64,000 nt of DNA from Falsiruegeria litorea R37. GTDB lineage: Bacteria > Pseudomonadota > Alphaproteobacteria > Rhodobacterales > Rhodobacteraceae. How positions within the stretch are numbered: position 1 is the stretch's first letter; the number at the start of each line of letters is the position of its first letter. The notes beneath the pieces are model-generated. The model had not been told where the DNA came from. It searched no databases and saw only the letters and a list, made by a program, of their open reading frames with translations. The stretch lies in the NCBI RefSeq assembly GCF_900172225.1, contig NZ_FWFO01000004.1:124001-188000 (forward strand), in the 5' to 3' direction. Of the stretch, positions 1 to 64,000 are shown piece by piece. The translations under genes were made by a program, and so were the position numbers.

Positions 1-91
1 ATTGAGCGTACAGCTGCTCTAGATACTCGGCATTGTGCCCCTGCATGAAGCTTGAGGCGTGGAACACGTCATTGGGTGTATGTTCGGTCAT
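1..91 (-). CDS. sucA: 2-oxoglutarate dehydrogenase E1 component, N-terminus only (cut by window edge)
   Basis: Only the first 30 codons are present, because the gene runs off the left edge. They read MTEHTPNDVFHASSFMQGHN and continue AEYLEQLYAQ, which is the characteristic N-terminus of alphaproteobacterial SucA, the thiamine-diphosphate decarboxylase of the 2-oxoglutarate dehydrogenase complex. The ATG overlaps the stop of the upstream DUF805 gene as ATGA, so the two are translationally coupled. Position after sucC and sucD is the usual order in this group. The identification rests on this short segment plus synteny. Confidence 0.85.
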   Translation of the reverse strand, partial: MTEHTPNDVFHASSFMQGHNAEYLEQLYAQ

Positions 92-630
92 GATTGTACC
101 TCTGTTGGGTTGGGACCGTATTGGTTTGTGCCGGGCTGGCTGGGGCGGGTGAGCCACCACAGGACCAGCAGCGGAGAGACGATGAGCACAAGCATCGTCG
201 GAACCAGCACCAATAGCGTGGCGCGGGTAAAGAGAATGTCGAGAGAGCCGCCAGAGGCAAAGCTCGACGCGATGCCGATGCCAAAGAACAGCACGGCAAA
301 AGCGCCCACCATCAGCAGGATCGGGAGCAGGGCATAAATCCCGCTGCGACCGGTATCATGCATTCGCCGCCAGGCGACGGCGAGGTGGGGCAGGAAAACG
401 ATAAGACCAACCAGGCTTTGCACCGGTTGGCTCGAGGTGGCGGTGATGGTCTTGACGCCATCCACCTCGGTTTCGATCACTTGCGTGAACATCTGCCAGT
501 CGATGACCCCGGCGATGACGTTCCAGATCACGATGAAGAGGAAGAAAAACCAATACTCAGGCCGCGACGCACGCCCCGAGAACGTCAGGAACTTAGAGAA
601 ACATGTTTTAACGGCTTGGTTGAACGTCAT
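88..630 (-). CDS. DUF805 family inner-membrane protein
   Basis: This 180-residue protein begins with a short amphipathic segment containing the motif FSGRASRPEYWFFFLF, which is typical of DUF805. About four hydrophobic membrane segments follow, at roughly residues 25-45, 75-90, 100-125 and 140-160, and the loop LAVAWRRMHDTGRSG is another family hallmark. The biochemical role of the family is unknown. The gene lies between sucD and sucA and overlaps the sucA start by four bases, so it is part of the suc operon. A stem-loop separates it from sucD. Confidence 0.85.
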   Translation of the reverse strand: MTFNQAVKTCFSKFLTFSGRASRPEYWFFFLFIVIWNVIAGVIDWQMFTQVIETEVDGVKTITATSSQPVQSLVGLIVFLPHLAVAWRRMHDTGRSGIYALLPILLMVGAFAVLFFGIGIASSFASGGSLDILFTRATLLVLVPTMLVLIVSPLLVLWWLTRPSQPGTNQYGPNPTEVQS

Positions 631-653
631 GTGCCTCGCCCCTCTGGAAAATT

Positions 654-679
654 CGGCCCCGGCGTTTGTGCCGGAGCCG
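654..679 (-). terminator. stem-loop between sucD and the DUF805 gene
   Basis: Two ten-base arms (654-663 and 670-679) flank a six-base loop. On the minus strand nine Watson-Crick pairs and one G-U wobble form, whereas the plus strand would have a mismatch, so the structure belongs to the minus-strand suc transcript. No T-run follows. It is more likely an attenuator or an RNA-processing/stability element than a full terminator, because DUF805 and sucA continue downstream. Confidence 0.45.
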
Positions 680-688
680 ATACCTGAT

Positions 689-1570
689 TTAGCCGATGGC
701 CTTCAGCACAGCCTCGCCCAGACCGGCGGGGCTGTCTGCCACGACGATGCCAGCCGATTTCATGGCTTCGATCTTGTCCTCGGCACCACCTTTGCCACCG
801 GCAACAATCGCACCGGCGTGACCCATGCGGCGGCCCGGAGGGGCTGTGCGGCCCGCGATGAAACCAGCGGTCGGCTTCCAGCGGCCTTTCTTGCGCTCAC
901 CGGCCAGGAATTCGGCGGCTTCTTCTTCGGCGGAACCACCGATCTCACCGATCATGATGATCGACTGGGTTTCATCATCGTCCAGGAACATGTCCAGCAC
1001 GTCGATGTGCTCGGTGCCCTTGATCGGGTCGCCGCCGATGCCAACAGCAGTGGACTGGCCCAGGCCGATGTCCGAGGTCTGCTTGACCGCTTCATACGTC
1101 AGGGTGCCCGAACGCGACACAACGCCGACCGAGCCGCGCTGGTGGATGTGGCCGGGCATGATGCCGATCTTGCAGGCGTCCGGCGTGATGACACCGGGGC
1201 AGTTCGGGCCGATCAGACGGCTTGCGGACCCTTCGAGGGCGCGCTGCACCTTCATCATGTCCAGAACCGGGATACCTTCGGTGATGCAGACGATCAGCTC
1301 CATCTCGGCATCAATTGCTTCGAGGATCGAGTCGGCCGCGAAGGGCGGCGGCACATAGATCACGGATGCGTTGGCTTCGGTCACGTGCTTGGCTTCGTGG
1401 ACCGAGTTGAAGACGGGCAGGCCAAGGTGCTCGGAGCCGCCTTTGCCCGGCGTCACGCCGCCAACCATTTTGGTGCCATAAGCGATGGCCTGTTCAGAGT
1501 GGAACGTCCCCTGCGAGCCGGTCAGGCCCTGACAGATGACTTTGGTGTTTTCGTCGATGAGGACTGCCAT
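689..1570 (-). CDS. sucD: succinyl-CoA synthetase (ADP-forming) alpha subunit
   Basis: This 293-residue protein has the normal SucD length. SucD forms the CoA-binding and phosphohistidine half of succinyl-CoA ligase, which interconverts succinyl-CoA and succinate with substrate-level phosphorylation. The N-terminal CoA-binding segment includes [15 protein letters not shown], and the phosphorylated histidine lies in [13 protein letters not shown] near residue 250. The start codon overlaps by one base (TAATG) the stop of an unrelated 166-codon gene that separates it from sucC. An AAAGGAAA ribosome-binding site lies inside the end of that gene. Confidence 0.98.
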
Positions 1571-2070
1571 TAAACAGTTTCCTTTTGCTTTTTCTCGCTC
1601 GTTTTGTTGAGCACGTTTCCAAAAAACGATGCGACCAACGAGCCTATCGAAAGTTTCATGTTCTCGCTGTCTGAGCTGACCTCAACACTGCCGGCAAATT
1701 TTGGCTCACGTCCTTTGAAAGGGTTGGGTTGCATATCTGCATTCTCCCAAACGATCTGAATCTTTGTGGCGTGAATTATCACTCCAAAAACATGCCAAAG
1801 GTTATTGCCATCAAGTTTTGAAGCGCTTGAAGGTGGCCAAGTCGGGTCGTCTCCAACGGTCGCGGACTTTTGCCCGTTTCGTTCCATAGTTCTTCGCCCA
1901 TGAACGGCAAAGGATACCAAGTCGGAAACAACTTGCTCCTCAACTAGAAGTGCGAGATTCTTGTCAGACGGGAGTACCGCCGAACATGCCAATAGTAGAC
2001 GAACAGCATTGTCTTGCGCATTGCGCGTGGAATGCCACTCTAACCAGTCATTAGGCATGATCAGCGACAT
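1570..2070 (-). CDS. uncharacterised protein embedded between sucC and sucD
   Basis: This 166-residue protein resembles no family I recognise. It has no signal peptide or clear membrane segment. The N-terminal half is mixed helix, the middle (about residues 85-110) reads like beta strands around [20 protein letters not shown], and the C-terminus is lysine-rich. It starts 3 bases after the sucC stop and its stop overlaps the sucD start by one base, so it must be co-transcribed and probably couples translation to sucD. Base composition is unlike its neighbours: 1741-1800 has 24 G/C in 60, whereas sucC and sucD are visibly G+C-rich. Horizontal acquisition into the operon is likely. It may be a soluble accessory protein, but I assign no function. 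Confidence 0.75.
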
Positions 2071-2073
2071 CCG

Positions 2074-3267
2074 TTAGCCTTTAACCGCCTTAACGATCTT
2101 TTCGGCGCCGTCGCTGAGGTTGTCCGCTGCGATAACATCAAGACCCGAGGTGTTGATGATCTCTTTGCCGGCTTCCACGTTGGTGCCCTCAAGGCGCACA
2201 ACCAGCGGAACCTTCAGGCCGACCTCTTTCACCGCGGCGACAACGCCCTCGGCGATGACGTCACAGCGCATGATGCCGCCGAAGATGTTGACCAGGATGC
2301 CTTTGACCTGCGGGTCGGATGTGATGATCTTGAACGCCTCAGTGACCTTTTCTTTGGTCGCGCCGCCGCCCACGTCGAGGAAGTTGGCAGGCTCGGCCCC
2401 ATACAGCTTGATGATGTCCATGGTGGCCATCGCCAGACCGGCACCGTTCACCATGCAGCCGATCTCACCGTCCAGAGCGATGTAGTTCAGGTCGTATTTC
2501 GACGCTTCCAGCTCTTTGGGGTCTTCTTCGGTCTCATCGCGCAGCTCGGCCACGTCGGGGTGGCGATACACGGCGTTGCTGTCAAAGCCCACTTTGGCGT
2601 CGAGCACCTTGAGCTTGCCGCCGGGCATGACGATCAGCGGGTTGATCTCCAGCTGCTCCATGTCTTTTTCGATGAAGGCTTTGTAGAGAATGCCCATCAG
2701 CTTCACGCATTCTTTGACCTGTGCGCCCTCAAGGCCCAGAGAAAACGCAATACGGCGGCCGTGGTACGCCTGATACCCGGTCGCGGGATCGACGGAGAAC
2801 GACAGGATCTTTTCCGGGGTGGCTGCGGCCACCTCTTCGATGTCCATGCCGCCTTCGGTCGAGCAGACAAACGACACGCGGCTGGTCTGACGATCCACCA
2901 ACAGGGCCAGGTACAGCTCACGCTCAATGTCCGAGCCGTCTTCGATGTAGATGCGGTTGACCTGTTTGCCGGCGGCGCCGGACTGATGCGTCACCAGGGT
3001 ACGGCCCAGCATCTTTTTGGCTTCTTCAGCCGCTTCCTCGACCGATTTGGCCAAGCGCACGCCGCCTTTTTCACCGGCGTCGGCCTCTTTGAAAGAGCCC
3101 TTGCCGCGTCCACCTGCGTGGATCTGTGCCTTGACGACCCAAAGCGGTCCGTCCAGTTCACCGGCTGCGGTTTTGGCGTCTTCGGCTTTCAGCACAACGC
3201 GGCCGTCCGATACAGGGGCCCCATAAGTGCGAAGAAGGGCCTTGGCCTGGTATTCGTGGATGTTCAT
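2074..3267 (-). CDS. sucC: succinyl-CoA synthetase (ADP-forming) beta subunit
   Basis: This 397-residue protein opens with [19 protein letters not shown], the standard SucC N-terminus. An ATP-grasp domain occupies about residues 1-240 (nucleotide-binding [12 protein letters not shown]), and the C-terminal CoA-ligase domain contains [14 protein letters not shown] and [17 protein letters not shown]. SucC binds nucleotide and succinate and pairs with SucD. It is the first gene of the minus-strand suc operon. A 330-base upstream gap carries a pair of TGTGATCACA palindromes that probably serve as operators. Confidence 0.98.
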
Positions 3268-3375
3268 TTGAAACTGTCCCGTCTGACTACGATTGCTACG
3301 ATATAGGGGTGTGTACGCCCATAGGTTAAAGGCTTTTTTGACGTTTTGCGGTTTTTCGCGAAGATTTTATCGGTT

Positions 3376-3406
3376 TGTGATCACACGCATCTGGGCTGTG
3401 ATCACA
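3376..3406 (-). promoter_or_regulatory. paired TGTGATCACA palindromes upstream of sucC
   Basis: The 330-base gap between the divergent sucC and glycosyltransferase genes contains two perfect ten-base palindromes, TGTGATCACA, at 3376-3385 and 3397-3406. Their centres are 21 bp apart, two helical turns, so dimers would bind one face of the DNA. The nearer copy lies about 108 bases before the sucC ATG. The same pair with the same spacing lies upstream of sdhC (13027-13057). I do not know the cognate regulator; CRP/FNR-type and GntR-type proteins use related half-sites. The rest of the gap holds no convincing gene. Confidence 0.7.
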
Positions 3407-3597
3407 ATATTGCGAATCGCGATAAGTTTGACGTAAAGGTGTTGAAACCGACCTGTCATAAGTCGGCTTCGACAGTGTTGATAACGCCACAAGAAAATGC
3501 CTGAATTGAATGTGTGCCCCCTGATCGTTGAATCTTAGGCACCGGTTGGCTAACAATTGCTTAAGTATTTTTCGCGGTTTCTGTTGGACAAGCCCAC

Positions 3598-4692
3598 ATG
3601 TTTTTCAAGTCACCTGGCACGGAAAGACCCACGTGGGGCGTGGTGTGCACCTGTGCTGAACCGACGCCCCTGATCGCGGCGTTTGTTGCGCATCATATCG
3701 TTCTGGGGGCCAGCCGGGTCACACTTTACCTTGATCAGCCCAACCCCGAAGTCTGGGATCTGTTTGGCGATCACCCCCAATGCGAGATCATCAACTGCGA
3801 CGAGGCCTATTGGCAGGACATGGTCGATGGCGCGCCGCCCGTTGCGATTGAAAAACGGCAGATCCTCAACGCGCAGCGGATCTACGAGACAACGGATCTC
3901 GACTGGCTTGCTCATTTGGATGCGGATGAATTTTTGCAATGCGAACTGGATCTTGCCACCCTGCTTGGGGCGGTCCCGACCGAGGTCGACTATGTTGCGG
4001 TGCCAAATGCCGAACGTGTCTTTGATCGAACGCAGCCACAGAAACGGCTGTTCGATGGGGTCATTCGGCGTCCGGTGCCGCGGGGCTGGGCCGAGCAGGA
4101 CAGCATCTTGGACGACAGCGTTTCGCCGTTCTTGCGGCGCGGCCTGCCGGGCCACAGTTCCGGCAAGGCGATCATGCGGACCGGTGTCGGGCTGCTGCCG
4201 GGCATTCATTCGCCCCGGTCGTCAAAAGGGATGGAGCGCAAGGCGCGGGCCATCTATGCGGTGAATGTAAATGTGTATCACTATGATGGTCTGACCGGGC
4301 TGCATTGGGTGATGAAACTGCGGCGTCTGTACTTCAATCAGATGTCGAAACGCGGGAGGCACGATCTGCTGGGGACACCGCGTGGCGAGCAGTTGCATTA
4401 TGTGATCCAACACGAGGGCAAAGTCGACGCCCTGTTCGAGCTGCATCAAAGGTTAAAGACGCTGCACCCCGACGACATTCAACGGCTGGATCGTCTGGGC
4501 TTGATTTGCCACGGCACGATCCACCCGCTCAGGGCGGTGCGGCGGCTGGGGCTGTCTGACAGGATCGACATGCGGATCATGGCCTTTGACGAGCGGCTCG
4601 GAGATTGGGAGGCCGAACTGCCCAGCGAGCGGCGGCGGTGGTATCAGCTCAGCCGCGACTCAGCCGCCAAAGCGTTGGAACCCGAAGGGTAA
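3598..4692 (+). CDS. glycosyltransferase family 2-like protein
   Basis: This 364-residue protein starts at the ATG at 3598. The N-terminal half resembles the Glyco_tranf_2_4 family: an opening strand VVCTCAEPTPLIAAFVAHH, a conserved arrangement around GASRVTLYLDQPNP, and the nucleotide-sugar/metal motif WLAHLDADEFL near residues 100-110. The DAD triplet is the DxD-type motif. No membrane segment is evident, so it is probably cytoplasmic or peripheral and acts on a surface polysaccharide or glycolipid. The acceptor cannot be inferred. It stands alone, divergent from sucC and convergent with mdh. Confidence 0.75.
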   Translation: MFFKSPGTERPTWGVVCTCAEPTPLIAAFVAHHIVLGASRVTLYLDQPNPEVWDLFGDHPQCEIINCDEAYWQDMVDGAPPVAIEKRQILNAQRIYETTDLDWLAHLDADEFLQCELDLATLLGAVPTEVDYVAVPNAERVFDRTQPQKRLFDGVIRRPVPRGWAEQDSILDDSVSPFLRRGLPGHSSGKAIMRTGVGLLPGIHSPRSSKGMERKARAIYAVNVNVYHYDGLTGLHWVMKLRRLYFNQMSKRGRHDLLGTPRGEQLHYVIQHEGKVDALFELHQRLKTLHPDDIQRLDRLGLICHGTIHPLRAVRRLGLSDRIDMRIMAFDERLGDWEAELPSERRRWYQLSRDSAAKALEPEG

Positions 4693-4779
4693 AACACAGC
4701 GGGTTACTCGGCTTCGTGCCCAGTGCTTGCCCACGACACGCGCACCTGACACGCCCGCTGGGGCGCCGAAGATACGCAA

Positions 4780-4806
4780 AAGGCCGGGCGCAGAGCACCC
4801 GGCCTT
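4780..4806 (-). terminator. rho-independent terminator of mdh
   Basis: AAGGCCGGG and CCCGGCCTT form a nine-base-pair stem with a nine-base loop, directly downstream of the mdh stop on the minus strand. On that strand the stem is followed by TTTTGCG. It also lies beyond the end of the convergent glycosyltransferase gene. Confidence 0.8.
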
Positions 4807-4830
4807 GGCAAATGTCGCGTGGTGCTGGGA

Positions 4831-5838
<1,008 letters not shown>

Positions 5839-5953
5839 CTAATGCGTCACCGCGCAAGGGTTCTGCGGCGCGGCATGCTATCGCATACAGGCTGTTGTGC
5901 CCGGTCCGAGTGCGCTAACGTTCAATGGAATAAGGGTGATCGGGGCTGCAGGG

Positions 5954-6697
5954 ATGCTGGAATTCAATTTGTTGTTTTTCGCGGTGGCGATCCCGGCAAC
6001 GGTGTTTGCGGGCATTTCCAAGGGTGGCTTTGGCTCAGGCGTGGCCTTTGCGTCCTCTTCGATTCTGGCGTTGATCCTGACGCCGACGCAGGCGCTGGCC
6101 CTGATGCTACCGCTTTTGATGCTGATCGACGTGGCCACTTTGCGTCCTTATTGGCGCAGGTGGAGCTGGCCGGATGCGCGCGTTTTGATCTTGGGTGGCG
6201 TGCCGGGGGTGGTGCTGGGGATCTGGCTGTTTCAGGTCACAAATGATGACGTGCTGCGGCTGCTCATCGGGGCCATCTCGCTCGCCTTTGTCGCCTGGCA
6301 GATGATGAAGCCCCCAAAGGCCTTACACCGCTTGCCCGCCTCTGCCGGAGTTCTGGCCGGGATCGTCGCAGGTTTCACCAGCTTCGTTAGCCACGCAGGG
6401 GGGCCCCCGGCGGCTGTCTACCTGTTGTCCCAACGTCTGACCAAGACCCAGTTTCAGGCCACCACGGTTCTGCTTTTCTGGATCATCAATATCGCCAAGT
6501 TCATCCCCTATGCTTGGCTTGGCCTGTTCACGATGCAAACCACGCTGGCCAACCTGATGCTGGCCCCTTTCGCACTGTTGGGCGCGTGGCTGGGCGTCAA
6601 AGCGCATCATATGGTCTCAGAACGCCTGTTTTTTGGCGTCACATATGTGCTGCTCTCGGCCACAGGCGGCAAACTCATCTGGGACGCATTGAATTGA
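5954..6697 (+). CDS. sulfite exporter TauE/SafE family membrane permease
   Basis: From the ATG at 5954 this is a 247-residue protein. An upstream in-frame start at 5897 would add 19 residues that look non-membrane. I prefer 5954 because the family starts directly with a hydrophobic helix. The motif AGISKGGFGSG follows the first helix and the symmetric half carries AGFTSFVSHAGGPP. Both are hallmarks of the duplicated TauE/SafE fold of about seven to eight helices. Members export sulfite, sulfoacetate or other organic anions; the substrate here is unknown. It is divergent from mdh. A second, longer family member lies at 31199-32122. Confidence 0.85.
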   Translation: MLEFNLLFFAVAIPATVFAGISKGGFGSGVAFASSSILALILTPTQALALMLPLLMLIDVATLRPYWRRWSWPDARVLILGGVPGVVLGIWLFQVTNDDVLRLLIGAISLAFVAWQMMKPPKALHRLPASAGVLAGIVAGFTSFVSHAGGPPAAVYLLSQRLTKTQFQATTVLLFWIINIAKFIPYAWLGLFTMQTTLANLMLAPFALLGAWLGVKAHHMVSERLFFGVTYVLLSATGGKLIWDALN

Positions 6698-6705
6698 TAC
6701 AAAAA

Positions 6706-6744
6706 GGCCGCTTGCTCTCTGAGGGAAAGAGAGAGCAAGCGGCC
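6706..6744 (-). terminator. strong terminator between convergent genes
   Basis: A perfect fifteen-base-pair stem (6706-6720 with 6730-6744) encloses a nine-base loop. On the minus strand it is followed by five Ts, so it terminates the small secreted-protein gene. Lying 9 bases after the permease stop, it probably also serves the plus strand. A second palindrome, CCTGATACC/GGTATCAGG (6750-6775), overlaps the stop of the minus-strand gene. Confidence 0.85.
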
Positions 6745-6770
6745 CTTGGCCTGATACCACTCGATCGGTA

Positions 6771-7085
6771 TCAGGCGTCGTTCCCTTTGGCGGGCAGGGC
6801 CTCGGCCAGGGTTTCGAACGATTGTCCCGATGCGACCAGACAGGTCAGCCCATTGGGCATGGTGACCGTGATCGTCCAGCTGCCGGTCTCTTGCGAGGCG
6901 AACACCTCGACCACCGATCCTTGGGCGGCCAAACCGATGCTCTGACGTGTTTCGCCATATTTCTCGGTCAGGCGCTCCAATACGGCAGGGCGCGGCGCAC
7001 AGTTCTGGCCTTGTGCGTTCACGGTTTGGGCGGCCAGTACCATCACACCCAGCCCCATCGTGAGTTTGAACATTTGCTTCATCAT
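6771..7085 (-). CDS. small secreted protein of unknown function
   Basis: The 104 residues begin with a Sec signal peptide: basic start MMKQMFK, hydrophobic core GLGVMVLAAQTV, probable cleavage after NAQ. The mature part of about 80 residues has two cysteines (near QNCAPRP and GLTCLVA) that could form a disulfide. The ending WTITVTMPNGLTCLVASGQSF reads as beta strands. I do not know a named function; proteins of this shape are common in roseobacters. It is monocistronic, ends in a strong terminator, and shares a 316-base divergent region with mcl2. Confidence 0.75.
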   Translation of the reverse strand: MMKQMFKLTMGLGVMVLAAQTVNAQGQNCAPRPAVLERLTEKYGETRQSIGLAAQGSVVEVFASQETGSWTITVTMPNGLTCLVASGQSFETLAEALPAKGNDA

Positions 7086-7401
7086 GACATTTCCCCTTTG
7101 CTGCGAAGTCGACCTTCTCCCGTCGGTGCCGCGGCAAAGCGGCCTTGATTTGACGAGTGTCGGAGGGGGCGCTCTTGTCGTCAGGTGATCTGATCTTGTG
7201 GCGTTTCGTCTCCGATCTGATGCAGGAAATCCTGCGACAACTGTGCTGCAAACAGGTTAACGGACCGTTCGCACCGGGTGTTTCCGTGGTATACACACGC
7301 ATACGCTGCGTGATTATGCTGCATCGCGGCGATTCCCTCTTGAACTTTCCGGCTAAAAATGCCCCTTTCCACGCAACATTATTTCGCATGAGGTTTCCCC
7401 C
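7086..7401. promoter_or_regulatory. divergent intergenic region between the secreted-protein gene and mcl2
   Basis: This 316-base gap must contain the promoters of both flanking genes. I see no gene with coding character, no TGTGATCACA palindrome and no clear operator. A short ORF on the minus strand (7181-7372) has no ribosome-binding site or recognisable features. Confidence 0.4.
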
Positions 7402-8256
7402 ATGGACGCACGCCAACGCCCTTACCGCTCGGTCCTTTACATTCCCGGCTCGAAAGAGCGCGCTTTGGAAAAGGCCAAAACCCTGCCTGTGGACGCGATC
7501 ATCTTTGACCTCGAAGATGCCGTGTCGGTCGATGAAAAAGAAAATGCGCGCGAGACGCTCAAGGCGGCCTTGGCCGCAGGCGGCTATGGAGATCGCGTCA
7601 AAATCGTGCGCATCAACGGGTTCGACACACCCTGGGGTCGCGATGATGCTGCCGCCGTGGCCGACATGGACGCCGATGTGGTGCTGCTGCCCAAGGTCGG
7701 CTCGACCGATGATCTGGACGCGCTGGCCGCAGTCACCGGCGATCTGCCGATCTGGGCGATGATGGAAACCCCGCGCGGCATGCTGAACGCGCCCTCGATT
7801 GCGGCCCACCCGCAGATGCAGGGCTTTGTCATGGGCACCAACGATCTGGCGAAAGAGCTGCAAACCCGATTCCGTCCCGACCGCCTGCCGCTGCAGACCT
7901 CTCTGGGTCTGTGCCTGCTCGCGGCCAAGGCCGAAGGGCTGATCATCGTTGATGGCGTTTACAACGCCTTCAAGGACGACGAAGGCCTGCGGACAGAGTG
8001 CGAACAGGGCCGCGACATGGGTTTTGACGGCAAAACCCTGATCCACCCGGCACAGGTCGACGTGACAAACGAAGCCTTCGCGCCCTCGGACGCAGAAATC
8101 GACCTGGCCCGCCGCCAGATCACCGCATTTGAAGAAACCGAAGCCGCAGGCCAGGGCGTCGCCGTGGTCGACGGCAAGATCGTGGAAAACCTTCACGTTG
8201 CCACCGCCCGCGAAATTCTGGCAAAAGCAGAAGCAATCGCAGCCCTGGCATCCTGA
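7402..8256 (+). CDS. mcl2: (3S)-malyl-CoA thioesterase (CitE/HpcH family)
   Basis: This 284-residue member of the CitE/HpcH-HpaI lyase-like family carries RSVLYIPGSKERALEKA, the acidic metal site in IIFDLEDAVS, and the catalytic-region glutamate in MMETPRGML. In the ethylmalonyl-CoA pathway Mcl1 (about 318 residues) cleaves malyl-CoA, while the shorter paralogue Mcl2 hydrolyses (3S)-malyl-CoA to malate and CoA. The length and placement upstream of mesaconyl-CoA hydratase match Mcl2 of Rhodobacter sphaeroides, as I recall that locus. A malyl-CoA lyase activity cannot be excluded from sequence alone. It is the first gene of a five-gene operon. Confidence 0.85.
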   Translation: MDARQRPYRSVLYIPGSKERALEKAKTLPVDAIIFDLEDAVSVDEKENARETLKAALAAGGYGDRVKIVRINGFDTPWGRDDAAAVADMDADVVLLPKVGSTDDLDALAAVTGDLPIWAMMETPRGMLNAPSIAAHPQMQGFVMGTNDLAKELQTRFRPDRLPLQTSLGLCLLAAKAEGLIIVDGVYNAFKDDEGLRTECEQGRDMGFDGKTLIHPAQVDVTNEAFAPSDAEIDLARRQITAFEETEAAGQGVAVVDGKIVENLHVATAREILAKAEAIAALAS

Positions 8257-8286
8257 CAGAGCGCGAGCTAGCCGGGAGAGCAAGCA

Positions 8287-8841
8287 ATGGGTTTTGGATT
8301 GTTGATTTTGGGTGTGGCCCTTTGGTGGGCACCACATCTGTTCAAGCGGGTCATGCCCGAACAGCGCGCCGCAATGGGCAATGCCGGACGTGGAATGGTG
8401 GCCCTCGCGCTGGTCGTCTCGATCGTGCTGATGGTGATTGGTTATCGCGCCACCGACTTCATCTATGTCTGGGCACCGCCCAGCTTCATGGTGCACATCA
8501 ACAACCTGCTCGTGCTGATCGCGATCTGGATGATGAGCCCCGCTGGCCAAAAGGGTCTGCTGCTCAACAAAGTCCGGCACCCGATGCTGGCGGGCTTCAA
8601 GGCCTGGGCGCTGGCGCACTTGCTGGTCAACGGTGATCTGGCCTCGATCATCCTCTTCGGTGGTTTGCTCGCATGGGCCGTGGTCGAGGTGATCGTGATC
8701 AACAAATCCGAACCCGACTGGACGCCGGGCGAACCTGGCACGCTGGCCAAGGACGCTATGTTCTTTGTCGCATCCATCGTGCTGCTGGCCATCATCGGCT
8801 ACATCCACGGGCTGGTTGGCCCATCCCCATTCCCCGGCTAA
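8287..8841 (+). CDS. NnrU family membrane protein
   Basis: These 184 residues form about five hydrophobic helices, with the NnrU-type features GFGLLILGVALWWAPHLFKR at the N-terminus and VRHPMLAGFKAWALAHLLVNGD in the middle (conserved His and Asn). NnrU was first described beside nitrite/nitric-oxide reduction genes and is related to isoprenoid-pathway membrane enzymes of the ZISO/NnrU type. Its role next to ethylmalonyl-CoA genes is unknown. It begins 30 bases after mcl2, preceded by GGGAGAGCA, and is followed 12 bases later by a DUF1737 gene. Confidence 0.85.
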   Translation: MGFGLLILGVALWWAPHLFKRVMPEQRAAMGNAGRGMVALALVVSIVLMVIGYRATDFIYVWAPPSFMVHINNLLVLIAIWMMSPAGQKGLLLNKVRHPMLAGFKAWALAHLLVNGDLASIILFGGLLAWAVVEVIVINKSEPDWTPGEPGTLAKDAMFFVASIVLLAIIGYIHGLVGPSPFPG

Positions 8842-8853
8842 GGAGCTGACACC

Positions 8854-9060
8854 ATGGCCAAACTCTATCGCCTCCTGACCGAGGAAGACACATCCGCCTT
8901 CTGCCACAAGGTCAGCGAGGCGCTTGCAAAGGGGTGGGAGCTGTATGGCGATCCCACCTATGCATTTGACCAGGCAAACAACGTCATGCGCTGCGGTCAG
9001 GCCGTTACCAAAGAGGTCGACGCCGACTATGCGCCCGACATGAAACTAGGACAGCAATGA
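8854..9060 (+). CDS. DUF1737 domain small protein
   Basis: The 68 residues include LTEEDTSAFCHKVSEALAKGWELYGDPTYAF, the typical DUF1737 core: a helix followed by a GWxLYG turn. The family is small, soluble and uncharacterised. A good ribosome-binding site (AGGAGC) precedes the ATG, and the stop overlaps the mch start as ATGA, so translation is coupled to mesaconyl-CoA hydratase. Confidence 0.85.
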   Translation: MAKLYRLLTEEDTSAFCHKVSEALAKGWELYGDPTYAFDQANNVMRCGQAVTKEVDADYAPDMKLGQQ

Positions 9061-10088
9061 TGGCAAAAACCAACCCCGGCCGCTTTTTCGAAGACTATTC
9101 TGTCGGTCAAATCCTGACCCACGCCGTGCCACGCACCGTCTCGGGCGGCGAACGCGCGCTGTATCACGCGCTCTACCCGGCGCGCCACGCGCTCTATTCG
9201 TCTGATGCCTTTGCCTCGGCCAGTGGTCTGCCCGCCAGCCCTATCGACGATCTGGCTGCGTTCCACGTCGTCTTTGGCAAGACCGTCCCCGATGTATCGT
9301 TGAACGCGGTTGCCAACCTTGGTTATGCCGAAGGCCGCTGGCTGCTGCCGGTTTATCCTGGCGATACGCTGCGTTCGGAATCTGAGGTGATCGGCCTCAA
9401 GCAGAACTCCAACGGCAAGACCGGCGTTGTCTATGTCCGCACCCGTGGGTTGAACCAGCGCGATGAGGTCGTGATGGAATACGTCCGTTGGGTGATGGTG
9501 CGCAAAAACAACCTCGATGCGCCCGCGCCGGAAACGGTTGTGCCGGACCTGACCAAGGTCGTCCCGGCAGAGCAACTGGTCATCCCCGATGGTCTGGATT
9601 TCTCCAACTACAACTTCGATCTGGCCGGTGAACCTCACCGCTGGGGTGACTACGAGATTGGCGAAACCATCGATCACGTCGACGGCGTCACCATCGAAGA
9701 GGCCGAGCACATGATCGCCACGCGCCTGTGGCAGAACACGGCCAAGGTGCATTTCGACCTGACCTTCCGTCCCGACGGGCGGCTGATTTACGGCGGGCAT
9801 GTCATTTCGATGGCGCGTGCCCTGTCGTTCAACGGTCTGGCCAACGCGCAGATGATCGTGGGCCTTAACGGTGGCGCGCATGCCAACCCCTGTTTCGCGG
9901 GCACCACCGTCAAAGCCTGGACCGAAGTGCTGGACAAGGCCGACACGCCCGCACCGGGTGTGGGCGCCATCCGCCTGCGTCTGGTCGCGACCAAAGGCGG
10001 TGAGCCGTTTGAACTCAAGGATGAAAACGGCAAGTACAAGCCGGACGTCCTGCTGGACCTCGACTATTGGGCACTGATGCCGCAATGA
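9057..10088 (+). CDS. mch: mesaconyl-CoA hydratase (MaoC-like double hotdog)
   Basis: This 343-residue protein has the length of mesaconyl-CoA hydratase, which hydrates 2-methylfumaryl-CoA to beta-methylmalyl-CoA in the ethylmalonyl-CoA pathway. Two MaoC-type hotdog repeats are visible. The first starts at NPGRFFEDYSVGQILTHAVPRT, and the second at HRWGDYEIGETIDHVDGVTIEEAEH, followed by FRPDGRLIYGGHVISMARALSFNGL. The neighbouring mcl2 supports the specific assignment over a generic MaoC dehydratase. It overlaps both neighbours by four bases. Confidence 0.92.
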   Translation: MMAKTNPGRFFEDYSVGQILTHAVPRTVSGGERALYHALYPARHALYSSDAFASASGLPASPIDDLAAFHVVFGKTVPDVSLNAVANLGYAEGRWLLPVYPGDTLRSESEVIGLKQNSNGKTGVVYVRTRGLNQRDEVVMEYVRWVMVRKNNLDAPAPETVVPDLTKVVPAEQLVIPDGLDFSNYNFDLAGEPHRWGDYEIGETIDHVDGVTIEEAEHMIATRLWQNTAKVHFDLTFRPDGRLIYGGHVISMARALSFNGLANAQMIVGLNGGAHANPCFAGTTVKAWTEVLDKADTPAPGVGAIRLRLVATKGGEPFELKDENGKYKPDVLLDLDYWALMPQ

Positions 10089-10672
10089 CCCACGCTGGCC
10101 GGATCGCGATCTACCTCACCCACGCGGAGGTCGTGATCGATCCCGCCATCCCCGTGCCGGACTGGGGCTTGTCCCCGGTAGGCGCGGAACGGACTGCGAC
10201 GCTTGCGGCTAGACTGCCGCAATCCCCGATACAGGTCATCTCCAGCGCCGAACGCAAGGCGTTAGAGACCGCATGGCCCTTGGCTGCACGCTTTGGCACG
10301 CCCGTCACTGTTCGCCCTGGCATGCACGAAAACGACCGCTCGGCCACCGGCTTCTTGCCAGGACCGGAGTTCGAAACCGCAGCAGATGCCTTCTTTGCGA
10401 CCCCGCACCAATCCATCCGCGGCTGGGAGCGAGCCATCGACGCCCAATCCCGCATCGCGGACGAGGTGCGGCGTGCGGTGAACAGCCATCTCGATGACCA
10501 CATCCTGTTTTGCGGTCACGGCGGTGTCGGCACGCTGCTTTATTGCGATCTTGCGGGCAAACCCATCGACCGGACATGGGACCAGACCGGCGGCGGGCAC
10601 TGGTTCGCCTTTGATCCCGACAGTTGGACTGCGCTCAGCCAATGGGCGCCCATGGAAACCCTGTCATTCTAA
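10085..10672 (+). CDS. histidine phosphatase family protein with degenerate RHG motif
   Basis: From the ATG that overlaps the mch stop (ATGA) this is a 195-residue protein. The fold markers are ISSAERKALETAWPLA (substrate arginine region) and FCGHGGVGTLLYC with the second catalytic histidine near residue 145. The N-terminal RHG motif reads LTHAEV: the catalytic histidine is kept but the phosphate-binding arginine is threonine and the glycine alanine. It may be a weak or altered phosphatase, or non-catalytic. Its coupling to mch suggests a function tied to the CoA-ester pathway, which is inference. Confidence 0.75.
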   Translation: MTHAGRIAIYLTHAEVVIDPAIPVPDWGLSPVGAERTATLAARLPQSPIQVISSAERKALETAWPLAARFGTPVTVRPGMHENDRSATGFLPGPEFETAADAFFATPHQSIRGWERAIDAQSRIADEVRRAVNSHLDDHILFCGHGGVGTLLYCDLAGKPIDRTWDQTGGGHWFAFDPDSWTALSQWAPMETLSF

Positions 10673-10696
10673 TTTCGCTGTGATAGCGTCCGCCCC

Positions 10697-11466
10697 ATGA
10701 CACGCTTCAAGTCCTATGTCCTGGCCACTGGCCTGCTGGCTGGGTTGACCGCACCCGCCACCGCCGAATTCTCATTCGACGCGGATGAGGCCACGCAAGC
10801 CTATGTCGAGGCCAATCTTTTGGGGATCTTCTATCACGAGCTTGGTCACGCCCTGATCGACATGCTCGACCTGCCGATCTTTGGTCAGGAAGAGGATGCG
10901 GCCGACGTCTTGTCCGTCTTTCTGATCGATGCGCTCTATGAAGAAGAAAGTGCCGTGGATCTGGCATATGGCACTGCCTTCGGTTTTCTGGGAGAGGTCG
11001 AACAGCGCGAAGCTGAAAACGAATTGCCCGCCTATTGGGACGTCCACGGCCCCGACCTGCAGCGCTATTTCAATCTTGTCTGCATCTTTTTTGGCGCCAA
11101 CCCCGATGAGCGCGCCGACGTGGCCGACGATCTGGGCCTGCCCGCCGACCGCGCCGAGTATTGCCCTGACGAATACGATCAAGCGGACCACAGCTGGGGG
11201 GTGGCGTTGGAAGAGATCCTGACAGATCATCCTGCCCAGAGCATCCGTCTGGGCAGTTCGAGATCGACACCGACGGAGGCGACTTCACCGCCCAGGTGAT
11301 CGAAGCCGAGGTCGAAGCGCTCAATCAGGACTTTCGGCTGCCCGCAGAACTGACCGTCTCAATCCTGCCATGTGGCGAACCCAACGCCTTTTACGATCCC
11401 CAAGTCCGAGAAATCACCATGTGCACCGAATTTGCCGACAACCTGACCGCCTGGGCCCCCGAATGA
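10697..11466 (+). pseudogene. DUF4344 family putative metallopeptidase, frameshifted
   Basis: The frame from 10697 encodes a signal peptide (cut after ATA near residue 23) and the zinc-binding helix IFYHELGHALIDML (HExxH at about residues 49-53), as in DUF4344. It then loses similarity after about residue 177 and stops at 11299 with a low-complexity tail. The expected C-terminus lies one frame over: from about 11248 to the TGA at 11464-11466 it reads FEIDTDGGDFTAQVIEAEV and ends ITMCTEFADNLTAWAPE. The overlap of this stop with the next start (ATGA at 11463) shows that 11466 is the ancestral end. The break lies between about 11205 and 11260 and equals loss of one base. A sequencing error is possible. 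Confidence 0.7.
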
Positions 11467-11978
11467 GCTTGCGACCGGCGCGGGCCGAGGACGCCTCCAG
11501 CCTTGCGGCCATCGCCATCGAGGTCTGGGTCGGCACCTATCTGCGTGACGGTGTGTCCGGGTTCTTTGCCGATTACGTGTTCGAGCATCTGACGCCCGAC
11601 GCCTTTGGCGCCCTGATCGCGGACCCAAAGGACCATATCGTGGTCTCGGAACGCGGGCAGGGAATCGACGGGTTTATCCGCATCAGCGAGGACAAACCCG
11701 CCGAAGTCCGGGGGTGTTCGGACGTCGAGATTGCCACGCTCTATCTGCAACCCCGCCACCACGGGCAGGGGATCGGCCAGGCCCTGTTGCAATGTGGGCT
11801 CGAGATTTGCACCGACCTGGGCGCAACCAACCCCTGGTTGATGGTGAACGCCGAGAACACAGGTGCCCGCGCCTTTTATGCCCGGCAGGGGTTCGATGAG
11901 ATCGGCCACACGTTCTTTCGTATTCAGGACGGTGCTTATCGCAACGAAATCCTGGCCTATCGTCCTGACAAAAAATGA
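11463..11978 (+). CDS. GNAT family N-acetyltransferase
   Basis: The ATG at 11463 gives 171 residues and overlaps the end of the DUF4344 reading frame. The acetyl-CoA loop region is IATLYLQPRHHGQGIGQALLQCG (Q-x-x-G-I/Q-G-x-A variant), followed by WLMVNAENTGARAFYARQGFDEIG, the classic GNAT motif B. Substrate unknown. It may act on a small molecule or protein N-terminus. Codons upstream of 11463 in the same frame overlap the DUF4344 gene and are not real. Confidence 0.88.
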   Translation: MSLRPARAEDASSLAAIAIEVWVGTYLRDGVSGFFADYVFEHLTPDAFGALIADPKDHIVVSERGQGIDGFIRISEDKPAEVRGCSDVEIATLYLQPRHHGQGIGQALLQCGLEICTDLGATNPWLMVNAENTGARAFYARQGFDEIGHTFFRIQDGAYRNEILAYRPDKK

Positions 11979-12024
11979 TGTGTTCGTGACGTGACTTTGC
12001 GGCTGCCTCTCGTAAGGTGGTCTC

Positions 12025-12690
12025 ATGTGGCGCACCGCGATCTCTGCCTTGGCCTTTGCGGCCATGACCCTGCCAACCCATGCCTGTGACCTGGCCTTGG
12101 CGCTGGCCGTGGATGTGTCCGGTTCAGTCGACAGTCGCGAATACGGCATCCAGATGAACGGGTTGGCCCACGCCCTGCGCGACCCGATCATTTCCGAGGC
12201 GCTGGTGCGCGGTGACAGCCGTTTGATGCTGGTGCAATGGACCGGGGCATCGCGTCAGCAGGTGACCATCCCCTGGACCCGCATCGACAGTTTCGACGCC
12301 ATTGATGCTTTTGCCGTGGCGGTCGAACAGGACATCCGGGTCTGGCGCAATTTTTCCACCGCGATTGGCGAGGCGTTACAGGCGACGATGGACACCTTTG
12401 CTCAGGTGCCGGACTGCAAACGCCACCTGATCGACCTGTCGGGCGATGGGTTTTCCAATGAAGGTCTCGAGCCCACCACTGTCCACCCTGAGTTGCGCGC
12501 AGCGGGAATCACGGTGAACGCTATCGCAATCGAGGAAAGCGAACCGGATCTGACGGCGTATTTCTTTGAAAACGTCATTGTAGGTGAAGGCGCCTTTGTG
12601 GTCTCGGCCGCCGGGTTTCTGGATTACCCCGAGCGGATCCGAAAGAAGCTCTTGCGCGAAGTGACCCAACAGACAGCCGTGTTGGATTGA
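12025..12690 (+). CDS. DUF1194 family secreted protein with VWA-like fold
   Basis: This 221-residue protein has a Sec signal peptide (hydrophobic AISALAFAAMTLPTHA, cleavage near residue 20). The next segment, LALALAVDVSGSVDSREY, contains a DxSGS metal-ion-dependent adhesion motif as in von Willebrand A domains. The conserved RHLIDLSGDGFSNEG supplies a further acidic metal residue. DUF1194 proteins are periplasmic or secreted with no established function; protein binding is plausible. It is monocistronic, and a structured repeat begins 15 bases after the stop. Confidence 0.88.
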   Translation: MWRTAISALAFAAMTLPTHACDLALALAVDVSGSVDSREYGIQMNGLAHALRDPIISEALVRGDSRLMLVQWTGASRQQVTIPWTRIDSFDAIDAFAVAVEQDIRVWRNFSTAIGEALQATMDTFAQVPDCKRHLIDLSGDGFSNEGLEPTTVHPELRAAGITVNAIAIEESEPDLTAYFFENVIVGEGAFVVSAAGFLDYPERIRKKLLREVTQQTAVLD

Positions 12691-12705
12691 AGTCAGGTTG
12701 GAGCA

Positions 12706-12899
12706 GGGGCCCCTCCCGCCCGTCGTTGATGTTTCTGACGAAACACCTCCTCCCGTTGGGCCGGGCCTCGCTGCGCTCGGCGGTTGGGGGGCACAACAGG
12801 TGCCCCAAGTGGGCACGCGCCGCGCTCCGCGCGGCGCTCGGCCCAAAGCCGCTAGCGGTGCTGGCGAAGCCAGGAACGCTCGGGTGCGGGAGGGGCCCC
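12706..12899 (+). repeat. dispersed structured intergenic repeat, copy A
   Basis: This 194-base element starts 15 bases after the DUF1194 stop. Perfect fourteen-base outer arms (12706-12719 and 12886-12899) enclose several perfect hairpins. They are TGTTTC/GAAACA around TGAC (12730-12745), GGGGCAC/GTGCCCC (12788-12806), GCGCCGCGC/GCGCGGCGC (12817-12837) and CTGGC/GCCAG (12861-12873). TTGGGCC (12756-12762) pairs with GGCCCAA (12840-12846). The blocks CTCCCGCCCGTCGT and ACCTCCTCCCGTTGGGCC recur in the other copies. No ORF here has coding character. Bases 12900-12969 show nothing further. Confidence 0.85.
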
Positions 12900-12969
12900 T
12901 TTGTTGCGCGCTTGTGTTGGGCGCTTGGATTTCAAGCCAATCAACAGTTCCAATCCGCATTTCAGGATT

Positions 12970-13057
12970 CGTGATCACATCCATATGCCTGCGATATCGT
13001 TAACATTCATGTAACTTCGGGGGTTTTGTGATCACGCACTGGTTTGGCGTGATCACA
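12970..13057 (+). promoter_or_regulatory. three GTGATCAC palindromes upstream of sdhC
   Basis: CGTGATCACA (12970-12979), TGTGATCACG (13027-13036) and CGTGATCACA (13048-13057) all contain the GTGATCAC core. The last two have centres exactly 21 bp apart and the proximal one ends about 114 bases before the sdhC ATG. This reproduces the spacing and distance of the pair upstream of sucC, and suggests a shared TCA-cycle regulator. TTAACATTCATGTAAC (from about 12999) is one base away from a CtrA-type motif; I give that little weight. Confidence 0.7.
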
Positions 13058-13171
13058 ATTTCGCATTTCTGCGCTGCCGCGCCAAAAAACCGCGCCTTTT
13101 TACGACCCTTCTACGTGACAGACCGGCAAAAAAGGGTAAAACCAAGCGCAGCCAACCGGAAAGGAGCCACC

Positions 13172-13555
13172 ATGGCCGATGTCAATCGGGGCAACCGCCC
13201 GCTCTCGCCACATATTATGATCTACCGCCCACAGATGACCTCCATATCATCGATCATGGTGCGGATGTCCGGCCTTGCTCTTTTGGTGCTCGCCCCCCTC
13301 GTGGTCTGGTGGCTGCTGGCCTTGGCAACGTCCGAAAGCGCCTTTGCTGTCATCGACGGCCTGCTGCGCAGCTGGTTCGGTAAGTTGGTCCTGACCGGCG
13401 CAATCTGGGCGCTGTGGTACCACACCCTGGGCCGCCTGCGTCACGTGATCTGGGATTTCGGCTATTGCCTGGACGTCAACACATCCGAAAACATGGGCCG
13501 CGCCATGTTCATTGGTGCCACGGTTCTGACCGTGATCACCATCCTGGTCGTATAA
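13172..13555 (+). CDS. sdhC: succinate dehydrogenase cytochrome b556 subunit
   Basis: The start chosen is the ATG after AAAGGAG, giving 127 residues; an upstream in-frame start would run through the operator region. The N-terminus NRPLSPHIMIYRPQMTSISSIMVRMSGLAL is the SdhC signature, with the Ser/Arg quinone-site residues. Three membrane helices follow, and HTLGRLRHVIWDFG carries the conserved heme-ligand region. SdhC anchors complex II in the inner membrane with SdhD. It is the first gene of sdhCDAB. Confidence 0.96.
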   Translation: MADVNRGNRPLSPHIMIYRPQMTSISSIMVRMSGLALLVLAPLVVWWLLALATSESAFAVIDGLLRSWFGKLVLTGAIWALWYHTLGRLRHVIWDFGYCLDVNTSENMGRAMFIGATVLTVITILVV

Positions 13556-13567
13556 GGAGGACATGGC

Positions 13568-13939
13568 ATGCGTTACCTGACAGACCGCAAACGTGCAGTT
13601 GGACTGGGGGCCGGTGGCTCGGGCACCCAAGGCCACTGGCAGATGATGGTGCGTTCGATGATCATGGTCGTCATCACACCGCTGTTCCTGATCACCTTTG
13701 GCATGGGCCTGGGCGGCACCTATGAAGAGGCGCTGGCATACTACAGCCAGCCGATCCCCGCGATCATCATCGCGCTTTCGCTGATCGTCGGCCTGACCCA
13801 GCTGATGCACGAGGCGAACGAGGCGATCGAAGATTACATCCACGGCGTCAAAGAAAAGCTCACCCTGGTTGCCACCAAGGCGTTTGCCTACACGCTCATC
13901 GTTGCGGGGCTGTTTGCCCTTGTGAAGCTGGCCCTCTGA
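13568..13939 (+). CDS. sdhD: succinate dehydrogenase hydrophobic membrane anchor subunit
   Basis: These 123 residues contain three membrane helices. The N-terminal segment VGLGAGGSGTQGHWQMMVRSM is typical of alphaproteobacterial SdhD, and LMHEANEAIEDYIHGVKEKL resembles the conserved histidine/Asp-Tyr region that binds heme and quinone. It starts 12 bases after sdhC behind AAGGAGG and precedes sdhA by 24 bases. Confidence 0.95.
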   Translation: MRYLTDRKRAVGLGAGGSGTQGHWQMMVRSMIMVVITPLFLITFGMGLGGTYEEALAYYSQPIPAIIIALSLIVGLTQLMHEANEAIEDYIHGVKEKLTLVATKAFAYTLIVAGLFALVKLAL

Positions 13940-13963
13940 GACGCGCGGTAAGGAACAAGAACA

Positions 13964-15778
13964 ATGACAGCAGCATATGAATATGAAACCCACGATTACG
14001 ACGTCGTCGTCGTAGGCGCAGGTGGTGCAGGTCTGCGTGCAACCCTTGGCATGGCCGAACAGGGCCTGCGCACCGCATGCGTGACCAAAGTGTTCCCGAC
14101 CCGCTCGCACACGGTTGCGGCACAGGGCGGTATCGCCGCCTCGCTGTCCAACATGGGCCCCGACCACTGGCAGTGGCACATGTACGACACCGTCAAAGGC
14201 TCGGACTGGCTGGGCGACACCGACGCGATGGAATATCTGGCGCGTGAAGCTCCCAAGGCGGTTTATGAACTGGAACACTACGGCGTGCCGTTCTCGCGCA
14301 CCGAAGAGGGCAAGATTTATCAGCGCCCGTTTGGTGGCCACACCACCGAATTCGGCGAAGGCCCCGCCGTGCAGCGCACCTGTGCCGCCGCCGACCGGAC
14401 CGGCCATGCGATCCTGCACACGCTCTATGGTCAGTCGCTGAAAAACAACGCCGAGTTCTATATCGAATACTTCGCCATCGACCTGCTGATGAGCGATGAC
14501 GGCCAATGTCAGGGTGTCGTCTGCTGGAAGTTGGATGACGGCACCATGCATGTCTTCAACGCCAAGATGGTCGTTCTGGCCACTGGCGGCTATGGCCGTG
14601 CTTATTTCTCGGCCACCTCGGCCCACACTTGCACCGGCGACGGCGGTGGCATGGTGATGCGCGCAGGCCTGCCGATGCAGGATCTGGAATTCGTGCAGTT
14701 CCACCCCACCGGCATCTATGGCTCGGGCTGCCTGATCACCGAGGGCGCACGGGGTGAGGGCGGTTACCTGACCAACTCCGAAGGTGAGCGGTTCATGGAG
14801 CGTTACGCGCCCCAGTACAAGGACCTGGCACCGCGCGACTATGTCAGCCGTTCCATGACCATGGAAATCCGCGAAGGTCGCGGTGTGGGCGGCGAGGGCG
14901 ATCACATCCACCTGAACCTGTCTCACCTGCCGGCCGAGGCTCTCGCCGAACGCCTGCCGGGTATTTCGGAAAGCGCCAAGATTTTTGCAGGTGTTGACGT
15001 GACCAAGGAGCCGATCCCGGTTCTGCCGACGGTTCACTACAACATGGGCGGCATCCCGACCAACTATTGGGGTGAGGTTCTGAACCCCACCGCCGAAGAC
15101 CCAACCGCGATTGTCCCTGGTCTGATGGCCGTGGGTGAAGCTGGCTGTGCCTCGGTGCACGGTGCCAACCGCCTGGGTTCGAACTCGCTCATTGACCTTG
15201 TGGTCTTTGGCCGTGCCTCGGCCATTAAAGCCGGCGAAGTGGTCGACCCGAACACTGCTGTGCCTCAGGCTTCGGCTGACAAGGTCGAAAAGGTCTTCGA
15301 ACGCTTCGACAGCCTGCGCTACACCAAAGGCGCGATCCCGACGGCAGAGCTGCGTCTGGAGATGCAGAAAACCATGCAGCGCGACGCGGCTGTGTTCCGC
15401 ACCGCCAAGACCATGGCCGAAGGTGTTGAGGCCATGACCGAAATCGCTGGCAAGATGGGCGATGTTCAGGTCACCGACCAATCGCTGGTCTGGAACTCGG
15501 ATCTGATGGAAACGCTGGAACTGACCAACCTGATGCCATCGGCGCTTGCCACAATCGTCAGCGCCGAGGCCCGCAAAGAAAGCCGCGGCGCTCACGCTCA
15601 CGAAGATCACACCGAGCGTGACGATGAAAACTGGCGCGTCCACACCGTCAGCCGCATCGACGAGACCGGCACCAAATGCGATCTCAGCTATCGCCCGGTG
15701 ATCACCGATCCGCTGTCGACCGAAGCCGAAGGCGGCATCAGCCTGAAGAAAATCGCGCCCAAGGCGCGGACATTCTAA
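13964..15778 (+). CDS. sdhA: succinate dehydrogenase flavoprotein subunit
   Basis: The 604 residues match the normal SdhA length. The FAD Rossmann loop [15 protein letters not shown] begins near residue 15, the covalent FAD histidine lies in [11 protein letters not shown], and [23 protein letters not shown] is the active-site capping region. The C-terminus ends in KIAPKARTF. SdhA oxidises succinate to fumarate and passes electrons to SdhB. The reverse strand carries a long open frame that is only a codon-bias shadow. Confidence 0.98.
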
Positions 15779-15788
15779 GGAGAGAGAA

Positions 15789-16568
15789 ATGGTACAACTG
15801 ACCCTCCCCAAGAATTCGCGCATCACCACGGGCAAGACCTGGCCGAAACCCGAAGGGGCGACCAACATCCGCAAGTTCCAGATCTACCGCTGGAACCCCG
15901 ATGATGGTCAGAACCCGCGCGTGGATACCTATTTCCTGGACATGGACCAATGCGGCCCGATGGTTCTGGACGCGCTGATCAAGATCAAGAACGAGATCGA
16001 CCCGACGCTGACCTTCCGCCGGTCCTGCCGCGAAGGCATCTGCGGATCCTGCGCCATGAATATCGACGGCATCAACACGCTGGCCTGCATCTACGGCATG
16101 GACGAGATCAAAGGCGACGTGAAGATTTACCCGCTGCCGCACATGCCGGTGGTCAAGGACCTGATCCCCGACCTGACGCATTTCTATGCGCAACACGCCT
16201 CGATCATGCCGTGGTTGGAAACCAAGACCAACCGCCCGGCGAAAGAGTGGAAGCAGTCGATCGACGACCGCAAGAAACTCGATGGTCTCTATGAATGCGT
16301 GATGTGCGCATCCTGCTCGACATCCTGCCCGTCCTACTGGTGGAACGGCGATCGCTACCTTGGCCCGGCCGCGCTGCTGCACGCGTATCGCTGGATCATC
16401 GACAGCCGGGACGAGGCTACGGGCGAGCGTCTGGACGAGTTGGAGGACCCCTTCAAGCTCTATCGTTGCCACACCATCATGAACTGCGCCAAAACCTGTC
16501 CCAAGGGTCTGAACCCGGCCAAGGCCATCGCCGAGATCAAGAAGATGATGGTCGACCGCGCCGTCTAA
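15789..16568 (+). CDS. sdhB: succinate dehydrogenase iron-sulfur subunit
   Basis: The 259 residues show the three expected clusters: the [2Fe-2S] ligands in [17 protein letters not shown], then [16 protein letters not shown], and finally [17 protein letters not shown] for the [4Fe-4S] and [3Fe-4S] centres. SdhB relays electrons from FAD to quinone. It begins 10 bases after sdhA behind GGAGAGAG and closes the operon ahead of a strong terminator. Confidence 0.98.
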
Positions 16569-16591
16569 GGCCGCAGTTGAGTGAATTTAAC

Positions 16592-16620
16592 AGGGCCGAC
16601 CCATTGGGTCGGCCCTTTTC
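16592..16620 (+). terminator. rho-independent terminator of sdhCDAB
   Basis: AGGGCCGACCC and GGGTCGGCCCT form a perfect eleven-base-pair stem with a three-base loop (16592-16616), followed by TTTTCGTTT. It lies 24 bases after the sdhB stop. The convergent DUF2189 gene ends just beyond. Confidence 0.9.
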
Positions 16621-16632
16621 GTTTAGGTCTGA

Positions 16633-17445
16633 TCAACTGTCTTCTGGTTCGACAGCCCGTTGATAGAGATGCCATGTAGTGTGACCCAGGATCGGCAGGG
16701 TGAAGATCAGGCCCAGAAACGCGGGCACCAGCGACACCAACATCGTGACCGAAATGATCGCCGCCCATCCCAGCATGACGACAGGGTTGTCCTTGACGAC
16801 GCGAATGGACGTCAACATGGCCGTGATGAAGTCGACGTCCCGGTCGAGCAGCATGGGCATGGCAACAACCGTCAGAGTGAACAAGGCCGCCGACAGCAGC
16901 GCCCCGGCGCAGGTGCCAACCGCAAGAAAAGCCCAGCCTTCGGGCGTGAAAAACACGGTGTTCAGGAAGCCATCAAACCCGGAAAACGATGCATCTCTCA
17001 GGATGACCGCCAGCCACAGTCGAATCTGATAGATCCAGATCCAGAACATGAACAGAGTGACAAAGGCCATCCACCCCATCTCGCGTTTTCTCTGATTGGC
17101 CACGACCGTAAGGATGTCTGCCCAACCGAAATCCTCACCCTTTTGTTGCTTTCGGGACATTTCATACAGTCCGGCGGCGGCAAAGGGCGCGACCAGCGGA
17201 AAGCCTGCGATGGCAGGAATGATCACCCAGGTTTGATCTAGCCAGACCAGACACCAAACAAACAGAAGGCCAATTGCTGCGTAAAACACGCCGAAACAAC
17301 CGCTCAGGATCGGGCGTGCCAGAAAGTCCGAAAACCCGGACTTGAGCGCGGCTCTGATATCATCCGCCGTCACCGTGTTGACCTTGGGTATCGGTTGCGG
17401 CGTCAGGTCACCCGGAGGCGTGTCCCCCGCAGTCTTGGGATTCAT
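16633..17445 (-). CDS. DUF2189 family membrane protein
   Basis: The 270 residues have a soluble N-terminus of about 45 residues, then six hydrophobic helices. The hallmark order of this family is visible: ALKSGFSDFLARPILSGCFGVFYAAIG, then FPLVAPFAAAGLYEMSRK, and a late GLIFTLPILGHTTWHLYQR. No function is established. It is monocistronic, divergent from a ZIP-like transporter and convergent with sdhB. Confidence 0.85.
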   Translation of the reverse strand: MNPKTAGDTPPGDLTPQPIPKVNTVTADDIRAALKSGFSDFLARPILSGCFGVFYAAIGLLFVWCLVWLDQTWVIIPAIAGFPLVAPFAAAGLYEMSRKQQKGEDFGWADILTVVANQRKREMGWMAFVTLFMFWIWIYQIRLWLAVILRDASFSGFDGFLNTVFFTPEGWAFLAVGTCAGALLSAALFTLTVVAMPMLLDRDVDFITAMLTSIRVVKDNPVVMLGWAAIISVTMLVSLVPAFLGLIFTLPILGHTTWHLYQRAVEPEDS

Positions 17446-17564
17446 GACATACTCCTCTCAAAGAAAATGCTAGCGCATCAGTCTGGATGCGGACAGCCCC
17501 ATAGGCGAAGACTGCGCCGTGCAGGCGACGGCACCGGACAAGCACGCCGATCTGCGTTCTTGGC

Positions 17565-17584
17565 AAATCGGGAAATTCCGATTT
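17565..17584 (+). promoter_or_regulatory. inverted repeat just upstream of the ZIP-like gene
   Basis: AAATCGG and CCGATTT flank a six-base spacer, forming a perfect seven-base inverted repeat that ends ten bases before the ATG at 17595. Its position would let a bound repressor, or a hairpin in the mRNA, block translation or transcription of the transporter. The regulator is unknown. Confidence 0.4.
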
Positions 17585-17594
17585 AGATCGGCGC

Positions 17595-18308
17595 ATGAGC
17601 AATCTGACCTATGCCTTGCTTCTGGCCACTTTCGCCGGTCTTGCCATGCCCCTGGGCGGGTTGCTGGCGCGCTATGAACATGTGCGGGATAAACGGATCC
17701 AATCCCGTCTCATACATTCTGTTACGGCCTTTGGTGGTGGCGCGCTGTTGTCAGCGGTGGCACTGGTGCTGGTGCCGCGCGGAGCCGAGGCACTACCGGT
17801 GACCGTTGCCATTCCGCTGCTACTGGCGGGCGGCTTTGGGTTCTACGTTGTCGACAAACTGCTGGCCCGCGCGGGTGGCAGCGGGGCACTGCTGCTCGCG
17901 ATGCTGCTGGATTTCCTACCCGAAGCCATGGCCCTTGGGGCGCTGCTGACAACCGAGGCGGCCACGGCCAAGCTGCTCGCGGCGATGATCTTTCTGCAGA
18001 ACCTGCCTGAGGGATTTTCGGCCTTTCGAGAGATCTGGTCCCGGGGTCAGGCGCCGGGCTGGCAAATCTTGTTGATTTTCATCGGTCTCGCCGCCCTTGG
18101 ACCGCTGTGCGCCGCTGTGGGGTTCCATTTTCTGTCAACGGACCCGGAAACCCTGGGCGCGATCATGATCTTCGCCGCTGGAGGCATCCTGTATCTGCTG
18201 TTTCAGGACATCGCGCCCGAGGCGCATGTGGATGGAGATTGGTCGCCCGCCCTGGGCGCGGTCTGCGGCTTCGCCCTGGGATTGGCCGGTGATATGATCA
18301 TCGGGTGA
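17595..18308 (+). CDS. ZIP family metal transporter-like membrane protein
   Basis: These 237 residues form about seven to eight hydrophobic helices. The ZIP metal-site motifs appear as LDFLPEAMALG near residue 105 and QNLPEGFSAFRE near residue 138. In canonical ZIPs these read HxxPEG and HNxPEG; here the first histidine is phenylalanine and the second is glutamine, so metal specificity or transport may be altered. It is divergent from DUF2189, behind an inverted repeat. Confidence 0.78.
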   Translation: MSNLTYALLLATFAGLAMPLGGLLARYEHVRDKRIQSRLIHSVTAFGGGALLSAVALVLVPRGAEALPVTVAIPLLLAGGFGFYVVDKLLARAGGSGALLLAMLLDFLPEAMALGALLTTEAATAKLLAAMIFLQNLPEGFSAFREIWSRGQAPGWQILLIFIGLAALGPLCAAVGFHFLSTDPETLGAIMIFAAGGILYLLFQDIAPEAHVDGDWSPALGAVCGFALGLAGDMIIG

Positions 18309-18460
18309 GCGCTAGTGTTTTCTGCATGCCCTGATGGCAGTTTTGGCGAACGCAGAGCCATTCCGCGTGGGTCCCCATGCCATGGACATGAGAAGAGCAG
18401 CCTGATCTGATTCAAAACGCCAGCGCGGTTTGAGAGCAGGGTTGAGGGGTTAAGGAAAGG

Positions 18461-18545
18461 CTCCCGCCTGTCGTCGATTTTTCTAGGCAGAAAAACCTCC
18501 TCCCGTTGGGCCCGGCGCCGCGCGGGCGCGCGGCGCGCCACCGCC
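18461..18545 (+). repeat. dispersed structured intergenic repeat, copy B
   Basis: CTCCCGCCTGTCGTCGAT is followed by a seven-base-pair hairpin TTTTTCT/AGAAAAA around AGGC (18478-18495). Then come CCTCCTCCCGTTGGGCCCGG and a G+C-rich imperfect hairpin (18514-18540). It matches copy A block by block, though the hairpin arms differ. It lies 152 bases after the ZIP-like gene in the same direction. Bases 18309-18460 show nothing recognisable. Confidence 0.8.
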
Positions 18546-18602
18546 TGCCGCGTCGGTTGCTGGGGTGTTTCGGTTGGATGCGGGATGGGTTATGCCACTG
18601 AC

Positions 18603-18797
18603 ATGCCGGTTCTGCTTCTTCTGCTCGCTCTTATGGTGCTTGCCTACTTTGCGTGGCGTGCGAAGACGTCAAGCCTGACACGCAATTGCCGCTGGCGTCA
18701 GAGCCGGACCGAGGGAATTTGGCGCTGCGCCTCTTGCGGAGCCATGGTGCAAGGCGAAGAGCCGCCTCGCTTTTGTGGCGCAAACCGCTCCGGCTGA
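18603..18797 (+). CDS. small membrane-anchored protein with zinc-ribbon-like cysteines
   Basis: From the ATG at 18603 the protein is 64 residues; an ATG at 18585 would add six. The N-terminal helix MPVLLLLLALMVLAYFAW is a single membrane anchor or uncleaved signal. The remainder, NCRWRQSRTEGIWRCASCGA, ends PPRFC and resembles half a zinc ribbon with CxxC and a late Cys. Short proteins with CRWR and CxxCG motifs are widespread in roseobacters and uncharacterised. Confidence is moderate because of its size. Confidence 0.6.
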   Translation: MPVLLLLLALMVLAYFAWRAKTSSLTRNCRWRQSRTEGIWRCASCGAMVQGEEPPRFCGANRSG

Positions 18798-18854
18798 CCT
18801 CTTGCATCTGCCGGGCCTCTTGTGTCCATGTGTAAGGCAAGAGGAGACGACAAC

Positions 18855-19700
18855 ATGACAAACGCCCCCACAGACGCCGCCGCTCGCCGCGCCATCGCCC
18901 CGGTGATCTGCTATCCGAACGAAACGCTGCCCAAGCCGCCGCTGGATCTTTATCGCGCAGCCCGAGAGACAGCGATCAAAACCGACGAGGTGCTGGTGCC
19001 CGCCCGCGATGCGCGGTGCTTTACCGCGCCCGCGGGTCATTTTGTTCGTATCTCCTCGGTCGAAGGGCCGCAGGTGGGCGACCTGAACCTGCACAGCCTG
19101 AGTGACGTGACCGAGCGGTTCTATTCCGGTAAAACCCGTGCGCTGCACGGCACCCATATCACCACCGGGGAACGGATGTGGAGCAGCTTTCCACATATGC
19201 GCCCCATGGCGACAATCACCGAGGATACACTGAGTTGGTATGGAATTGATGAATTCGGCGGTTCGGTTCACGACGTGATCGGCACCCGCTGTGACCCTTA
19301 TACGGGTAACCTGCTGGCCGACACGCAGTATCATCACTGCTGTCATTCGAACTTGACCCGGTCGTTGGCCGATCATCTGGGCGTGTCTCTGCACGAGGCC
19401 GAGACGCTGGTGCATGATGTGCTCAACGTTTTCATGTGTACGGGATTTACCCGCGACACGGGACAGTACTTCATGAAAGCCTCACCCGTCCGTCCGGGCG
19501 ACTATCTTGAGTTTTTTGCCGAGATCGACTTGCTGGGCAATCTCAGCGCCTGCCCCGGCGGGGATTGCTCGTCCGAGCATTCCTCGGATACGGCCGCCTG
19601 CCACCCGCTTTTGGTCGAGATCTTTGCCCCGGAAGATGGCACACTGGACGCGTGGTGCAGCCCTGCTGCCAATCAATATGATGGCAGTCACGGACGTTGA
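18855..19700 (+). CDS. DUF1989 (urea carboxylase-associated) family protein
   Basis: Starting at the ATG behind AGAGGAG, this protein has 281 residues. The core shows PAGHFVRISSVEGPQVGDLNL, then FSGK-like YSGKTRALHGTHITTGERMWSSF and CHSNLTRSL, followed by VFMCTGF and GDYLEFFAEIDLLGNLSACPGGDCS. This order is that of DUF1989, some members of which sit with urea carboxylase or in aminomethyl-transfer pathways. The conserved Cys/His residues suggest metal binding. No urea genes are nearby, so the substrate is open. Confidence 0.88.
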   Translation: MTNAPTDAAARRAIAPVICYPNETLPKPPLDLYRAARETAIKTDEVLVPARDARCFTAPAGHFVRISSVEGPQVGDLNLHSLSDVTERFYSGKTRALHGTHITTGERMWSSFPHMRPMATITEDTLSWYGIDEFGGSVHDVIGTRCDPYTGNLLADTQYHHCCHSNLTRSLADHLGVSLHEAETLVHDVLNVFMCTGFTRDTGQYFMKASPVRPGDYLEFFAEIDLLGNLSACPGGDCSSEHSSDTAACHPLLVEIFAPEDGTLDAWCSPAANQYDGSHGR

Positions 19701-19737
19701 GGACGGATCAGCACAGACAGAGGAGAAAGAGGGAGGT

Positions 19738-19978
19738 GCTCCCGCGCCCGCGCTGATTTCGGCTGCGCCGAAATCTCTGGCGGCCTTGGGCCGGGCGCCG
19801 CGCTTCGCGCGGCGCGGTTGCGTTCTGTGGCAGATGTACCGCTGCAACAAATCCAGGAAAAGACCTGGATACTGCATTGCAGGAAAGTTGCACCTGGACG
19901 CCAAGCGCCGTGCGAAGCGCGGCGCCGGGCCCAACAGGAGGAGGTTACTCTGCCAAGAAAATCGACGACGGGCGGGAG
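19738..19978. repeat. dispersed structured intergenic repeat, copies C1 (+) and C2 (-) in convergent arrangement
   Basis: C1 (19738-19821) reads CTCCCGC, then a perfect nine-base-pair hairpin GATTTCGGC/GCCGAAATC (19755-19775), then TTGGGCCGGGCGCCGCGC and its pairing arm. C2 (19905-19978) is the same element on the minus strand: CTCCCGCCCGTCGTCGAT, a weaker small hairpin around TTGGCA, CCTCCTCCTGTTGGGCCC and a G+C-rich hairpin. Each points away from its nearest gene: C1 follows the DUF1989 stop by 38 bases, C2 follows deoD. The 83 bases between them show no coding character. Confidence 0.8.
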
Positions 19979-20088
19979 TGCTTCGAGCTGTCAAAGCGCC
20001 ACGCATTCAACGAAAGACCATCCCATGCACATCAAAGCGCGCCACAGTTTCGTGCCATTTTCCCAGCAAAATCCAATGCCAGAATGTT

Positions 20089-20127
20089 AATGCCCCGGGC
20101 GAAGAAGTAACTTTCGCCCGGGGCATT
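20089..20127 (-). terminator. hairpin downstream of deoD
   Basis: AATGCCCCGGGCGAA and TTCGCCCGGGGCATT form a perfect fifteen-base-pair stem with a nine-base loop. No strong T-run follows on either strand. It probably terminates or stabilises the deoD transcript. Confidence 0.65.
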
Positions 20128-20154
20128 GACGTTTGATCACAAGTGTATCCACCC

Positions 20155-20187
20155 GTGCACGGGTAGTGCACGCTTGGTGTACGCATG
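20155..20187. repeat. eleven-base periodic GTGYAC direct repeats
   Basis: GTGCAC at 20155, GTGCAC at 20166 and GTGTAC at 20177 are spaced exactly 11 bases apart, each followed by CG or GC. A degenerate copy GTGTAT lies at 20143. The first copy is also the centre of the palindrome CCCGTGCACGGG. The array lies between the deoD stop (20220) and its hairpin. The function is unknown. Confidence 0.5.
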
Positions 20188-20219
20188 TCACACGCGGGGT
20201 ATCGGGTGAAATCCGAGGG

Positions 20220-20933
20220 TTAAGGCACCTCGGAAAACGCGGCTTCGAGCGCGATCTCGACCATCTCGCCGAAGCTGCGCTCGCGCTGGTCGCTGGGCAG
20301 CGCCTCTCCCGTCAGCAGGTGATCGGACACCGTCAGAACCGCCAAGGCCCGGCAGCCGTGACGGGCCGCCAGATTGTAAAGCTCGGCCGCTTCCATCTCG
20401 ACGCCAAGAATGCCGTGACGCACCATCTGTTCGTTGAGATCGGGCCGTTCATCATAGAACACATCCGAGGAATAGATGCCCCCGACATGTGTCGTTGTTC
20501 CCTTGGCTTGCGCGGCGTCAGCGGCCGCCTTCAGCAAGGACCAATCCGCACAAGGCGCAAAGTTCACCTCTTTGAAAATACCCCGCGATGGTGTGCTGAG
20601 CGTTGTGGCTGTCATCGCCAGAATGACATCCCTGACCGCAACTTTGTCCTGCATCCCGCCGCAAGACCCAATGCGGATCAGGGTTCTGGCGCCATAGTCC
20701 CGGATCAACTCGTTGACGTAGATCGACAGGGACGGCATGCCCATGCCGCTGCCCTGAATGGTGACCCGCTGGCCGTTCCAAGTTCCGGTATACCCCAACA
20801 TCCCGCGAACTTCGTTGACCAGCTTTACATCCGACAGAAACGTTTCCGCCGCCCATTTTGCGCGATAAGGGTCGCCGGGCAAAAGAACTGTTTCTGCAAT
20901 TTCTCCGGATTTGGCGCCAATGTGGATTGTCAT
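20220..20933 (-). CDS. deoD: purine-nucleoside phosphorylase, DeoD type
   Basis: The 237 residues have the DeoD length. The phosphorolysis motifs are [20 protein letters not shown] near residue 14, [21 protein letters not shown] near 85 and [17 protein letters not shown] near 178 (nucleoside-binding Glu). The catalytic Asp lies in [11 protein letters not shown]. It cleaves purine nucleosides to base and ribose-1-phosphate in salvage. It is transcribed behind the H-NS-like gene on the same strand, 16 bases after that gene's stop. Confidence 0.95.
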
Positions 20934-20949
20934 TGATGAAAGCCTATTT

Positions 20950-21267
20950 TCAGATTTCCAGGTCCGAGATATCGGCGCCCGATGTCAAAGCATCGTGAAT
21001 CCATTGCGGTTTGCGTCCGCGGCCTGACCAGGTTTGTTCCGGATTTGCCGGGTTGCGATATTTCGCAGCTGCTTTTCCTGACTTGCCGCCCTTTTTCGCA
21101 TCTGGCGACAATTCAGCCAACGAAAAACCAAATTCGGCGGCCGCCTTTTCAGCAGCTTCCAAAGCTTCACGGCGTTCCCGCTGTTCTGCGTCTTTCAGTG
21201 CTGTTTCCACGTTGGACTGCAGATCCAGCAGTTCCTTGCGCGACATAGCGCTTAGGTTGATTCCCAT
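20950..21267 (-). CDS. H-NS family nucleoid-associated protein (HvrA-like)
   Basis: The chosen ATG at 21267 gives 105 residues, the family length; a longer frame to 21360 is unlikely. The N-terminal coiled coil runs over about residues 8-45 ([20 protein letters not shown] onwards). A linker [16 protein letters not shown] leads to the H-NS DNA-binding motif [15 protein letters not shown]. HvrA of Rhodobacter regulates photosynthesis and nitrogen genes and binds A+T-rich DNA. The role here is inferred by family. Confidence 0.9.
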
Positions 21268-21374
21268 TTTGTGACTCCCATTGCAATTCAAGCACCAAAA
21301 AGGTGGCGCCCAATACGCCACTTTAGTGTTTTTTTCAGGGAGTTCCAGAGATTGTTTCAATCTCAGATCGATAT

Positions 21375-23342
21375 TTATTCGGCTGCAATATCCCTTGGAT
21401 CTGCAAGCGACACAATATCGGTCATTATCGTGTTTAGCTCGAAATCCTTGGGTGTATAGACTTTCGATACTCCCATTGATTTCAGCTTTTCCGCGTCTTC
21501 ATCTGGAATAATTCCGCCAACAATAAGTGGAACGTTCTGCAAGCCGACGGCTTTCATTCTGATTAGAACATCTTCGACCAACGGCAAATGGCTGCCGGAC
21601 AGGATCGACAGGCCGATCACATGTGCTTCGTCATCGATTGCTGCGGTGACGATCTCCTCAGGGGTCAGGCGAATGCCCTCGTACGAGATGTCCATGCCGC
21701 AGTCACGTGCGCGGAATGCGATCTGCTCAGCGCCGTTGGAGTGACCGTCAAGGCCCGGCTTGCCGACCAGAAATTTCAACCGGCGCCCAAGTTGATCGCT
21801 GACCGCATCCACACGTGTGCGGATGTCATCCAGACCTTCGGTTTTGTTCGATACCGAGCCGGATACGCCGGTCGGGCCACGATAGGTGCCGTATGCTTTG
21901 CGCATTTCCTCGGCCCATTCACCGGTGGTTACACCGGCTTTGGCTGCAGCAATCGAGGGCTCCATGACATTGGCCCCGGTGCGGGCTGCTTCACGCAGCG
22001 CGGCCAAAGCGGCTGTAACCGCCGCGTCATCACGTTGGCTGCGCCATTCGTTCAGACGACCGATCTGTTCTTGTTCGACCGCCGGATCAACGACCATGAT
22101 ACCGCCGTCTTCGGTCTGCAGGGGCGAGGGCTCGCCCTGGGTCCATTTGTTTACACCGACGACCACAGTTTCATTGCGCTCGATGCGGTTCAAACGCTCG
22201 GCGTTGGAATCCACCAGACGCGACTTCATGTATTCGATCGAGGCCACGGCCCCACCCATCGAGTCCAGGTTAGCCAGTTCGGCCCGTGCCCCGTCTTTCA
22301 ATTCCTCGACCTTGGCGTCGACCGCTGGGTTGCCATCGAACAGATCGTCGAATTCCAACAAGTCGGTCTCATAAGCCAGAATCTGCTGCATCCGCATCGA
22401 CCACTGCTGATCCCACGGGCGCGGCAGGCCAAGCGCTTCGTTCCATGCAGGCAGCTGAACCGCACGCGCACGGGCCTTTTTCGACAGGGTCACGGCCAGC
22501 ATTTCGATCAGGATGCGGTAGACATTGTTTTCCGGCTGCTGTTCCGTCAAACCAAGCGAGTTCACTTGGACGCCATAACGGAAGCGGCGCGATTTAGGAT
22601 CGGTCACACCATAGCGTTCGACCAGGATTTCGTCCCACAGGTCCACAAAGGCGCGCATCTTGCACATCTCGGTCACAAACCGGATGCCTGCATTCACAAA
22701 GAACGAGATACGTCCACAGAGCGCCGGGAAATCTTCGGCCGGAACGCGCGGGCGCAGCTCGTCCAGAACGGCGATTGCCGTGGCAAGGGCAAAGGCCAAT
22801 TCCTGCTCGGGCGTGGCGCCCGCTTCTTGCAGGTGATAGGAACACACGTTCATCGGGTTCCATTTGGGCACGTTGGTGTAGCAATATTCCGCCACATCAG
22901 CGATCATCTTGAGCGAAGGTTTGGGCGGGCAGACATAGGTACCGCGGCTCAGGTATTCCTTGATCAGGTCGTTTTGAACGGTGCCTTGCAGTTTCGAGAT
23001 GTCAGCACCCTGCTCCTCGGCTACGGCAATGTACAACGACAGCAACCAGGGTGCCGTGGCGTTGATCGTCATCGACGTGTTCATCTGTTCCAGAGGGATC
23101 TGGTCAAACAGTGTACGCATGTCACCCAGATGAGAAACCGGTACGCCCACTTTGCCAACTTCGCCCCGTGCCAAAACGTGGTCACTGTCATATCCCGTTT
23201 GTGTCGGTAGATCGAAGGCGACGGACAGACCGGTTTGGCCTTTGGCCAAGTTGCTGCGGTACAGCGCATTCGAAGCTTTTGCCGTGGAGTGACCGGCATA
23301 CGTACGGATGAGCCAGGGGCGATCTTTCTGCGTCTGCGTCAT
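21375..23342 (-). CDS. ecm: (2R)-ethylmalonyl-CoA mutase, B12-dependent
   Basis: I place the start at the ATG at 23342 (655 residues); the longer open frame adds 43 unlikely codons. The catalytic TIM barrel begins RPWLIRTYAGHSTAKASNAL and includes GQTGLSVAFDLPTQTGYDSDH. The C-terminal cobalamin-binding domain has GKPGLDGHSNGAEQIAFRA (DxHxxG, histidine ligand near residue 530) and LSILSGSH. Length and active-site segment fit ethylmalonyl-CoA mutase rather than methylmalonyl-CoA mutase. It converts ethylmalonyl-CoA to methylsuccinyl-CoA after Ccr. The nearby ccr supports this. Confidence 0.93.
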   Translation of the reverse strand: MTQTQKDRPWLIRTYAGHSTAKASNALYRSNLAKGQTGLSVAFDLPTQTGYDSDHVLARGEVGKVGVPVSHLGDMRTLFDQIPLEQMNTSMTINATAPWLLSLYIAVAEEQGADISKLQGTVQNDLIKEYLSRGTYVCPPKPSLKMIADVAEYCYTNVPKWNPMNVCSYHLQEAGATPEQELAFALATAIAVLDELRPRVPAEDFPALCGRISFFVNAGIRFVTEMCKMRAFVDLWDEILVERYGVTDPKSRRFRYGVQVNSLGLTEQQPENNVYRILIEMLAVTLSKKARARAVQLPAWNEALGLPRPWDQQWSMRMQQILAYETDLLEFDDLFDGNPAVDAKVEELKDGARAELANLDSMGGAVASIEYMKSRLVDSNAERLNRIERNETVVVGVNKWTQGEPSPLQTEDGGIMVVDPAVEQEQIGRLNEWRSQRDDAAVTAALAALREAARTGANVMEPSIAAAKAGVTTGEWAEEMRKAYGTYRGPTGVSGSVSNKTEGLDDIRTRVDAVSDQLGRRLKFLVGKPGLDGHSNGAEQIAFRARDCGMDISYEGIRLTPEEIVTAAIDDEAHVIGLSILSGSHLPLVEDVLIRMKAVGLQNVPLIVGGIIPDEDAEKLKSMGVSKVYTPKDFELNTIMTDIVSLADPRDIAAE

Positions 23343-23490
23343 AGTGGGCCTCGCGAGTCGGGTGGGCAATAATATTTCGTCGATGAGTTCTAAATCGTAA
23401 TTTTCAGCACATGTCAATTCGCTGCGTTGCGGCGAGGTGTTGTTACGCGAATGGATTGTGACACGGGCCAATTAGTGGCAGGTTGCGCAA

Positions 23491-24882
23491 ATGACGCAGA
23501 CTGTAGAACTCCCGCTTTGGCTTTTTGTCCTGATCGTGTTGTTCGCTGCGGTCACCTTTGCTTCGCATTTTCTGTTCCCATCCGTGCGGTGGTTTTTCCG
23601 TCATCGCCTGGAGCGTGCTGTTGCTCGGTTGAACAAGCGTCTGGAGCGCCCGATTCAGCCGTTCAAATTGGCCCGACGTCACGACATGATCCAACGCCTG
23701 ATCTATGACCCGCAGGTGGGGCAGGCGGTGCGCGACCATGCAGTTGCCGAAGGCATCCCTGAGGCGGTGGCCTTTGAACAGGCGCGTCGCTATGCGCGCG
23801 AGATTGTGCCATCCTTTTCCGCGTTCACATATTTCAGCTTTGCGATCCGACTGGCTCGGTTTCTGAGCAACGCATTCTACAATGTGCGATTGGACTATCA
23901 GAACGAGGCTGCTGTCAGGGGCATCGACCCAAGCGCCACGGTCGTCTTTGTGATGAACCACCGCAGTAATATGGACTACGTGCTGATCACATATCTTGCG
24001 GCGCAGCGATCTGCCTTGTCCTATGCGGTGGGAGAGTGGGCGCGGGTCTGGCCACTCAGTCGCTTGATCCGGGCTATGGGCGCTTATTTCATACGCCGCA
24101 AGTCGGGCAGCGATTTGTACCGCCAGGTTCTGGCCTGTTACGTGCGCCACGCGACTGAGGCCGGCGTGACCCAGGCCATGTTCCCCGAAGGAGGGTTGAG
24201 TTTGAATGGGACGCTTGGGCGTCCAAAGTTGGGGTTACTGAAGTACATTATTGACGGGAGCGACCCGGAAAAGCGCGACGTCGTATTTGTTCCAGTGGCT
24301 TTGAATTATGACCGTGTGCTCGAAGATACGATCCTGACCACGGCCGCAAACCGATCCGAGCGGCGTTTCCGCGCCCGGATCGGCGTCATAATGGGGTGGG
24401 TGCTGAAACAAATCTGGCGTCGGATCACTGGTCGCTACAAGCGATTTGGCTACGCCGCAGTTAGATACGGCGAGCCGCTGTCTCTGCGGGCCTTTCACAA
24501 CACGACTGAAGACGATTTAACGGTTCCCTTGGCACGAGAGTTGATGTCTAGGATTGGCGGGGCAGTGCCCATTTTGCCGGTTCCCTTTGTATCTTGGCAT
24601 ATCAATGGTGCCGGACCGATGACCCGTATGGAACTGGAACAAGCGTTGATAGAATGGAACCCGGCACGTTCTTCGCCCGTGGTTAAGTCACTGATCGAAG
24701 AAGGTTTGACGCAACTCACAGACCGAAGAATTCTGATCGAGCAAGGTGACGCATATGCCGTTGGCCCGGAGCGGCCTGACTTGCTGCGTTATTATGCGGC
24801 TTCTGTCGATCATCTACTAAAGCCCAAAATGCCCGATGATGATGCAGGTGCGGAAATTGATGCTGCGACTGCGGGGTCATAA
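23491..24882 (+). CDS. PlsB-like glycerol-3-phosphate/lysophospholipid acyltransferase
   Basis: The 463 residues begin with one membrane helix (LPLWLFVLIVLFAAVTFAS). The acyltransferase block I is VVFVMNHRSNMDYVLITYL near residue 155 (HxxxxD), block II is around YFIRRKSGSDLYRQVLACY, and block III is QAMFPEGGLSLNG. This order matches the glycerolphosphate acyltransferase superfamily and acylates a glycerophosphate or lysolipid at the inner membrane. It is shorter than E. coli PlsB. It is divergent from ecm and lies upstream of ccr, 109 bases away. Confidence 0.85.
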   Translation: MTQTVELPLWLFVLIVLFAAVTFASHFLFPSVRWFFRHRLERAVARLNKRLERPIQPFKLARRHDMIQRLIYDPQVGQAVRDHAVAEGIPEAVAFEQARRYAREIVPSFSAFTYFSFAIRLARFLSNAFYNVRLDYQNEAAVRGIDPSATVVFVMNHRSNMDYVLITYLAAQRSALSYAVGEWARVWPLSRLIRAMGAYFIRRKSGSDLYRQVLACYVRHATEAGVTQAMFPEGGLSLNGTLGRPKLGLLKYIIDGSDPEKRDVVFVPVALNYDRVLEDTILTTAANRSERRFRARIGVIMGWVLKQIWRRITGRYKRFGYAAVRYGEPLSLRAFHNTTEDDLTVPLARELMSRIGGAVPILPVPFVSWHINGAGPMTRMELEQALIEWNPARSSPVVKSLIEEGLTQLTDRRILIEQGDAYAVGPERPDLLRYYAASVDHLLKPKMPDDDAGAEIDAATAGS

Positions 24883-24991
24883 AATTTCAAAAATGCCCTA
24901 AATGGTGTTGCAATGTTGCGTGGCCGTTTGTATCCAGTCTCCAAGCCCGCGATTCTGCGTTGCGGCGAGATTTAAGAAAAAGGAGGCCGAT

Positions 24992-26278
24992 ATGGCTTTG
25001 GACACTAACGGCGGCGTCGCGTCGTACGAGGCGCCTGAAAAAGACCTCTACGAAGTGGGTGAAATCCCCCCCATGGGCTATGTGCCCAAGAAGATGTACG
25101 CGTGGGCAATCCGTCAGGAGCGTGAAGGCGAGCCAAACAAGGCGATGCAGGTCGAAGTTGTCGACGTGCCCGAGCTTGACAGCCATGAGGTGCTGGTCCT
25201 GGTTATGGCCGCTGGCGTGAACTACAACGGTGTCTGGGCCTCGCTGGGTGTTCCGATCAGCATGTTCAACGTCCACAAGCAACCCTACCACATTGCCGGC
25301 TCTGATGCTGCGGGCATCGTCTGGGCAGTGGGTTCGAAAGTGACCCGCTGGAAAGTTGGTGATGAGGTTGTCATCCACTGCAACCAGGACGACGGCGACG
25401 ACGAGCACTGCAACGGCGGCGACCCGATGTATTCCAACAGCCAGCGTATCTGGGGCTATGAAACCCCCAATGGTTCGTTCGCTCAGTTCACCAACGTTCA
25501 GGCTCAGCAGTTGATGCCGCGTCCCAAGCACCTGACTTGGGAAGAGGCTGCCTGCTACACCCTGACGCTCGCAACTGCCTATCGCATGTTGTTCGGCCAC
25601 GAGCCGCACGATCTGAAGCCAGGCCAGAACGTTCTGGTTTGGGGCGCGTCGGGTGGTCTGGGTTCCTATGCGATCCAGCTGATCAACACCGCCGGTGCCA
25701 ATGCGATCGGCGTGATCTCGGACGAAAGCAAGCGTGACTTTGTGATGGGTCTGGGTGCCAAGGGTGTTCTGAACCGCAAGGACTTCAATTGCTGGGGTCA
25801 GCTGCCCACAGTGAACACGCCGGAATATGCCGAATGGTTCAAAGAGGCTCGCAAGTTCGGCGCGGCCATCTGGGAAATCACCGGCAAGGGCAACAACGTC
25901 GACATGGTATTCGAACACCCCGGCGAAAGCACCTTCCCGGTCTCGACCTTCGTCGTGAAGAAGGGCGGTATGGTTGTGATCTGCGCGGGTACTACCGGCT
26001 ACAACCTGACCTTGGACGTGCGTTACATGTGGATGCACCAGAAACGTTTGCAGGGCTCGCACTTTGCCCACCTCAAGCAAGCATCCTCGGCAAACCAGCT
26101 GATGGTCGAGCGTCGTCTGGATCCGTGCATGTCCGAAGTGTTCACCTGGGACGATCTGCCCGAAGCGCACATGAAAATGCGTCGCAACGAGCACCTGCCA
26201 GGCAATATGTCTGTGCTGGTTCAGGCCCCCAAAACCGGTCTGCGCACTTTGGAAGAGGTTCTGGAAGCAGGCAATTAA
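24992..26278 (+). CDS. ccr: crotonyl-CoA carboxylase/reductase
   Basis: From the ATG behind AAAAAGGAGG the protein has 428 residues. It is a medium-chain dehydrogenase/reductase with GSDAAGIVWAVGSKVTRWKVGDEVV and the NADPH loop VLVWGASGGLGSYAIQL near residue 215. The N-terminus KDLYEVGEIPPMGYVPKKMYAWAIR and the WEITGKGNNVDMVFEHPGE segment are typical of Ccr, which reductively carboxylates crotonyl-CoA to ethylmalonyl-CoA. It is the key enzyme of the ethylmalonyl-CoA pathway. A terminator follows. Confidence 0.97.
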   Translation: MALDTNGGVASYEAPEKDLYEVGEIPPMGYVPKKMYAWAIRQEREGEPNKAMQVEVVDVPELDSHEVLVLVMAAGVNYNGVWASLGVPISMFNVHKQPYHIAGSDAAGIVWAVGSKVTRWKVGDEVVIHCNQDDGDDEHCNGGDPMYSNSQRIWGYETPNGSFAQFTNVQAQQLMPRPKHLTWEEAACYTLTLATAYRMLFGHEPHDLKPGQNVLVWGASGGLGSYAIQLINTAGANAIGVISDESKRDFVMGLGAKGVLNRKDFNCWGQLPTVNTPEYAEWFKEARKFGAAIWEITGKGNNVDMVFEHPGESTFPVSTFVVKKGGMVVICAGTTGYNLTLDVRYMWMHQKRLQGSHFAHLKQASSANQLMVERRLDPCMSEVFTWDDLPEAHMKMRRNEHLPGNMSVLVQAPKTGLRTLEEVLEAGN

Positions 26279-26308
26279 CCTTACCTGCAGAATCAAGCTG
26301 ACAAACTG

Positions 26309-26338
26309 GCCCGCGAATCACCACTGTGGTTCGTGGGC
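26309..26338 (+). terminator. terminator of ccr
   Basis: GCCCGCGAA and TTCGTGGGC form a nine-base-pair stem with one G-U pair, capped by an inner CCA/TGG helix, followed by TTCTTTG. It lies 30 bases after the ccr stop. Confidence 0.75.
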
Positions 26339-26457
26339 TTCTTTGTGTAGGATGGCTACTTTTGACGTATCAGTGGGTTAAGAATTGTGACCTCGCTGTT
26401 TATGGGGAGTAGAAAGAAGTGAATTTCCTAACGCAAATCGCACATGCTATAGTTGTG

Positions 26458-26472
26458 TTAACCTTTCGTTAA
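26458..26472 (+). promoter_or_regulatory. CtrA-type binding motif upstream of the quorum-sensing locus
   Basis: TTAACCTTTCGTTAA is an exact TTAA-N7-TTAA CtrA box and is followed by C, as in the usual consensus. It is 19 bases before the ATG at 26492, so it probably overlaps the promoter of the small gene and luxR. Confidence 0.7.
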
Positions 26473-26491
26473 CTGTTTCGGAGAGACTCTG

Positions 26492-26710
26492 ATGGCGCAC
26501 AATGACTGGATTTTGGACGTTCTGGCGGATCTCAAGACTTTCGCTTCCGCGAACGGGTTGGGGAAATTGGCTGAGCAGCTGGATGACACCACGCTGGTTG
26601 CCGCCGCCGAAATCGCGTCCCAGAAAGAAGAGGCACGCGCGCAGGCGAATGGGGAACACGGCCAATTTGGATCAAGTGTTGGAGGCGTTGGACGCTACCA
26701 ACGGGCTTGA
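26492..26710 (+). CDS. small conserved protein overlapping the start of luxR
   Basis: The 72 residues follow a good ribosome-binding site (GGAGA, 7 bases before ATG). The N-terminal 50 residues, MAHNDWILDVLADLKTFASA and on to AEIASQKEEA, read as two amphipathic helices rich in Asp, Leu and Ala. The last 20 residues lie in the overlap with luxR and look less constrained. I do not recognise a domain. The 62-base overlap and order suggest translational coupling to the LuxR gene. It could be a regulator-associated peptide or a leader. Confidence 0.65.
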   Translation: MAHNDWILDVLADLKTFASANGLGKLAEQLDDTTLVAAAEIASQKEEARAQANGEHGQFGSSVGGVGRYQRA

Positions 26711-27368
26711 GGAATTACAGGCGATATCCGAGGCATTGAGGGATGCCTTGGATATCCGCCACATCGTCTATCACTGGGTGGATAGCGCAGGGGATCAATA
26801 TGGGTGTGGCACCTATCCAGACACTTGGGTGCAGCGCTATGTCGAGCAGAACTATCATCGCATCGACCCCGTTATTTTAGGCTGTTTCCAACGGTTTCAT
26901 CCGGTCGACTGGAAGCGGATGGACTGGTCTGGCAAGGCGGCCAAGATGATGTTGGCGGACGCCTTGGAACACGGGGTGGGAAACCAAGGGTATTCGATTC
27001 CGATCCGGGGGCCAAACGGGCAGTTCGCACTGTTCACGGCAAACCACAATTGCCGTGATGATGAATGGGCGGCGTTCACCGAAGCCTATGGTAGGGATCT
27101 TTTGTTGATTGCGCACTACTTCAACCGCAAGGCCTTGGACTTTGAAACGGACCGGAAACCTGAACAAGCGCGGGCGCTTTCCCCACGCGAGGTGGACGCC
27201 ATGACCTTACTTGCGATGGGGTATAACAGGGCTCAGGTGGCGCACAGCTTGTCCATCTCGGAACACACTCTGCGCGTTTACATCGAAAGCGCACGGTTCA
27301 AGCTCGGAGCGCTCAATACAACCCATGCGATAGCGACTGCCATGAGTCGAGGGTTAATCGTGGTTTAA
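26649..27368 (+). CDS. luxR: LuxR family quorum-sensing transcriptional regulator
   Basis: From the ATG at 26649 the protein has 239 residues; the same frame is open further upstream, but that part overlaps the small gene. The autoinducer-binding domain (about residues 20-160) includes YHWVDSAGDQYGCGTYPDTW, then RIDPVILGC and YSIPIRGPNGQFALFTANH, with conserved Trp, Tyr, Asp and Pro of the acyl-homoserine-lactone pocket. The C-terminal helix-turn-helix is LSPREVDAMTLLAMGYNRAQ followed by VAHSLSISEHTLRVYIESAR. It lies directly upstream of luxI, so it probably senses that enzyme's product. Confidence 0.92.
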   Translation: MGNTANLDQVLEALDATNGLEELQAISEALRDALDIRHIVYHWVDSAGDQYGCGTYPDTWVQRYVEQNYHRIDPVILGCFQRFHPVDWKRMDWSGKAAKMMLADALEHGVGNQGYSIPIRGPNGQFALFTANHNCRDDEWAAFTEAYGRDLLLIAHYFNRKALDFETDRKPEQARALSPREVDAMTLLAMGYNRAQVAHSLSISEHTLRVYIESARFKLGALNTTHAIATAMSRGLIVV

Positions 27369-27403
27369 GCCCTCGTTCGTCTTCCTGACCAGATATTAAC
27401 CAT
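27354..27403 (+). promoter_or_regulatory. CtrA-type motifs upstream of luxI
   Basis: TTAATCGTGGTTTAA (27354-27368) is a TTAA-N7-TTAA box spanning the luxR stop codon. TTAACCAT (27396-27403) is a canonical CtrA half-site 50 bases before the luxI ATG. I could not identify a convincing lux box in the same gap. Confidence 0.55.
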
Positions 27404-27453
27404 TGCTCTGTACTCCCTTTGTTCCAGCGACGGACGAAAAAGGGGACCAGCAG

Positions 27454-28092
27454 ATGTTGCGCTATATTTATGCAGACGAATTGAATCGTTTTCCCGAACT
27501 TGCCAATTCCATGTTCCGGGATCGGGCAGACCAATTTAAGACCCGCCTGGGCTGGGAAGTTTCTGTTGACGAGAACGGCGAAGAGCGGGACCAATACGAT
27601 GATCTCAACCCTCTCTATGTCATTTGGGAAGAGGCGGATGGCCGTCATGGTGGATCCATGCGTTTCTTGCCGACCACCGGGCCGGTGATGGTGAACGAAG
27701 TGTTTGGTCATCTCACTGGTGGGGCTCCGATTTGCAGCCCTCTGATTTGGGAATGCACTCGGTTCTGTCTGGCGCGTGATGCTAGCCCGAATGTGGCGGC
27801 CGCGTTGATGTTAGGAGGCGGAGAGATCATGACCGGATTTGGTATTCGCCATTTTGCCGGCGTGTTCGATGCTCGGATGGTTCGGATTTACAAAGCGATT
27901 GGTTCTTCTCCCGAAGTTCTGGGTTCGGAGGGGACAGGGCGCGATCGAATTTCGGTAGGCTTGTGGGAATTCACGCCTGAAGCCCGTGAACGGGTGGCCA
28001 AGCGCGCAGGTATCCCACCCGAACTGTCGCGTCTGTGGTTCAGCTCTGCGTTTGGCACGGTCAAGACCACCCGTTTCGCCAAGGCTGGATAA
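27454..28092 (+). CDS. luxI: acyl-homoserine-lactone synthase, LuxI family
   Basis: The start at 27454 (behind AGGGGA) gives 212 residues. The invariant LuxI residues are visible: Arg and Phe in FRDRADQFKTRLGWEV, Trp in that same segment, the acidic pair in DQYDDLNPLY, Arg in GGSMRFLPT, and Glu/Arg in WECTRFCLARD. It makes an N-acyl-homoserine lactone from S-adenosylmethionine and acyl-ACP or acyl-CoA. The residues I can see do not fix chain length. Confidence 0.95.
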   Translation: MLRYIYADELNRFPELANSMFRDRADQFKTRLGWEVSVDENGEERDQYDDLNPLYVIWEEADGRHGGSMRFLPTTGPVMVNEVFGHLTGGAPICSPLIWECTRFCLARDASPNVAAALMLGGGEIMTGFGIRHFAGVFDARMVRIYKAIGSSPEVLGSEGTGRDRISVGLWEFTPEARERVAKRAGIPPELSRLWFSSAFGTVKTTRFAKAG

Positions 28093-28154
28093 AATTCGAC
28101 AAACAGCGCCTTGGGCATCTGGTGGTGCCTGAGGCCTGTCTATAGGGTCGCGAT

Positions 28155-29687
28155 ATGACTCAAGCCCCCGTTGTTTTCTCCGAAGATCAAGCTGCTGCAT
28201 TTGATGCCGTAACTGACCTGCTGCGCAGTTCAGGTGTCGACCTTGAAGACGAAGCTTTGTTGAAGCCACCTGCGGGGGGCGAGGCCGGGGTGATGGCCGT
28301 AATCGGAAAGGCGGGATCGGGAAAGACCCTGCTTTTGTCCGAACTGTACAAGGCGCTTGAGACTGCGGGTGTTCAGGTGGTGTCGGGCGACTACGAAGGG
28401 CGCAAGAACCGTGACAAGCGCACGCTGGCGATCCTGGCCCCAACGAACAAGGCCGCCAGTGTCCTGCGCCTGCGTGGCGTGCCCGCAACAACCATCCACC
28501 GCATTCTATACACGCCTGTCTATGATCCCGAATACGAACGCATTGCCGAATGGCTGGCCGGAAACGGTGAAAAGCCCGAGGTTGAGGGGCTGACAGACGA
28601 GGCACTGGCGCGCGCGGCCGCCTTCTATGAAAAGAACAAGTCGATACCTGGCGCCTTGGCCGCCGCAGGCCTGCGGGGGTCGGATTTCATCACCGGATGG
28701 AAACGGCGGGACGAGCCGCTCGATATCGGATTTGTCGATGAGGCCTCGATGCTGGACGACCGGCAATTCGAGGATCTAAAAGAGATCTTTCCTACCCTAC
28801 TTCTATTTGGCGATCCGGCCCAATTGGCCCCAGTCAACCAATCAGGCGCGATGGTCTTTGATGGCCTGTCCGAACCGCGCAAGCTTGAGCTGCAGCGCAT
28901 CCACCGACAAGAGGCCGACAACCCGATCCTTGATCTGGCCCATGCCCTGGCTGATCCCCAGCTTGAGTTCCATGATTTCGAGCGGATGATCGAAGACACC
29001 GCCAAACGCGATGAACGAGTCGTGTGGGGACAACGAGTCGAAGTTGATCTGATGGCGCGTAGTCCCGTCCTGGTTTGGCGCAATGCCACCCGAATACGTC
29101 TGATCAATGCGTTCCGCACGGTCCATGGCGCGCCCGAAGAAGAGTTGCTGGAAGGAGAGCCGCTCATCTGCGACGGACTGGAACTGCCGCTGAAGCATCG
29201 TAAAAAGCGCCTAGATCTTGAAGCGCGCGGCCTGATCAAAGGCGCTCAGGTGATCTATCTGGGGCCGGGCCGCAAGGCGGGGTTTTCTCGTCTTCACGTG
29301 ATGGGGGCCGAAGACCCGCAGGTCAGCGCGGCATCTATTGTCAAGATCGAGATACCGGACGAAGAAGAGCCCTTTATTCCGTTCGCCGCGAGAATGGGGG
29401 CCACGTTCTTGCACGGGGCAGCGGTGACCATACACAAAGCACAAGGCTCGCAATGGGACACGGTCCAAGTCTTTGCCCCTGACATCTATGTGGCCGCCCG
29501 AATGGGCCGGGTCGAGGCGGGACAGCCCCTGTGGAAACGGCTGGCCTATGTGGCGATCACACGGGCGCAGGAGCGGTTGATCTGGGTGGTGCGCAATCGC
29601 TTGTCCAAACCGACATATCCGCTGCGCGTTGACGACCTGCGTGCCAAACCCGCAGCGGCCCTGACCTTGGAGGCAGAGAGCACATGA
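28155..29687 (+). CDS. RecD-like superfamily 1 ATP-dependent DNA helicase
   Basis: This 510-residue helicase has Walker A VIGKAGSGKTLLL near residue 55, motif Ia LAPTNKAASVLR, Walker B IGFVDEASMLDDRQFED near 195, motif III LLLFGDPAQLAPVNQSGAM, and motifs V/VI in VTIHKAQGSQWDTV and YVAITRAQERLIWV. It resembles phage Dda and the C-terminal half of RecD2. No exonuclease domain is fused, so it probably acts alone in repair or replication. The next gene overlaps its stop as ATGA. Confidence 0.9.
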   Translation: MTQAPVVFSEDQAAAFDAVTDLLRSSGVDLEDEALLKPPAGGEAGVMAVIGKAGSGKTLLLSELYKALETAGVQVVSGDYEGRKNRDKRTLAILAPTNKAASVLRLRGVPATTIHRILYTPVYDPEYERIAEWLAGNGEKPEVEGLTDEALARAAAFYEKNKSIPGALAAAGLRGSDFITGWKRRDEPLDIGFVDEASMLDDRQFEDLKEIFPTLLLFGDPAQLAPVNQSGAMVFDGLSEPRKLELQRIHRQEADNPILDLAHALADPQLEFHDFERMIEDTAKRDERVVWGQRVEVDLMARSPVLVWRNATRIRLINAFRTVHGAPEEELLEGEPLICDGLELPLKHRKKRLDLEARGLIKGAQVIYLGPGRKAGFSRLHVMGAEDPQVSAASIVKIEIPDEEEPFIPFAARMGATFLHGAAVTIHKAQGSQWDTVQVFAPDIYVAARMGRVEAGQPLWKRLAYVAITRAQERLIWVVRNRLSKPTYPLRVDDLRAKPAAALTLEAEST

Positions 29688-30412
29688 GTAGTATCATTGT
29701 GACCGGAGCAAGCTCCGGGATCGGACGGGCAACGGCAGAGCTTTTCTTGGAGCACGGCTGGACTGTCGGTTTGTTGGCCCGTCGAGAGGGCGCCTTGACC
29801 GAGGTGGCGGGCGACAATCCCAAAGCGATCTCTTTGGCGGCGGATGTGACAGACCCCAAAGCGGTGCAAACTGCGTTTGACGCTTTCGTTGGCCGAGTTG
29901 GTCGTTTGGACGTACTGTTCAACAATGCGGGCGTTTTCGCGCCTGGCGGAACGATAGACGAGATCGCGTTGGATGATTGGTATCAAACCGTCAACGTGAA
30001 CTTGAACGGAATGTTCCTGGCTGCCCGTGCTGCCTTTTCAGCGATGCGGAACCAAGATCCGCAAGGTGGTCGGATCATCAACAATGGCTCGATCGCGGCG
30101 CATGTCCCTCGGCCGAACTCGGCTCACTACACGGCAACGAAACATGCGATCACGGGGCTTACCCGGAGCCTGTCTCTGGATGGCCGGGACCTGGGGATCG
30201 CCTGTGGTCAGATTGACATCGGAAATGCCAGAACTGCGATGGTGCAGGGCTTGAATGATAGGGCAGCAGCCGAAGGACGAGACCCCGATCCCACCATGGC
30301 TGTCGAAGATGCAGCGAAATCGGTTATGCATATGGCCGAGCTGCCGCTCGAAGCGAATGTACAGTTCATGACGGTGATGGCCACCACCATGCCCTATATC
30401 GGACGCGGCTGA
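29684..30412 (+). CDS. short-chain dehydrogenase/reductase
   Basis: The 242 residues are a classical SDR. The dinucleotide loop is TGASSGIGRATAELF, NNAG appears near residue 87, the catalytic Ser in INNGSIAA, and the Tyr/Lys pair in HYTATKHAITGL. The substrate is unknown. It is translationally coupled to the helicase upstream, which is probably coincidental packing. A palindromic terminator overlaps its stop codon. Confidence 0.92.
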   Translation: MSSIIVTGASSGIGRATAELFLEHGWTVGLLARREGALTEVAGDNPKAISLAADVTDPKAVQTAFDAFVGRVGRLDVLFNNAGVFAPGGTIDEIALDDWYQTVNVNLNGMFLAARAAFSAMRNQDPQGGRIINNGSIAAHVPRPNSAHYTATKHAITGLTRSLSLDGRDLGIACGQIDIGNARTAMVQGLNDRAAAEGRDPDPTMAVEDAAKSVMHMAELPLEANVQFMTVMATTMPYIGRG

Positions 30413-30428
30413 CGACGTCAGCCGCGTC
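30402..30428. terminator. bidirectional terminator overlapping the SDR stop codon
   Basis: GACGCGGCTGA and TCAGCCGCGTC form a perfect eleven-base-pair stem with a five-base loop. The SDR stop TGA (30410-30412) is the end of the left arm, and the convergent TIGR02186 gene ends 5 bases beyond. A T-run is lacking. Confidence 0.6.
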
Positions 30429-30433
30429 ATGGT

Positions 30434-31195
30434 TTATCCGGCGCGGAAGATGCGGAAGACAGCAGATGCGCCCCAACCTGCAGCGATGGCAATGGCCAGA
30501 GACATCAGACCATACCAGACGGGTTGTTCGCGCGACATGTTGAACAGGAAGCGTTCCAGCCCAACTTTCTGAACCGCGATCGAGGTCTCGTAGTCGCCAA
30601 CAATCTGTCCGTCGCGCGTTAGGAAGATGCGCGTGGCATAGTCGCCTTCGGTCAGATCAGCGGGCATATCGATCGACGTGCGAAACAGCGTCTGCTGATC
30701 CAGAGCGACCTGACCTTCGAGTGTCTGATACAAACCTTGGCTTTGCTTGATGCGAATGACGGCATCGGTGAAGCTTTCGGCATCAGTGATATTCGCAGGT
30801 GCCCCGACCGAGCGGATGGCGTTGTCGATGGTGATCTTCTGGCGCAGGTCTTCTGTGTTGGACAGCACCTGATCAATCGGTCCGGTCGTTGCCACGGCAT
30901 AGAAGCTGGGGGCCGCGTCAACTTCGACCGCATCGGTGTTCACCCAGATCCCGAATACGTTTTCCTTGCGGCGCACAACGACGGGTTCGGACGGACCAGC
31001 GACTGTAATGACCACCTCAAGCGGCGAAGATTGATCGATGGGCGCTTCGCGTTTGACAGCGCCAAAGATCAGAATTTCCGAGCCGTCAAAGCTGGTGGTG
31101 ATGGCGACGTTGTCTTTGCTCAGCCCCAGCACAACCTCTTCGGCAGAAGCCAGTGTCGGGATCAGGAACAGCAGAGTCAGAAAGATGCGGAACAT
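30434..31195 (-). CDS. TIGR02186 family membrane-anchored protein
   Basis: The 253 residues have an N-terminal signal (FRIFLTLLFLIPTLASA), a large periplasmic beta-rich domain, and a C-terminal membrane helix (YGLMSLAIAIAAGWGASAVF). This architecture matches the alphaproteobacterial TIGR02186 family, whose genes usually sit beside a TauE/SafE permease, as here with a 3-base gap. It probably works with the permease, for instance as a periplasmic partner. Confidence 0.88.
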   Translation of the reverse strand: MFRIFLTLLFLIPTLASAEEVVLGLSKDNVAITTSFDGSEILIFGAVKREAPIDQSSPLEVVITVAGPSEPVVVRRKENVFGIWVNTDAVEVDAAPSFYAVATTGPIDQVLSNTEDLRQKITIDNAIRSVGAPANITDAESFTDAVIRIKQSQGLYQTLEGQVALDQQTLFRTSIDMPADLTEGDYATRIFLTRDGQIVGDYETSIAVQKVGLERFLFNMSREQPVWYGLMSLAIAIAAGWGASAVFRIFRAG

Positions 31196-31198
31196 GGC

Positions 31199-32122
31199 TT
31201 AGTGACCTCCGGCTGCGCCGAGCGAGTAAAGCTCGGTGGGTTGCAGAAGCAGATCCAGCGCCAGCTTGCCGCAGACCACAAGAACCATCAGAGCCAGCAG
31301 CACGCGCAGCTGTTCGGCCTTCATCTTGACGCCGATCCTTGTGCCAATCTGGGCGCCGATCACGCCGCCGACGAGCAGCAGAACCGCCAGAACCACGTCC
31401 ACGGTATAGTTCGTGGTGGCGTGCAGCATGGTGGTAAATCCGGTCACAAAGATGATCTGAAACAGCGACGTCCCAACAACCACCTTGGTCGGCATTCCCA
31501 GCAGATAGATCATCGCAGGCACCATGATAAAGCCACCGCCAACACCCATGATGGCCGACAGGATACCGACGAAGACACCGACGATCAGCGGTGGAATGAC
31601 CGAGATATACAGGCCCGAAGTGCGAAAGCGCATTTTCATCGGAAGCGCGTGAACCCATGTGCGCTGACGGCGTTTTGCAGGAGCACCTCCAGCGGCACCG
31701 CGCGCCTTGCGGATCGCGTTCAGGCTCTCGACAAACATCAGGCTGCCGATGATGCCAAGGAAGACGACGTAGCAGAGTTTGACCAGCAGATCGACCTGGC
31801 CGAGGCTTTTGAGGTAGTTGAAGACCACCACACCAAGGGCGGCCCCGGTAAGGCCCCCGACCAAAAGCACCGTTCCCATTTTCAAGTCCACGGTCTTTCG
31901 TCGGAAATGCGCAAGTACGCCCGAGAAAGACGAGGCAACGATCTGGTTGGCCTCGGTGGCAACCGCAACAGCGGGCGGAATACCGATAAAGAACAACAAT
32001 GGCGTCATCAGGAACCCGCCGCCGACACCAAACATGCCCGACAGGATTCCGACCATGCCGCCAAGGCCCAACAAAAGAAAGGCGTTAACGGACACTTCGG
32101 CTATGGGAAGGTAAATCTGCAT
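31199..32122 (-). CDS. sulfite exporter TauE/SafE family permease
   Basis: The 307 residues have about eight helices. The duplicated family motif appears as GMVGILSGMFGVGGGFLMTP near residue 20 and VGILSAIMGVGGGFIMVPA near residue 190, the glycine-rich loops of the two halves. The central loop (about residues 120-160) is basic and cytoplasmic. Together with the TIGR02186 gene it forms a two-gene operon, which suggests export of an oxidised sulfur or organosulfur anion. Confidence 0.9.
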   Translation of the reverse strand: MQIYLPIAEVSVNAFLLLGLGGMVGILSGMFGVGGGFLMTPLLFFIGIPPAVAVATEANQIVASSFSGVLAHFRRKTVDLKMGTVLLVGGLTGAALGVVVFNYLKSLGQVDLLVKLCYVVFLGIIGSLMFVESLNAIRKARGAAGGAPAKRRQRTWVHALPMKMRFRTSGLYISVIPPLIVGVFVGILSAIMGVGGGFIMVPAMIYLLGMPTKVVVGTSLFQIIFVTGFTTMLHATTNYTVDVVLAVLLLVGGVIGAQIGTRIGVKMKAEQLRVLLALMVLVVCGKLALDLLLQPTELYSLGAAGGH

Positions 32123-32213
32123 GAATACTGTTAGACTGCGGCAAGGGGCGAAATCAACCGCCCATGCTGCTTTGCAGAAATCAGGACTGATTTGCCGCAG
32201 CCAACTGGACCTA

Positions 32214-33221
32214 TCAGCGTTCCTTTACATAGGGTTCGCCGCCCGCGCGCGGCGGAATGGCCTTGCCGACAAAGCCGGCCAGGATCACCACGGTCAGGAT
32301 ATAGGGCAGGGCATCCATCACCTGCACGGGAATCACCACGCCGCCCAGGTCGATATTCTGGAACCTCAGCGCAATGGCTTGGAGCAGACCAAAAAGCAGA
32401 CAAGCCCACATTGCCTGCCACGGACGCCATTTGGCAAAGATCAGCGCCGCCAGGGCGATGAACCCGCGTCCAGCCGTCATGTCCTTGACGAAACCCGCCT
32501 GTAGCGCCGTGGCCAGATACGCTCCAGCAATGCCACACAGAACACCGCAGATGGCGACAGCCGCATATCGCAGTCCCACTACGGAAACACCGGCTGTGTC
32601 CACAGCGGCAGGGTTTTCACCCACGGCCCGTAGGCGCAGGCCAAAGCGGGTCCGATAAAGAACCCACCATGTTGCGGGGACCATCAGGAAGGCCAGGTAC
32701 ACGAGCAAAGAGTGCCCTGATAGAAACTCAGAGTAAACTTGATGAACCGGAGGCGCTGCGGCAATGAGTTCGGATACCGGCTTTTCAGCAAGCTCCGCAT
32801 CAGTTGGGCCGATAGCAAATGGCCATTCCAAGCCTTCGAAGCGAGCTTCATTCTTTAGGGATGGGGTGCGTCCACCTTGCTTGAACCAGCTTTGTGCAAT
32901 TAGAACTGATAGTCCTGCCGCCAGAAAGTTGATTGCAACACCGGAAATCAACTGATTGCCCCGGAACGTGATCGAAGCCAGGCCATGCAGTCCGCTCAAC
33001 ACCAGTGACGCGGCGATACCGGCCAGCAGACCCAGCCAAACAGATCCACTTACCGCCGCAACAGCCGCCGAAAAGAAGGCGGCCATCAACATCTTGCCCT
33101 CAAGCCCGATGTCAAAAATGCCCGCGCGTTCGGAATAGAGCCCCGCCAGACAGGCCAGCAGCAACGGTGTGGCCAAGCGAACCGTCGAATCGAGAACTTG
33201 GATGATCGTCAGGAAATCCAT
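32214..33221 (-). CDS. BMP-type ABC transporter permease (second)
   Basis: Starting at the ATG that shares an A with the upstream stop (TGATG), this protein has 335 residues; a GTG one codon earlier is possible. About eight helices follow, with LACLAGLYSERAGIFDIGLEGKMLM near the N-terminus and AGRGFIALAALIFAKWRPW in the distal half. Both are signatures of the BPD_transp_2 permeases of nucleoside-type (YufQ-like) importers. It pairs with the permease gene immediately upstream. Confidence 0.9.
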   Translation of the reverse strand: MDFLTIIQVLDSTVRLATPLLLACLAGLYSERAGIFDIGLEGKMLMAAFFSAAVAAVSGSVWLGLLAGIAASLVLSGLHGLASITFRGNQLISGVAINFLAAGLSVLIAQSWFKQGGRTPSLKNEARFEGLEWPFAIGPTDAELAEKPVSELIAAAPPVHQVYSEFLSGHSLLVYLAFLMVPATWWVLYRTRFGLRLRAVGENPAAVDTAGVSVVGLRYAAVAICGVLCGIAGAYLATALQAGFVKDMTAGRGFIALAALIFAKWRPWQAMWACLLFGLLQAIALRFQNIDLGGVVIPVQVMDALPYILTVVILAGFVGKAIPPRAGGEPYVKER

Positions 33222-34315
33222 CACGCTTTGCCTTTCCGCAGGGCCAGGAAGAGTTTCTCAAGCGGCATACGCACCATGTTGTCCAGTGCTCCGGTGAACA
33301 GGATCACCAAGGCCTGGATTACCACGATCAATTCGCGCGGGATCGACGTCCACAGAGCCAGTTCTGCGCCCCCTTGATACAGGAACCCAAACAGGATCGC
33401 GGCCAGGAACACACCAAACGGATGGCTGCGCCCCATCAGGGCCACGGCGATACCGATAAATCCCGCGCCCTCGGTCGAGTTCAGAACCAGCCGCTCTGCT
33501 TCGCCCATGACGTTGTTGGTGGCCATCAGCCCCGCCAAGGCACCCGAAATCAGCATGGCGATCATGGTGATCTTGACCGGTGAGATGCCAGCATACAGCG
33601 CGCCGGTTTCCGAATGGCCGTAGGCGCGGATCTCATAGCCCAGCTTGGTGCGCCAGATCAGTGCCCAGACGATGAAACACGCCAGAACGGCGACCAGAAG
33701 CGAGACGTTGGCTGGTGCCGCCTTGGAAAAGCTGATGCCGATGGGGGCCAGCAGCTCGTGCAACGTGGGCAAGTGGACCGCTTCAGGGAAACGAGCCGAG
33801 GCAGGGTCCATCGACCCTTCGGGGCGCATCACGTTGACCAGCATGTAGTTGAGCACCGCAGCGGCGATGAAGTTGAACATAATGGTGGTGATCACGATGT
33901 GGCTGCCGCGCTTGGCTTGCAGATAGGCTGGGATCGCAGCCCAGGCCGCGCCAAAGATCATCGCGCCGGCACAAGCGGCGAGCAACGCCAATGACCAATG
34001 TGGCCATGGCACATAAAGGCAAACCATGGCCACACCAAGCCCGCCCAGCATCGCCTGACCTTCGCCGCCGATGTTGAACATGCGTGCATGGAACGCCACG
34101 GCCACCGCCAGCCCGGTGAACATGAAGTTGGTGGCATAATAGAGCGTATAGCCCCAGCCATAGGTCGAACCGAGCGCGCCGGTGACCATCAGGTTCACCG
34201 CTTCAACCGGGTCTTCACCGATGGCCAAAATCACCAGGGCCGACAGGATTGCGGCCAGGATCAGGCTGATGACGGGAATAAGGACCACGTCGGCCCATTT
34301 GGGCATCTTGTCCAT
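33221..34315 (-). CDS. BMP-type ABC transporter permease (first)
   Basis: From the ATG one base after the ATPase stop, this protein has 364 residues. It has the BPD_transp_2 architecture of about ten helices with MFTGLAVAVAFHARMFNIGGEGQAMLGGL, the conserved loop that contacts the ATPase. EGAGFIGIAVALMGRSHPFG is the second family signature. It forms the translocation pore with the following permease. Confidence 0.92.
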   Translation of the reverse strand: MDKMPKWADVVLIPVISLILAAILSALVILAIGEDPVEAVNLMVTGALGSTYGWGYTLYYATNFMFTGLAVAVAFHARMFNIGGEGQAMLGGLGVAMVCLYVPWPHWSLALLAACAGAMIFGAAWAAIPAYLQAKRGSHIVITTIMFNFIAAAVLNYMLVNVMRPEGSMDPASARFPEAVHLPTLHELLAPIGISFSKAAPANVSLLVAVLACFIVWALIWRTKLGYEIRAYGHSETGALYAGISPVKITMIAMLISGALAGLMATNNVMGEAERLVLNSTEGAGFIGIAVALMGRSHPFGVFLAAILFGFLYQGGAELALWTSIPRELIVVIQALVILFTGALDNMVRMPLEKLFLALRKGKA

Positions 34316-34316
34316 C

Positions 34317-35846
34317 TTATGCGGCCTTTCCATCAACGCCTGCCATCAGCAGGCCCAGTTCTTTTTCGTCCGTTTCATGGGGCAGGCGTTCGCCCATGAT
34401 GTGGCCGTCGAACATGACGGCGATGCGGTCGGATAGGGAAAAGATCTCTTCCAGCTCCACCGACACCAGCAGAACCGCCTTGCCCTTATCGCGCAGGGCA
34501 ACGATCTGCTGGTGAATGAATTCAATCGCGCCGATGTCGACGCCACGGGTCGGTTGACCAACCAGTAGCAGGTCGGGGTTCTGTTCAATCTCGCGGGCGA
34601 CCACGATCTTTTGCTGGTTTCCGCCCGAGAAGTTCTTGGCCGCAAGCCAGCCGTCCGGCGGGCGCACATCAAACTTTTCGATCTTGCGCTCGGTGTCGGC
34701 GCGCAAGGCGGCATTGTTCATGAAAATCCCGTTCTGATAGGCCGGGTCGTGGTGATAGCCAAAGGCCACGTTTTCCCACGCGTGAAAGTCCATGATCAGA
34801 CCCTCGCGTTGCCGGTCTTCGGGGACATGGGCGATGTGCTGTGCCCGACGGGTGCGCGCATCCGACCCCGGACCACTGAGCGCCAGTGGCTCGCCGTTCA
34901 ACCGAATGCTGCCGGTGCCCGGACGCATGCCGCCCAGAACCTCAAGCAGTTCGGACTGCCCGTTTCCAGCAACGCCCGCAATGCCAAGAATTTCACCCGC
35001 GCGGACCTGTAGGTTGATGCCTTTCACCCGCTCGACACCTTTTTCGTCGGTGACATGCAGGTTCTCGATCTCCAGAATCGGTTTGCCGACTTGTGCAGGC
35101 ACCTTGTCCACCTGCAGCAGAACCTTGCGGCCCACCATCAGCTCGGCCAGATGCTGCGGGTTGGTCTCGGATGTCTTGACCGTTGCCGTCATCTGCCCGC
35201 GCCGCATGACGCTGACGGTATCGGTCGCCTCCATGATTTCGCGCAGTTTGTGCGTGATCAGGATGATGGTTTTACCCTCATCCTTGAGGCGGTGCAGGAT
35301 GCGAAACAGCTGATCGGCTTCGGCGGGTGTCAGCACGCCGGTGGGTTCGTCCAGGATCAGGATATCCGCCTGACGATAAAGCGCCTTCAGGATCTCGACC
35401 CGTTGCTGCATGCCGACGCCGATCTCTTCGATCACGGCGTCGGGGTCCACGTTCAGCTCATACTCGGCTGCCAACTCCTCGAGCGTTTTCCGCGCCTTGG
35501 CCAGCGACGGCTTGAGCAGTCCGCCATCTTCGGCACCCAGGATGATATTTTCCAGAACGGTAAAGTTCTCGACCAGTTTGAAGTGCTGGAACACCATGCC
35601 GATGCCTGCTGCGATGGCGGCTTGGCTGTCCGGGATCTCGGTCTTTGCACCGTTGATCCAGATCTCGCCTTTGTCGGCTTTGTAGAATCCGTAAAGGATA
35701 CTCATCAGCGTGGATTTGCCCGCACCGTTTTCACCGATGATCCCATGGATCGTACCGGGGGCGACGCTGATAGAGATGTCCTTGTTTGCCTGGACGGGGC
35801 CAAAGGATTTGGAAATCCCTTTTAGCTCGATGGCTGGGACGGTCAT
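34317..35846 (-). CDS. BMP-type ABC transporter ATP-binding protein (double ABC)
   Basis: The 509 residues contain two ABC domains. The first has a normal Walker A, GENGAGKSTLMS, near residue 40, and LILDEPTGVLTPAEADQLF. The second (from about residue 260) has a degenerate Walker A, GVAGNGQSELLE, then FSGGNQQKIVVARE and VGQPTRGVDIGA. This pairing is usual for sugar- and nucleoside-type importers. It energises uptake through the two permeases downstream. A stem-loop separates it from the binding-protein gene. Confidence 0.93.
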   Translation of the reverse strand: MTVPAIELKGISKSFGPVQANKDISISVAPGTIHGIIGENGAGKSTLMSILYGFYKADKGEIWINGAKTEIPDSQAAIAAGIGMVFQHFKLVENFTVLENIILGAEDGGLLKPSLAKARKTLEELAAEYELNVDPDAVIEEIGVGMQQRVEILKALYRQADILILDEPTGVLTPAEADQLFRILHRLKDEGKTIILITHKLREIMEATDTVSVMRRGQMTATVKTSETNPQHLAELMVGRKVLLQVDKVPAQVGKPILEIENLHVTDEKGVERVKGINLQVRAGEILGIAGVAGNGQSELLEVLGGMRPGTGSIRLNGEPLALSGPGSDARTRRAQHIAHVPEDRQREGLIMDFHAWENVAFGYHHDPAYQNGIFMNNAALRADTERKIEKFDVRPPDGWLAAKNFSGGNQQKIVVAREIEQNPDLLLVGQPTRGVDIGAIEFIHQQIVALRDKGKAVLLVSVELEEIFSLSDRIAVMFDGHIMGERLPHETDEKELGLLMAGVDGKAA

Positions 35847-35925
35847 GATTTAACCTCGATGGCCGAAGAGGGGCGCGAACGGAATGGCGATCTGTCGCCA
35901 TAGGCGCGCGGGGGAGGTGAAAGGC

Positions 35926-35947
35926 GGGCCGGTGGTGTCACCGGCCC
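35926..35947 (-). terminator. intercistronic stem-loop after the binding-protein gene
   Basis: GGGCCGGTG and CACCGGCCC form a nine-base-pair stem with a four-base loop, located 15 bases after the binding-protein stop. Such stem-loops commonly stabilise the abundant binding-protein mRNA and allow partial readthrough into the transporter genes. Confidence 0.6.
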
Positions 35948-35961
35948 ACGCGGATAAGCGA

Positions 35962-36960
35962 TTAGAAGCTTACAGCAGGGCAGCTGTCATTTTCGTAATA
36001 GCTGACAACTGTGGTCTTGCCGTCGATGATGTCCTGACGTGCAGTTTCAACTGCGCCCTTCATGTCATCGCTGACCAGCGAGGCGTTGTTGTCGTCCATT
36101 GCAACGCCGACGCCTTCTTCGGCCAGACCCATGGTGAAGACACCGGTTTCAACGTCCGCGCCTGCTTTCATCGCGTCATAAACGGCCACGTCCACGCGCT
36201 TGAGCATCGAGGTCAGGACCTTGCCGGGGTGCAGGTGGTTCTGGTTGCTGTCCACGCCGATCGACAGGATGCCTTCGTCGGCTGCGGTCTGCAGAACACC
36301 AACGCCGGTGCCACCAGCAGCAGCATAGATCACGTCAGCACCTTGCGCGATTTGCGCTTTGGTCAGCTCCGAGCCCTTGACCGGGTCGTTCCATGCGGTC
36401 GGGGTGGTTCCGGTCATGTTGGCCACGATGTTGACGTCGGGGTTCACAGCCTTGGCGCCTTGGGCATAACCGCAGCCAAAGTGACGGATCAGCGGGATAT
36501 CCATGCCACCGATGAAGCCCACGGTGCCGGATTTCGAAGCCATCGCGGCCATCATACCAACCAGGTACGACCCTTCGTGCTCAGCAAAACCGATCTGACG
36601 CACGTTCGGGGCATCCAGCCAAGTGACGTCAACCGCAACGAACTTGGTGTCGGGGTAATCAGCCGCAACAGCGCTCAGCGGGTCGGCCATGGCAAAGCCC
36701 ATGGTGATCACCGGGTTGGCGCCAGCTTCGGCAAAGCGCCGCAGGGCCTGCTCGCGCTGCGCTTCGGACTGCAGCTCGATTTCGCGGTACTTGCCGCCGG
36801 TCTCTTCGGCCCAACGAGACGCGCCGTTGTGGGCCGCTTCGTTAAAGGATTTGTCGAACTTGCCACCCAGGTCAAAGATCAGCGCGGGTTCGGCCAGAGC
36901 GGCCCCTGCGGTCAGCGCCAGCGAGGCTGCGGCTCCCATCAGCGATTTCATGAGGGTCAT
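35962..36960 (-). CDS. BMP family ABC transporter substrate-binding protein
   Basis: The 332 residues start with a cleavable signal (LMGAAASLALTAGAALA) and no lipobox cysteine, so it is a soluble periplasmic protein. The family motifs are LIFDLGGKFDKSFNEAAHNG near residue 28, FAEHEGSYLVGMMAAMASKSG in the middle, and YAAAGGTGVGVLQTAAD. BMP-family binders take up purine nucleosides or related compounds; the ligand here is not known. It is first in a four-gene operon. Confidence 0.93.
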   Translation of the reverse strand: MTLMKSLMGAAASLALTAGAALAEPALIFDLGGKFDKSFNEAAHNGASRWAEETGGKYREIELQSEAQREQALRRFAEAGANPVITMGFAMADPLSAVAADYPDTKFVAVDVTWLDAPNVRQIGFAEHEGSYLVGMMAAMASKSGTVGFIGGMDIPLIRHFGCGYAQGAKAVNPDVNIVANMTGTTPTAWNDPVKGSELTKAQIAQGADVIYAAAGGTGVGVLQTAADEGILSIGVDSNQNHLHPGKVLTSMLKRVDVAVYDAMKAGADVETGVFTMGLAEEGVGVAMDDNNASLVSDDMKGAVETARQDIIDGKTTVVSYYENDSCPAVSF

Positions 36961-37114
36961 TTTGTACTCCCGTTGGTTTTTGTTTCGGACGCCCAGTCTG
37001 TGCCGGGGCCGTGCATTCGTTCAGAATTGCAATGATACCGGCAATTAAGGACGGAGCCAGCCCAAAGAATCAACCGCTTTTTGACCGGATGGTCCAAGAA
37101 TCGCGGGGTTTCCG

Positions 37115-37540
37115 TTAGGGCAAGGCCCGTTGCATCACGATGGCGTCGATACTCTCCTTGGCGGAACGCTTGTAATAGCCGTGTCTGCGGCCGTGGGGCG
37201 CATATCCGCACTTGCGATAAAGCGCAATGGCCGGAGCGTTATCGGCCGCCACGTCAAGAAACGCACGTTCGGCGTTCTGGTGCATCGCTTGCTCATGCCA
37301 AGCCGTCATGACCATTGCTGCCAAACCCTGACGTTGGTGGCCGGGGTGGGTTGCGATGGTCAGCAACTCGGCCTCTCCGGCGATCAGCTGGATCAGGGCA
37401 AAACACCGTTTGTCGCCAATGGCAAAGGTGAATCGGTTGGACAGAAGATCGGAAAATTCTGTTTCACTCCAAGGACGTGACTGGGTGAACGCCGCCTTGT
37501 GGGTGACGGCCATTTGAGCTGGGGTCAGGGCGTTCGTCAT
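37115..37540 (-). CDS. rimI: ribosomal-protein-alanine N-acetyltransferase
   Basis: This 141-residue GNAT has the acetyl-CoA loop IATHPGHQRQGLAAMVM near residue 75 and AFLDVAADNAPAIALYRKCGYAP, the RimI-type ending. RimI acetylates the N-terminal alanine of ribosomal protein S18. It overlaps tsaB by four bases, the usual tsaB-rimI pairing, which supports the specific call. Confidence 0.88.
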   Translation of the reverse strand: MTNALTPAQMAVTHKAAFTQSRPWSETEFSDLLSNRFTFAIGDKRCFALIQLIAGEAELLTIATHPGHQRQGLAAMVMTAWHEQAMHQNAERAFLDVAADNAPAIALYRKCGYAPHGRRHGYYKRSAKESIDAIVMQRALP

Positions 37541-38121
37541 TCGTCCAGCAGTACAGGCGGCACGTCGCGAGAGGGGGCTGCGTCAGCCGGTCTAAGGTAG
37601 AAAGGGGCGGGTGGCGTGTTCGCCTGAGCAAAGCGATCCGCTGCAATTCGGGCGATGGAAACGGCCGTTTCCGACCCGCTTGGTACGAGATACAGCTTGG
37701 CAGTTGCTTCCAGATCAGCCCGCGGCAAGAGTTCTGCCTCTTGCCCGTTGCGACGGACATAGACGTGATCGCGCGGGGCGGGAATCGTCGGCAAGGTGCC
37801 CTCTGGTGCGATAGCATCAAGGGATTCGAAACCGGTCACGCCGACAGCAGGCACTTTTAATCCCAGGGCCAAACCCCGTGCCGCCGAAACCGAAATGCGG
37901 ATGCCGGTGAAATTCCCGGGGCCCGTACCCACTCCGATAGCCGTCAAGTCCTGCCACGTGGCCCCACCTTCGGCCAGGACCTCCTCCAGCAGTGGCATCA
38001 GGCGTTCTGCCTGCCCGCGCTTCATTTCTTCGCTTCGCGCTACAAGCACATCGCCATCCCGCAGTAAGGCCGCGGCGCAGAACGGCCCCGACGTATCAAA
38101 CGCTAGAATGAGAGTGCTCAT
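37537..38121 (-). CDS. tsaB: tRNA threonylcarbamoyladenosine biosynthesis protein TsaB
   Basis: The 194 residues open with ILAFDTSGPFCAAALLRDG, the ASKHA phosphate-1 motif, and carry AIGVGTGPGNFTGIRISVSAARGLA near residue 65. TsaB is the non-catalytic partner of TsaD in t6A37 tRNA modification. It overlaps both the GFA gene upstream and rimI downstream, each by four bases. Confidence 0.95.
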   Translation of the reverse strand: MSTLILAFDTSGPFCAAALLRDGDVLVARSEEMKRGQAERLMPLLEEVLAEGGATWQDLTAIGVGTGPGNFTGIRISVSAARGLALGLKVPAVGVTGFESLDAIAPEGTLPTIPAPRDHVYVRRNGQEAELLPRADLEATAKLYLVPSGSETAVSIARIAADRFAQANTPPAPFYLRPADAAPSRDVPPVLLDE

Positions 38122-38585
38122 GATTCGGTGGGTCCTGTATCTGGGGCAGATTGGGCGTGCAGATAATCCCGCCCCGAGCCATTGTCACGCGGCAAACCAT
38201 CGTCCAGGTGCAGCCAGTGGGGTGCATTATCCGCGTGACAGTGCAATGCCGGTTGCAGATCTTCGATCTGATCAATCACGCCAAGCGGTACGTAAATCTG
38301 GTCTGGCAGGTAATCGAACCACGCGGCCATGGCCGAGCCGCAGGTACGGCAGAACCAGCGTTTGATCCCGGGGTTGATCTCAACCGGATCTGGCCAAGTC
38401 GGCAGGATTTCAATGACTTCCGGCGCAAAGGCAGCAAAAGCCGCAACCGGCCCGCCTGTCACGCGGCGGCAGTCGCTGCAATGGCAGTAGGTAACGACCT
38501 GAGCAGGGGCAGGGGCCTGAATGCAAAGGGCGCCGCAATAGCAGCGCCCTGACAGTGTCTTGGGGTTATGCGTCAAGCTGGTCAC
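38118..38585 (-). CDS. GFA family zinc-binding protein
   Basis: The 155-residue protein starts with GTG. Its cysteine pattern is that of glutathione-dependent formaldehyde-activating (GFA) fold proteins: GRCYCGALC, then YCHCSDCRRVTGG, and RWFCRTCGSAM. These bind two zinc ions. Many members do not act on formaldehyde, so the substrate is open. It lies 3 bases after the NifU-like gene and is coupled to tsaB. Confidence 0.9.
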   Translation of the reverse strand: MTSLTHNPKTLSGRCYCGALCIQAPAPAQVVTYCHCSDCRRVTGGPVAAFAAFAPEVIEILPTWPDPVEINPGIKRWFCRTCGSAMAAWFDYLPDQIYVPLGVIDQIEDLQPALHCHADNAPHWLHLDDGLPRDNGSGRDYLHAQSAPDTGPTES

Positions 38586-38588
38586 GGG

Positions 38589-39152
38589 TCAGACCGCAAC
38601 GGGGCGCACCTCGGTCACCTCGGGGATGTAGTGGCGCAGCAGGTTCTCGATGCCCATTTTCAGCGTCAAGGTTGACGAGGGGCAACCAGCGCAGGCGCCT
38701 TGCATATGCAGATAGACCACGCCGCGATCAAAGCCGTGGAACGTGATGTCGCCACCGTCTTGTGCCACCGCAGGGCGCACACGGCTGTCGAGCAGTTCCT
38801 TGATTTGGTCGACAACTTCGCCGTCTTCGCCGGTGTGTTCTGCGTGGCCCGAGGCCGCTTGGGCATCGTCTGCCATCACGGGCTGACCGGATTGATAATG
38901 CTCCATCACCGCACCCAGGATGGCGGGTTTGATATGATCCCATTCAACCGCGTCGTCTTTGGTGACGGTGACAAAGTCGTTGCCAAAGAACACACCGGTC
39001 ACGCCGCTGACGGTAAAGATGCGCGCAGCGAGGGGGGATTTGGTGGCCGCTTCGGCCGAGGGGAAGTCTGCGGTGCCCATTTCGAGCACGGTCTGGCCGG
39101 GCAGGAATTTCAACGTCGCCGGGTTCGGCGTCGATTCGGTTTGAATGAACAT
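38589..39152 (-). CDS. NifU family iron-sulfur cluster carrier
   Basis: I choose the ATG at 39152, giving 187 residues beginning MFIQTESTPNPATLKFLPG, the Nfu N-terminal domain. The C-terminal NifU domain has the cluster-binding pair in GACAGCPSSTLTLKMGIENLL. Such proteins deliver [4Fe-4S] clusters to apoenzymes; SdhB in this window could be a client. The gene leads the nfu-GFA-tsaB-rimI operon. Confidence 0.93.
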   Translation of the reverse strand: MFIQTESTPNPATLKFLPGQTVLEMGTADFPSAEAATKSPLAARIFTVSGVTGVFFGNDFVTVTKDDAVEWDHIKPAILGAVMEHYQSGQPVMADDAQAASGHAEHTGEDGEVVDQIKELLDSRVRPAVAQDGGDITFHGFDRGVVYLHMQGACAGCPSSTLTLKMGIENLLRHYIPEVTEVRPVAV

Positions 39153-39221
39153 GAGCAGCCTCCATGATGCGTGCATCTGATATGCGGTCATGGGCGCGGG
39201 AAGTCAATAATTGGAACCGTT

Positions 39222-39815
39222 CTAAATTGATGCGGCGTGCATTAGCGCTTCGTCCAATCGGTCATCGCCCCAAAAAAGCTCGTCCCCCGCGATAAAACTT
39301 GGGGCACCAAACAGGTCCAGCTTTTGCGCTTTGTCGGATTGAGCGCGCAACGCGGCTTTGGTCTCGGGGGCGCTTGCGTCCTGGATCAGGGTTGCTTGCA
39401 AACCAGCCGCGCACCAGCATTCGGCCAGAACCCCGGCGTCCGAAATGGGCAAGCCCCGCCCGAACTGCGCTGCATAAACAGCTCGAACAAAGGGCCCGAT
39501 CCGACCCTGCTGCTTTGCCACCAGCGCCAACCGTGCTGCCATCAGCCCGTTTTGCGGAAAAGGATCGGGCCGCACAAACGGCAAATCGCGCGCCGCACAT
39601 AGGCGCTCCATGTCACGCCACATATAGCGACCCTTGGCGGGATAGATGTTGAAGGGAGAGTTGTCCCAGCCCTGCGCCGCAAAGATCGGCCCAAGCAAAA
39701 AGGGCTGCCAGTCAACGGCAACCCCATGACGCGCGGCGGCATCTTCGATCCGCATGGCGCTGAGATAGGAATAGGTCGATGCGAATTCGAACCAGAATTG
39801 AATGCGCCCCGTCAT
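39222..39815 (-). CDS. 2-hydroxychromene-2-carboxylate isomerase family (DsbA-like)
   Basis: The 197 residues form a thioredoxin-fold with inserted helices. The opening IQFWFEFASTYSYLSAMRIED lacks a CxxC and has a serine in its place, as in HCCA isomerases and kappa-class GSTs, which use glutathione. GAPSFIAGDELFWGDDRLDEAL is the C-terminal signature. It may isomerise an aromatic catabolite or act as a generic GSH-dependent isomerase. It begins 9 bases after the universal stress gene stop. Confidence 0.88.
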   Translation of the reverse strand: MTGRIQFWFEFASTYSYLSAMRIEDAAARHGVAVDWQPFLLGPIFAAQGWDNSPFNIYPAKGRYMWRDMERLCAARDLPFVRPDPFPQNGLMAARLALVAKQQGRIGPFVRAVYAAQFGRGLPISDAGVLAECWCAAGLQATLIQDASAPETKAALRAQSDKAQKLDLFGAPSFIAGDELFWGDDRLDEALMHAASI

Positions 39816-39824
39816 AGCCCGCCC

Positions 39825-40280
39825 TCAGGTGATCGCTTCAAGTTTTTCCTTGCTCAGATCGCCGGGCACGATGGTGATCGGGATCGGCAGTGATCCGGAC
39901 GACCGGCTGAGCTGTGACACCAGCGGGCCAGGCCCCTTTTTGTCGGTGCCTGCGCCCAGAACCAGAACGCCGATTTCGGAATCTTCCTGAACCTGCGCGA
40001 TGATTTCGTTCACCGCTTCGCCTTCGCGAATGATCAACTCAGGCTCAACATGCTGCTTGTCGCGCATCCATTTGGCGAACACCTCGAAATGCGCGTGAAT
40101 GCGTTCGCGGGCTTCTTCGCGCATCACCTCACCGACGCCGATCCAGTGGTTGAACTCGTCCGGCGGAATGATCGACAGAACGGCCACGCCGCCGCCGGTG
40201 TGCGACGCGCGCATCGCAGCAAAACGCATGGCATTCAGACATTCACGGCTGTCATCCAGGACGACAAGAAACTTACGCAT
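39825..40280 (-). CDS. universal stress protein (UspA family)
   Basis: The ATG at 40280 behind AGGA gives 151 residues; a TTG two codons earlier is less likely. The core MRKFLVVLDDSRECLNAMRF contains the first strand and acidic residue. The ATP-binding region is GVLVLGAGTDKKGPGPLVSQL, a weak G-2x-G-9x-G match. Usp proteins respond to starvation and redox stress. It probably shares a transcript with the isomerase downstream. Confidence 0.88.
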   Translation of the reverse strand: MRKFLVVLDDSRECLNAMRFAAMRASHTGGGVAVLSIIPPDEFNHWIGVGEVMREEARERIHAHFEVFAKWMRDKQHVEPELIIREGEAVNEIIAQVQEDSEIGVLVLGAGTDKKGPGPLVSQLSRSSGSLPIPITIVPGDLSKEKLEAIT

Positions 40281-40361
40281 GGGCAATTATCCTCTTTCAC
40301 CGGATCATGCATTACGGGACGAGGGCTTGCAATAACAGGGTTTCTTATTCGGTCCAGAGGT

Positions 40362-41225
40362 TTACCCGGCTGACGCCGCCCAATCCCAATAAAGCGCACG
40401 TGCTTTGCGGGCGATAGGGCCAATCTGGAATTGCGTATCGTCCAGAGCCGTCACCGGCGTCACTTTGTTCATGTTGCCGGACATGAAAATCTCGTCCGCG
40501 TCATGGAAATCCTGGAACGACAGGACGGCCTCGTGAACCTTTACGCCATCGGCCTGCAGGTTCTTGATGTGACGTGCGCGCGTGATCCCGGCCAGAAAGG
40601 TGCCGTTGGCGATCGGCGTGAACACCTCGCCATCACGAACCATGAAAATGTTGGCGGTGGCGGTCTCGGCCACATTGCCCATGGCGTCGGCCACCAGCGC
40701 GTTGTTGAACCCTTTTGCGCGTGCCTCTTTCAGCATCCGGGCGTTGTTGGGATACAGGCATCCAGCCTTGGCATTGACGACGGCATCTTCCAGCACGGGG
40801 CGACGAAAGCGGGTCGTGGTCAGCGTGACCGAGGCCTCGGGCGCGGCCATCGGGATCTCTTCCAGGCATAGCGCGAAACCAGTCGAGTCGGGCTGCGGAA
40901 CAATCGCGGTCGGGTCGCCGTCGATGCCCCAGTACATCGGGCGGATGTAGACGGCGGTGTCTTTGCCATAAGCCTTGAGCCCTTCGCGGGCGATCTCGAC
41001 CATCTCCTCGGTCGAAACTGTGGGGGTCAGCATCAACGCTTCGGCTGAACGGTTGGTACGGGCGCAATGCGCGTCCAGATCCGGGGTCAGACCGTCAAAG
41101 AACCGGGCGCCGTCAAACACCCCTGACCCCAACCAGGCGCCATGGTCGGCCGCGCGCATGATCGGGACGTTGCCATCATGCCAGGTGCCTTCGAAATAGG
41201 TGCGGATGTTGGTGCCGGTTGCCAT
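40362..41225 (-). CDS. ilvE: branched-chain amino acid aminotransferase (class IV)
   Basis: The 287 residues belong to fold-type IV PLP aminotransferases. FEGTWHDGNVPIMRAADHGAW is the N-terminal signature, the PLP lysine lies in DAVVNAKAGCLYPNNARML near residue 155, and GNVAETATANIFMV binds the phosphate. IlvE interconverts Leu, Ile and Val with their keto acids. A D-amino-acid transaminase or aminodeoxychorismate lyase is less likely but not excluded. Confidence 0.82.
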   Translation of the reverse strand: MATGTNIRTYFEGTWHDGNVPIMRAADHGAWLGSGVFDGARFFDGLTPDLDAHCARTNRSAEALMLTPTVSTEEMVEIAREGLKAYGKDTAVYIRPMYWGIDGDPTAIVPQPDSTGFALCLEEIPMAAPEASVTLTTTRFRRPVLEDAVVNAKAGCLYPNNARMLKEARAKGFNNALVADAMGNVAETATANIFMVRDGEVFTPIANGTFLAGITRARHIKNLQADGVKVHEAVLSFQDFHDADEIFMSGNMNKVTPVTALDDTQFQIGPIARKARALYWDWAASAG

Positions 41226-41329
41226 GATTGTCTCCCTCTCTCACTGTGAAACTTGGGTGAGAATGGGTCAGAAGTCCAGACCTGTGTGGGGGCTGCAATG
41301 CAATCGTGATAACGACAGGGCAAAAGAAA

Positions 41330-41357
41330 ACCGGCCGACCTTTGAAAGTCGACCGGT
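41330..41357 (-). terminator. rho-independent terminator of trpS
   Basis: Ten-base arms with an eight-base loop pair fully on the minus strand (one G-U), then TTTTCTTTTG follows. The plus strand would have a mismatch. It lies 20 bases after the trpS stop. Confidence 0.85.
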
Positions 41358-41377
41358 GATTGTCAGCTGGCGTTGGA

Positions 41378-42409
41378 TCAGATTTGTACAGGCGGGACCA
41401 TGCCAACGATGTCATAGGTCTGGCGCAGGATCGGGGCCGTGATCTCTCTCGCGCGCTCGGCGCCACGGGTCAGGATGCGGTCAATCTCGTCCTGTTCGTT
41501 CATCAGACGCGCCATCTCGCTGGAAATCGGGGCCAGCTTGTCGACCGCCAATTCCGCCAGCATCGGCTTGAACTCGCCAAACTGCTTGCCGCCCACCTCG
41601 GTCAGCACCTGGTCCACCGATTGCTCGCTCAAGGCGGCATAGATGTTGACCAGGTTGCGCGCCTCGGGCCGCTCTTCCAGGCCTTTGGCTTCGGATGGCA
41701 GGGCATCAGGGTCAGTCTTGGCTTTACGGATCTTCTTGGCGATGGCGTCTGCGTCATCGGTCATGTTGATGCGGCTGGCATCTGACGGGTCGGATTTCGA
41801 CATCTTCTTGGACCCATCACGCAGGGACATCACGCGCGTTGCCGCACCTTCGATCACCGGCTCGGCCATTGGGAAGAAATCGACGCCATAGTCGTGGTTG
41901 AACTTGGCTGCGATGTCGCGGGTTAGCTCGACGTGCTGTTTCTGGTCCTCGCCCACCGGCACATGGGTGGCGTGGTAGATCAGGATGTCGGCGGCCATCA
42001 GCGCAGGATAGGCAAACAACCCCAGCGACTGGTTCTGCGCGTTCTTGCCTGCCTTGTCCTTGAACTGGGTCATCCGCTGCATCCAGCCCATCCGGGCGAC
42101 GCAGTTGAAGATCCACCCCAGCTGCGCGTGTTCGGGCACCTGGCTCTGGTTGATCAGGATCGATTTTTCCGGGTCGATACCGGAGGCGATGAACCCGGCG
42201 CAGAGCTCACGCGTGTTCTTGCGCAGCGTCTCGGGCTCCAGAAACTTGGCCGTGATCGCATGCAGGTCGACCATGCAATAGACGGTTTCGAACTCTTCAC
42301 CTTGCATGTCCACAAAGCGTTTGATCGCACCCAGGTAGTTCCCCAGCGTCAAACCGCCCGAAGGCTGGATGCCGGAAAACACACGCGGCGTGAATTGGGT
42401 CTCGGACAT
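41378..42409 (-). CDS. trpS: tryptophanyl-tRNA synthetase
   Basis: From the ATG at 42409 behind GGGAG the protein has 343 residues; an upstream TTG leaves no room for a ribosome-binding site. The class I synthetase motifs are [19 protein letters not shown] (TxGN variant of HIGH) and [38 protein letters not shown] is the tryptophan-binding region. It charges tRNA-Trp and is essential. Confidence 0.97.
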
Positions 42410-42500
42410 GTCAGACAACTCCCGTCTGGAATAATAGGCCCATGTCGCTTACCCATGAGGCCAAAGGACGTCAACAGTCCCCCGTAAAGGAGGCCCGATC

Positions 42501-43187
42501 ATGAGCAGCAATCCCAACCCCCAAGCGGTCAACCCGCTGCCACCCGTCGTGGTGGCACTGTGTCTGTTCATCATGGGGATCGAGTTGGCGTTCACCTTGG
42601 GGTCGCGGGGCATCGTCGGCGGACCCGAGGCGGTCGGGTGGCGGTTGAGCGCGATCCAGACCTATGCGTTTTCAGGCGAGATTTTCGCCTGGATGTGGGA
42701 GACCGGGCGTTGGCCCTTGGACCAGATGATGCGGTTCGTGACCTATCCGTTTGTGCATGGCTCGTTCACGCAGACCATTTTCGTGTGCGTCTTTGTGCTG
42801 GCCATGGGCAAGATGGTGGCCGAGGTGTTCGGCAGCGTTGCCATGCTGCTGATCTTTGTTCTGTCCGGGATCGGTGGTGCGCTGCTTTATGCCATCCTTC
42901 TGACCGAACCCTATCCGTTGGTCGGTGGGTTTCCCGCCGTGTATGGCCTGATCGGGGCGTTCACTTTTCTGCTTTGGGTCAACCTGTCACTGGTCGGGGA
43001 AAACCAAAGCCGGGCGTTTTCTCTGATCGCCATGCTGATGGGGATCCAGCTTGTGTTTGGCCTGATCTTTGGCGGGACAAAGGACTGGGTGGCTGATCTG
43101 GGCGGTTTTGCAACCGGGTTTGGACTGTCGTTCCTGTTCGTTCCGGGCGGGTGGGCGCGGATCCGACGTTTGTTGCAGCGCGACTAA
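42501..43187 (+). CDS. rhomboid-like membrane protein lacking the catalytic dyad
   Basis: The 228 residues have about six helices and follow AAAGGAGG. The rhomboid framework is recognisable in RFVTYPFVHGSFTQTIF and LVGGFPAVYGLIGAFTFL. The active-site GxSG motif is replaced by GGFPA, so the serine is absent. In the last helix the catalytic histidine is replaced in ADLGGFATGFGLSF, where active enzymes have AHxxGxxxG. It should therefore be an inactive rhomboid (pseudoprotease). It is divergent from trpS and convergent with murJ. Confidence 0.82.
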   Translation: MSSNPNPQAVNPLPPVVVALCLFIMGIELAFTLGSRGIVGGPEAVGWRLSAIQTYAFSGEIFAWMWETGRWPLDQMMRFVTYPFVHGSFTQTIFVCVFVLAMGKMVAEVFGSVAMLLIFVLSGIGGALLYAILLTEPYPLVGGFPAVYGLIGAFTFLLWVNLSLVGENQSRAFSLIAMLMGIQLVFGLIFGGTKDWVADLGGFATGFGLSFLFVPGGWARIRRLLQRD

Positions 43188-43190
43188 CGC

Positions 43191-44732
43191 TTAACCGCGC
43201 CGCAAGGATCGTTTGAACTCGGCCAGCCGAAAGGCGCCGATCAACTGACCCACACCAAAATAGACCGCAGCACCAAAGAGGACCAGACAGAGCAGCGCCA
43301 GATACCGCCAGCCTGGTGCTTGCAGGGGGGCTGCGAATGTCAAAGCCGCAAACCACAAAGCAATGCCCATAACGGCCGAAGCCACGATGATCCGCCAGGC
43401 GCGGGATTTGAAACGCGCGTCGAATCGGGCAACTGAACCATAGCCACGCGCCCCCCACATCAAGAGCCCGATCATCGCCCAAGCCGAAACCGTTGCCGCG
43501 ATTGCCGGGGCAAGCCACCCCAACCATGGCTGCAATCCAAAAGCCAACGCCGCGTTCACGACCATGGCCACAACTGCATAACGGAAGGGCGACCGCGTAT
43601 CCTCACGCGCGAAGTACAGCGGTTGCAGCAGCTTTTGCAGCACAAAGGCAGGCAGGCCAACGCCGTAGATCGAAACTGCAACGGCAATGGCTGCAACATC
43701 GTCAGACGTGGTTTGCCCGCGCTCATACAGGACCGAAACCAACGGAAGTGGCATCACCATGAACGCGACGGCCGAGGGCACCGTGAGCATCAGCGCAAAC
43801 TCTCCGGCGCGGGAATAGGCATCGCGCGCGCCGGTATCATCTTGCGCGCGCAATCGGCGCGACAATTCAGGCAGCAGGACGATGCCGACGGCAATGCCCA
43901 CAACGCCAAGCGGCAACTGGTACAGACGGTCCGCTACAAACAACCAACTCATGGCTTTTTCGGTACCCGAAGCCACGAATTGCCCAACCAGCAGGTTCAC
44001 CTGCACCACGCCCGAAGCCAGGGCAGCCGGGATCGCGATCCGCACTAGGTTCGACATCTCCGGTCCCCATTTGGGCAGGCTGGGGCGCAAGGAGATCCCC
44101 GCGCGTTCGGTCGCAATCCACACCAGTGCCAATTGCGCCACCCCAGCGACGGGAATGGTCCAGATCAGCCAGGTGATGACTTCTCCGCCCAGGATGGCGC
44201 CAAGAATCATAGCGCTGCAGGTAAAGATGTTGAGCAGCACAGGCGCCGCAGCAGAGGCAGCAAACCGGCCTACCGAGTTCAGGACACCCGAAAACAGCGC
44301 CGCAAGTGCCATGAAAAAGATGTAGGGAAAAACGACATAGCCGTATCCAACGGCCAGATCGAACCGCTCGTCCCCATAGGTGCCATTCGCGGTCAACCAG
44401 ACAAAGGCGGGCATCGCCACCATGCCTAGACCCACCAAGGCTAGAACCATCAGGCCAAGCACGTTCAGGGTTTGATTTGCAAAGCCTTCGGCATTTTCGC
44501 CGCCTTCGAACTTTTTCGAAAACATCGGCACAAAGGCCGCGTTGAACGCACCTTCGGCAAAGAAGCGGCGGAACATATTGGGTAGGCGAAAGGCCACCAC
44601 AAAAGCGTCCATCACAGGCCCCGGACCGATCAGCGAGGTAAGCAGGATTTCCCGTAGAAAGCCCAGAACGCGGCTGGCCAGCGTCCAGAACCCCACCGTC
44701 AGAAAACCCGAGGTCAGACGTGACGCCTTCAT
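43191..44732 (-). CDS. murJ: lipid II flippase MurJ
   Basis: The 513-residue protein has about fourteen membrane helices of the MOP superfamily. The start FLTVGFWTLASRVLGFLREIL and the early loop LPNMFRRFFAEGAFNAAFVP are diagnostic, including the conserved arginines of the central cavity. MurJ moves lipid-linked peptidoglycan precursor across the inner membrane. It overlaps the glnD stop by four bases. Confidence 0.96.
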   Translation of the reverse strand: MKASRLTSGFLTVGFWTLASRVLGFLREILLTSLIGPGPVMDAFVVAFRLPNMFRRFFAEGAFNAAFVPMFSKKFEGGENAEGFANQTLNVLGLMVLALVGLGMVAMPAFVWLTANGTYGDERFDLAVGYGYVVFPYIFFMALAALFSGVLNSVGRFAASAAAPVLLNIFTCSAMILGAILGGEVITWLIWTIPVAGVAQLALVWIATERAGISLRPSLPKWGPEMSNLVRIAIPAALASGVVQVNLLVGQFVASGTEKAMSWLFVADRLYQLPLGVVGIAVGIVLLPELSRRLRAQDDTGARDAYSRAGEFALMLTVPSAVAFMVMPLPLVSVLYERGQTTSDDVAAIAVAVSIYGVGLPAFVLQKLLQPLYFAREDTRSPFRYAVVAMVVNAALAFGLQPWLGWLAPAIAATVSAWAMIGLLMWGARGYGSVARFDARFKSRAWRIIVASAVMGIALWFAALTFAAPLQAPGWRYLALLCLVLFGAAVYFGVGQLIGAFRLAEFKRSLRRG

Positions 44733-47530
44733 GCGTTGGCCCGCTTTGCGCCTTCGGTGATTGCCTCGCGCAGCTTCTTTTCCAATGTGCGTTGTTTGCT
44801 TTCGGCGTGGTACTTCAGCCCAAACATGTCCTTGACATAGAACGTGTCGACCACCTGCTCGCCGTAGGTCGCAATGACCGCGTTGGCAATGTACACGTTG
44901 GTTCCGGCAAGCGCACGCGCCAGATCATAGAGCAGGCCGGGCCGGTCGCGGGTATCAACCTCGATGATCGTGTAGATCTCGGACCCTTCGTTGTCGAAGG
45001 TGATGTGTGTCGGAACGTTGAACGCCTTTTCGCGCTTTTTGATCTTGTCCCGGGACTTCAATGCGTCCCGTGCCACCACTTCGCCCTTGAGGGTCTTGTG
45101 GATCATCTGCGTCAGACGCGGCAGGCGATCGGTTTCATAAGGGCGCCCCTCGGCGTCCTGGATCCAGAACGCATCGGTGACATAGCCGTCTTTGGTCGTA
45201 TAGCTGCGGGCATCCACAACGTTCGCCCCGACCAACGCCAAAGCCCCGGCAACCCGCGAGAAAATGCCCGGGTGATCCCACATCGCGAAACAAGCGCGGG
45301 TCGCGTCGCGATCTTCATCAGGGTGAAGCCGGATTTCGATGTCGCCGGGATCACCCGAAGCTTCAAGCGCGCGCAGCATGTCAGCAAACTCGACCTGTGT
45401 TTCTGTCTGCAGCCCTTGCCAATAGGGGTCATAATGGCGCGCCGTTTCCGCCTTGAGCTCTGCTTTGCTCCAATCCGCCAGAGCAGCGCGCAGAGCTTTC
45501 TTGGCCTCGGTTCCACGGTTCTCGCGGTTGAGGTCTTCCATCCCTGTCTCAAGCGCACGCTTGGTCTCGCTGTGCAGGGCGCGCAGCAGGGTGGCTTTCC
45601 AATTGTTCCAGGTATCAGGGCCGACGCCCCGAATGTCACACACGGTCAGAACCGTCAGCAGGTCGAGGCGTTTGACCGTCTGCACCGCCTTGGCAAAGTC
45701 CCTGACTGTGCGTGGGTCCGAGATGTCGCGTTTCTGCGCCATGTCCGACATCAGCAGGTGATACCGCACCAGCCATTCGACTGTCTCGCAGTCGGATTTG
45801 TTCAGCCCCAGACGCGGTGCGACCTTGCGGGTGATCCTGGCCCCCAGGATCGAGTGGTCCTCGGAGCGGCCCTTGCCAATGTCGTGCAGCAGCAGTGCCA
45901 CATAAAGCACCTTGCGATTCACCCCCTCTTTGAGGATGCTCGAAGCCAGCGGCAGCTCTTCGACCAGCTCGCTTTTCTCGATCATCGCCAGGTTGGTGAT
46001 GCACTGTATCGTATGCTCGTCCACCGTGTAGCTGTGATACATATTGAACTGCATCATCGCGACGATGGGCTCGAACTCGGGTATGAACGCCGACAGAACG
46101 CCAAGCTCGTTCATCCGACGCAGGGCGCGTTCCGGATTGCCGTGCTTGAGCATCAGATCGAGGAATATCCGCTGTGCTTCCTTGTCGCCGCGCATCTCGT
46201 CATCGATCAGCGCCAGGTTCGCCGTCACCAGACGCATGGCGTCAGGATGGATCAGCATGCCGGTGCGGAGCCCCTCGTCAAACAGCCGCAGCAAGTTCAG
46301 CTTGTCTGACAGAAACTTTTTCGGGTCAGCCACATCCAGCCGCCCATGCACAACCTTGTAGCCTGCCTTGACCTTGGGGCGACGACGGAAAATGCGCTCC
46401 AGCAATGGCTCGCTTTTCATATGTGCGGCTTCCAGTTTGGTCAGCAGAATGCGCGTGAGTTCTCCAACCCGGGTCGCCTCGCGGAAATACTTCTGCATAA
46501 AGACCTCGACCGCGCGACGTCCGGCGCGATCTTCGTATCCCATGCGCGCGGCCACCTCGACCTGCAGGTCAAAAGTCAGCTGTTCGGTGGCGCGGTTGGT
46601 CACCAGATGCAGGTGTGAGCGCACGGCCCACAGAAAGCTTTCGGCCTGAACAAATGTGTCAAACTCGTCCGGGGTGAACAGGCCCAGGGGCACCAGTTCT
46701 TCCACGTCTTGCACGCTGTAGAGGTATTTGGCGATCCAATAGAGCGATTGCAGATCGCGCAGGCCACCCTTGCCCTCTTTCACATTGGGCTCGACCATGT
46801 ACCGCTCGCCCTGCTTGCGGTGGCGCAAGTCCCTTTCGGCCAGCTTTGCCTCGATGAACTCCTGGCCGGAACCTTTGAACAGCTCAGTCTTCAGGCGCTC
46901 GTCCAATTCTTTGGCCAAGGGGGCGTGACCGGCGAGGAACCGTTGTTCCAGCATCGCGGTGCGGATGGTGAAATCCTCGGCCCCAAGGCGCAGGCAGTCC
47001 TTGATGGTGCGGGAGGAGTGGCCGACTTTCAGGCGTAGATCCCACAGCATGTAGAGCATGGATTCAATCACGCTCTCGGCCCACGCGGTGATCTTGTAGG
47101 GCGTCAGGAACAGCAGATCGACGTCCGAAAATGGTGCCATCTCTCCGCGTCCATACCCCCCAACGGCCATCACGGCGATGCGTTCGCCTTGGGTCGGGTT
47201 GGCGAGCGGGTGCAGAATTTCGCTTGCAACATATAGCGTCGCACGCACCAAACCATCGGTCAGATAGGTATAGGACCGGGTCAGGGGGCGGGCGGCGAAG
47301 GGCGCTGTGGCAAAAGCCTCGGCTATTTTGGCGCGACCTGCCTTTTGCACGTCGCGCAGCACACCAACCACCTGATTGCGGATGGCAGCGTTGTCGGATG
47401 TATCGTCTACGATGGCATCAATGCGCTGACGGATGGTGTCAGCGTCAAAGATGTCATTTGGTTCGCAGATCAAAGTGCCCGCAGACTGGGGCACCAACGG
47501 GTTTGATGGGGTTAGTTCAGAAACCGGCAC
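44729..47530 (-). CDS. glnD: [protein-PII] uridylyltransferase / uridylyl-removing enzyme
   Basis: The 933-residue protein probably starts at a GTG that overlaps the upstream gene by 14 bases. The nucleotidyltransferase motif VGGYGRGEMAPFSDVDLLFL is near residue 130, the HD domain HDIGKGRSEDH near residue 555, and two ACT domains near the C-terminus (AMWDHPGIFSRVAGALALVG and DTRDRPGLLYDLARALAG). GlnD senses glutamine and controls PII uridylylation, hence nitrogen assimilation. Confidence 0.97.
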   Translation of the reverse strand: MPVSELTPSNPLVPQSAGTLICEPNDIFDADTIRQRIDAIVDDTSDNAAIRNQVVGVLRDVQKAGRAKIAEAFATAPFAARPLTRSYTYLTDGLVRATLYVASEILHPLANPTQGERIAVMAVGGYGRGEMAPFSDVDLLFLTPYKITAWAESVIESMLYMLWDLRLKVGHSSRTIKDCLRLGAEDFTIRTAMLEQRFLAGHAPLAKELDERLKTELFKGSGQEFIEAKLAERDLRHRKQGERYMVEPNVKEGKGGLRDLQSLYWIAKYLYSVQDVEELVPLGLFTPDEFDTFVQAESFLWAVRSHLHLVTNRATEQLTFDLQVEVAARMGYEDRAGRRAVEVFMQKYFREATRVGELTRILLTKLEAAHMKSEPLLERIFRRRPKVKAGYKVVHGRLDVADPKKFLSDKLNLLRLFDEGLRTGMLIHPDAMRLVTANLALIDDEMRGDKEAQRIFLDLMLKHGNPERALRRMNELGVLSAFIPEFEPIVAMMQFNMYHSYTVDEHTIQCITNLAMIEKSELVEELPLASSILKEGVNRKVLYVALLLHDIGKGRSEDHSILGARITRKVAPRLGLNKSDCETVEWLVRYHLLMSDMAQKRDISDPRTVRDFAKAVQTVKRLDLLTVLTVCDIRGVGPDTWNNWKATLLRALHSETKRALETGMEDLNRENRGTEAKKALRAALADWSKAELKAETARHYDPYWQGLQTETQVEFADMLRALEASGDPGDIEIRLHPDEDRDATRACFAMWDHPGIFSRVAGALALVGANVVDARSYTTKDGYVTDAFWIQDAEGRPYETDRLPRLTQMIHKTLKGEVVARDALKSRDKIKKREKAFNVPTHITFDNEGSEIYTIIEVDTRDRPGLLYDLARALAGTNVYIANAVIATYGEQVVDTFYVKDMFGLKYHAESKQRTLEKKLREAITEGAKRANA

Positions 47531-48692
47531 CGGAGAAGCTCTGTGGCGCAGGGTCGATCACGACAACCTGCTTGTCTTGAATTGTAGCGACCGAAAGGCC
47601 GCGCTCGTTGGTGCCATTGGGCAGCAAGCGGAAGATGCCGCTGACACCCTGGAAACCGGCGCTTTGTGTCAGGGCAGCCCCGGTCAACGCGTTCGAGTTG
47701 CCGGATCCAACCAAAGCACCAATTGCAGCGATTCCATCATAAGCCAGCCCACCGATGGGATGCGGGGCCCCGCCGTAAGCGGCTGAATAACGGGATTTGA
47801 AGTTCTGCGATTTGGCGGGATCGGGCAGGGCAAACCAACCGCCCTGAACACCGGGCAGTTCAAGCGTCTGCGTGGGAATGTCCCAGCGGGTCAGACCAAT
47901 GTATTGGGTATCTACGTTTGACACGCCCGCTTCGGGTAGGAGTTGTGTAAACAGCGGCAGCGCGCCAGCAGTGGTTGCAGTGAAAAAGATCGACTGCGCG
48001 CCGCTGCCTTCGACCGTGGATTTGACTTGCGGGATCGCATTTATGACCCCCTGTTGCGACCGCTCATAAGCCACCGAGCCCCCCTGGCTGGCCGAGGTTG
48101 AGTTGATCGCATTGGTGATCGCCGTACGGCCCAATTGGCCGCCCTCGTCGTTGCTGTGTACAACAACGATGTTGCCCTTGCCGGTTGCGGCAGCATAGCT
48201 GGTCAGACGTTTGGCTGTGTTGTCAAAGGTCGGCCCCAGGACAAAGACATTGCCGCCCGCAATGTTGGTGTTGTTCGAGAAGGACAGAACATTGATGTTC
48301 TTGTTCAGAACCGCCAGACCCGCGGCGTTGGCGGCTTGCGCATAGACCGGCCCCAGGATGATCTTGGCCCCATCGCTGACGGCTTGCTGCGCAACGGCAG
48401 ATGCCGTGCCCGCGTCGCCTGCGGTGTCATAGACGCGCAGGTCAATTTGAACATTCGATAGATCGCCAATGGCCAAACGCGCGGCGTTCTCCAGGCTCTG
48501 CGCCAGAACCGCATCCCCTGATTGAGCCGAGCCTTTGGGTACCAAAAGGGCCACTGGCACGGGTTTCGAGGTGTTGATCGACGGTCCGCCGCTGGTGATT
48601 CCACCGGGCTCACAGGCTGCCAATAATGCGGCGGTGGCCAGGCCAAGGATCGACAGGGTCACCTTGCGGGTCGACTTCAAAGCGGCAAACAT
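47517..48692 (-). CDS. penicillin-binding protein activator (LpoA-like lipoprotein)
   Basis: The 391 residues start with a lipoprotein signal ending in the lipobox LLAAC near residue 27. The mature part is a periplasmic-binding-protein fold of the leucine-binding type, VPVALLVPKGSAQSGDAVLAQSLENAAR onwards, as in LpoA C-terminal domains and roseobacter PBP activators. It probably stimulates a peptidoglycan synthase from the outer membrane. It precedes glnD and murJ, the latter also serving cell-wall synthesis. Confidence 0.88.
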   Translation of the reverse strand: MFAALKSTRKVTLSILGLATAALLAACEPGGITSGGPSINTSKPVPVALLVPKGSAQSGDAVLAQSLENAARLAIGDLSNVQIDLRVYDTAGDAGTASAVAQQAVSDGAKIILGPVYAQAANAAGLAVLNKNINVLSFSNNTNIAGGNVFVLGPTFDNTAKRLTSYAAATGKGNIVVVHSNDEGGQLGRTAITNAINSTSASQGGSVAYERSQQGVINAIPQVKSTVEGSGAQSIFFTATTAGALPLFTQLLPEAGVSNVDTQYIGLTRWDIPTQTLELPGVQGGWFALPDPAKSQNFKSRYSAAYGGAPHPIGGLAYDGIAAIGALVGSGNSNALTGAALTQSAGFQGVSGIFRLLPNGTNERGLSVATIQDKQVVVIDPAPQSFSGAGF

Positions 48693-48779
48693 CTAAATCA
48701 AAACTCCCTCATCCGGCCTTGTTCAGCCGAGTTATTCTACAAGCCGCGATAATAAACGTCAGAAAGGTCGGGTCCAGCG

Positions 48780-49637
48780 TTGAATCACCAAAAGGTCAGA
48801 TTGCCCTCGGGGCTCTACTTTGTCGGCACACCGATTGGCACGGCTCGGGACATCACCTTGCGCGCGTTGGACGTGCTGGCCTCGGCGGACATGATCGCGG
48901 CCGAGGACACGCGGAGCCTGCGCCGGTTGATGGAAATCCACGGTGTGCCGATGGATGGGCGGTACATTCTTGCCTATCACGATCACAGCGGCGCGGGCGC
49001 ACGGGCCAAGGTCCTGGCGGCGCTTGAGGCTGGGCAATCGGTTGCCTACGCGTCCGAGGCAGGCATGCCGTTGATCGCCGATCCCGGGTATGACCTGAGC
49101 CTTGCGGCGTCTGAGGCGGGGCACCTGGTGACTGCTGCACCGGGTGCAACGGCGGTGGTAACAGCTCTGACTTTGGCAGGGTTGCCGACGGATGCGTTTT
49201 TCTTTGCGGGTTTCTTGCCGAACGCCAAATCCGCGCGCTGCAACCGCTTGGAAGAGTTGCGCGAGATCCCTGGTACGTTGGCTTTTTACGAATCGCCCAA
49301 ACGGGTCGCGGCCAGCCTGTCGGATATGGCGCTGGTATTGGGCGCTGAACGCCCGGCCGCCCTTTGTCGCGAATTGACAAAGAAGTTCGAAGAGGTGCGG
49401 CGCGGTACTTTGCAAGAACTGGCCGACTCGCTGGCTGATGCCCCTGTAAAGGGTGAGATCGTGGTGCTGGTGGACCGCGCCCGTTCAGGTCCTGTTAACG
49501 AAGAAGACGTAGAAACAGCGCTTAAACAGGCGCTGGAAAGCCATTCGGTAAAGGATGCGGCGGATCTGGTGTCGAAGATGTACGGGCTTCCGCGCAGGCC
49601 GCTTTATCAAAAGGCGCTGAAAATCGGGAAAGGGTGA
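48780..49637 (+). CDS. rsmI: 16S rRNA (cytidine1402-2'-O)-methyltransferase
   Basis: The 285-residue protein seems to start at TTG (48780), about ten bases after AAAGG. The tetrapyrrole-methylase fold shows LYFVGTPIGTARDITLRALD and IAAEDTRSLRRLMEIHG, both RsmI signatures, and a late RELTKKFEEVRRGTLQEL. It methylates C1402 of 16S rRNA. It is divergent from the PBP activator and followed one base later by yraN, a common arrangement. Confidence 0.95.
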   Translation: MNHQKVRLPSGLYFVGTPIGTARDITLRALDVLASADMIAAEDTRSLRRLMEIHGVPMDGRYILAYHDHSGAGARAKVLAALEAGQSVAYASEAGMPLIADPGYDLSLAASEAGHLVTAAPGATAVVTALTLAGLPTDAFFFAGFLPNAKSARCNRLEELREIPGTLAFYESPKRVAASLSDMALVLGAERPAALCRELTKKFEEVRRGTLQELADSLADAPVKGEIVVLVDRARSGPVNEEDVETALKQALESHSVKDAADLVSKMYGLPRRPLYQKALKIGKG

Positions 49638-49638
49638 C

Positions 49639-50010
49639 ATGTCCAATCGACAATCGCGTGGTGAGGCAGCCTACCACGGTGGGGTTGCGGCCGAAGCGAT
49701 TGTTGCGCGCGCCTATGAGGCGCTTGGGCTGCAAGTTGCGGACACCCGCTGGCGTGGCGCCGCGGGAGAGATTGATCTAGTCCTGCGGGACCGGGACGCG
49801 GTTATCTTTGTCGAGGTCAAGAAAAGTCGTAGCTTTGCGCAGGCGGCGTTGCGTTTGGGTCCGCATCAGATGGAGCGGATCTACATGGCAGGGGCCGAAT
49901 TTTTGGCGGGCGAGCCCAAAGGCCAGCTGACAGAAACGCGGTTCGATGTGGCATTGGTGGATATGCAGGGACGCGTTCAAATCCATGAGAACGCAATCGG
50001 TCTGGGGTAA
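49639..50010 (+). CDS. YraN family endonuclease-like protein
   Basis: The 123 residues include [20 protein letters not shown], the family helix, and the nuclease-like core [20 protein letters not shown] with the D-ExK triad. YraN (UPF0102) proteins have a restriction-endonuclease-like fold and no firm role. It lies between rsmI and gshB. Confidence 0.93.
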
Positions 50011-50072
50011 AGGCCATTGAACCCGCCTCGTGTCTGAGCCATGTATCGGGCATCAGATACGAAGGACGCGCC

Positions 50073-51011
50073 ATGAAAATCGCCTTTCAGATGGACCCGA
50101 TCGGGAATGTGGACATCAACGCGGACAGCTCGTTCCGCCTTGCCGAAGAGGCGCAGGCGCGGGGCCATGAGCTGTTCTACTACAGCCCCGACCACCTGGC
50201 CTATCAAGAGGGGCGGATCACTGCGCGCGGTTATGACATGACCGTGCAGCGGGTCGCAGGCGACCCTGCCGTTCTGGGAGAGATGCGCGAGGTCGATCTG
50301 GCCGATTTCGATGTGGTCTGGCTGCGCCAGGACCCACCGTTTGACATGCATTACATCACCTCGACCCATCTGCTGGACCGGCTCAAGGGGCAGGCGCTGG
50401 TGGTCAATGATCCGTTCTGGGTGCGCAACTATCCTGAAAAGCTGTTGGTTCTGGATTTCCCCGACCTGACCCCACCCACCACGATTGCCCGCGATCTGGA
50501 CACCATCAAGGCGTTCAAGGCCAAGCACGGCGACATCATCCTCAAGCCTTTGTATGGCAACGGCGGCGCGGGCGTGTTCCGTCTGGACGCCAACGACCGC
50601 AACCTGTCGTCGCTGCATGAGCTGTTCACCGGGTTCAGCCGCGAGCCGCTGATCGTGCAGAAATTCCTGCCCGACGTCAGCAATGGCGACAAGCGGGTGA
50701 TCTTGGTGGATGGCGAGCCGGTTGGAGCGATCAACCGTGTCCCGGCGGCAGGTGAGACGCGCTCGAACATGCACGTCGGTGGACGGCCCGAAAAGATCGG
50801 CCTGACAGACCGTGACCTGGAAATCTGTGCCGCCATCGGGCCACTGTTGCGCAAAAAGGGTCAGATCTTTGTCGGCATCGACGTTATTGGCGACTATCTG
50901 ACCGAGATCAACGTGACCTCACCCACCGGTATTCAAGAGCTGGAGCGGTTCGATGGCGTCAACATCGCCGAAAAGATCTGGCAAGCGATTGAGGCCAAGG
51001 TTCAAGCATAA
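50073..51011 (+). CDS. gshB: glutathione synthetase
   Basis: The 312-residue protein has the prokaryotic GSH-synthetase N-domain ([20 protein letters not shown]), the ATP-grasp segment [21 protein letters not shown] and the metal-binding [18 protein letters not shown]. It joins gamma-glutamylcysteine and glycine. It ends 10 bases inside the convergent comM gene. Confidence 0.97.
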
Positions 51012-52516
51012 GCCTTGGTTGTGATCCTAAAGCTCAATGCCTCGGCCACATGCGGTTTGCGCACGGTTTCGGCCCCTTCTAGATCGGCAATCGTGCGCGC
51101 CACCCGCAAGATGCGGTGATAGGCGCGCGCCGACAGGCCAAAGCGGTCGGCGGCTTTGAGCAGGATCTCTTTGCCCTCGGGATCTGGGGTCGCGATCTCT
51201 TCCAGCACCTTGCCTTCGGCATCGGCGTTTTGGGCGGCATCGGACGTGTCCTTGAACCGCTCGGTCTGTACCTGACGCGCCGCGGCCACGCGGGCGGCGA
51301 CGGTTTCGGATGTATCGCCTGAAGGCGGCAGGTCGAGATCGGCAAAGCCCACTGGGGGTACCTCAATCCGCAGATCGAACCGGTCCATCAAGGGGCCAGA
51401 GATGCGCCCCAGGTAATCTTCGCCACAGACCGGCGCGCGGGAACAGGCGCGGGCGGGGTCTGTCATGTATCCGCATTTGCAAGGGTTGGCGGCGGCCACC
51501 AGCATGAATTTGCAGGGGTATTTCACATGCGCATTGGCACGGGCGACCATGACCTCCCCGGTCTCGATGGGCTGGCGCAGGGTTTCCAATACGGTGCGCG
51601 AGAACTCGGGGAACTCGTCCATGAAAAGCACTCCGTTGTGAGCCAGCGAAATCTCCCCCGGCTTTGCTCCTTTGCCGCCCCCCACGATGGCCGCCATGGA
51701 GGCGGTGTGATGGGGTTCGCGAAACGGGCGGGTGCGGGAAATGCCACCCTCGTCCAACAAACCGCTGAGCGAGTGGATCATCGAAGTGCTGAGCGCCTCC
51801 ATCGCTGTGAGCGGCGGCAGGATGCCCGGGATGCGCGCTGCCAGCATGGATTTGCCCGATCCGGGCGTGCCGATCATGATCATGTGGTGGCGGCCGGCGG
51901 CGGCAATTTCCAGCGCACGTTTGGCGCGTTCCTGCCCCTTGACGTCGCGCAGGTCTTTGGAAAATGGATCGGTGTGAACCTCGCCGCGTGTCGCGGGCGA
52001 AAGCGGCGCCTGCCCGGTGTAGTGGCGCACCACGGCAGCCAATGTGTCCGCGCCGATCACCTGTGCCGCATCGACCCAGGCGGCCTCGGCGCTGGAGGCT
52101 TGCGGGCAGAGCAGCATGCGCTCGTCGGTGGCAGCCGCCATAGCGGCCGGCAGGGCTCCTACGACAGGAACCAGCGACCCGTCGAGGGACAATTCCCCCA
52201 AGGCGACGGTCTGTTCGGCGGTTTCGGTCGGGACAATCTCCAAGGCGGCCAGCAAAGACAGCGCAATAGGTAGATCGAAATGGCTCCCCTCCTTGGGCAG
52301 ATCGGCGGGCGACAGGTTGATGGTGATCCGTTTCGATGGCAGCGCGATGGCCATCGAACTGAGCGCCGAGCGCACCCGATCGCGGGCCTCTGACACGGCC
52401 TTGTCAGGCAGGCCGACGATGGAAAAGGCAGGCAGGCCGGGGGTCACGGCGCATTGCACCTCGACCAGTCGGGCGTCAACGCCTTGGAAAGCAACAGTGT
52501 AAGCGCGGGCGACCAT
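51002..52516 (-). CDS. comM: YifB/ComM family Mg-chelatase-like AAA+ ATPase
   Basis: The likely ATG is 52516 (504 residues, [20 protein letters not shown]); an ATG at 52531 would add five residues. The N-domain contains [27 protein letters not shown], Walker [21 protein letters not shown] near residue 220 and sensor region [14 protein letters not shown]. ComM helicases promote branch migration during natural transformation. The upstream region carries a CtrA-like site. Confidence 0.93.
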
Positions 52517-52530
52517 TTCAGTCCTGCTCA

Positions 52531-52578
52531 TTGGTTAACAAGACATTGCTAGCGCCCGCGTGGTTTAGGAAAGGTTAA
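52531..52578 (-). promoter_or_regulatory. CtrA-like motifs upstream of comM
   Basis: On the minus strand TTAACCTTTCCTAAA (52578-52564) differs from TTAA-N7-TTAA at one base and shares ten bases (TTAACCTTTC) with the lux-locus box. A half-site TTAACCAA lies at 52538-52531. These are 15-62 bases before the comM ATG and partly overlap the end of the GST gene. Confidence 0.45.
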
Positions 52579-53450
52579 CGCGCCCCGATCATTTCCACGA
52601 ACGCGGGCCAGGCCTCGGGGTCGGCCACGGTTTTGTCCCGACAGAACGGGTTGCACAGGCCCCAGATCTGTCCGTCGAGCTCCAGGAAATCCTGCACTGG
52701 CTTGCCCGAGTAGGGGCAATTGTCATTAACGGATGGGCCAGAGTAGACGGCAACCGCTTTGCGATCCGTACCAACCGGCCAAGGCTGCGTCGGCAGGTCG
52801 ACGGGATAGGGCCAGGGGTCATAGCTTTTGGTCATCCCCATCGCCCGCCATTGCCGCACCGAGGTATCCGACAGCAGTTCCAGACAATAGGCCCGGTTCG
52901 CGGCCGACACGGGCAAGCCATAACCGATAATCCGCGCCGCTACGGGGGTGTAAAAAACGTCCGCCAGAGAATAGGCCCCAAAGAGTGGCCCGGTTTCATC
53001 ACCAGACACCGCGCGCGCATGCGCCCAAAGGGTTTCGATCCGCGCCAGATCGGTCAGAGTTTCAGGCGAGGGGGTGAACCCCTCGTAACACTGCAAGAGC
53101 TGCATTGGGCATTCACCCCGCAAGGAACTGAAACCTGCAACCATCTCGGCACAGAGCCACCGTGCCGCGGCACGGGCGGCGGGGTCCGAAGGCCAAAGAC
53201 CCACGTTGGGGTTTTCCTCGGCCAGTGTCTCGGCCATGGCCAGGCTTTCTCCGACAACCGTCCCGGCTGGCGTGCGCAGTGTCGGGACCAGACGAGCCGG
53301 GGCCAGAGGGGTCATATCGGCTGCCATGGTTCCGGAATAAAGGCCGATCATGTGGGTCCGGTGGGGGATGCCGAATTTCTCGAGCATCAGCCACCCGCGC
53401 ATGGACCAGCTGGAAAACAGCCGATCTCCGATGAAAAGGTCATAAGTCAT
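52575..53450 (-). CDS. glutathione S-transferase family protein
   Basis: From the ATG at 53450 the protein has 291 residues; a GTG seven codons earlier has no better support. The thioredoxin-like N-domain is YDLFIGDRLFSSWSMRGWLMLEKFGI with the GSH serine, followed by the TVVGESLAMAETLAE turn. The C-terminal third is longer than usual and ends with cysteine-bearing DNCPYSGKPVQDF and LCNPFCRDKTVADPEAWPAF, an extension that might bind metal. Substrate unknown. Confidence 0.85.
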   Translation of the reverse strand: MTYDLFIGDRLFSSWSMRGWLMLEKFGIPHRTHMIGLYSGTMAADMTPLAPARLVPTLRTPAGTVVGESLAMAETLAEENPNVGLWPSDPAARAAARWLCAEMVAGFSSLRGECPMQLLQCYEGFTPSPETLTDLARIETLWAHARAVSGDETGPLFGAYSLADVFYTPVAARIIGYGLPVSAANRAYCLELLSDTSVRQWRAMGMTKSYDPWPYPVDLPTQPWPVGTDRKAVAVYSGPSVNDNCPYSGKPVQDFLELDGQIWGLCNPFCRDKTVADPEAWPAFVEMIGAR

Positions 53451-53510
53451 ACGCGCGAGGGTAAAACTCACCGAACCTATCGGTAAATTGGATTTTTGTG
53501 CGCCCTTACA

Positions 53511-54095
53511 TCACGGAAGGTGATTGATCCGGTGGACGTCCCAGCCATCCGCGCGATGGGACAGCTCTGTCACCGACAGATTGTCGATCCGATGGCCAAA
53601 GGCCTCGTTGGCGTCCAGCCGCAGCGCGCGTTGAACTTGGGTCAGGATCACCCCGAAATGCGCCACGATGATCAGGTCACGGCCCCCATAGTCTGCAATC
53701 AGCGTGTCGACGGCGGTATCCACACGGGCGCAGACCTCGTTCCAGCTCTCGCCATTTGGGGGGCGCACATCGCCGGGTGTTTCCCAATAGGCGCGGATGC
53801 GGGCCGGGTCTTCGGCCTCGATCTCGGCAAAGCGCCGGAGTTCCCAATCGCCGAAGTTGATTTCGCGCAGATCAGCATGGTGCGGCAGACGCGTGCGACT
53901 GCCCTGGATCGCGCTTGCAGTGTCTGCAGCCCGCGAGAGGTCCGATGAAATCACCGTTGCTGGATGCGGCAGATGATCAGACAGGCGTGTGATGGCCGCG
54001 GTGTCGCTCAGATCAGCGGGCAAATCGGACCACCCCACCATGGATTTGGCATGGGTTGGCCCATGGCGGACCATATGAAGGCGGGTTGTGGTCAT
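53511..54095 (-). CDS. histidine phosphatase family protein, CobC-like
   Basis: The ATG at 54095 gives 194 residues and overlaps the cobU stop as ATGA. The RHG motif is intact (LHMVRHGPTHAKSM), with SSDLSRAADTA, then DLREINFGDWE and the second histidine in LIIVAHFGVIL. This is the alpha-ribazole phosphatase type. Coupling to cobU supports a role in cobalamin nucleotide-loop assembly, although the other cob genes are not in the window. Confidence 0.8.
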   Translation of the reverse strand: MTTTRLHMVRHGPTHAKSMVGWSDLPADLSDTAAITRLSDHLPHPATVISSDLSRAADTASAIQGSRTRLPHHADLREINFGDWELRRFAEIEAEDPARIRAYWETPGDVRPPNGESWNEVCARVDTAVDTLIADYGGRDLIIVAHFGVILTQVQRALRLDANEAFGHRIDNLSVTELSHRADGWDVHRINHLP

Positions 54096-54613
54096 GGCAA
54101 TTGTCCTTTCAGGACATGAGGTAGGCCGACCGTGACCGAGATCACGAGATCGGCTTGGGCGGCCAAGATGATATTGAGTCGCCCCTGCGCCTCGCGGAAC
54201 TGGCGGGCCAGGGCGTTGCCCGGAACGATCCCTTGGCCAACCTCGTTTGAGACGACGACCACCCTGGCAGCGGTGCCCGAGATGGCGGCCAGCAATCGGT
54301 CTTGGGCCGCGTTCATGTCGCTTTCGGCCAGCAGATGATTGCTCAGCCACATGGTGGCGCAGTCGATCAGGCAGATGTCGTCTGCGGTCAACTCGGACAG
54401 GGTGTCTGCCAGCTCTAACGGGGCTTCAATTGTGCGCCAACCAGACCCGCGCTGCACAAGATGGCGGTCGATTTTGGCCTGCATTTCAGCATCAAATACT
54501 TGTGATGTGGCCAGGTAGATCCTGTTTTTTTCTGACGAAACAACGAGTTGCTCGGCATAGGCCGATTTGCCTGATGCGGCACCCCCAAAGATAAAGGTGA
54601 ATTTTGGAAACAA
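54092..54613 (-). CDS. cobU: adenosylcobinamide kinase / adenosylcobinamide-phosphate guanylyltransferase
   Basis: The 173-residue protein starts at TTG behind TAAGG. Walker A GGAASGKSAYAEQLV is at residues 10-25, RIYLATSQVFDAEMQAKIDRH carries the GMP-acceptor histidine region, and VVVSNEVGQGIVPGNALARQFR is the CobU signature. It phosphorylates and guanylylates cobinamide for B12 synthesis. Ecm, encoded in this window, needs cobalamin. Confidence 0.93.
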   Translation of the reverse strand: MFPKFTFIFGGAASGKSAYAEQLVVSSEKNRIYLATSQVFDAEMQAKIDRHLVQRGSGWRTIEAPLELADTLSELTADDICLIDCATMWLSNHLLAESDMNAAQDRLLAAISGTAARVVVVSNEVGQGIVPGNALARQFREAQGRLNIILAAQADLVISVTVGLPHVLKGQLP

Positions 54614-54715
54614 GTTCTTACCTTAATTTTGATCCGCCTGACGTTTCCCTGCGTATCGACTGTGTACGCGCAAAACAAGCCACGGCAGGCGTGCCGGACA
54701 TTTGGGGAGAGATGT

Positions 54716-55594
54716 ATGGCCTTGGACAATGCACGCGACACGTCAATGTCGCGCAAAGCGATGAAGGCAGAACTGCTGGATGCTGAAACCGAACGGGCGC
54801 TGGCCTATGCGTGGCGGGACCACCGCGACGAAGAGGCGCTGCACCGGTTGATCAACGCATATATGCGTTTAGCTATTTCGATGGCGGCCAAGTTCAAGCG
54901 TTACGGCGCACCAATGAATGACCTGATCCAGGAAGCTGGACTGGGACTGATGAAGGCGGCCGACAAATTCGACCCGGATCGGGGCGTGCGCTTTTCGACC
55001 TATGCGGTTTGGTGGATCAAGGCGAGCATCCAGGACTATGTGATGCGCAACTGGTCAATGGTTCGAACCGGTTCGACCTCATCCCAGAAATCGCTGTTCT
55101 TCAACATGCGTCGCGTCCAGGCCAAGTTTGAACGCGAGGCTGCGAGCGAAGGGGGGGCGTTGGATCGGCATCAATTGCATCAGATGATCGCTCTGGAAAT
55201 CGGTGTACCCCTGCGCGATGTGGAAATGATGCATGGACGTTTGGCCGGATCTGATTTCTCTCTCAACGCTGTGCAGTCCGCGGATGAAGAAGGCCGCGAG
55301 TGGATTGATGCGCTTGAGGATGAAAGCGAACAGGCCGCCGAGCATGTGGAAAACGCCCATGATACAGCGCAACTGCGGGAATGGCTGCTCAAGGCTATGG
55401 GTGCATTGAACGCGCGTGAACAGTTCATCATCCGCGAACGCAAACTGCGCGATACGCCCCGCACGCTCGAGAGTTTGGGGCAGGAACTAAATCTGTCCAA
55501 AGAGCGGGTTCGGCAACTTGAAGCCGCCGCTTTTGCCAAGATGCGCAAAAGCCTTGAAGCTGAATCGCACGAGGTGCAACACTTCCTCGTATGA
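54716..55594 (+). CDS. rpoH2: RNA polymerase heat-shock-type sigma factor (RpoH-II)
   Basis: Starting at the ATG of MALDNARDTSMSRKAMKAEL, the protein has 292 residues. It has sigma region 2 (RLAISMAAKFKRYGAPMNDLIQEAGLGLMKAADKF and FSTYAVWWIKASIQDYVMRNWS) and region 4 (RTLESLGQELNLSKERVRQLEAAAFAKM). The RpoH box is replaced by RTGSTSSQKSLFFNMRR-like residues, as in sigma-32. Rhodobacter RpoH-II proteins answer singlet oxygen and oxidative stress. The chaN stop/start overlap suggests co-transcription. Confidence 0.9.
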   Translation: MALDNARDTSMSRKAMKAELLDAETERALAYAWRDHRDEEALHRLINAYMRLAISMAAKFKRYGAPMNDLIQEAGLGLMKAADKFDPDRGVRFSTYAVWWIKASIQDYVMRNWSMVRTGSTSSQKSLFFNMRRVQAKFEREAASEGGALDRHQLHQMIALEIGVPLRDVEMMHGRLAGSDFSLNAVQSADEEGREWIDALEDESEQAAEHVENAHDTAQLREWLLKAMGALNAREQFIIRERKLRDTPRTLESLGQELNLSKERVRQLEAAAFAKMRKSLEAESHEVQHFLV

Positions 55595-56424
55595 GACACA
55601 TGACGATTCTGATCTGCGCCTGTGTGGCGTTTGTGGCCGCCCCGATCCGGGCGGCCTTGGCGTATGAACTGGTGCCGGACGAGATTATGCTGAAGATGGC
55701 GGGCGCTGATGTGGTGATTGTGGGCGAGGTGCACGACAATCCCGTGCATCACCGCGTTCAACGCGACGTTGTGGCCGCGCTGGAACCCCGTGCCATGGTG
55801 TGGGAGATGCTGACAGACGAGGGTGCGAAGAGGATCAACCGCAAGCTCATTTCTGACCCGGAAAAACTGGCGGCTGCGATCCGTTGGGCCGAGTTGGGGT
55901 GGCCGCCGCTGTCCATGTACCTTCCGATCTTCAATGCAGCGCCCGACGCCCCCATCTACGGCGCCCTTGTTCCGCGTGAGGCAGCGATGGCGGCGATGGA
56001 TGCGGGCCCCGCCGTGGCACTTGGTGCAGATGCAGCGCGCTATGGGTTGACCGTTCCCCTTCCAGACGAGGAAAAGTCCGCGCGCGAAGCTGGGCAGATG
56101 GCAGCACACTGTGACGCACTGCCTGCCGAGATGGCTCCGGTACTGGTTCAAATCCAACGCCTGCGGGATGCGGTGCTGACCCGCGCGATCCTTACCGCGA
56201 TTGAGGACACGGGCGGTCCTGTTGTTGTGATCACTGGGAATGGTCATGCGCGCAAGGATTGGGGCATTCCCAGCTTCCTGGCCCGCATGCAGCCGGGTTT
56301 GCGCGTGTTTGTGTTGGGGCAATCCGAAGCGGGGGCGATCCAAGGGACGTTTGACGCCGTTCTGGATGCGCCTGAGGTCGAACGAGATGATCCCTGTGCG
56401 GCGTTTCACAAAGCTACTGATTGA
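55591..56424 (+). CDS. ChaN family heme-binding-type periplasmic protein
   Basis: The 277-residue protein starts with a signal peptide (hydrophobic ILICACVAFVAAPIRAALA). The ChaN domain has VVIVGEVHDNPVHHRVQRDV near residue 38, the conserved GExHDxxxHH motif that handles heme or iron, and ITGNGHARKDWGIPSFL near the end. Its start overlaps the rpoH2 stop (ATGA), linking it to the stress sigma factor. The exact role is unclear. Confidence 0.88.
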   Translation: MRHMTILICACVAFVAAPIRAALAYELVPDEIMLKMAGADVVIVGEVHDNPVHHRVQRDVVAALEPRAMVWEMLTDEGAKRINRKLISDPEKLAAAIRWAELGWPPLSMYLPIFNAAPDAPIYGALVPREAAMAAMDAGPAVALGADAARYGLTVPLPDEEKSAREAGQMAAHCDALPAEMAPVLVQIQRLRDAVLTRAILTAIEDTGGPVVVITGNGHARKDWGIPSFLARMQPGLRVFVLGQSEAGAIQGTFDAVLDAPEVERDDPCAAFHKATD

Positions 56425-56515
56425 GGCCCGCGAAAATCGGCTGGCGGTTATGGCGGGCTTTGCCTAATGTCTGCCGGGCTGATTACGGGGCATCCGAAAC
56501 GGGAAGGGGGCAGCC

Positions 56516-57712
56516 ATGCTGGCATCCAAGCGCATACTTCTGATCATCGGAGGTGGCATTGCGGCCTATAAGTCCCTCGACCTGATCCGCCGCCTGCGGG
56601 AACGCGGTGCCGAGGTGACGGCGGTCCTGACTAAGGCAGCCGAAGAGTTTGTGACTCCGCTGTCTGTATCGGCCCTTGCCGGAACCAAAGTTTACCGCGA
56701 TCTCTTTGATCTGACCGACGAGGCCGAGATGGGCCACATTCAACTGTCGCGCTCTGCCGATTTGGTGGTGGTTGCACCCGCGACCGCTGATCTGATGGGC
56801 AAGATGGCGTCGGGTCTGGCCAATGATCTGGCCTCGACCCTGTTGATGGCCACGGACACGCCCGTTCTGCTGGCCCCAGCCATGAACGTTCGCATGTGGG
56901 AGCATGCTGCAACACAGCGCAACCGGGCCACGCTGGCGGCTGACGGTATTGCATTTGTTGGTCCCAACGACGGCGACATGGCTTGCGGTGAATACGGTCC
57001 TGGCCGCATGTCGGAACCGCTTGAAATTGTGGCCGCTGTCGAGGCGCATTTTGCCGACGGTCCGTTGCAAGGCAAACGTATCCTGGTCACATCCGGCCCG
57101 ACGCACGAACCCATTGATCCCGTTCGCTACATCGCCAATCGATCGTCCGGCGCGCAAGGAACGGCAGTGGCTCGGGCATTGGCGTCTTTGGGGGCTCATG
57201 TGGTCTTTGTGACGGGTCCCGCTGACGTTCCCCCACCTGATGGGGTCGAGGTTGTGGCCGTTCAAAGCGCCCGCGAAATGGCCGACGCGGTGCAGGCTGC
57301 TTTGCCTGTGGATGCGGGTGTCTTCGCCGCTGCCGTTGCTGATTGGCGTGTCGCCAGTGCCTCGGACCGGAAGCTGAAGAAAAGCAAGGATGGCTTGCCC
57401 GTATTGGAATTTGCCGAAAACCCCGACATCCTGAAAACCGTCTCGCGGATGGAGCAGGGCAGACCGGGGCTGGTTGTGGGCTTTGCCGCAGAAACCAACG
57501 ATGTGATCGAAAACGCCACCGCCAAGCGGCTGCGCAAGGGCTGTGATTGGATCGTCGCCAATGACGTCAGCCCGGCGACCGGCATCATGGGCGGGGCTGA
57601 AAACGCCGTCATCCTGATCTCGGACACAGGTGCCGAAGAATGGCCCCGCATGAGCAAATCCGACGTGGCTACGCAACTGGCCGAGCGGATCGCAGCAAAG
57701 CTGGTGGGCTAA
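56516..57712 (+). CDS. coaBC: bifunctional phosphopantothenoylcysteine decarboxylase/ligase
   Basis: The 398-residue fusion has the flavoprotein CoaC half (residues 1-180): RILLIIGGGIAAYKSLDLIR, active histidine in GHIQLSRSADLVVVAPATADL, PAMNVRMW, and the active cysteine in MACGEYGPGRM. The CoaB half begins ILVTSGPTHEPIDPVRYIAN. It makes 4'-phosphopantetheine for CoA. It begins 92 bases after chaN. Confidence 0.96.
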   Translation: MLASKRILLIIGGGIAAYKSLDLIRRLRERGAEVTAVLTKAAEEFVTPLSVSALAGTKVYRDLFDLTDEAEMGHIQLSRSADLVVVAPATADLMGKMASGLANDLASTLLMATDTPVLLAPAMNVRMWEHAATQRNRATLAADGIAFVGPNDGDMACGEYGPGRMSEPLEIVAAVEAHFADGPLQGKRILVTSGPTHEPIDPVRYIANRSSGAQGTAVARALASLGAHVVFVTGPADVPPPDGVEVVAVQSAREMADAVQAALPVDAGVFAAAVADWRVASASDRKLKKSKDGLPVLEFAENPDILKTVSRMEQGRPGLVVGFAAETNDVIENATAKRLRKGCDWIVANDVSPATGIMGGAENAVILISDTGAEEWPRMSKSDVATQLAERIAAKLVG

Positions 57713-57739
57713 GAGAACATGCAAGCAGGAGGCCAGCAG

Positions 57740-58195
57740 ATGATAGCCATCCGGGTCATCAGAGACGAAGACAGCGATCCGCAGATCGCACTGCCCAGCT
57801 ATGAAACAGCGGGGGCGGCGGGTGCCGACGTGCGTGCCAATTTCCCGGACCGGACCGGTGTGGTCCTGGCCCCCGGTGCACGGGCGCTGATCCCCACCGG
57901 TCTGCGGCTTGAGATCCCGGCTGGGTACGAGGTTCAGGTGCGTCCGCGCTCGGGCCTTGCGCTGAAACACGGCATCACATTGCCCAACACGCCCGGGACC
58001 ATCGACAGCGACTATCGCGGGCCCCTTGGGGTGATCTTGCTGAATGCGGGCACCGAGCCGTTCGAGGTGACGCATGGCGAGCGCATTGCACAGCTGATCG
58101 TGGCCCCTGTTCTACAGGCGCAATTCGACCTTGTGGACGGTCTGAGTGACACCGAGCGCGGCACTGGCGGCTTCGGCTCGACCGGGCGCAGCTGA
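57740..58195 (+). CDS. dut: dUTP diphosphatase
   Basis: I choose the ATG at 57740, 7 bases after AGGAGG, giving 151 residues; an ATG at 57719 would precede that site. The trimeric dUTPase motifs are [42 protein letters not shown] and [12 protein letters not shown]. It hydrolyses dUTP to dUMP. The stop overlaps the next start as TGATG. Confidence 0.95.
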
Positions 58196-59244
58196 TGCTT
58201 CTGGTTCTGGGCATGGCCGCGATGCTCTGGGGCATCGGCATGGTGATGGGAGTATCCCGTCAGGCGCGGCTGACGCTCATGGGCGGGTTGCTGGCGCTGG
58301 TGTTGTTGCTGCAGTTTGCACTGCCAGACGGCCACCCGGTGCGTGAGGCCACCGGGCAGTCCCCGGCACTGTGGCTTATCCTGACCGGTGCCGTTGCTCT
58401 GATCCTCGGATACTCGCGTTTCCTTCGGGCGTTGCGGACCCGGAGTGCGCCCCAGGCAACCAAGCAGCCACCCAAACCAACAGGCAGTTTTTCCGATACC
58501 GAGCTTGAACGCTATGCCCGCCACATCGTCTTGCGCGAATTGGGTGGGCCGGGGCAGAAACGCCTGAAACAGGCCCGTGTTCTGGTGATCGGGGCAGGTG
58601 GCCTGGGCGCGCCTGCGTTGCAATATCTGGCGGCGGTTGGTGTCGGCACCATCGGTGTGATCGACGATGACGTGGTTGAAAACGCCAACCTGCAACGACA
58701 AGTGATCCACCGCGATGCAGACATTGGTGTGCCCAAGGTGTTCTCGGCCCAAATGGCGATGGAGGCGCAGAACCCCAACGTCACCGTGCGCCCCTACAAC
58801 CGACGCCTGACAGCCGACATCGCGGCCGAGCTTTTTGCGGACTATGATTTGATCCTCGATGGCACCGACAATTTCGAGACCCGCTATCTGGCCAATGAAA
58901 CGGCGGTAAAGCTGGGCAAACCCCTGATTTCAGGCGCTTTGGCCCAATGGGAGGGGCAGCTGAGCGTGTTCCACCCGGCTGACACAGGTCCCTGCTACCA
59001 ATGCATCTTCCCCGAAGCGCCGCCCCCAGGGCTGGCACCATCGTGCTCTGAGGCCGGGGTAATCGGCCCACTGCCGGGCGTGGTCGGGTCCATGATGGCG
59101 GTCGAGGCGATCAAGCTGATCACGCGGGCCGGTGCGGTGCTCAAAGGTGAGATGCTGATTTATGACGCGCTTTACGGCGAAAGTCGCAAGATCACCCTGT
59201 CCAAACGCGCCGATTGCCCCATCTGCGGAACAGAGGCGGCGTAA
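58195..59244 (+). CDS. MoeB/ThiF/HesA-type adenylyltransferase with N-terminal membrane segment
   Basis: The 349-residue protein has two hydrophobic segments in its first 80 residues (about 2-20 and 24-75), absent in plain MoeB. The E1-like domain follows: GGPGQKRLKQARVLVIGAGGLGAPALQYLA, then IDDDVVENANLQRQVIH, catalytic cysteine in APSCSEAGVIGPLPG and zinc ligands CYQC and CPICG. It adenylates a sulfur-carrier protein such as MoaD or ThiS. The membrane part suggests tethering. Confidence 0.88.
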   Translation: MLLVLGMAAMLWGIGMVMGVSRQARLTLMGGLLALVLLLQFALPDGHPVREATGQSPALWLILTGAVALILGYSRFLRALRTRSAPQATKQPPKPTGSFSDTELERYARHIVLRELGGPGQKRLKQARVLVIGAGGLGAPALQYLAAVGVGTIGVIDDDVVENANLQRQVIHRDADIGVPKVFSAQMAMEAQNPNVTVRPYNRRLTADIAAELFADYDLILDGTDNFETRYLANETAVKLGKPLISGALAQWEGQLSVFHPADTGPCYQCIFPEAPPPGLAPSCSEAGVIGPLPGVVGSMMAVEAIKLITRAGAVLKGEMLIYDALYGESRKITLSKRADCPICGTEAA

Positions 59245-59245
59245 C

Positions 59246-59334
59246 ACAACCGCCGCGCGCCGCTAGGCGCGCGGCCCGGCCCAACCCCGCCAGCGGGCAT
59301 CTGTGATGCATGCGCGGGGGCGGGAGTACCCCCG
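59246..59334 (-). repeat. dispersed structured intergenic repeat, copy E
   Basis: Read on the minus strand, it starts at the trans-sulfuration stop codon: GGGGGTACTCCCGCCC, a small hairpin GCATC/GATGC around ACA (59297-59309), GGGGTTGGGCCGGGC, and a perfect nine-base-pair hairpin CCGCGCGCC/GGCGCGCGG (59253-59274). It fills the gap between two convergent genes. Confidence 0.75.
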
Positions 59335-59335
59335 G

Positions 59336-60550
59336 CTACGACAACGCCACATCCAGATCGGCAATCAGATCCTCGGCGTCTTCCAGTCCGACCGACAAGC
59401 GGAAAATCCCGTCCCCCGCATAGGCGCGATACGCGTCCAACTGGGCACCTTCCAGGCGGAACGACGTCTCCATCAGGCCGGCTGTCTCCATCCAGAAAAT
59501 CAGCGACCGGTGATGACCCAGTGACACCGCATAGTGGATCACTTGCAGGCGGTCGATCATTTGTTGTGCCACCCTCTGACCCGCTGCCGCATCACCCACT
59601 TGAAACGAGATCATGCCCGAGGTGTTCGACATCTGCTGCGCCGCCAACGCCGCTTGCGGATGCGATGCCAACCCCGGATAGATCACGCGTGTAACTGATG
59701 GATGGCTCTCCAACCACTCGGCCACCGCCTGTGCGCCGACCTGATGCGCCCTCATCCGCAGGGGCAGGGTTGAGGCTCCGCGCGCAATCAGCCAGGCATT
59801 GAAGGGCGACAGGATGCCCCCGTGATGGATCGACGCCTCGGCCCGCATCTTGGCGATCAGATCTGCGCGCCCCGCAACTGCTCCGCCAACCGCATCGCCA
59901 TGCCCGCCGATGTATTTGGTGATCGAATGCATTGTCAGGTCCACGCCCAAACCAACCGTGTCCATGCCCAAAGGCGAGGCAAAGGTTGCATCGCAGCTGT
60001 GCAATGCGCCCGCTTCCTTCGCCAGCTTCGACACTGCCGCCAGATCCGTCAGTCGCCCGATTGGGTTCACCGGAGTTTCCGTATGGATGAGCCGGGTGTT
60101 TGGCCGAATTGCCGCCGCAACCGCCTCCAGATCCGACATGTTGATCGTGCTCACCTCGATCCCCAGACGCGGCAGGGTCTCGCGCGCCAGTTCCGCGACC
60201 CCGGCATAGGACACATCCGAGACCACCACATGGTCACCCGCCGACAAGAACGTCAGAAAGATCGCAGTTGCCGCCGCCATGCCAGAGGCCGTGCACAAAC
60301 AGGCCTCGGTTCCCTGCATCGCCGCGATCTTCTTTTCCAGCATTGCAACGGTCGGATTGTCCCACCGGGCGTACAGAAACCCCTCGGGACCGTTTTCCAG
60401 ATCATGCGCGGAAAACCCGGCCACCTGATCGGTGACAAAGGTCGATGACATATGCAATGGCGGTGCCGAGGCGCCCGTCGCAGGATCCGGCCCTTCGCCC
60501 GCGTGAATGGCTTTTGTCATTGGCCCCAGGGGGCGGTTTCTTTGCGTCAT
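59336..60550 (-). CDS. trans-sulfuration family PLP-dependent lyase (cystathionine gamma-lyase/synthase-like)
   Basis: From the ATG at 60550 behind GGGAG the protein has 404 residues. It is fold-type I: YARWDNPTVAMLEKKIAAMQGTEACL, ASGMAAATAIFLTF, DATFASPLGMDTVGLGVDLTM and the PLP lysine in HSITKYIGGHGDAVGG. Members act on cystathionine, homoserine esters or methionine; I cannot fix which. The aspartate in LHSCDATFASP is the PLP-nitrogen partner. Confidence 0.85.
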   Translation of the reverse strand: MTQRNRPLGPMTKAIHAGEGPDPATGASAPPLHMSSTFVTDQVAGFSAHDLENGPEGFLYARWDNPTVAMLEKKIAAMQGTEACLCTASGMAAATAIFLTFLSAGDHVVVSDVSYAGVAELARETLPRLGIEVSTINMSDLEAVAAAIRPNTRLIHTETPVNPIGRLTDLAAVSKLAKEAGALHSCDATFASPLGMDTVGLGVDLTMHSITKYIGGHGDAVGGAVAGRADLIAKMRAEASIHHGGILSPFNAWLIARGASTLPLRMRAHQVGAQAVAEWLESHPSVTRVIYPGLASHPQAALAAQQMSNTSGMISFQVGDAAAGQRVAQQMIDRLQVIHYAVSLGHHRSLIFWMETAGLMETSFRLEGAQLDAYRAYAGDGIFRLSVGLEDAEDLIADLDVALS

Positions 60551-60691
60551 GATCATCTCCCATGTTTCGGGGCACAGTGGGCGGACGCCGTCCTCCGGGC
60601 AAGAGGCTTCTCGACACGTATTGCCAAATCGCGACACGCCCTCTGGACCATTTGCAAGCGCGCACCTAGCTTGAGCGCAAAGGAGACACCC

Positions 60692-62707
60692 ATGACCAAT
60701 CCGATCCTTGCCCAGTGGCAAACCCCATTTGAAATCGCGCCCTTTGACGCCATCAGCGACGACGATTTTGCCCCGGCTCTGGACACAGCTCTGACTGCCC
60801 ACCTTGGGGAGATCGATGCAATAGCCGACAACACCGAAACACCTGATTTCGACAACACCATCGGCGCGATGGAGGCGGCGGGCGAGGCGCTCGACAAGGT
60901 ACTTTCGGTGTTCTTCACCGTCGCGGGCGCCGACAGCAACCCCAAGCGCGAAGAGTTGCAACGAGATTTCTCGCCAAAGCTGGCGGCGCATTTCTCGGCG
61001 ATTTCGTCGAACAAAGCGCTGTTCCGCCGGGTGGCTGATCTCTGGGCGCGCAAGGATGACCTGACCCTGACACCAGAACAGTCCCGTGTCCTGATGTTGA
61101 CCCACCGCAGCTTTGTCCGTGCCGGTGCCGCGCTCGAGGGCGAGGACGACACACGCATGCAAGAAATTAAGGCCCGTCTGGCCACCCTTGGCACTTCCTT
61201 CACCCAGAACCTGCTGGCGGATGAGCGCGAGTGGTTCATGAAACTGTCCGAAGGTGATCTGGAGGGGCTGCCCGACTTCGTCGTCGAAGCCGCCCGCGCC
61301 GCTGGGGCAGAGAAGGGCGTCGATGGCCCTGTTGTGACTCTGTCCCGCTCGATCATCGTGCCCTTCCTGCAATTCTCGCCCCGCCGCGACTTGCGCGAAG
61401 GGGCCTATAAGGCCTGGGCCGCGCGCGGCGCCAACGGTGGCGAGACGGACAATCGCGAGATTGCGGCCGAGACGCTGAAACTGCGTGAGGAACGCGCGCA
61501 TCTATTGGGCTATGACAACTTCGCCACCTACAAGCTGGAAACCGAAATGGCGCGCACGCCCGAACGGGTGCGCGAGTTGTTGATGCAGGTCTGGGAACCG
61601 GCCAAGGCACAGGCGGATGCGGACTCGGAAACCATGACCCAGATGATGCAGGCTGACGGCATCAACGGCCCGCTCGAAGCCTGGGATTGGCGCTACTACG
61701 CAGAAAAGCGTCGCAAGGCCGAACATGATCTGGATGAGGCCGAGCTCAAGCCCTATCTGCAGCTCGACCGCATGATCGAGGCGTCTTTTTCTTGCGCAAA
61801 CCGCTTGTTTGGCTTGGACTTTGCCCCGCTCGACATCCCGCTCTACCACGAAGACTGCCGCGCATGGGAGGTGACCCGAAATGGCAAGCATGTCGCGGTG
61901 TTCATCGGTGACTATTTCGCCCGCGGTTCGAAACGTTCGGGCGCCTGGTGCAGCGCCATGCGCGCCCAGGCCAAATTCCCAAAGGAGCAGGCACCGATCG
62001 TGATCAACGTCTGCAACTTCGCCAAGGGCGATCCGGCGCTCTTGTCCTATGATGACGCACGCACGCTGTTTCATGAATTCGGCCATGCCTTGCACCAGAT
62101 GCTGTCGAATGTGACTTATGAGAGCATCTCAGGTACGTCCGTGGCACGCGACTTTGTCGAACTGCCCAGCCAGCTCTATGAACACTGGCTCGAGGTGCCC
62201 GAGGTTCTGGCCGAGTTTGCCACACACGCTGAAACTGGTGCTCCGATGCCGAAAGAGATGCTGGAAAAGGTGCTCAAGGCTGCGAACTTCGACATGGGGT
62301 TCCAGACGGTGGAATATGTCGCGTCGGCATTGGTGGATCTGGAGTTCCACGACGGTTCAGCCCCCGTTGATCCGATGGCAAAACAGGCCGAGGTTCTGGA
62401 ACAGATCGGCATGCCCCACGCCATCGGCATGCGCCACGCGACCCCGCAGTTTGCCCACGTCTTTGCAGGCGACGGGTATAGCTCGGCTTATTACAGCTAC
62501 ATGTGGTCCGAAGTAATGGATGCGGATGCCTTTGCTGCCTTTGAAGAGGCAGGGGGAGCATTCGACGAGGAACGAGCCAACGCGCTTGAGACGCACATCC
62601 TGTCCACTGGCGGTTCGCGTGAAGCCGAAGAGCTCTACCTGGCGTTCCGGGGCAAGCTGCCCGGGGTTGAGGCACTGCTCAAAGGACGCGGGCTCATCGC
62701 TGCCTAA
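60692..62707 (+). CDS. M3 family metallopeptidase (peptidyl-dipeptidase Dcp-like)
   Basis: The ATG behind AAAGGAG at 60692 gives 671 residues. The zinc site is TLFHEFGHALHQML (HExxH at residues 461-465), with the third ligand expected in the downstream YESISGTSVARDFVELPSQ segment. The size and the HAIGMRHATPQFAHVFAGDGYSSAYYSYMWSEV end fit Dcp/oligopeptidase A. It hydrolyses cytoplasmic peptides. The longer upstream frame is not used. Confidence 0.93.
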   Translation: MTNPILAQWQTPFEIAPFDAISDDDFAPALDTALTAHLGEIDAIADNTETPDFDNTIGAMEAAGEALDKVLSVFFTVAGADSNPKREELQRDFSPKLAAHFSAISSNKALFRRVADLWARKDDLTLTPEQSRVLMLTHRSFVRAGAALEGEDDTRMQEIKARLATLGTSFTQNLLADEREWFMKLSEGDLEGLPDFVVEAARAAGAEKGVDGPVVTLSRSIIVPFLQFSPRRDLREGAYKAWAARGANGGETDNREIAAETLKLREERAHLLGYDNFATYKLETEMARTPERVRELLMQVWEPAKAQADADSETMTQMMQADGINGPLEAWDWRYYAEKRRKAEHDLDEAELKPYLQLDRMIEASFSCANRLFGLDFAPLDIPLYHEDCRAWEVTRNGKHVAVFIGDYFARGSKRSGAWCSAMRAQAKFPKEQAPIVINVCNFAKGDPALLSYDDARTLFHEFGHALHQMLSNVTYESISGTSVARDFVELPSQLYEHWLEVPEVLAEFATHAETGAPMPKEMLEKVLKAANFDMGFQTVEYVASALVDLEFHDGSAPVDPMAKQAEVLEQIGMPHAIGMRHATPQFAHVFAGDGYSSAYYSYMWSEVMDADAFAAFEEAGGAFDEERANALETHILSTGGSREAEELYLAFRGKLPGVEALLKGRGLIAA

Positions 62708-62709
62708 CT

Positions 62710-62843
62710 GCGCGGCCTATCGGCCTTGCGTCCTGCGGACGGCAGGGGGCCAGGCTCACGCGGGCAAAGCCCGCGTGAGCCTGGCCCAACGGGAGGAGAT
62801 GTTTCGCCAGAAACATGGACGACGGGCGGGAGTACCCCCGAAG
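62710..62843 (-). repeat. dispersed structured intergenic repeat, copy D
   Basis: Read on the minus strand: GGGGGTACTCCCGCCC, then hairpin ATGTTTC/GAAACAT around TGGC (62799-62816), then ATCTCCTCCCGTTGGGCC. A perfect nineteen-base-pair stem with an AAA (plus-strand) loop follows (62747-62765 with 62769-62787), then hairpin CCTGC/GCAGG (62732-62746). It sits between convergent genes and starts about 15 bases after the hydroxyacid-dehydrogenase stop. Confidence 0.85.
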
Positions 62844-62856
62844 CTGATCCGATGGG

Positions 62857-63789
62857 TCAGTACCCGAGGAACCGATCCACGATATGCAACAAAGGCTCGC
62901 CGTTCAGGTCGCGGCGGATGTTTTCCGCGATGACCTGGCTGGCGGTGCTGGCACGGGTCTCGGATGCGATATGGGGCGTCACTGTCACCTGAGGGTGCGC
63001 CCAATAGGGGTGCTCGGCGGGCAGGGGTTCGATGCGGAACACATCCAGGGTCGCATGGGCGATCTGGCCGCTGTCCAAGGCCGCGAGCAGAGCGTCGTCA
63101 TCGATCAATGGCCCTCGGCCGGGGTTTATGATGCAGGCGCCACTCGGTAGCTGTGCCAGCGTTTGGGCGTTCAACGTATTTGCGGTCGCGGGCGTGTTTG
63201 GCAGCAACAGAACGACGATTTCAGCCTCTGATAGAGCAGAACGCAGCCCCTCTGTGCCGTGCAGACAGAGAATGCCGTCGATATCCTTGGCTGACCGGCT
63301 CCAACCGCTGACGTCAAACCCCAGCCCTGCCAACGCTTGCGCAACAGCTGCTCCCAACGCGCCCAAGCCCAAAACGGTCACCTTGCGATCTTGAGCCAGC
63401 GGAGGCGCCACGTTGCGCCACATGCCGTCCTGGCCGTTCATATGCCCGTCTATCCCGAGGTGATAGCGCAGCGTGTGTCCCATCACCCATTCGATCATGC
63501 CCTGCGTCAGCCCATGATCCACCATGCGTGTCAGCGGTACGGTCAGGGTCGTGTTGCCGACCACATCCTCGACCCCCGCCCACAGGTTCAGCACGGCCCG
63601 TAGGCGGGTGTAGGGCGAGAAGTCCTGTACATCGCTGTTGGGGGCATAGACGATGTAATCGACCTGATCGGGGGCGAACTCGGTTCGCAGATCGAACGCG
63701 ATCCCTGCCTCTGTCAGGGCCTTGGTCAACGGCTGTTCATAGGTCGTCCAGCGTTCTGCCTTGGCGGCAAACAGGATGTTGGTTGTCAT
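62857..63789 (-). CDS. 2-hydroxyacid dehydrogenase (glyoxylate/hydroxypyruvate reductase A-like)
   Basis: The 310 residues follow the GhrA pattern: no obvious catalytic domain duplication, NAD loop TVLGLGALGAAVAQALAGLGFDVSGWSRS near residue 145, catalytic arginine in INPGRGPLIDDDALL, and histidine in VTPHIASETRAST. It reduces glyoxylate or hydroxypyruvate to the hydroxy acid. It begins 4 bases before the rodA stop on the same strand. Confidence 0.88.
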   Translation of the reverse strand: MTTNILFAAKAERWTTYEQPLTKALTEAGIAFDLRTEFAPDQVDYIVYAPNSDVQDFSPYTRLRAVLNLWAGVEDVVGNTTLTVPLTRMVDHGLTQGMIEWVMGHTLRYHLGIDGHMNGQDGMWRNVAPPLAQDRKVTVLGLGALGAAVAQALAGLGFDVSGWSRSAKDIDGILCLHGTEGLRSALSEAEIVVLLLPNTPATANTLNAQTLAQLPSGACIINPGRGPLIDDDALLAALDSGQIAHATLDVFRIEPLPAEHPYWAHPQVTVTPHIASETRASTASQVIAENIRRDLNGEPLLHIVDRFLGY

Positions 63790-63793
63790 GATG

Positions 63794-64000
63794 TCAGGAT
63801 CCCAGACGAGGTCGATGGATATGCGCGCTTTGTACCAGTCCGAATGCCACCATCAGCACCAGCATGGCTGACCCGCCATAGCTGACCATGGGCAGCGGCA
63901 CGCCGACAACCGGTGCCAGCCCCATGACCATCGACATGTTCACGGCAAAGAACAGGAAGAAGTTGATCGAGATACCCAGGGTGACCAGCGACGAAAACCG
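63794..64000 (-). CDS. rodA: rod shape-determining protein RodA, C-terminus only (cut by window edge)
   Basis: The last 68 codons are present and read into the right edge. The sequence has the SEDS-family ending LAPVVGVPLPMVSYGGSAML and then LVQSAHIHRPR before the stop. RodA is a peptidoglycan glycosyltransferase of the elongasome. The hydroxyacid dehydrogenase starts 4 bases downstream of its stop. Confidence 0.88.
   Translation of the reverse strand, partial: RFSSLVTLGISINFFLFFAVNMSMVMGLAPVVGVPLPMVSYGGSAMLVLMVAFGLVQSAHIHRPRLGS

Follow-up and report, generated by a model that had tools for sequence, protein, structure and literature searches.

A REP/BIME-like family of paired double-hairpin units between genes of Rhodobacteraceae, with a possible RNA role at transcript ends

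In the decades since REP-type repeats became known, no consensus on their function has emerged, and it has usually been unclear whether they work as RNA or as DNA. The CcsR or 'cuckoo' RNAs are CCUCCUCCC sRNAs of Rhodobacter and its relatives. As far as Di Nocera et al. (2013, PMC3733652) describe them, CGTC- and GTAG-tagged REPs are high-copy palindromic intergenic repeats, often arranged as inverted dimers whose spacers mostly measure 20-100 bp, and lie mainly between convergent or unidirectional genes, with those in convergent spacers of two species mostly less than 20 bp from the gene ends. In that account, CGTC REPs occur mainly in Alphaproteobacteria, come without a dedicated transposase and have a unit of 20-40 bp whose single stem, 8-9 bp long, begins with AT and encloses a loop of 4-5 nt, mostly followed by a CCA tail (PMC3733652). 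CGTC families were reported there in all alphaproteobacterial orders (PMC3733652), so some may be known in Rhodobacterales, and the main text of PMC3733652 does not name Rhodobacter, Ruegeria, Roseobacter, Dinoroseobacter, Paracoccus, Phaeobacter, Jannaschia or Rhodobacterales. REPINs and BIMEs, in turn, are extragenic doublets of inverted units that flank a variable spacer and carry compensatory changes, as far as PMC3116915 describes them.

The family described here shares with the published CGTC REPs, to the extent of that description, the arrangement in intergenic inverted pairs near gene ends and, for the Y1 type searched in four genomes of the genus, the lack of a dedicated transposase. 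It differs from them in its unit of about 75 nt, its two hairpins, its tandem-G·A stem and its conserved CCCAA and GGCGGGAG; the arms follow no AT rule, and the aligned copies have no CCA tail of the kind described in PMC3733652. Read outside-in, the units that we call L mostly show CCCGTCG beside hairpin 2, within the block-tail stem, and the R units displayed are without CCCGTCG. Like the REPINs and BIMEs outlined in PMC3116915, the present composites lie outside genes, join two inverted units across a variable spacer and show compensatory changes; the family differs in having no Y1/RAYT gene in four genomes, a strand-specific structure and low turnover at ten sites. Searches across 5.39 million open papers found, among the matches listed, no description of this Rhodobacteraceae repeat, and sequence words of the repeat led, in the papers listed for them, to human, animal or viral topics. 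Being dispersed, extragenic and stem-loop-forming, the family is a REP in the wide sense; the kind of repeat, REP-type inverted pairs near gene ends, is known, and the unit size, double hairpin, G·A stem and conserved flanks set it apart.

The window, by which we mean the whole 64-kb stretch of DNA that was analysed, contains the element in six stretches (Table 1). The original prediction had located all six stretches and the hairpins quoted for them correctly, and the arms of these small hairpins differ between copies yet pair, as it had stated. Its delimitation of the copies needed revision. Copy A is itself a composite of two units, and C1 and C2, counted as separate copies, are the two outward ends of one composite. 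Copies C1 and E, thought to have a reduced middle block, turned out to be R-type units with another block, and the block of E, CCCCG, can pair with CGGGG. The hairpin of copy D lies where it had been placed, within a stretch that is just the 3' part of a longer variant. This D-type variant is an L unit that has a very long hairpin 1, of 19 bp in copy D, and carries a further module on its 5' side; in copy D its start directly abuts the TAA of an M3-peptidase gene. A motif search found 25 D-type copies, 22 of them with the 5' start, and in the added 5' module GGCC/GGCC changes to GACC/GGTC. The sequence CTCCTCCCG occurs four times in the window against 0.73 expected, a number reached by 0 of 100 shuffles; one occurrence, at 47010-47018 (-), lies outside every unit found.

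Table 1 Copies of the repeat in the 64-kb window and the parts of copy A
Feature	Window position	Strand	Contig position	Description
Copy A, composite	12706..12899	.		Two outward units, 33-bp middle and outer arms; genes on both sides read +
L unit of copy A	12713..12783	-	C4:136713-136783	96.3 bits; structured strand -
Hairpin 2 of copy A L unit	12730..12745	-		TGTTTC / GAAACA with 4-base loop
Block CGGGAGGAGG of copy A L unit	12746..12755	-		CCTCCTCCCG on +; opposite CGACGACGG beyond hairpin 2, their pairing (G-C and tandem G·A) resting on family-level evidence
R unit of copy A	12817..12892	+	C4:136817-136892	95.4 bits; structured strand +
Copy B, lone L unit	18461..18536	-	C4:142461-142536	Tandem spacer
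Copy C1, R end of composite	19739..19815	-	C4:143739-143815	Convergent genes
Copy C2, L end of C1's composite	19905..19978	+	C4:143905-143978	
Copy E, lone R unit	59252..59326	+	C4:183252-183326	Convergent genes
Copy D, D-type variant	62708..62840	+	C4:186771-186832 (core)	About 133 bp

Comparison of the copies showed that the element is built from directional units of about 75 nt, each with two hairpins, and that a "full" copy, of which A is an example, joins two units in a back-to-back arrangement. From inside to outside, a unit runs through hairpin 1, CGGCCCAA, the block, hairpin 2, the tail, GCGGGAG and YRCYYCC-like bases; its conserved landmarks are the CCCAA after hairpin 1 and the long hairpin 2 closed by the tandem-G·A stem, with GGCGGGAG thereafter. 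The covariance models, 71 and 76 positions long, contain two or three stems. The two unit types, L and R, are distinguished by the block, which is CGGGAGGAGG in L units, the complement of the CCTCCTCCCG named in the original prediction, and differs among R units, for example GGCCGCTAGCGG or CCCCG. The GGGAGGAGG block of L units pairs with CGACGACGG across hairpin 2 through G-C and tandem G·A pairs, block and tail facing each other beyond hairpin 2 in the order C-G, N:N, G-C, G·A, A·G, G-C, G·A, A·G. Among 123 L units, columns 56/93 hold G-C in 113 and A-T in 5, columns 54/94 hold G·G in 100, C-G in 11, G-C in 5 and A-T in 2, and the first tandem step is G·A in 113 (57/92) and A·G in 122 (58/91); the second step is less strict (92 and 75). 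In RNA and DNA alike, such tandem pairs are expected to stack well. A local hairpin GGGCG-GGAG-YRCYY is possible at the 3' end, where C/T variation opposite G suggests pairing and an A at +2 (19-30%) breaks it.

The two hairpins were then evaluated over 123 distinct L units of the source genome. Pairing was found in 91.9% of stem cells versus 74.6% in shuffles, 253 cells were changed on both sides versus 69, and covariation was 0.421 versus 0.138, values that none of 500 shuffles reached in pairing, double changes or covariation. When the pairing was slid as a control, the paired fraction dropped to 37-61%. An alignment of 70 rows, combining 24 loci from ten other genera with units of the genus, gave 93.3% pairing versus 71.2% and a covariation of 0.508 versus 0.132 in shuffles; the copies are related, so the shuffle controls overstate significance, which the alignment with other genera lessens. 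These data show that the structure is kept by compensatory change while the letters vary, in agreement with the proposed selection on single-strand structure. The covariance model, genome search and covariation test that had been put forward as checks on the original prediction were all run, and the family passed them.

To assign the structured strand, the best stem of each unit was sought in a strand-neutral way, which parsed 201 of 204 units (3 unparsed), and non-Watson-Crick pairs in distinct stems were then tallied as read inside-out. Hairpin 2 had more G·T than A·C, 54 to 5 (p = 2e-11), G·G outnumbered C·C by 41 to 3, and A·G stood at 15 against 6 C·T (p = 0.08). Hairpin 1 had 32 A·G against 8 C·T, and its G·T and A·C pairs were balanced (17 and 16). 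RNA folding was more stable on the GGGAGGAGG strand in 118/122 L units and on the same inside-out strand in 74/77 R units, found with covariance models that were built inside-out and may favour copies fitting that strand; copy D alone folds well both ways (z = -6.4, complement z = -5.7). From the G·T/A·C bias and the folding preference it follows that the strand with GGGAGGAGG carries the structure, and CCTCCTCCC is its complement. Accordingly, one end of a composite has its structure on one strand and the other end on the opposite strand. The original prediction had chosen the other strand and seen on it an unpaired anti-Shine-Dalgarno CCTCCTCCC; the first is wrong and the second unsupported, as G·T excess and RNA folding put the structure on the opposite strand, where GGGAGGAGG is paired with CGACGACGG.

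The strand assignment bears directly on a reading of the family as a set of anti-Shine-Dalgarno sRNAs with unpaired CCUCCUCCC, Rhodobacter-like, which we regard as highly improbable and rejected on the strand evidence. Although CCTCCTCCCG is present on the outside-in strand, and this is the strand that the flanking genes would transcribe in 19/28 lone tandem units of the source genome, the conserved structure lies on the other strand with the block paired there, the R units (77/204 kept matches) have other blocks in the copies displayed, and no unit matched an Rfam family above threshold in the window or in four loci. The L-unit block resembles CcsR/cuckoo in that its complementary strand contains CCTCCTCCC; the differences are that here the opposite strand is structured, the block is paired, there are more than 100 copies and a second unit type lacks the block. 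In place of a CCUCCUCCC unpaired in the RNA, the structured strand has its paired complement. The likeness to CCUCCUCCC sRNAs thus amounts to no more than a single block, in one of the two unit types, read on its complement; the original prediction had inferred no homology to them, and nothing in our analysis suggests any. In the 64-kb window, Rfam gave 0 matches above the gathering threshold. At E<=1 in the four loci, the only matches at units were sub-threshold ones to MIR898 and BASRCI408 (L034:8574-8722 and L097:5532-5704), most likely chance likenesses to long G+C-rich palindromes. A SAM_alpha riboswitch (RF00521), ordinary in such bacteria, was found at L101:10690-10767 (+) with 57.3 bits against a cut-off of 36.

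Across the 4.69-Mb source genome, the L and R models gave at least 130 and at least 102 matches at E<=0.1, and the unit numbers are lower bounds, obtained from the best 150 of 3222 and the best 150 of 4969 candidates scored. Where the models overlapped, 3 of 130 R1 rows were dropped at kept R2 matches and 25 of 102 R2 rows at kept R1 matches. This left at least 204 unit matches (127 L, 77 R), 13 of which have E between 0.001 and 0.094, in at least 144 groups. Of the groups found, 60 are composites and 84/144 are single units (66 L and 18 R). All composites except one, which faces inward as R+ L-, are outward-facing inverted pairs (59/60), and 58 of these consist of one L and one R unit. BLAST with copy A gave 45 matches in the source genome, itself included, confirming a dispersed element; Mega-BLAST of the copy A locus against plasmids gave no match. 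The perfect 14-base outer arms of copy A are real and did not carry over to other composites: in 59 one-L-one-R composites, the outer bases of the L and R ends matched no better than shuffled pairs at +1 to +6, and at +7 the observed value was reached by 72/2000 shuffles. Closure of composites by outer arms was therefore rejected.

Placement was determined relative to genes called by a custom codon-usage script, not an annotation pipeline. None of the 144 unit groups overlaps a called gene. The 142 classified groups lie in 96 convergent, 44 tandem and 2 divergent spacers, distributed as 44 convergent and 16 tandem for composites and as 52, 28 and 2 for lone units, of which two without a flank were left out. 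In the window plus about 100 kb in each of four species, 32/74 convergent, 12/247 tandem and 0/76 divergent spacers hold a unit, an occupancy biased upward because the four-species region was picked around a locus with four unit groups. Pattern matches in the 80 loci listed were convergent in 24/43 classified cases from other genera (15 tandem, 4 divergent; 5 at edges) and in 23 cases from the genus (10 tandem, 1 divergent; 2 at edges), and units in the set of 24 loci were 12 convergent, 9 tandem, 1 divergent and 2 unclassified. These counts show that the units avoid genes and prefer convergent gene ends. Lone units in tandem spacers of the source genome were antisense to the genes in 19 cases and sense in 9, an excess that a sense-3'UTR model would not lead one to expect; in other genera the orientation was even (7 to 8), and the bias was dropped as a signal.

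The strong preference for convergent spacers, where positive supercoils accumulate, and the long palindromic form of the elements would suit a double-stranded DNA or chromosome-level site between convergent genes, serving gyrase, a nucleoid protein or cruciform formation. Roles of this type have been proposed for E. coli BIMEs. We nevertheless consider such a site rather improbable here, because it has no preferred strand, yet the wobble and G·A pairs are strand-biased, and because the hairpin arms change with pairing kept, unlike a sequence-specific site.

Units are present in 4/4 genomes of the genus examined, the source genome included. In a comparison over about 100 kb, relatives provided an anchor for 10/11 sites of the source genome. 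A unit was present in the orthologous spacer at 10/10 sites in relative G120, 4/4 in G121 and 8/10 in G073, one of the two exceptions there being a truncated unit. At another site, the source genome lacks a composite that three relatives carry. No clean empty site was seen among the orthologous sites aligned, and in about half of the ten ortholog alignments the spacer outside the unit failed to align (by eye). The comparison shows that units are retained at most comparable orthologous sites. At C2:208676, C2:218595 and C2:240885, the kind of hairpin 2 (e.g. GCATC/GATGC or GTTTC/GAAAC) differs between species at the orthologous place and looks as if swapped between copies. When C2:240885 is compared with its orthologous spacer in G073, a lone L unit in one species corresponds to a lone R unit in the other, a hint that some lone units are what is left of composites. 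Farther afield, matches at E<=1e-5 were found in 10 further genera of a 120-genome family sample (12 genomes in all) and in 18/149 genomes of the order, own included, all of them in Rhodobacteraceae, in a sample whose number of other families is not given. An exact-pattern scan of named genomes returned at least 119 stretches; the 80 matches listed are presumably Rhodobacteraceae, judged by genus name, two of them carrying just an order or class name. The spread of copies looks old.

These distributions weigh on the main rival explanation, a selfish REPIN/MITE-like mobile element whose ends would be recognised as folded single-stranded DNA by an enzyme acting in trans, gene ends being merely where inserts survive. 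Dispersed copies with unrelated flanks speak for it, as do about 10 composites with similar middle sequence (by eye), about 22 D-type copies much alike over about 133 bp between different flanks, and the inverted doublets, variable spacer and compensatory changes that PMC3116915 describes for REPINs. Against it stand the occupation of the same orthologous places at most of the ten sites, with no clean empty site among those aligned, and the search for the Y1 (RAYT) transposase PF01797, which was negative in 4/4 genus genomes, own included, and positive in 5/14 control genomes. A RAYT/IS200 transposase as mover was accordingly rejected for the genus genomes searched; another enzyme is possible. 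The single-strand mechanism of the IS200 type requires both ends to be folded on one strand, unlike the composite ends, structured on opposite strands. We judge the mobile-element explanation possible and on balance doubtful. The absence of the transposase and the low turnover speak against present activity, not against a mobile origin.

The units are mostly unlike intrinsic terminators of the hairpin and U-tract kind. At least five T in seven, within +3..+27 past the unit, were found for 27/204 units (9/84 lone, 18/120 in composites), and T enrichment downstream of the unit is weak. Terminators with hairpin and U-tract were present at 26/182 convergent gene ends with a unit and 8/30 without (p = 0.11), and the idea that units replace canonical terminators was set aside as not significant. 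In the C2:238135 spacer of the source genome, a terminator-like hairpin with a T run adjoins the unit and is kept in two relatives (by eye).

We infer, with a confidence just short of even, that this is a new REP/BIME-like family of Rhodobacteraceae that acts as RNA at transcript ends. The RNA role is favoured because the structure is strand-specific, lies at gene ends and is mostly retained; a function as single-stranded DNA would be expected to give the same G·T bias. Further points weigh against it: G·T and A·C are even in hairpin 1, the complement of copy D also folds well, U-tracts are few, normal terminators are not significantly scarcer at gene ends with a unit, orientation in tandem spacers is not consistently sense, and convergent spacers may just be where a neutral insert does least harm. 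In a convergent spacer, a unit would follow one gene in the sense orientation, its 3' end lying some tens of bases away from the stop codon of the opposing gene. A transcript entering the spacer would fold into the double hairpin, which would set or protect its 3' end as a barrier to 3'-to-5' exonucleases and perhaps brake the polymerase before antisense entry into the opposing gene. Two outward units would serve both convergent transcripts. A bolder version appears rather unlikely: the family would be a directional end-piece of RNAs throughout the lineage, present at roughly two fifths of the convergent pairs counted, whose double hairpin on a tandem-G·A stem ends or seals transcripts before antisense run-in and, mostly lacking a U-tract, differs from intrinsic terminators.

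What sets this family up for further study is that it reveals its structured strand and stays put at most of the sites compared, with the expected transposase not found. With the strand known and the retention established in the absence of that transposase, an action as RNA at gene ends and a nature as selfish DNA become separately testable, and they may be tested in culturable marine Rhodobacteraceae.
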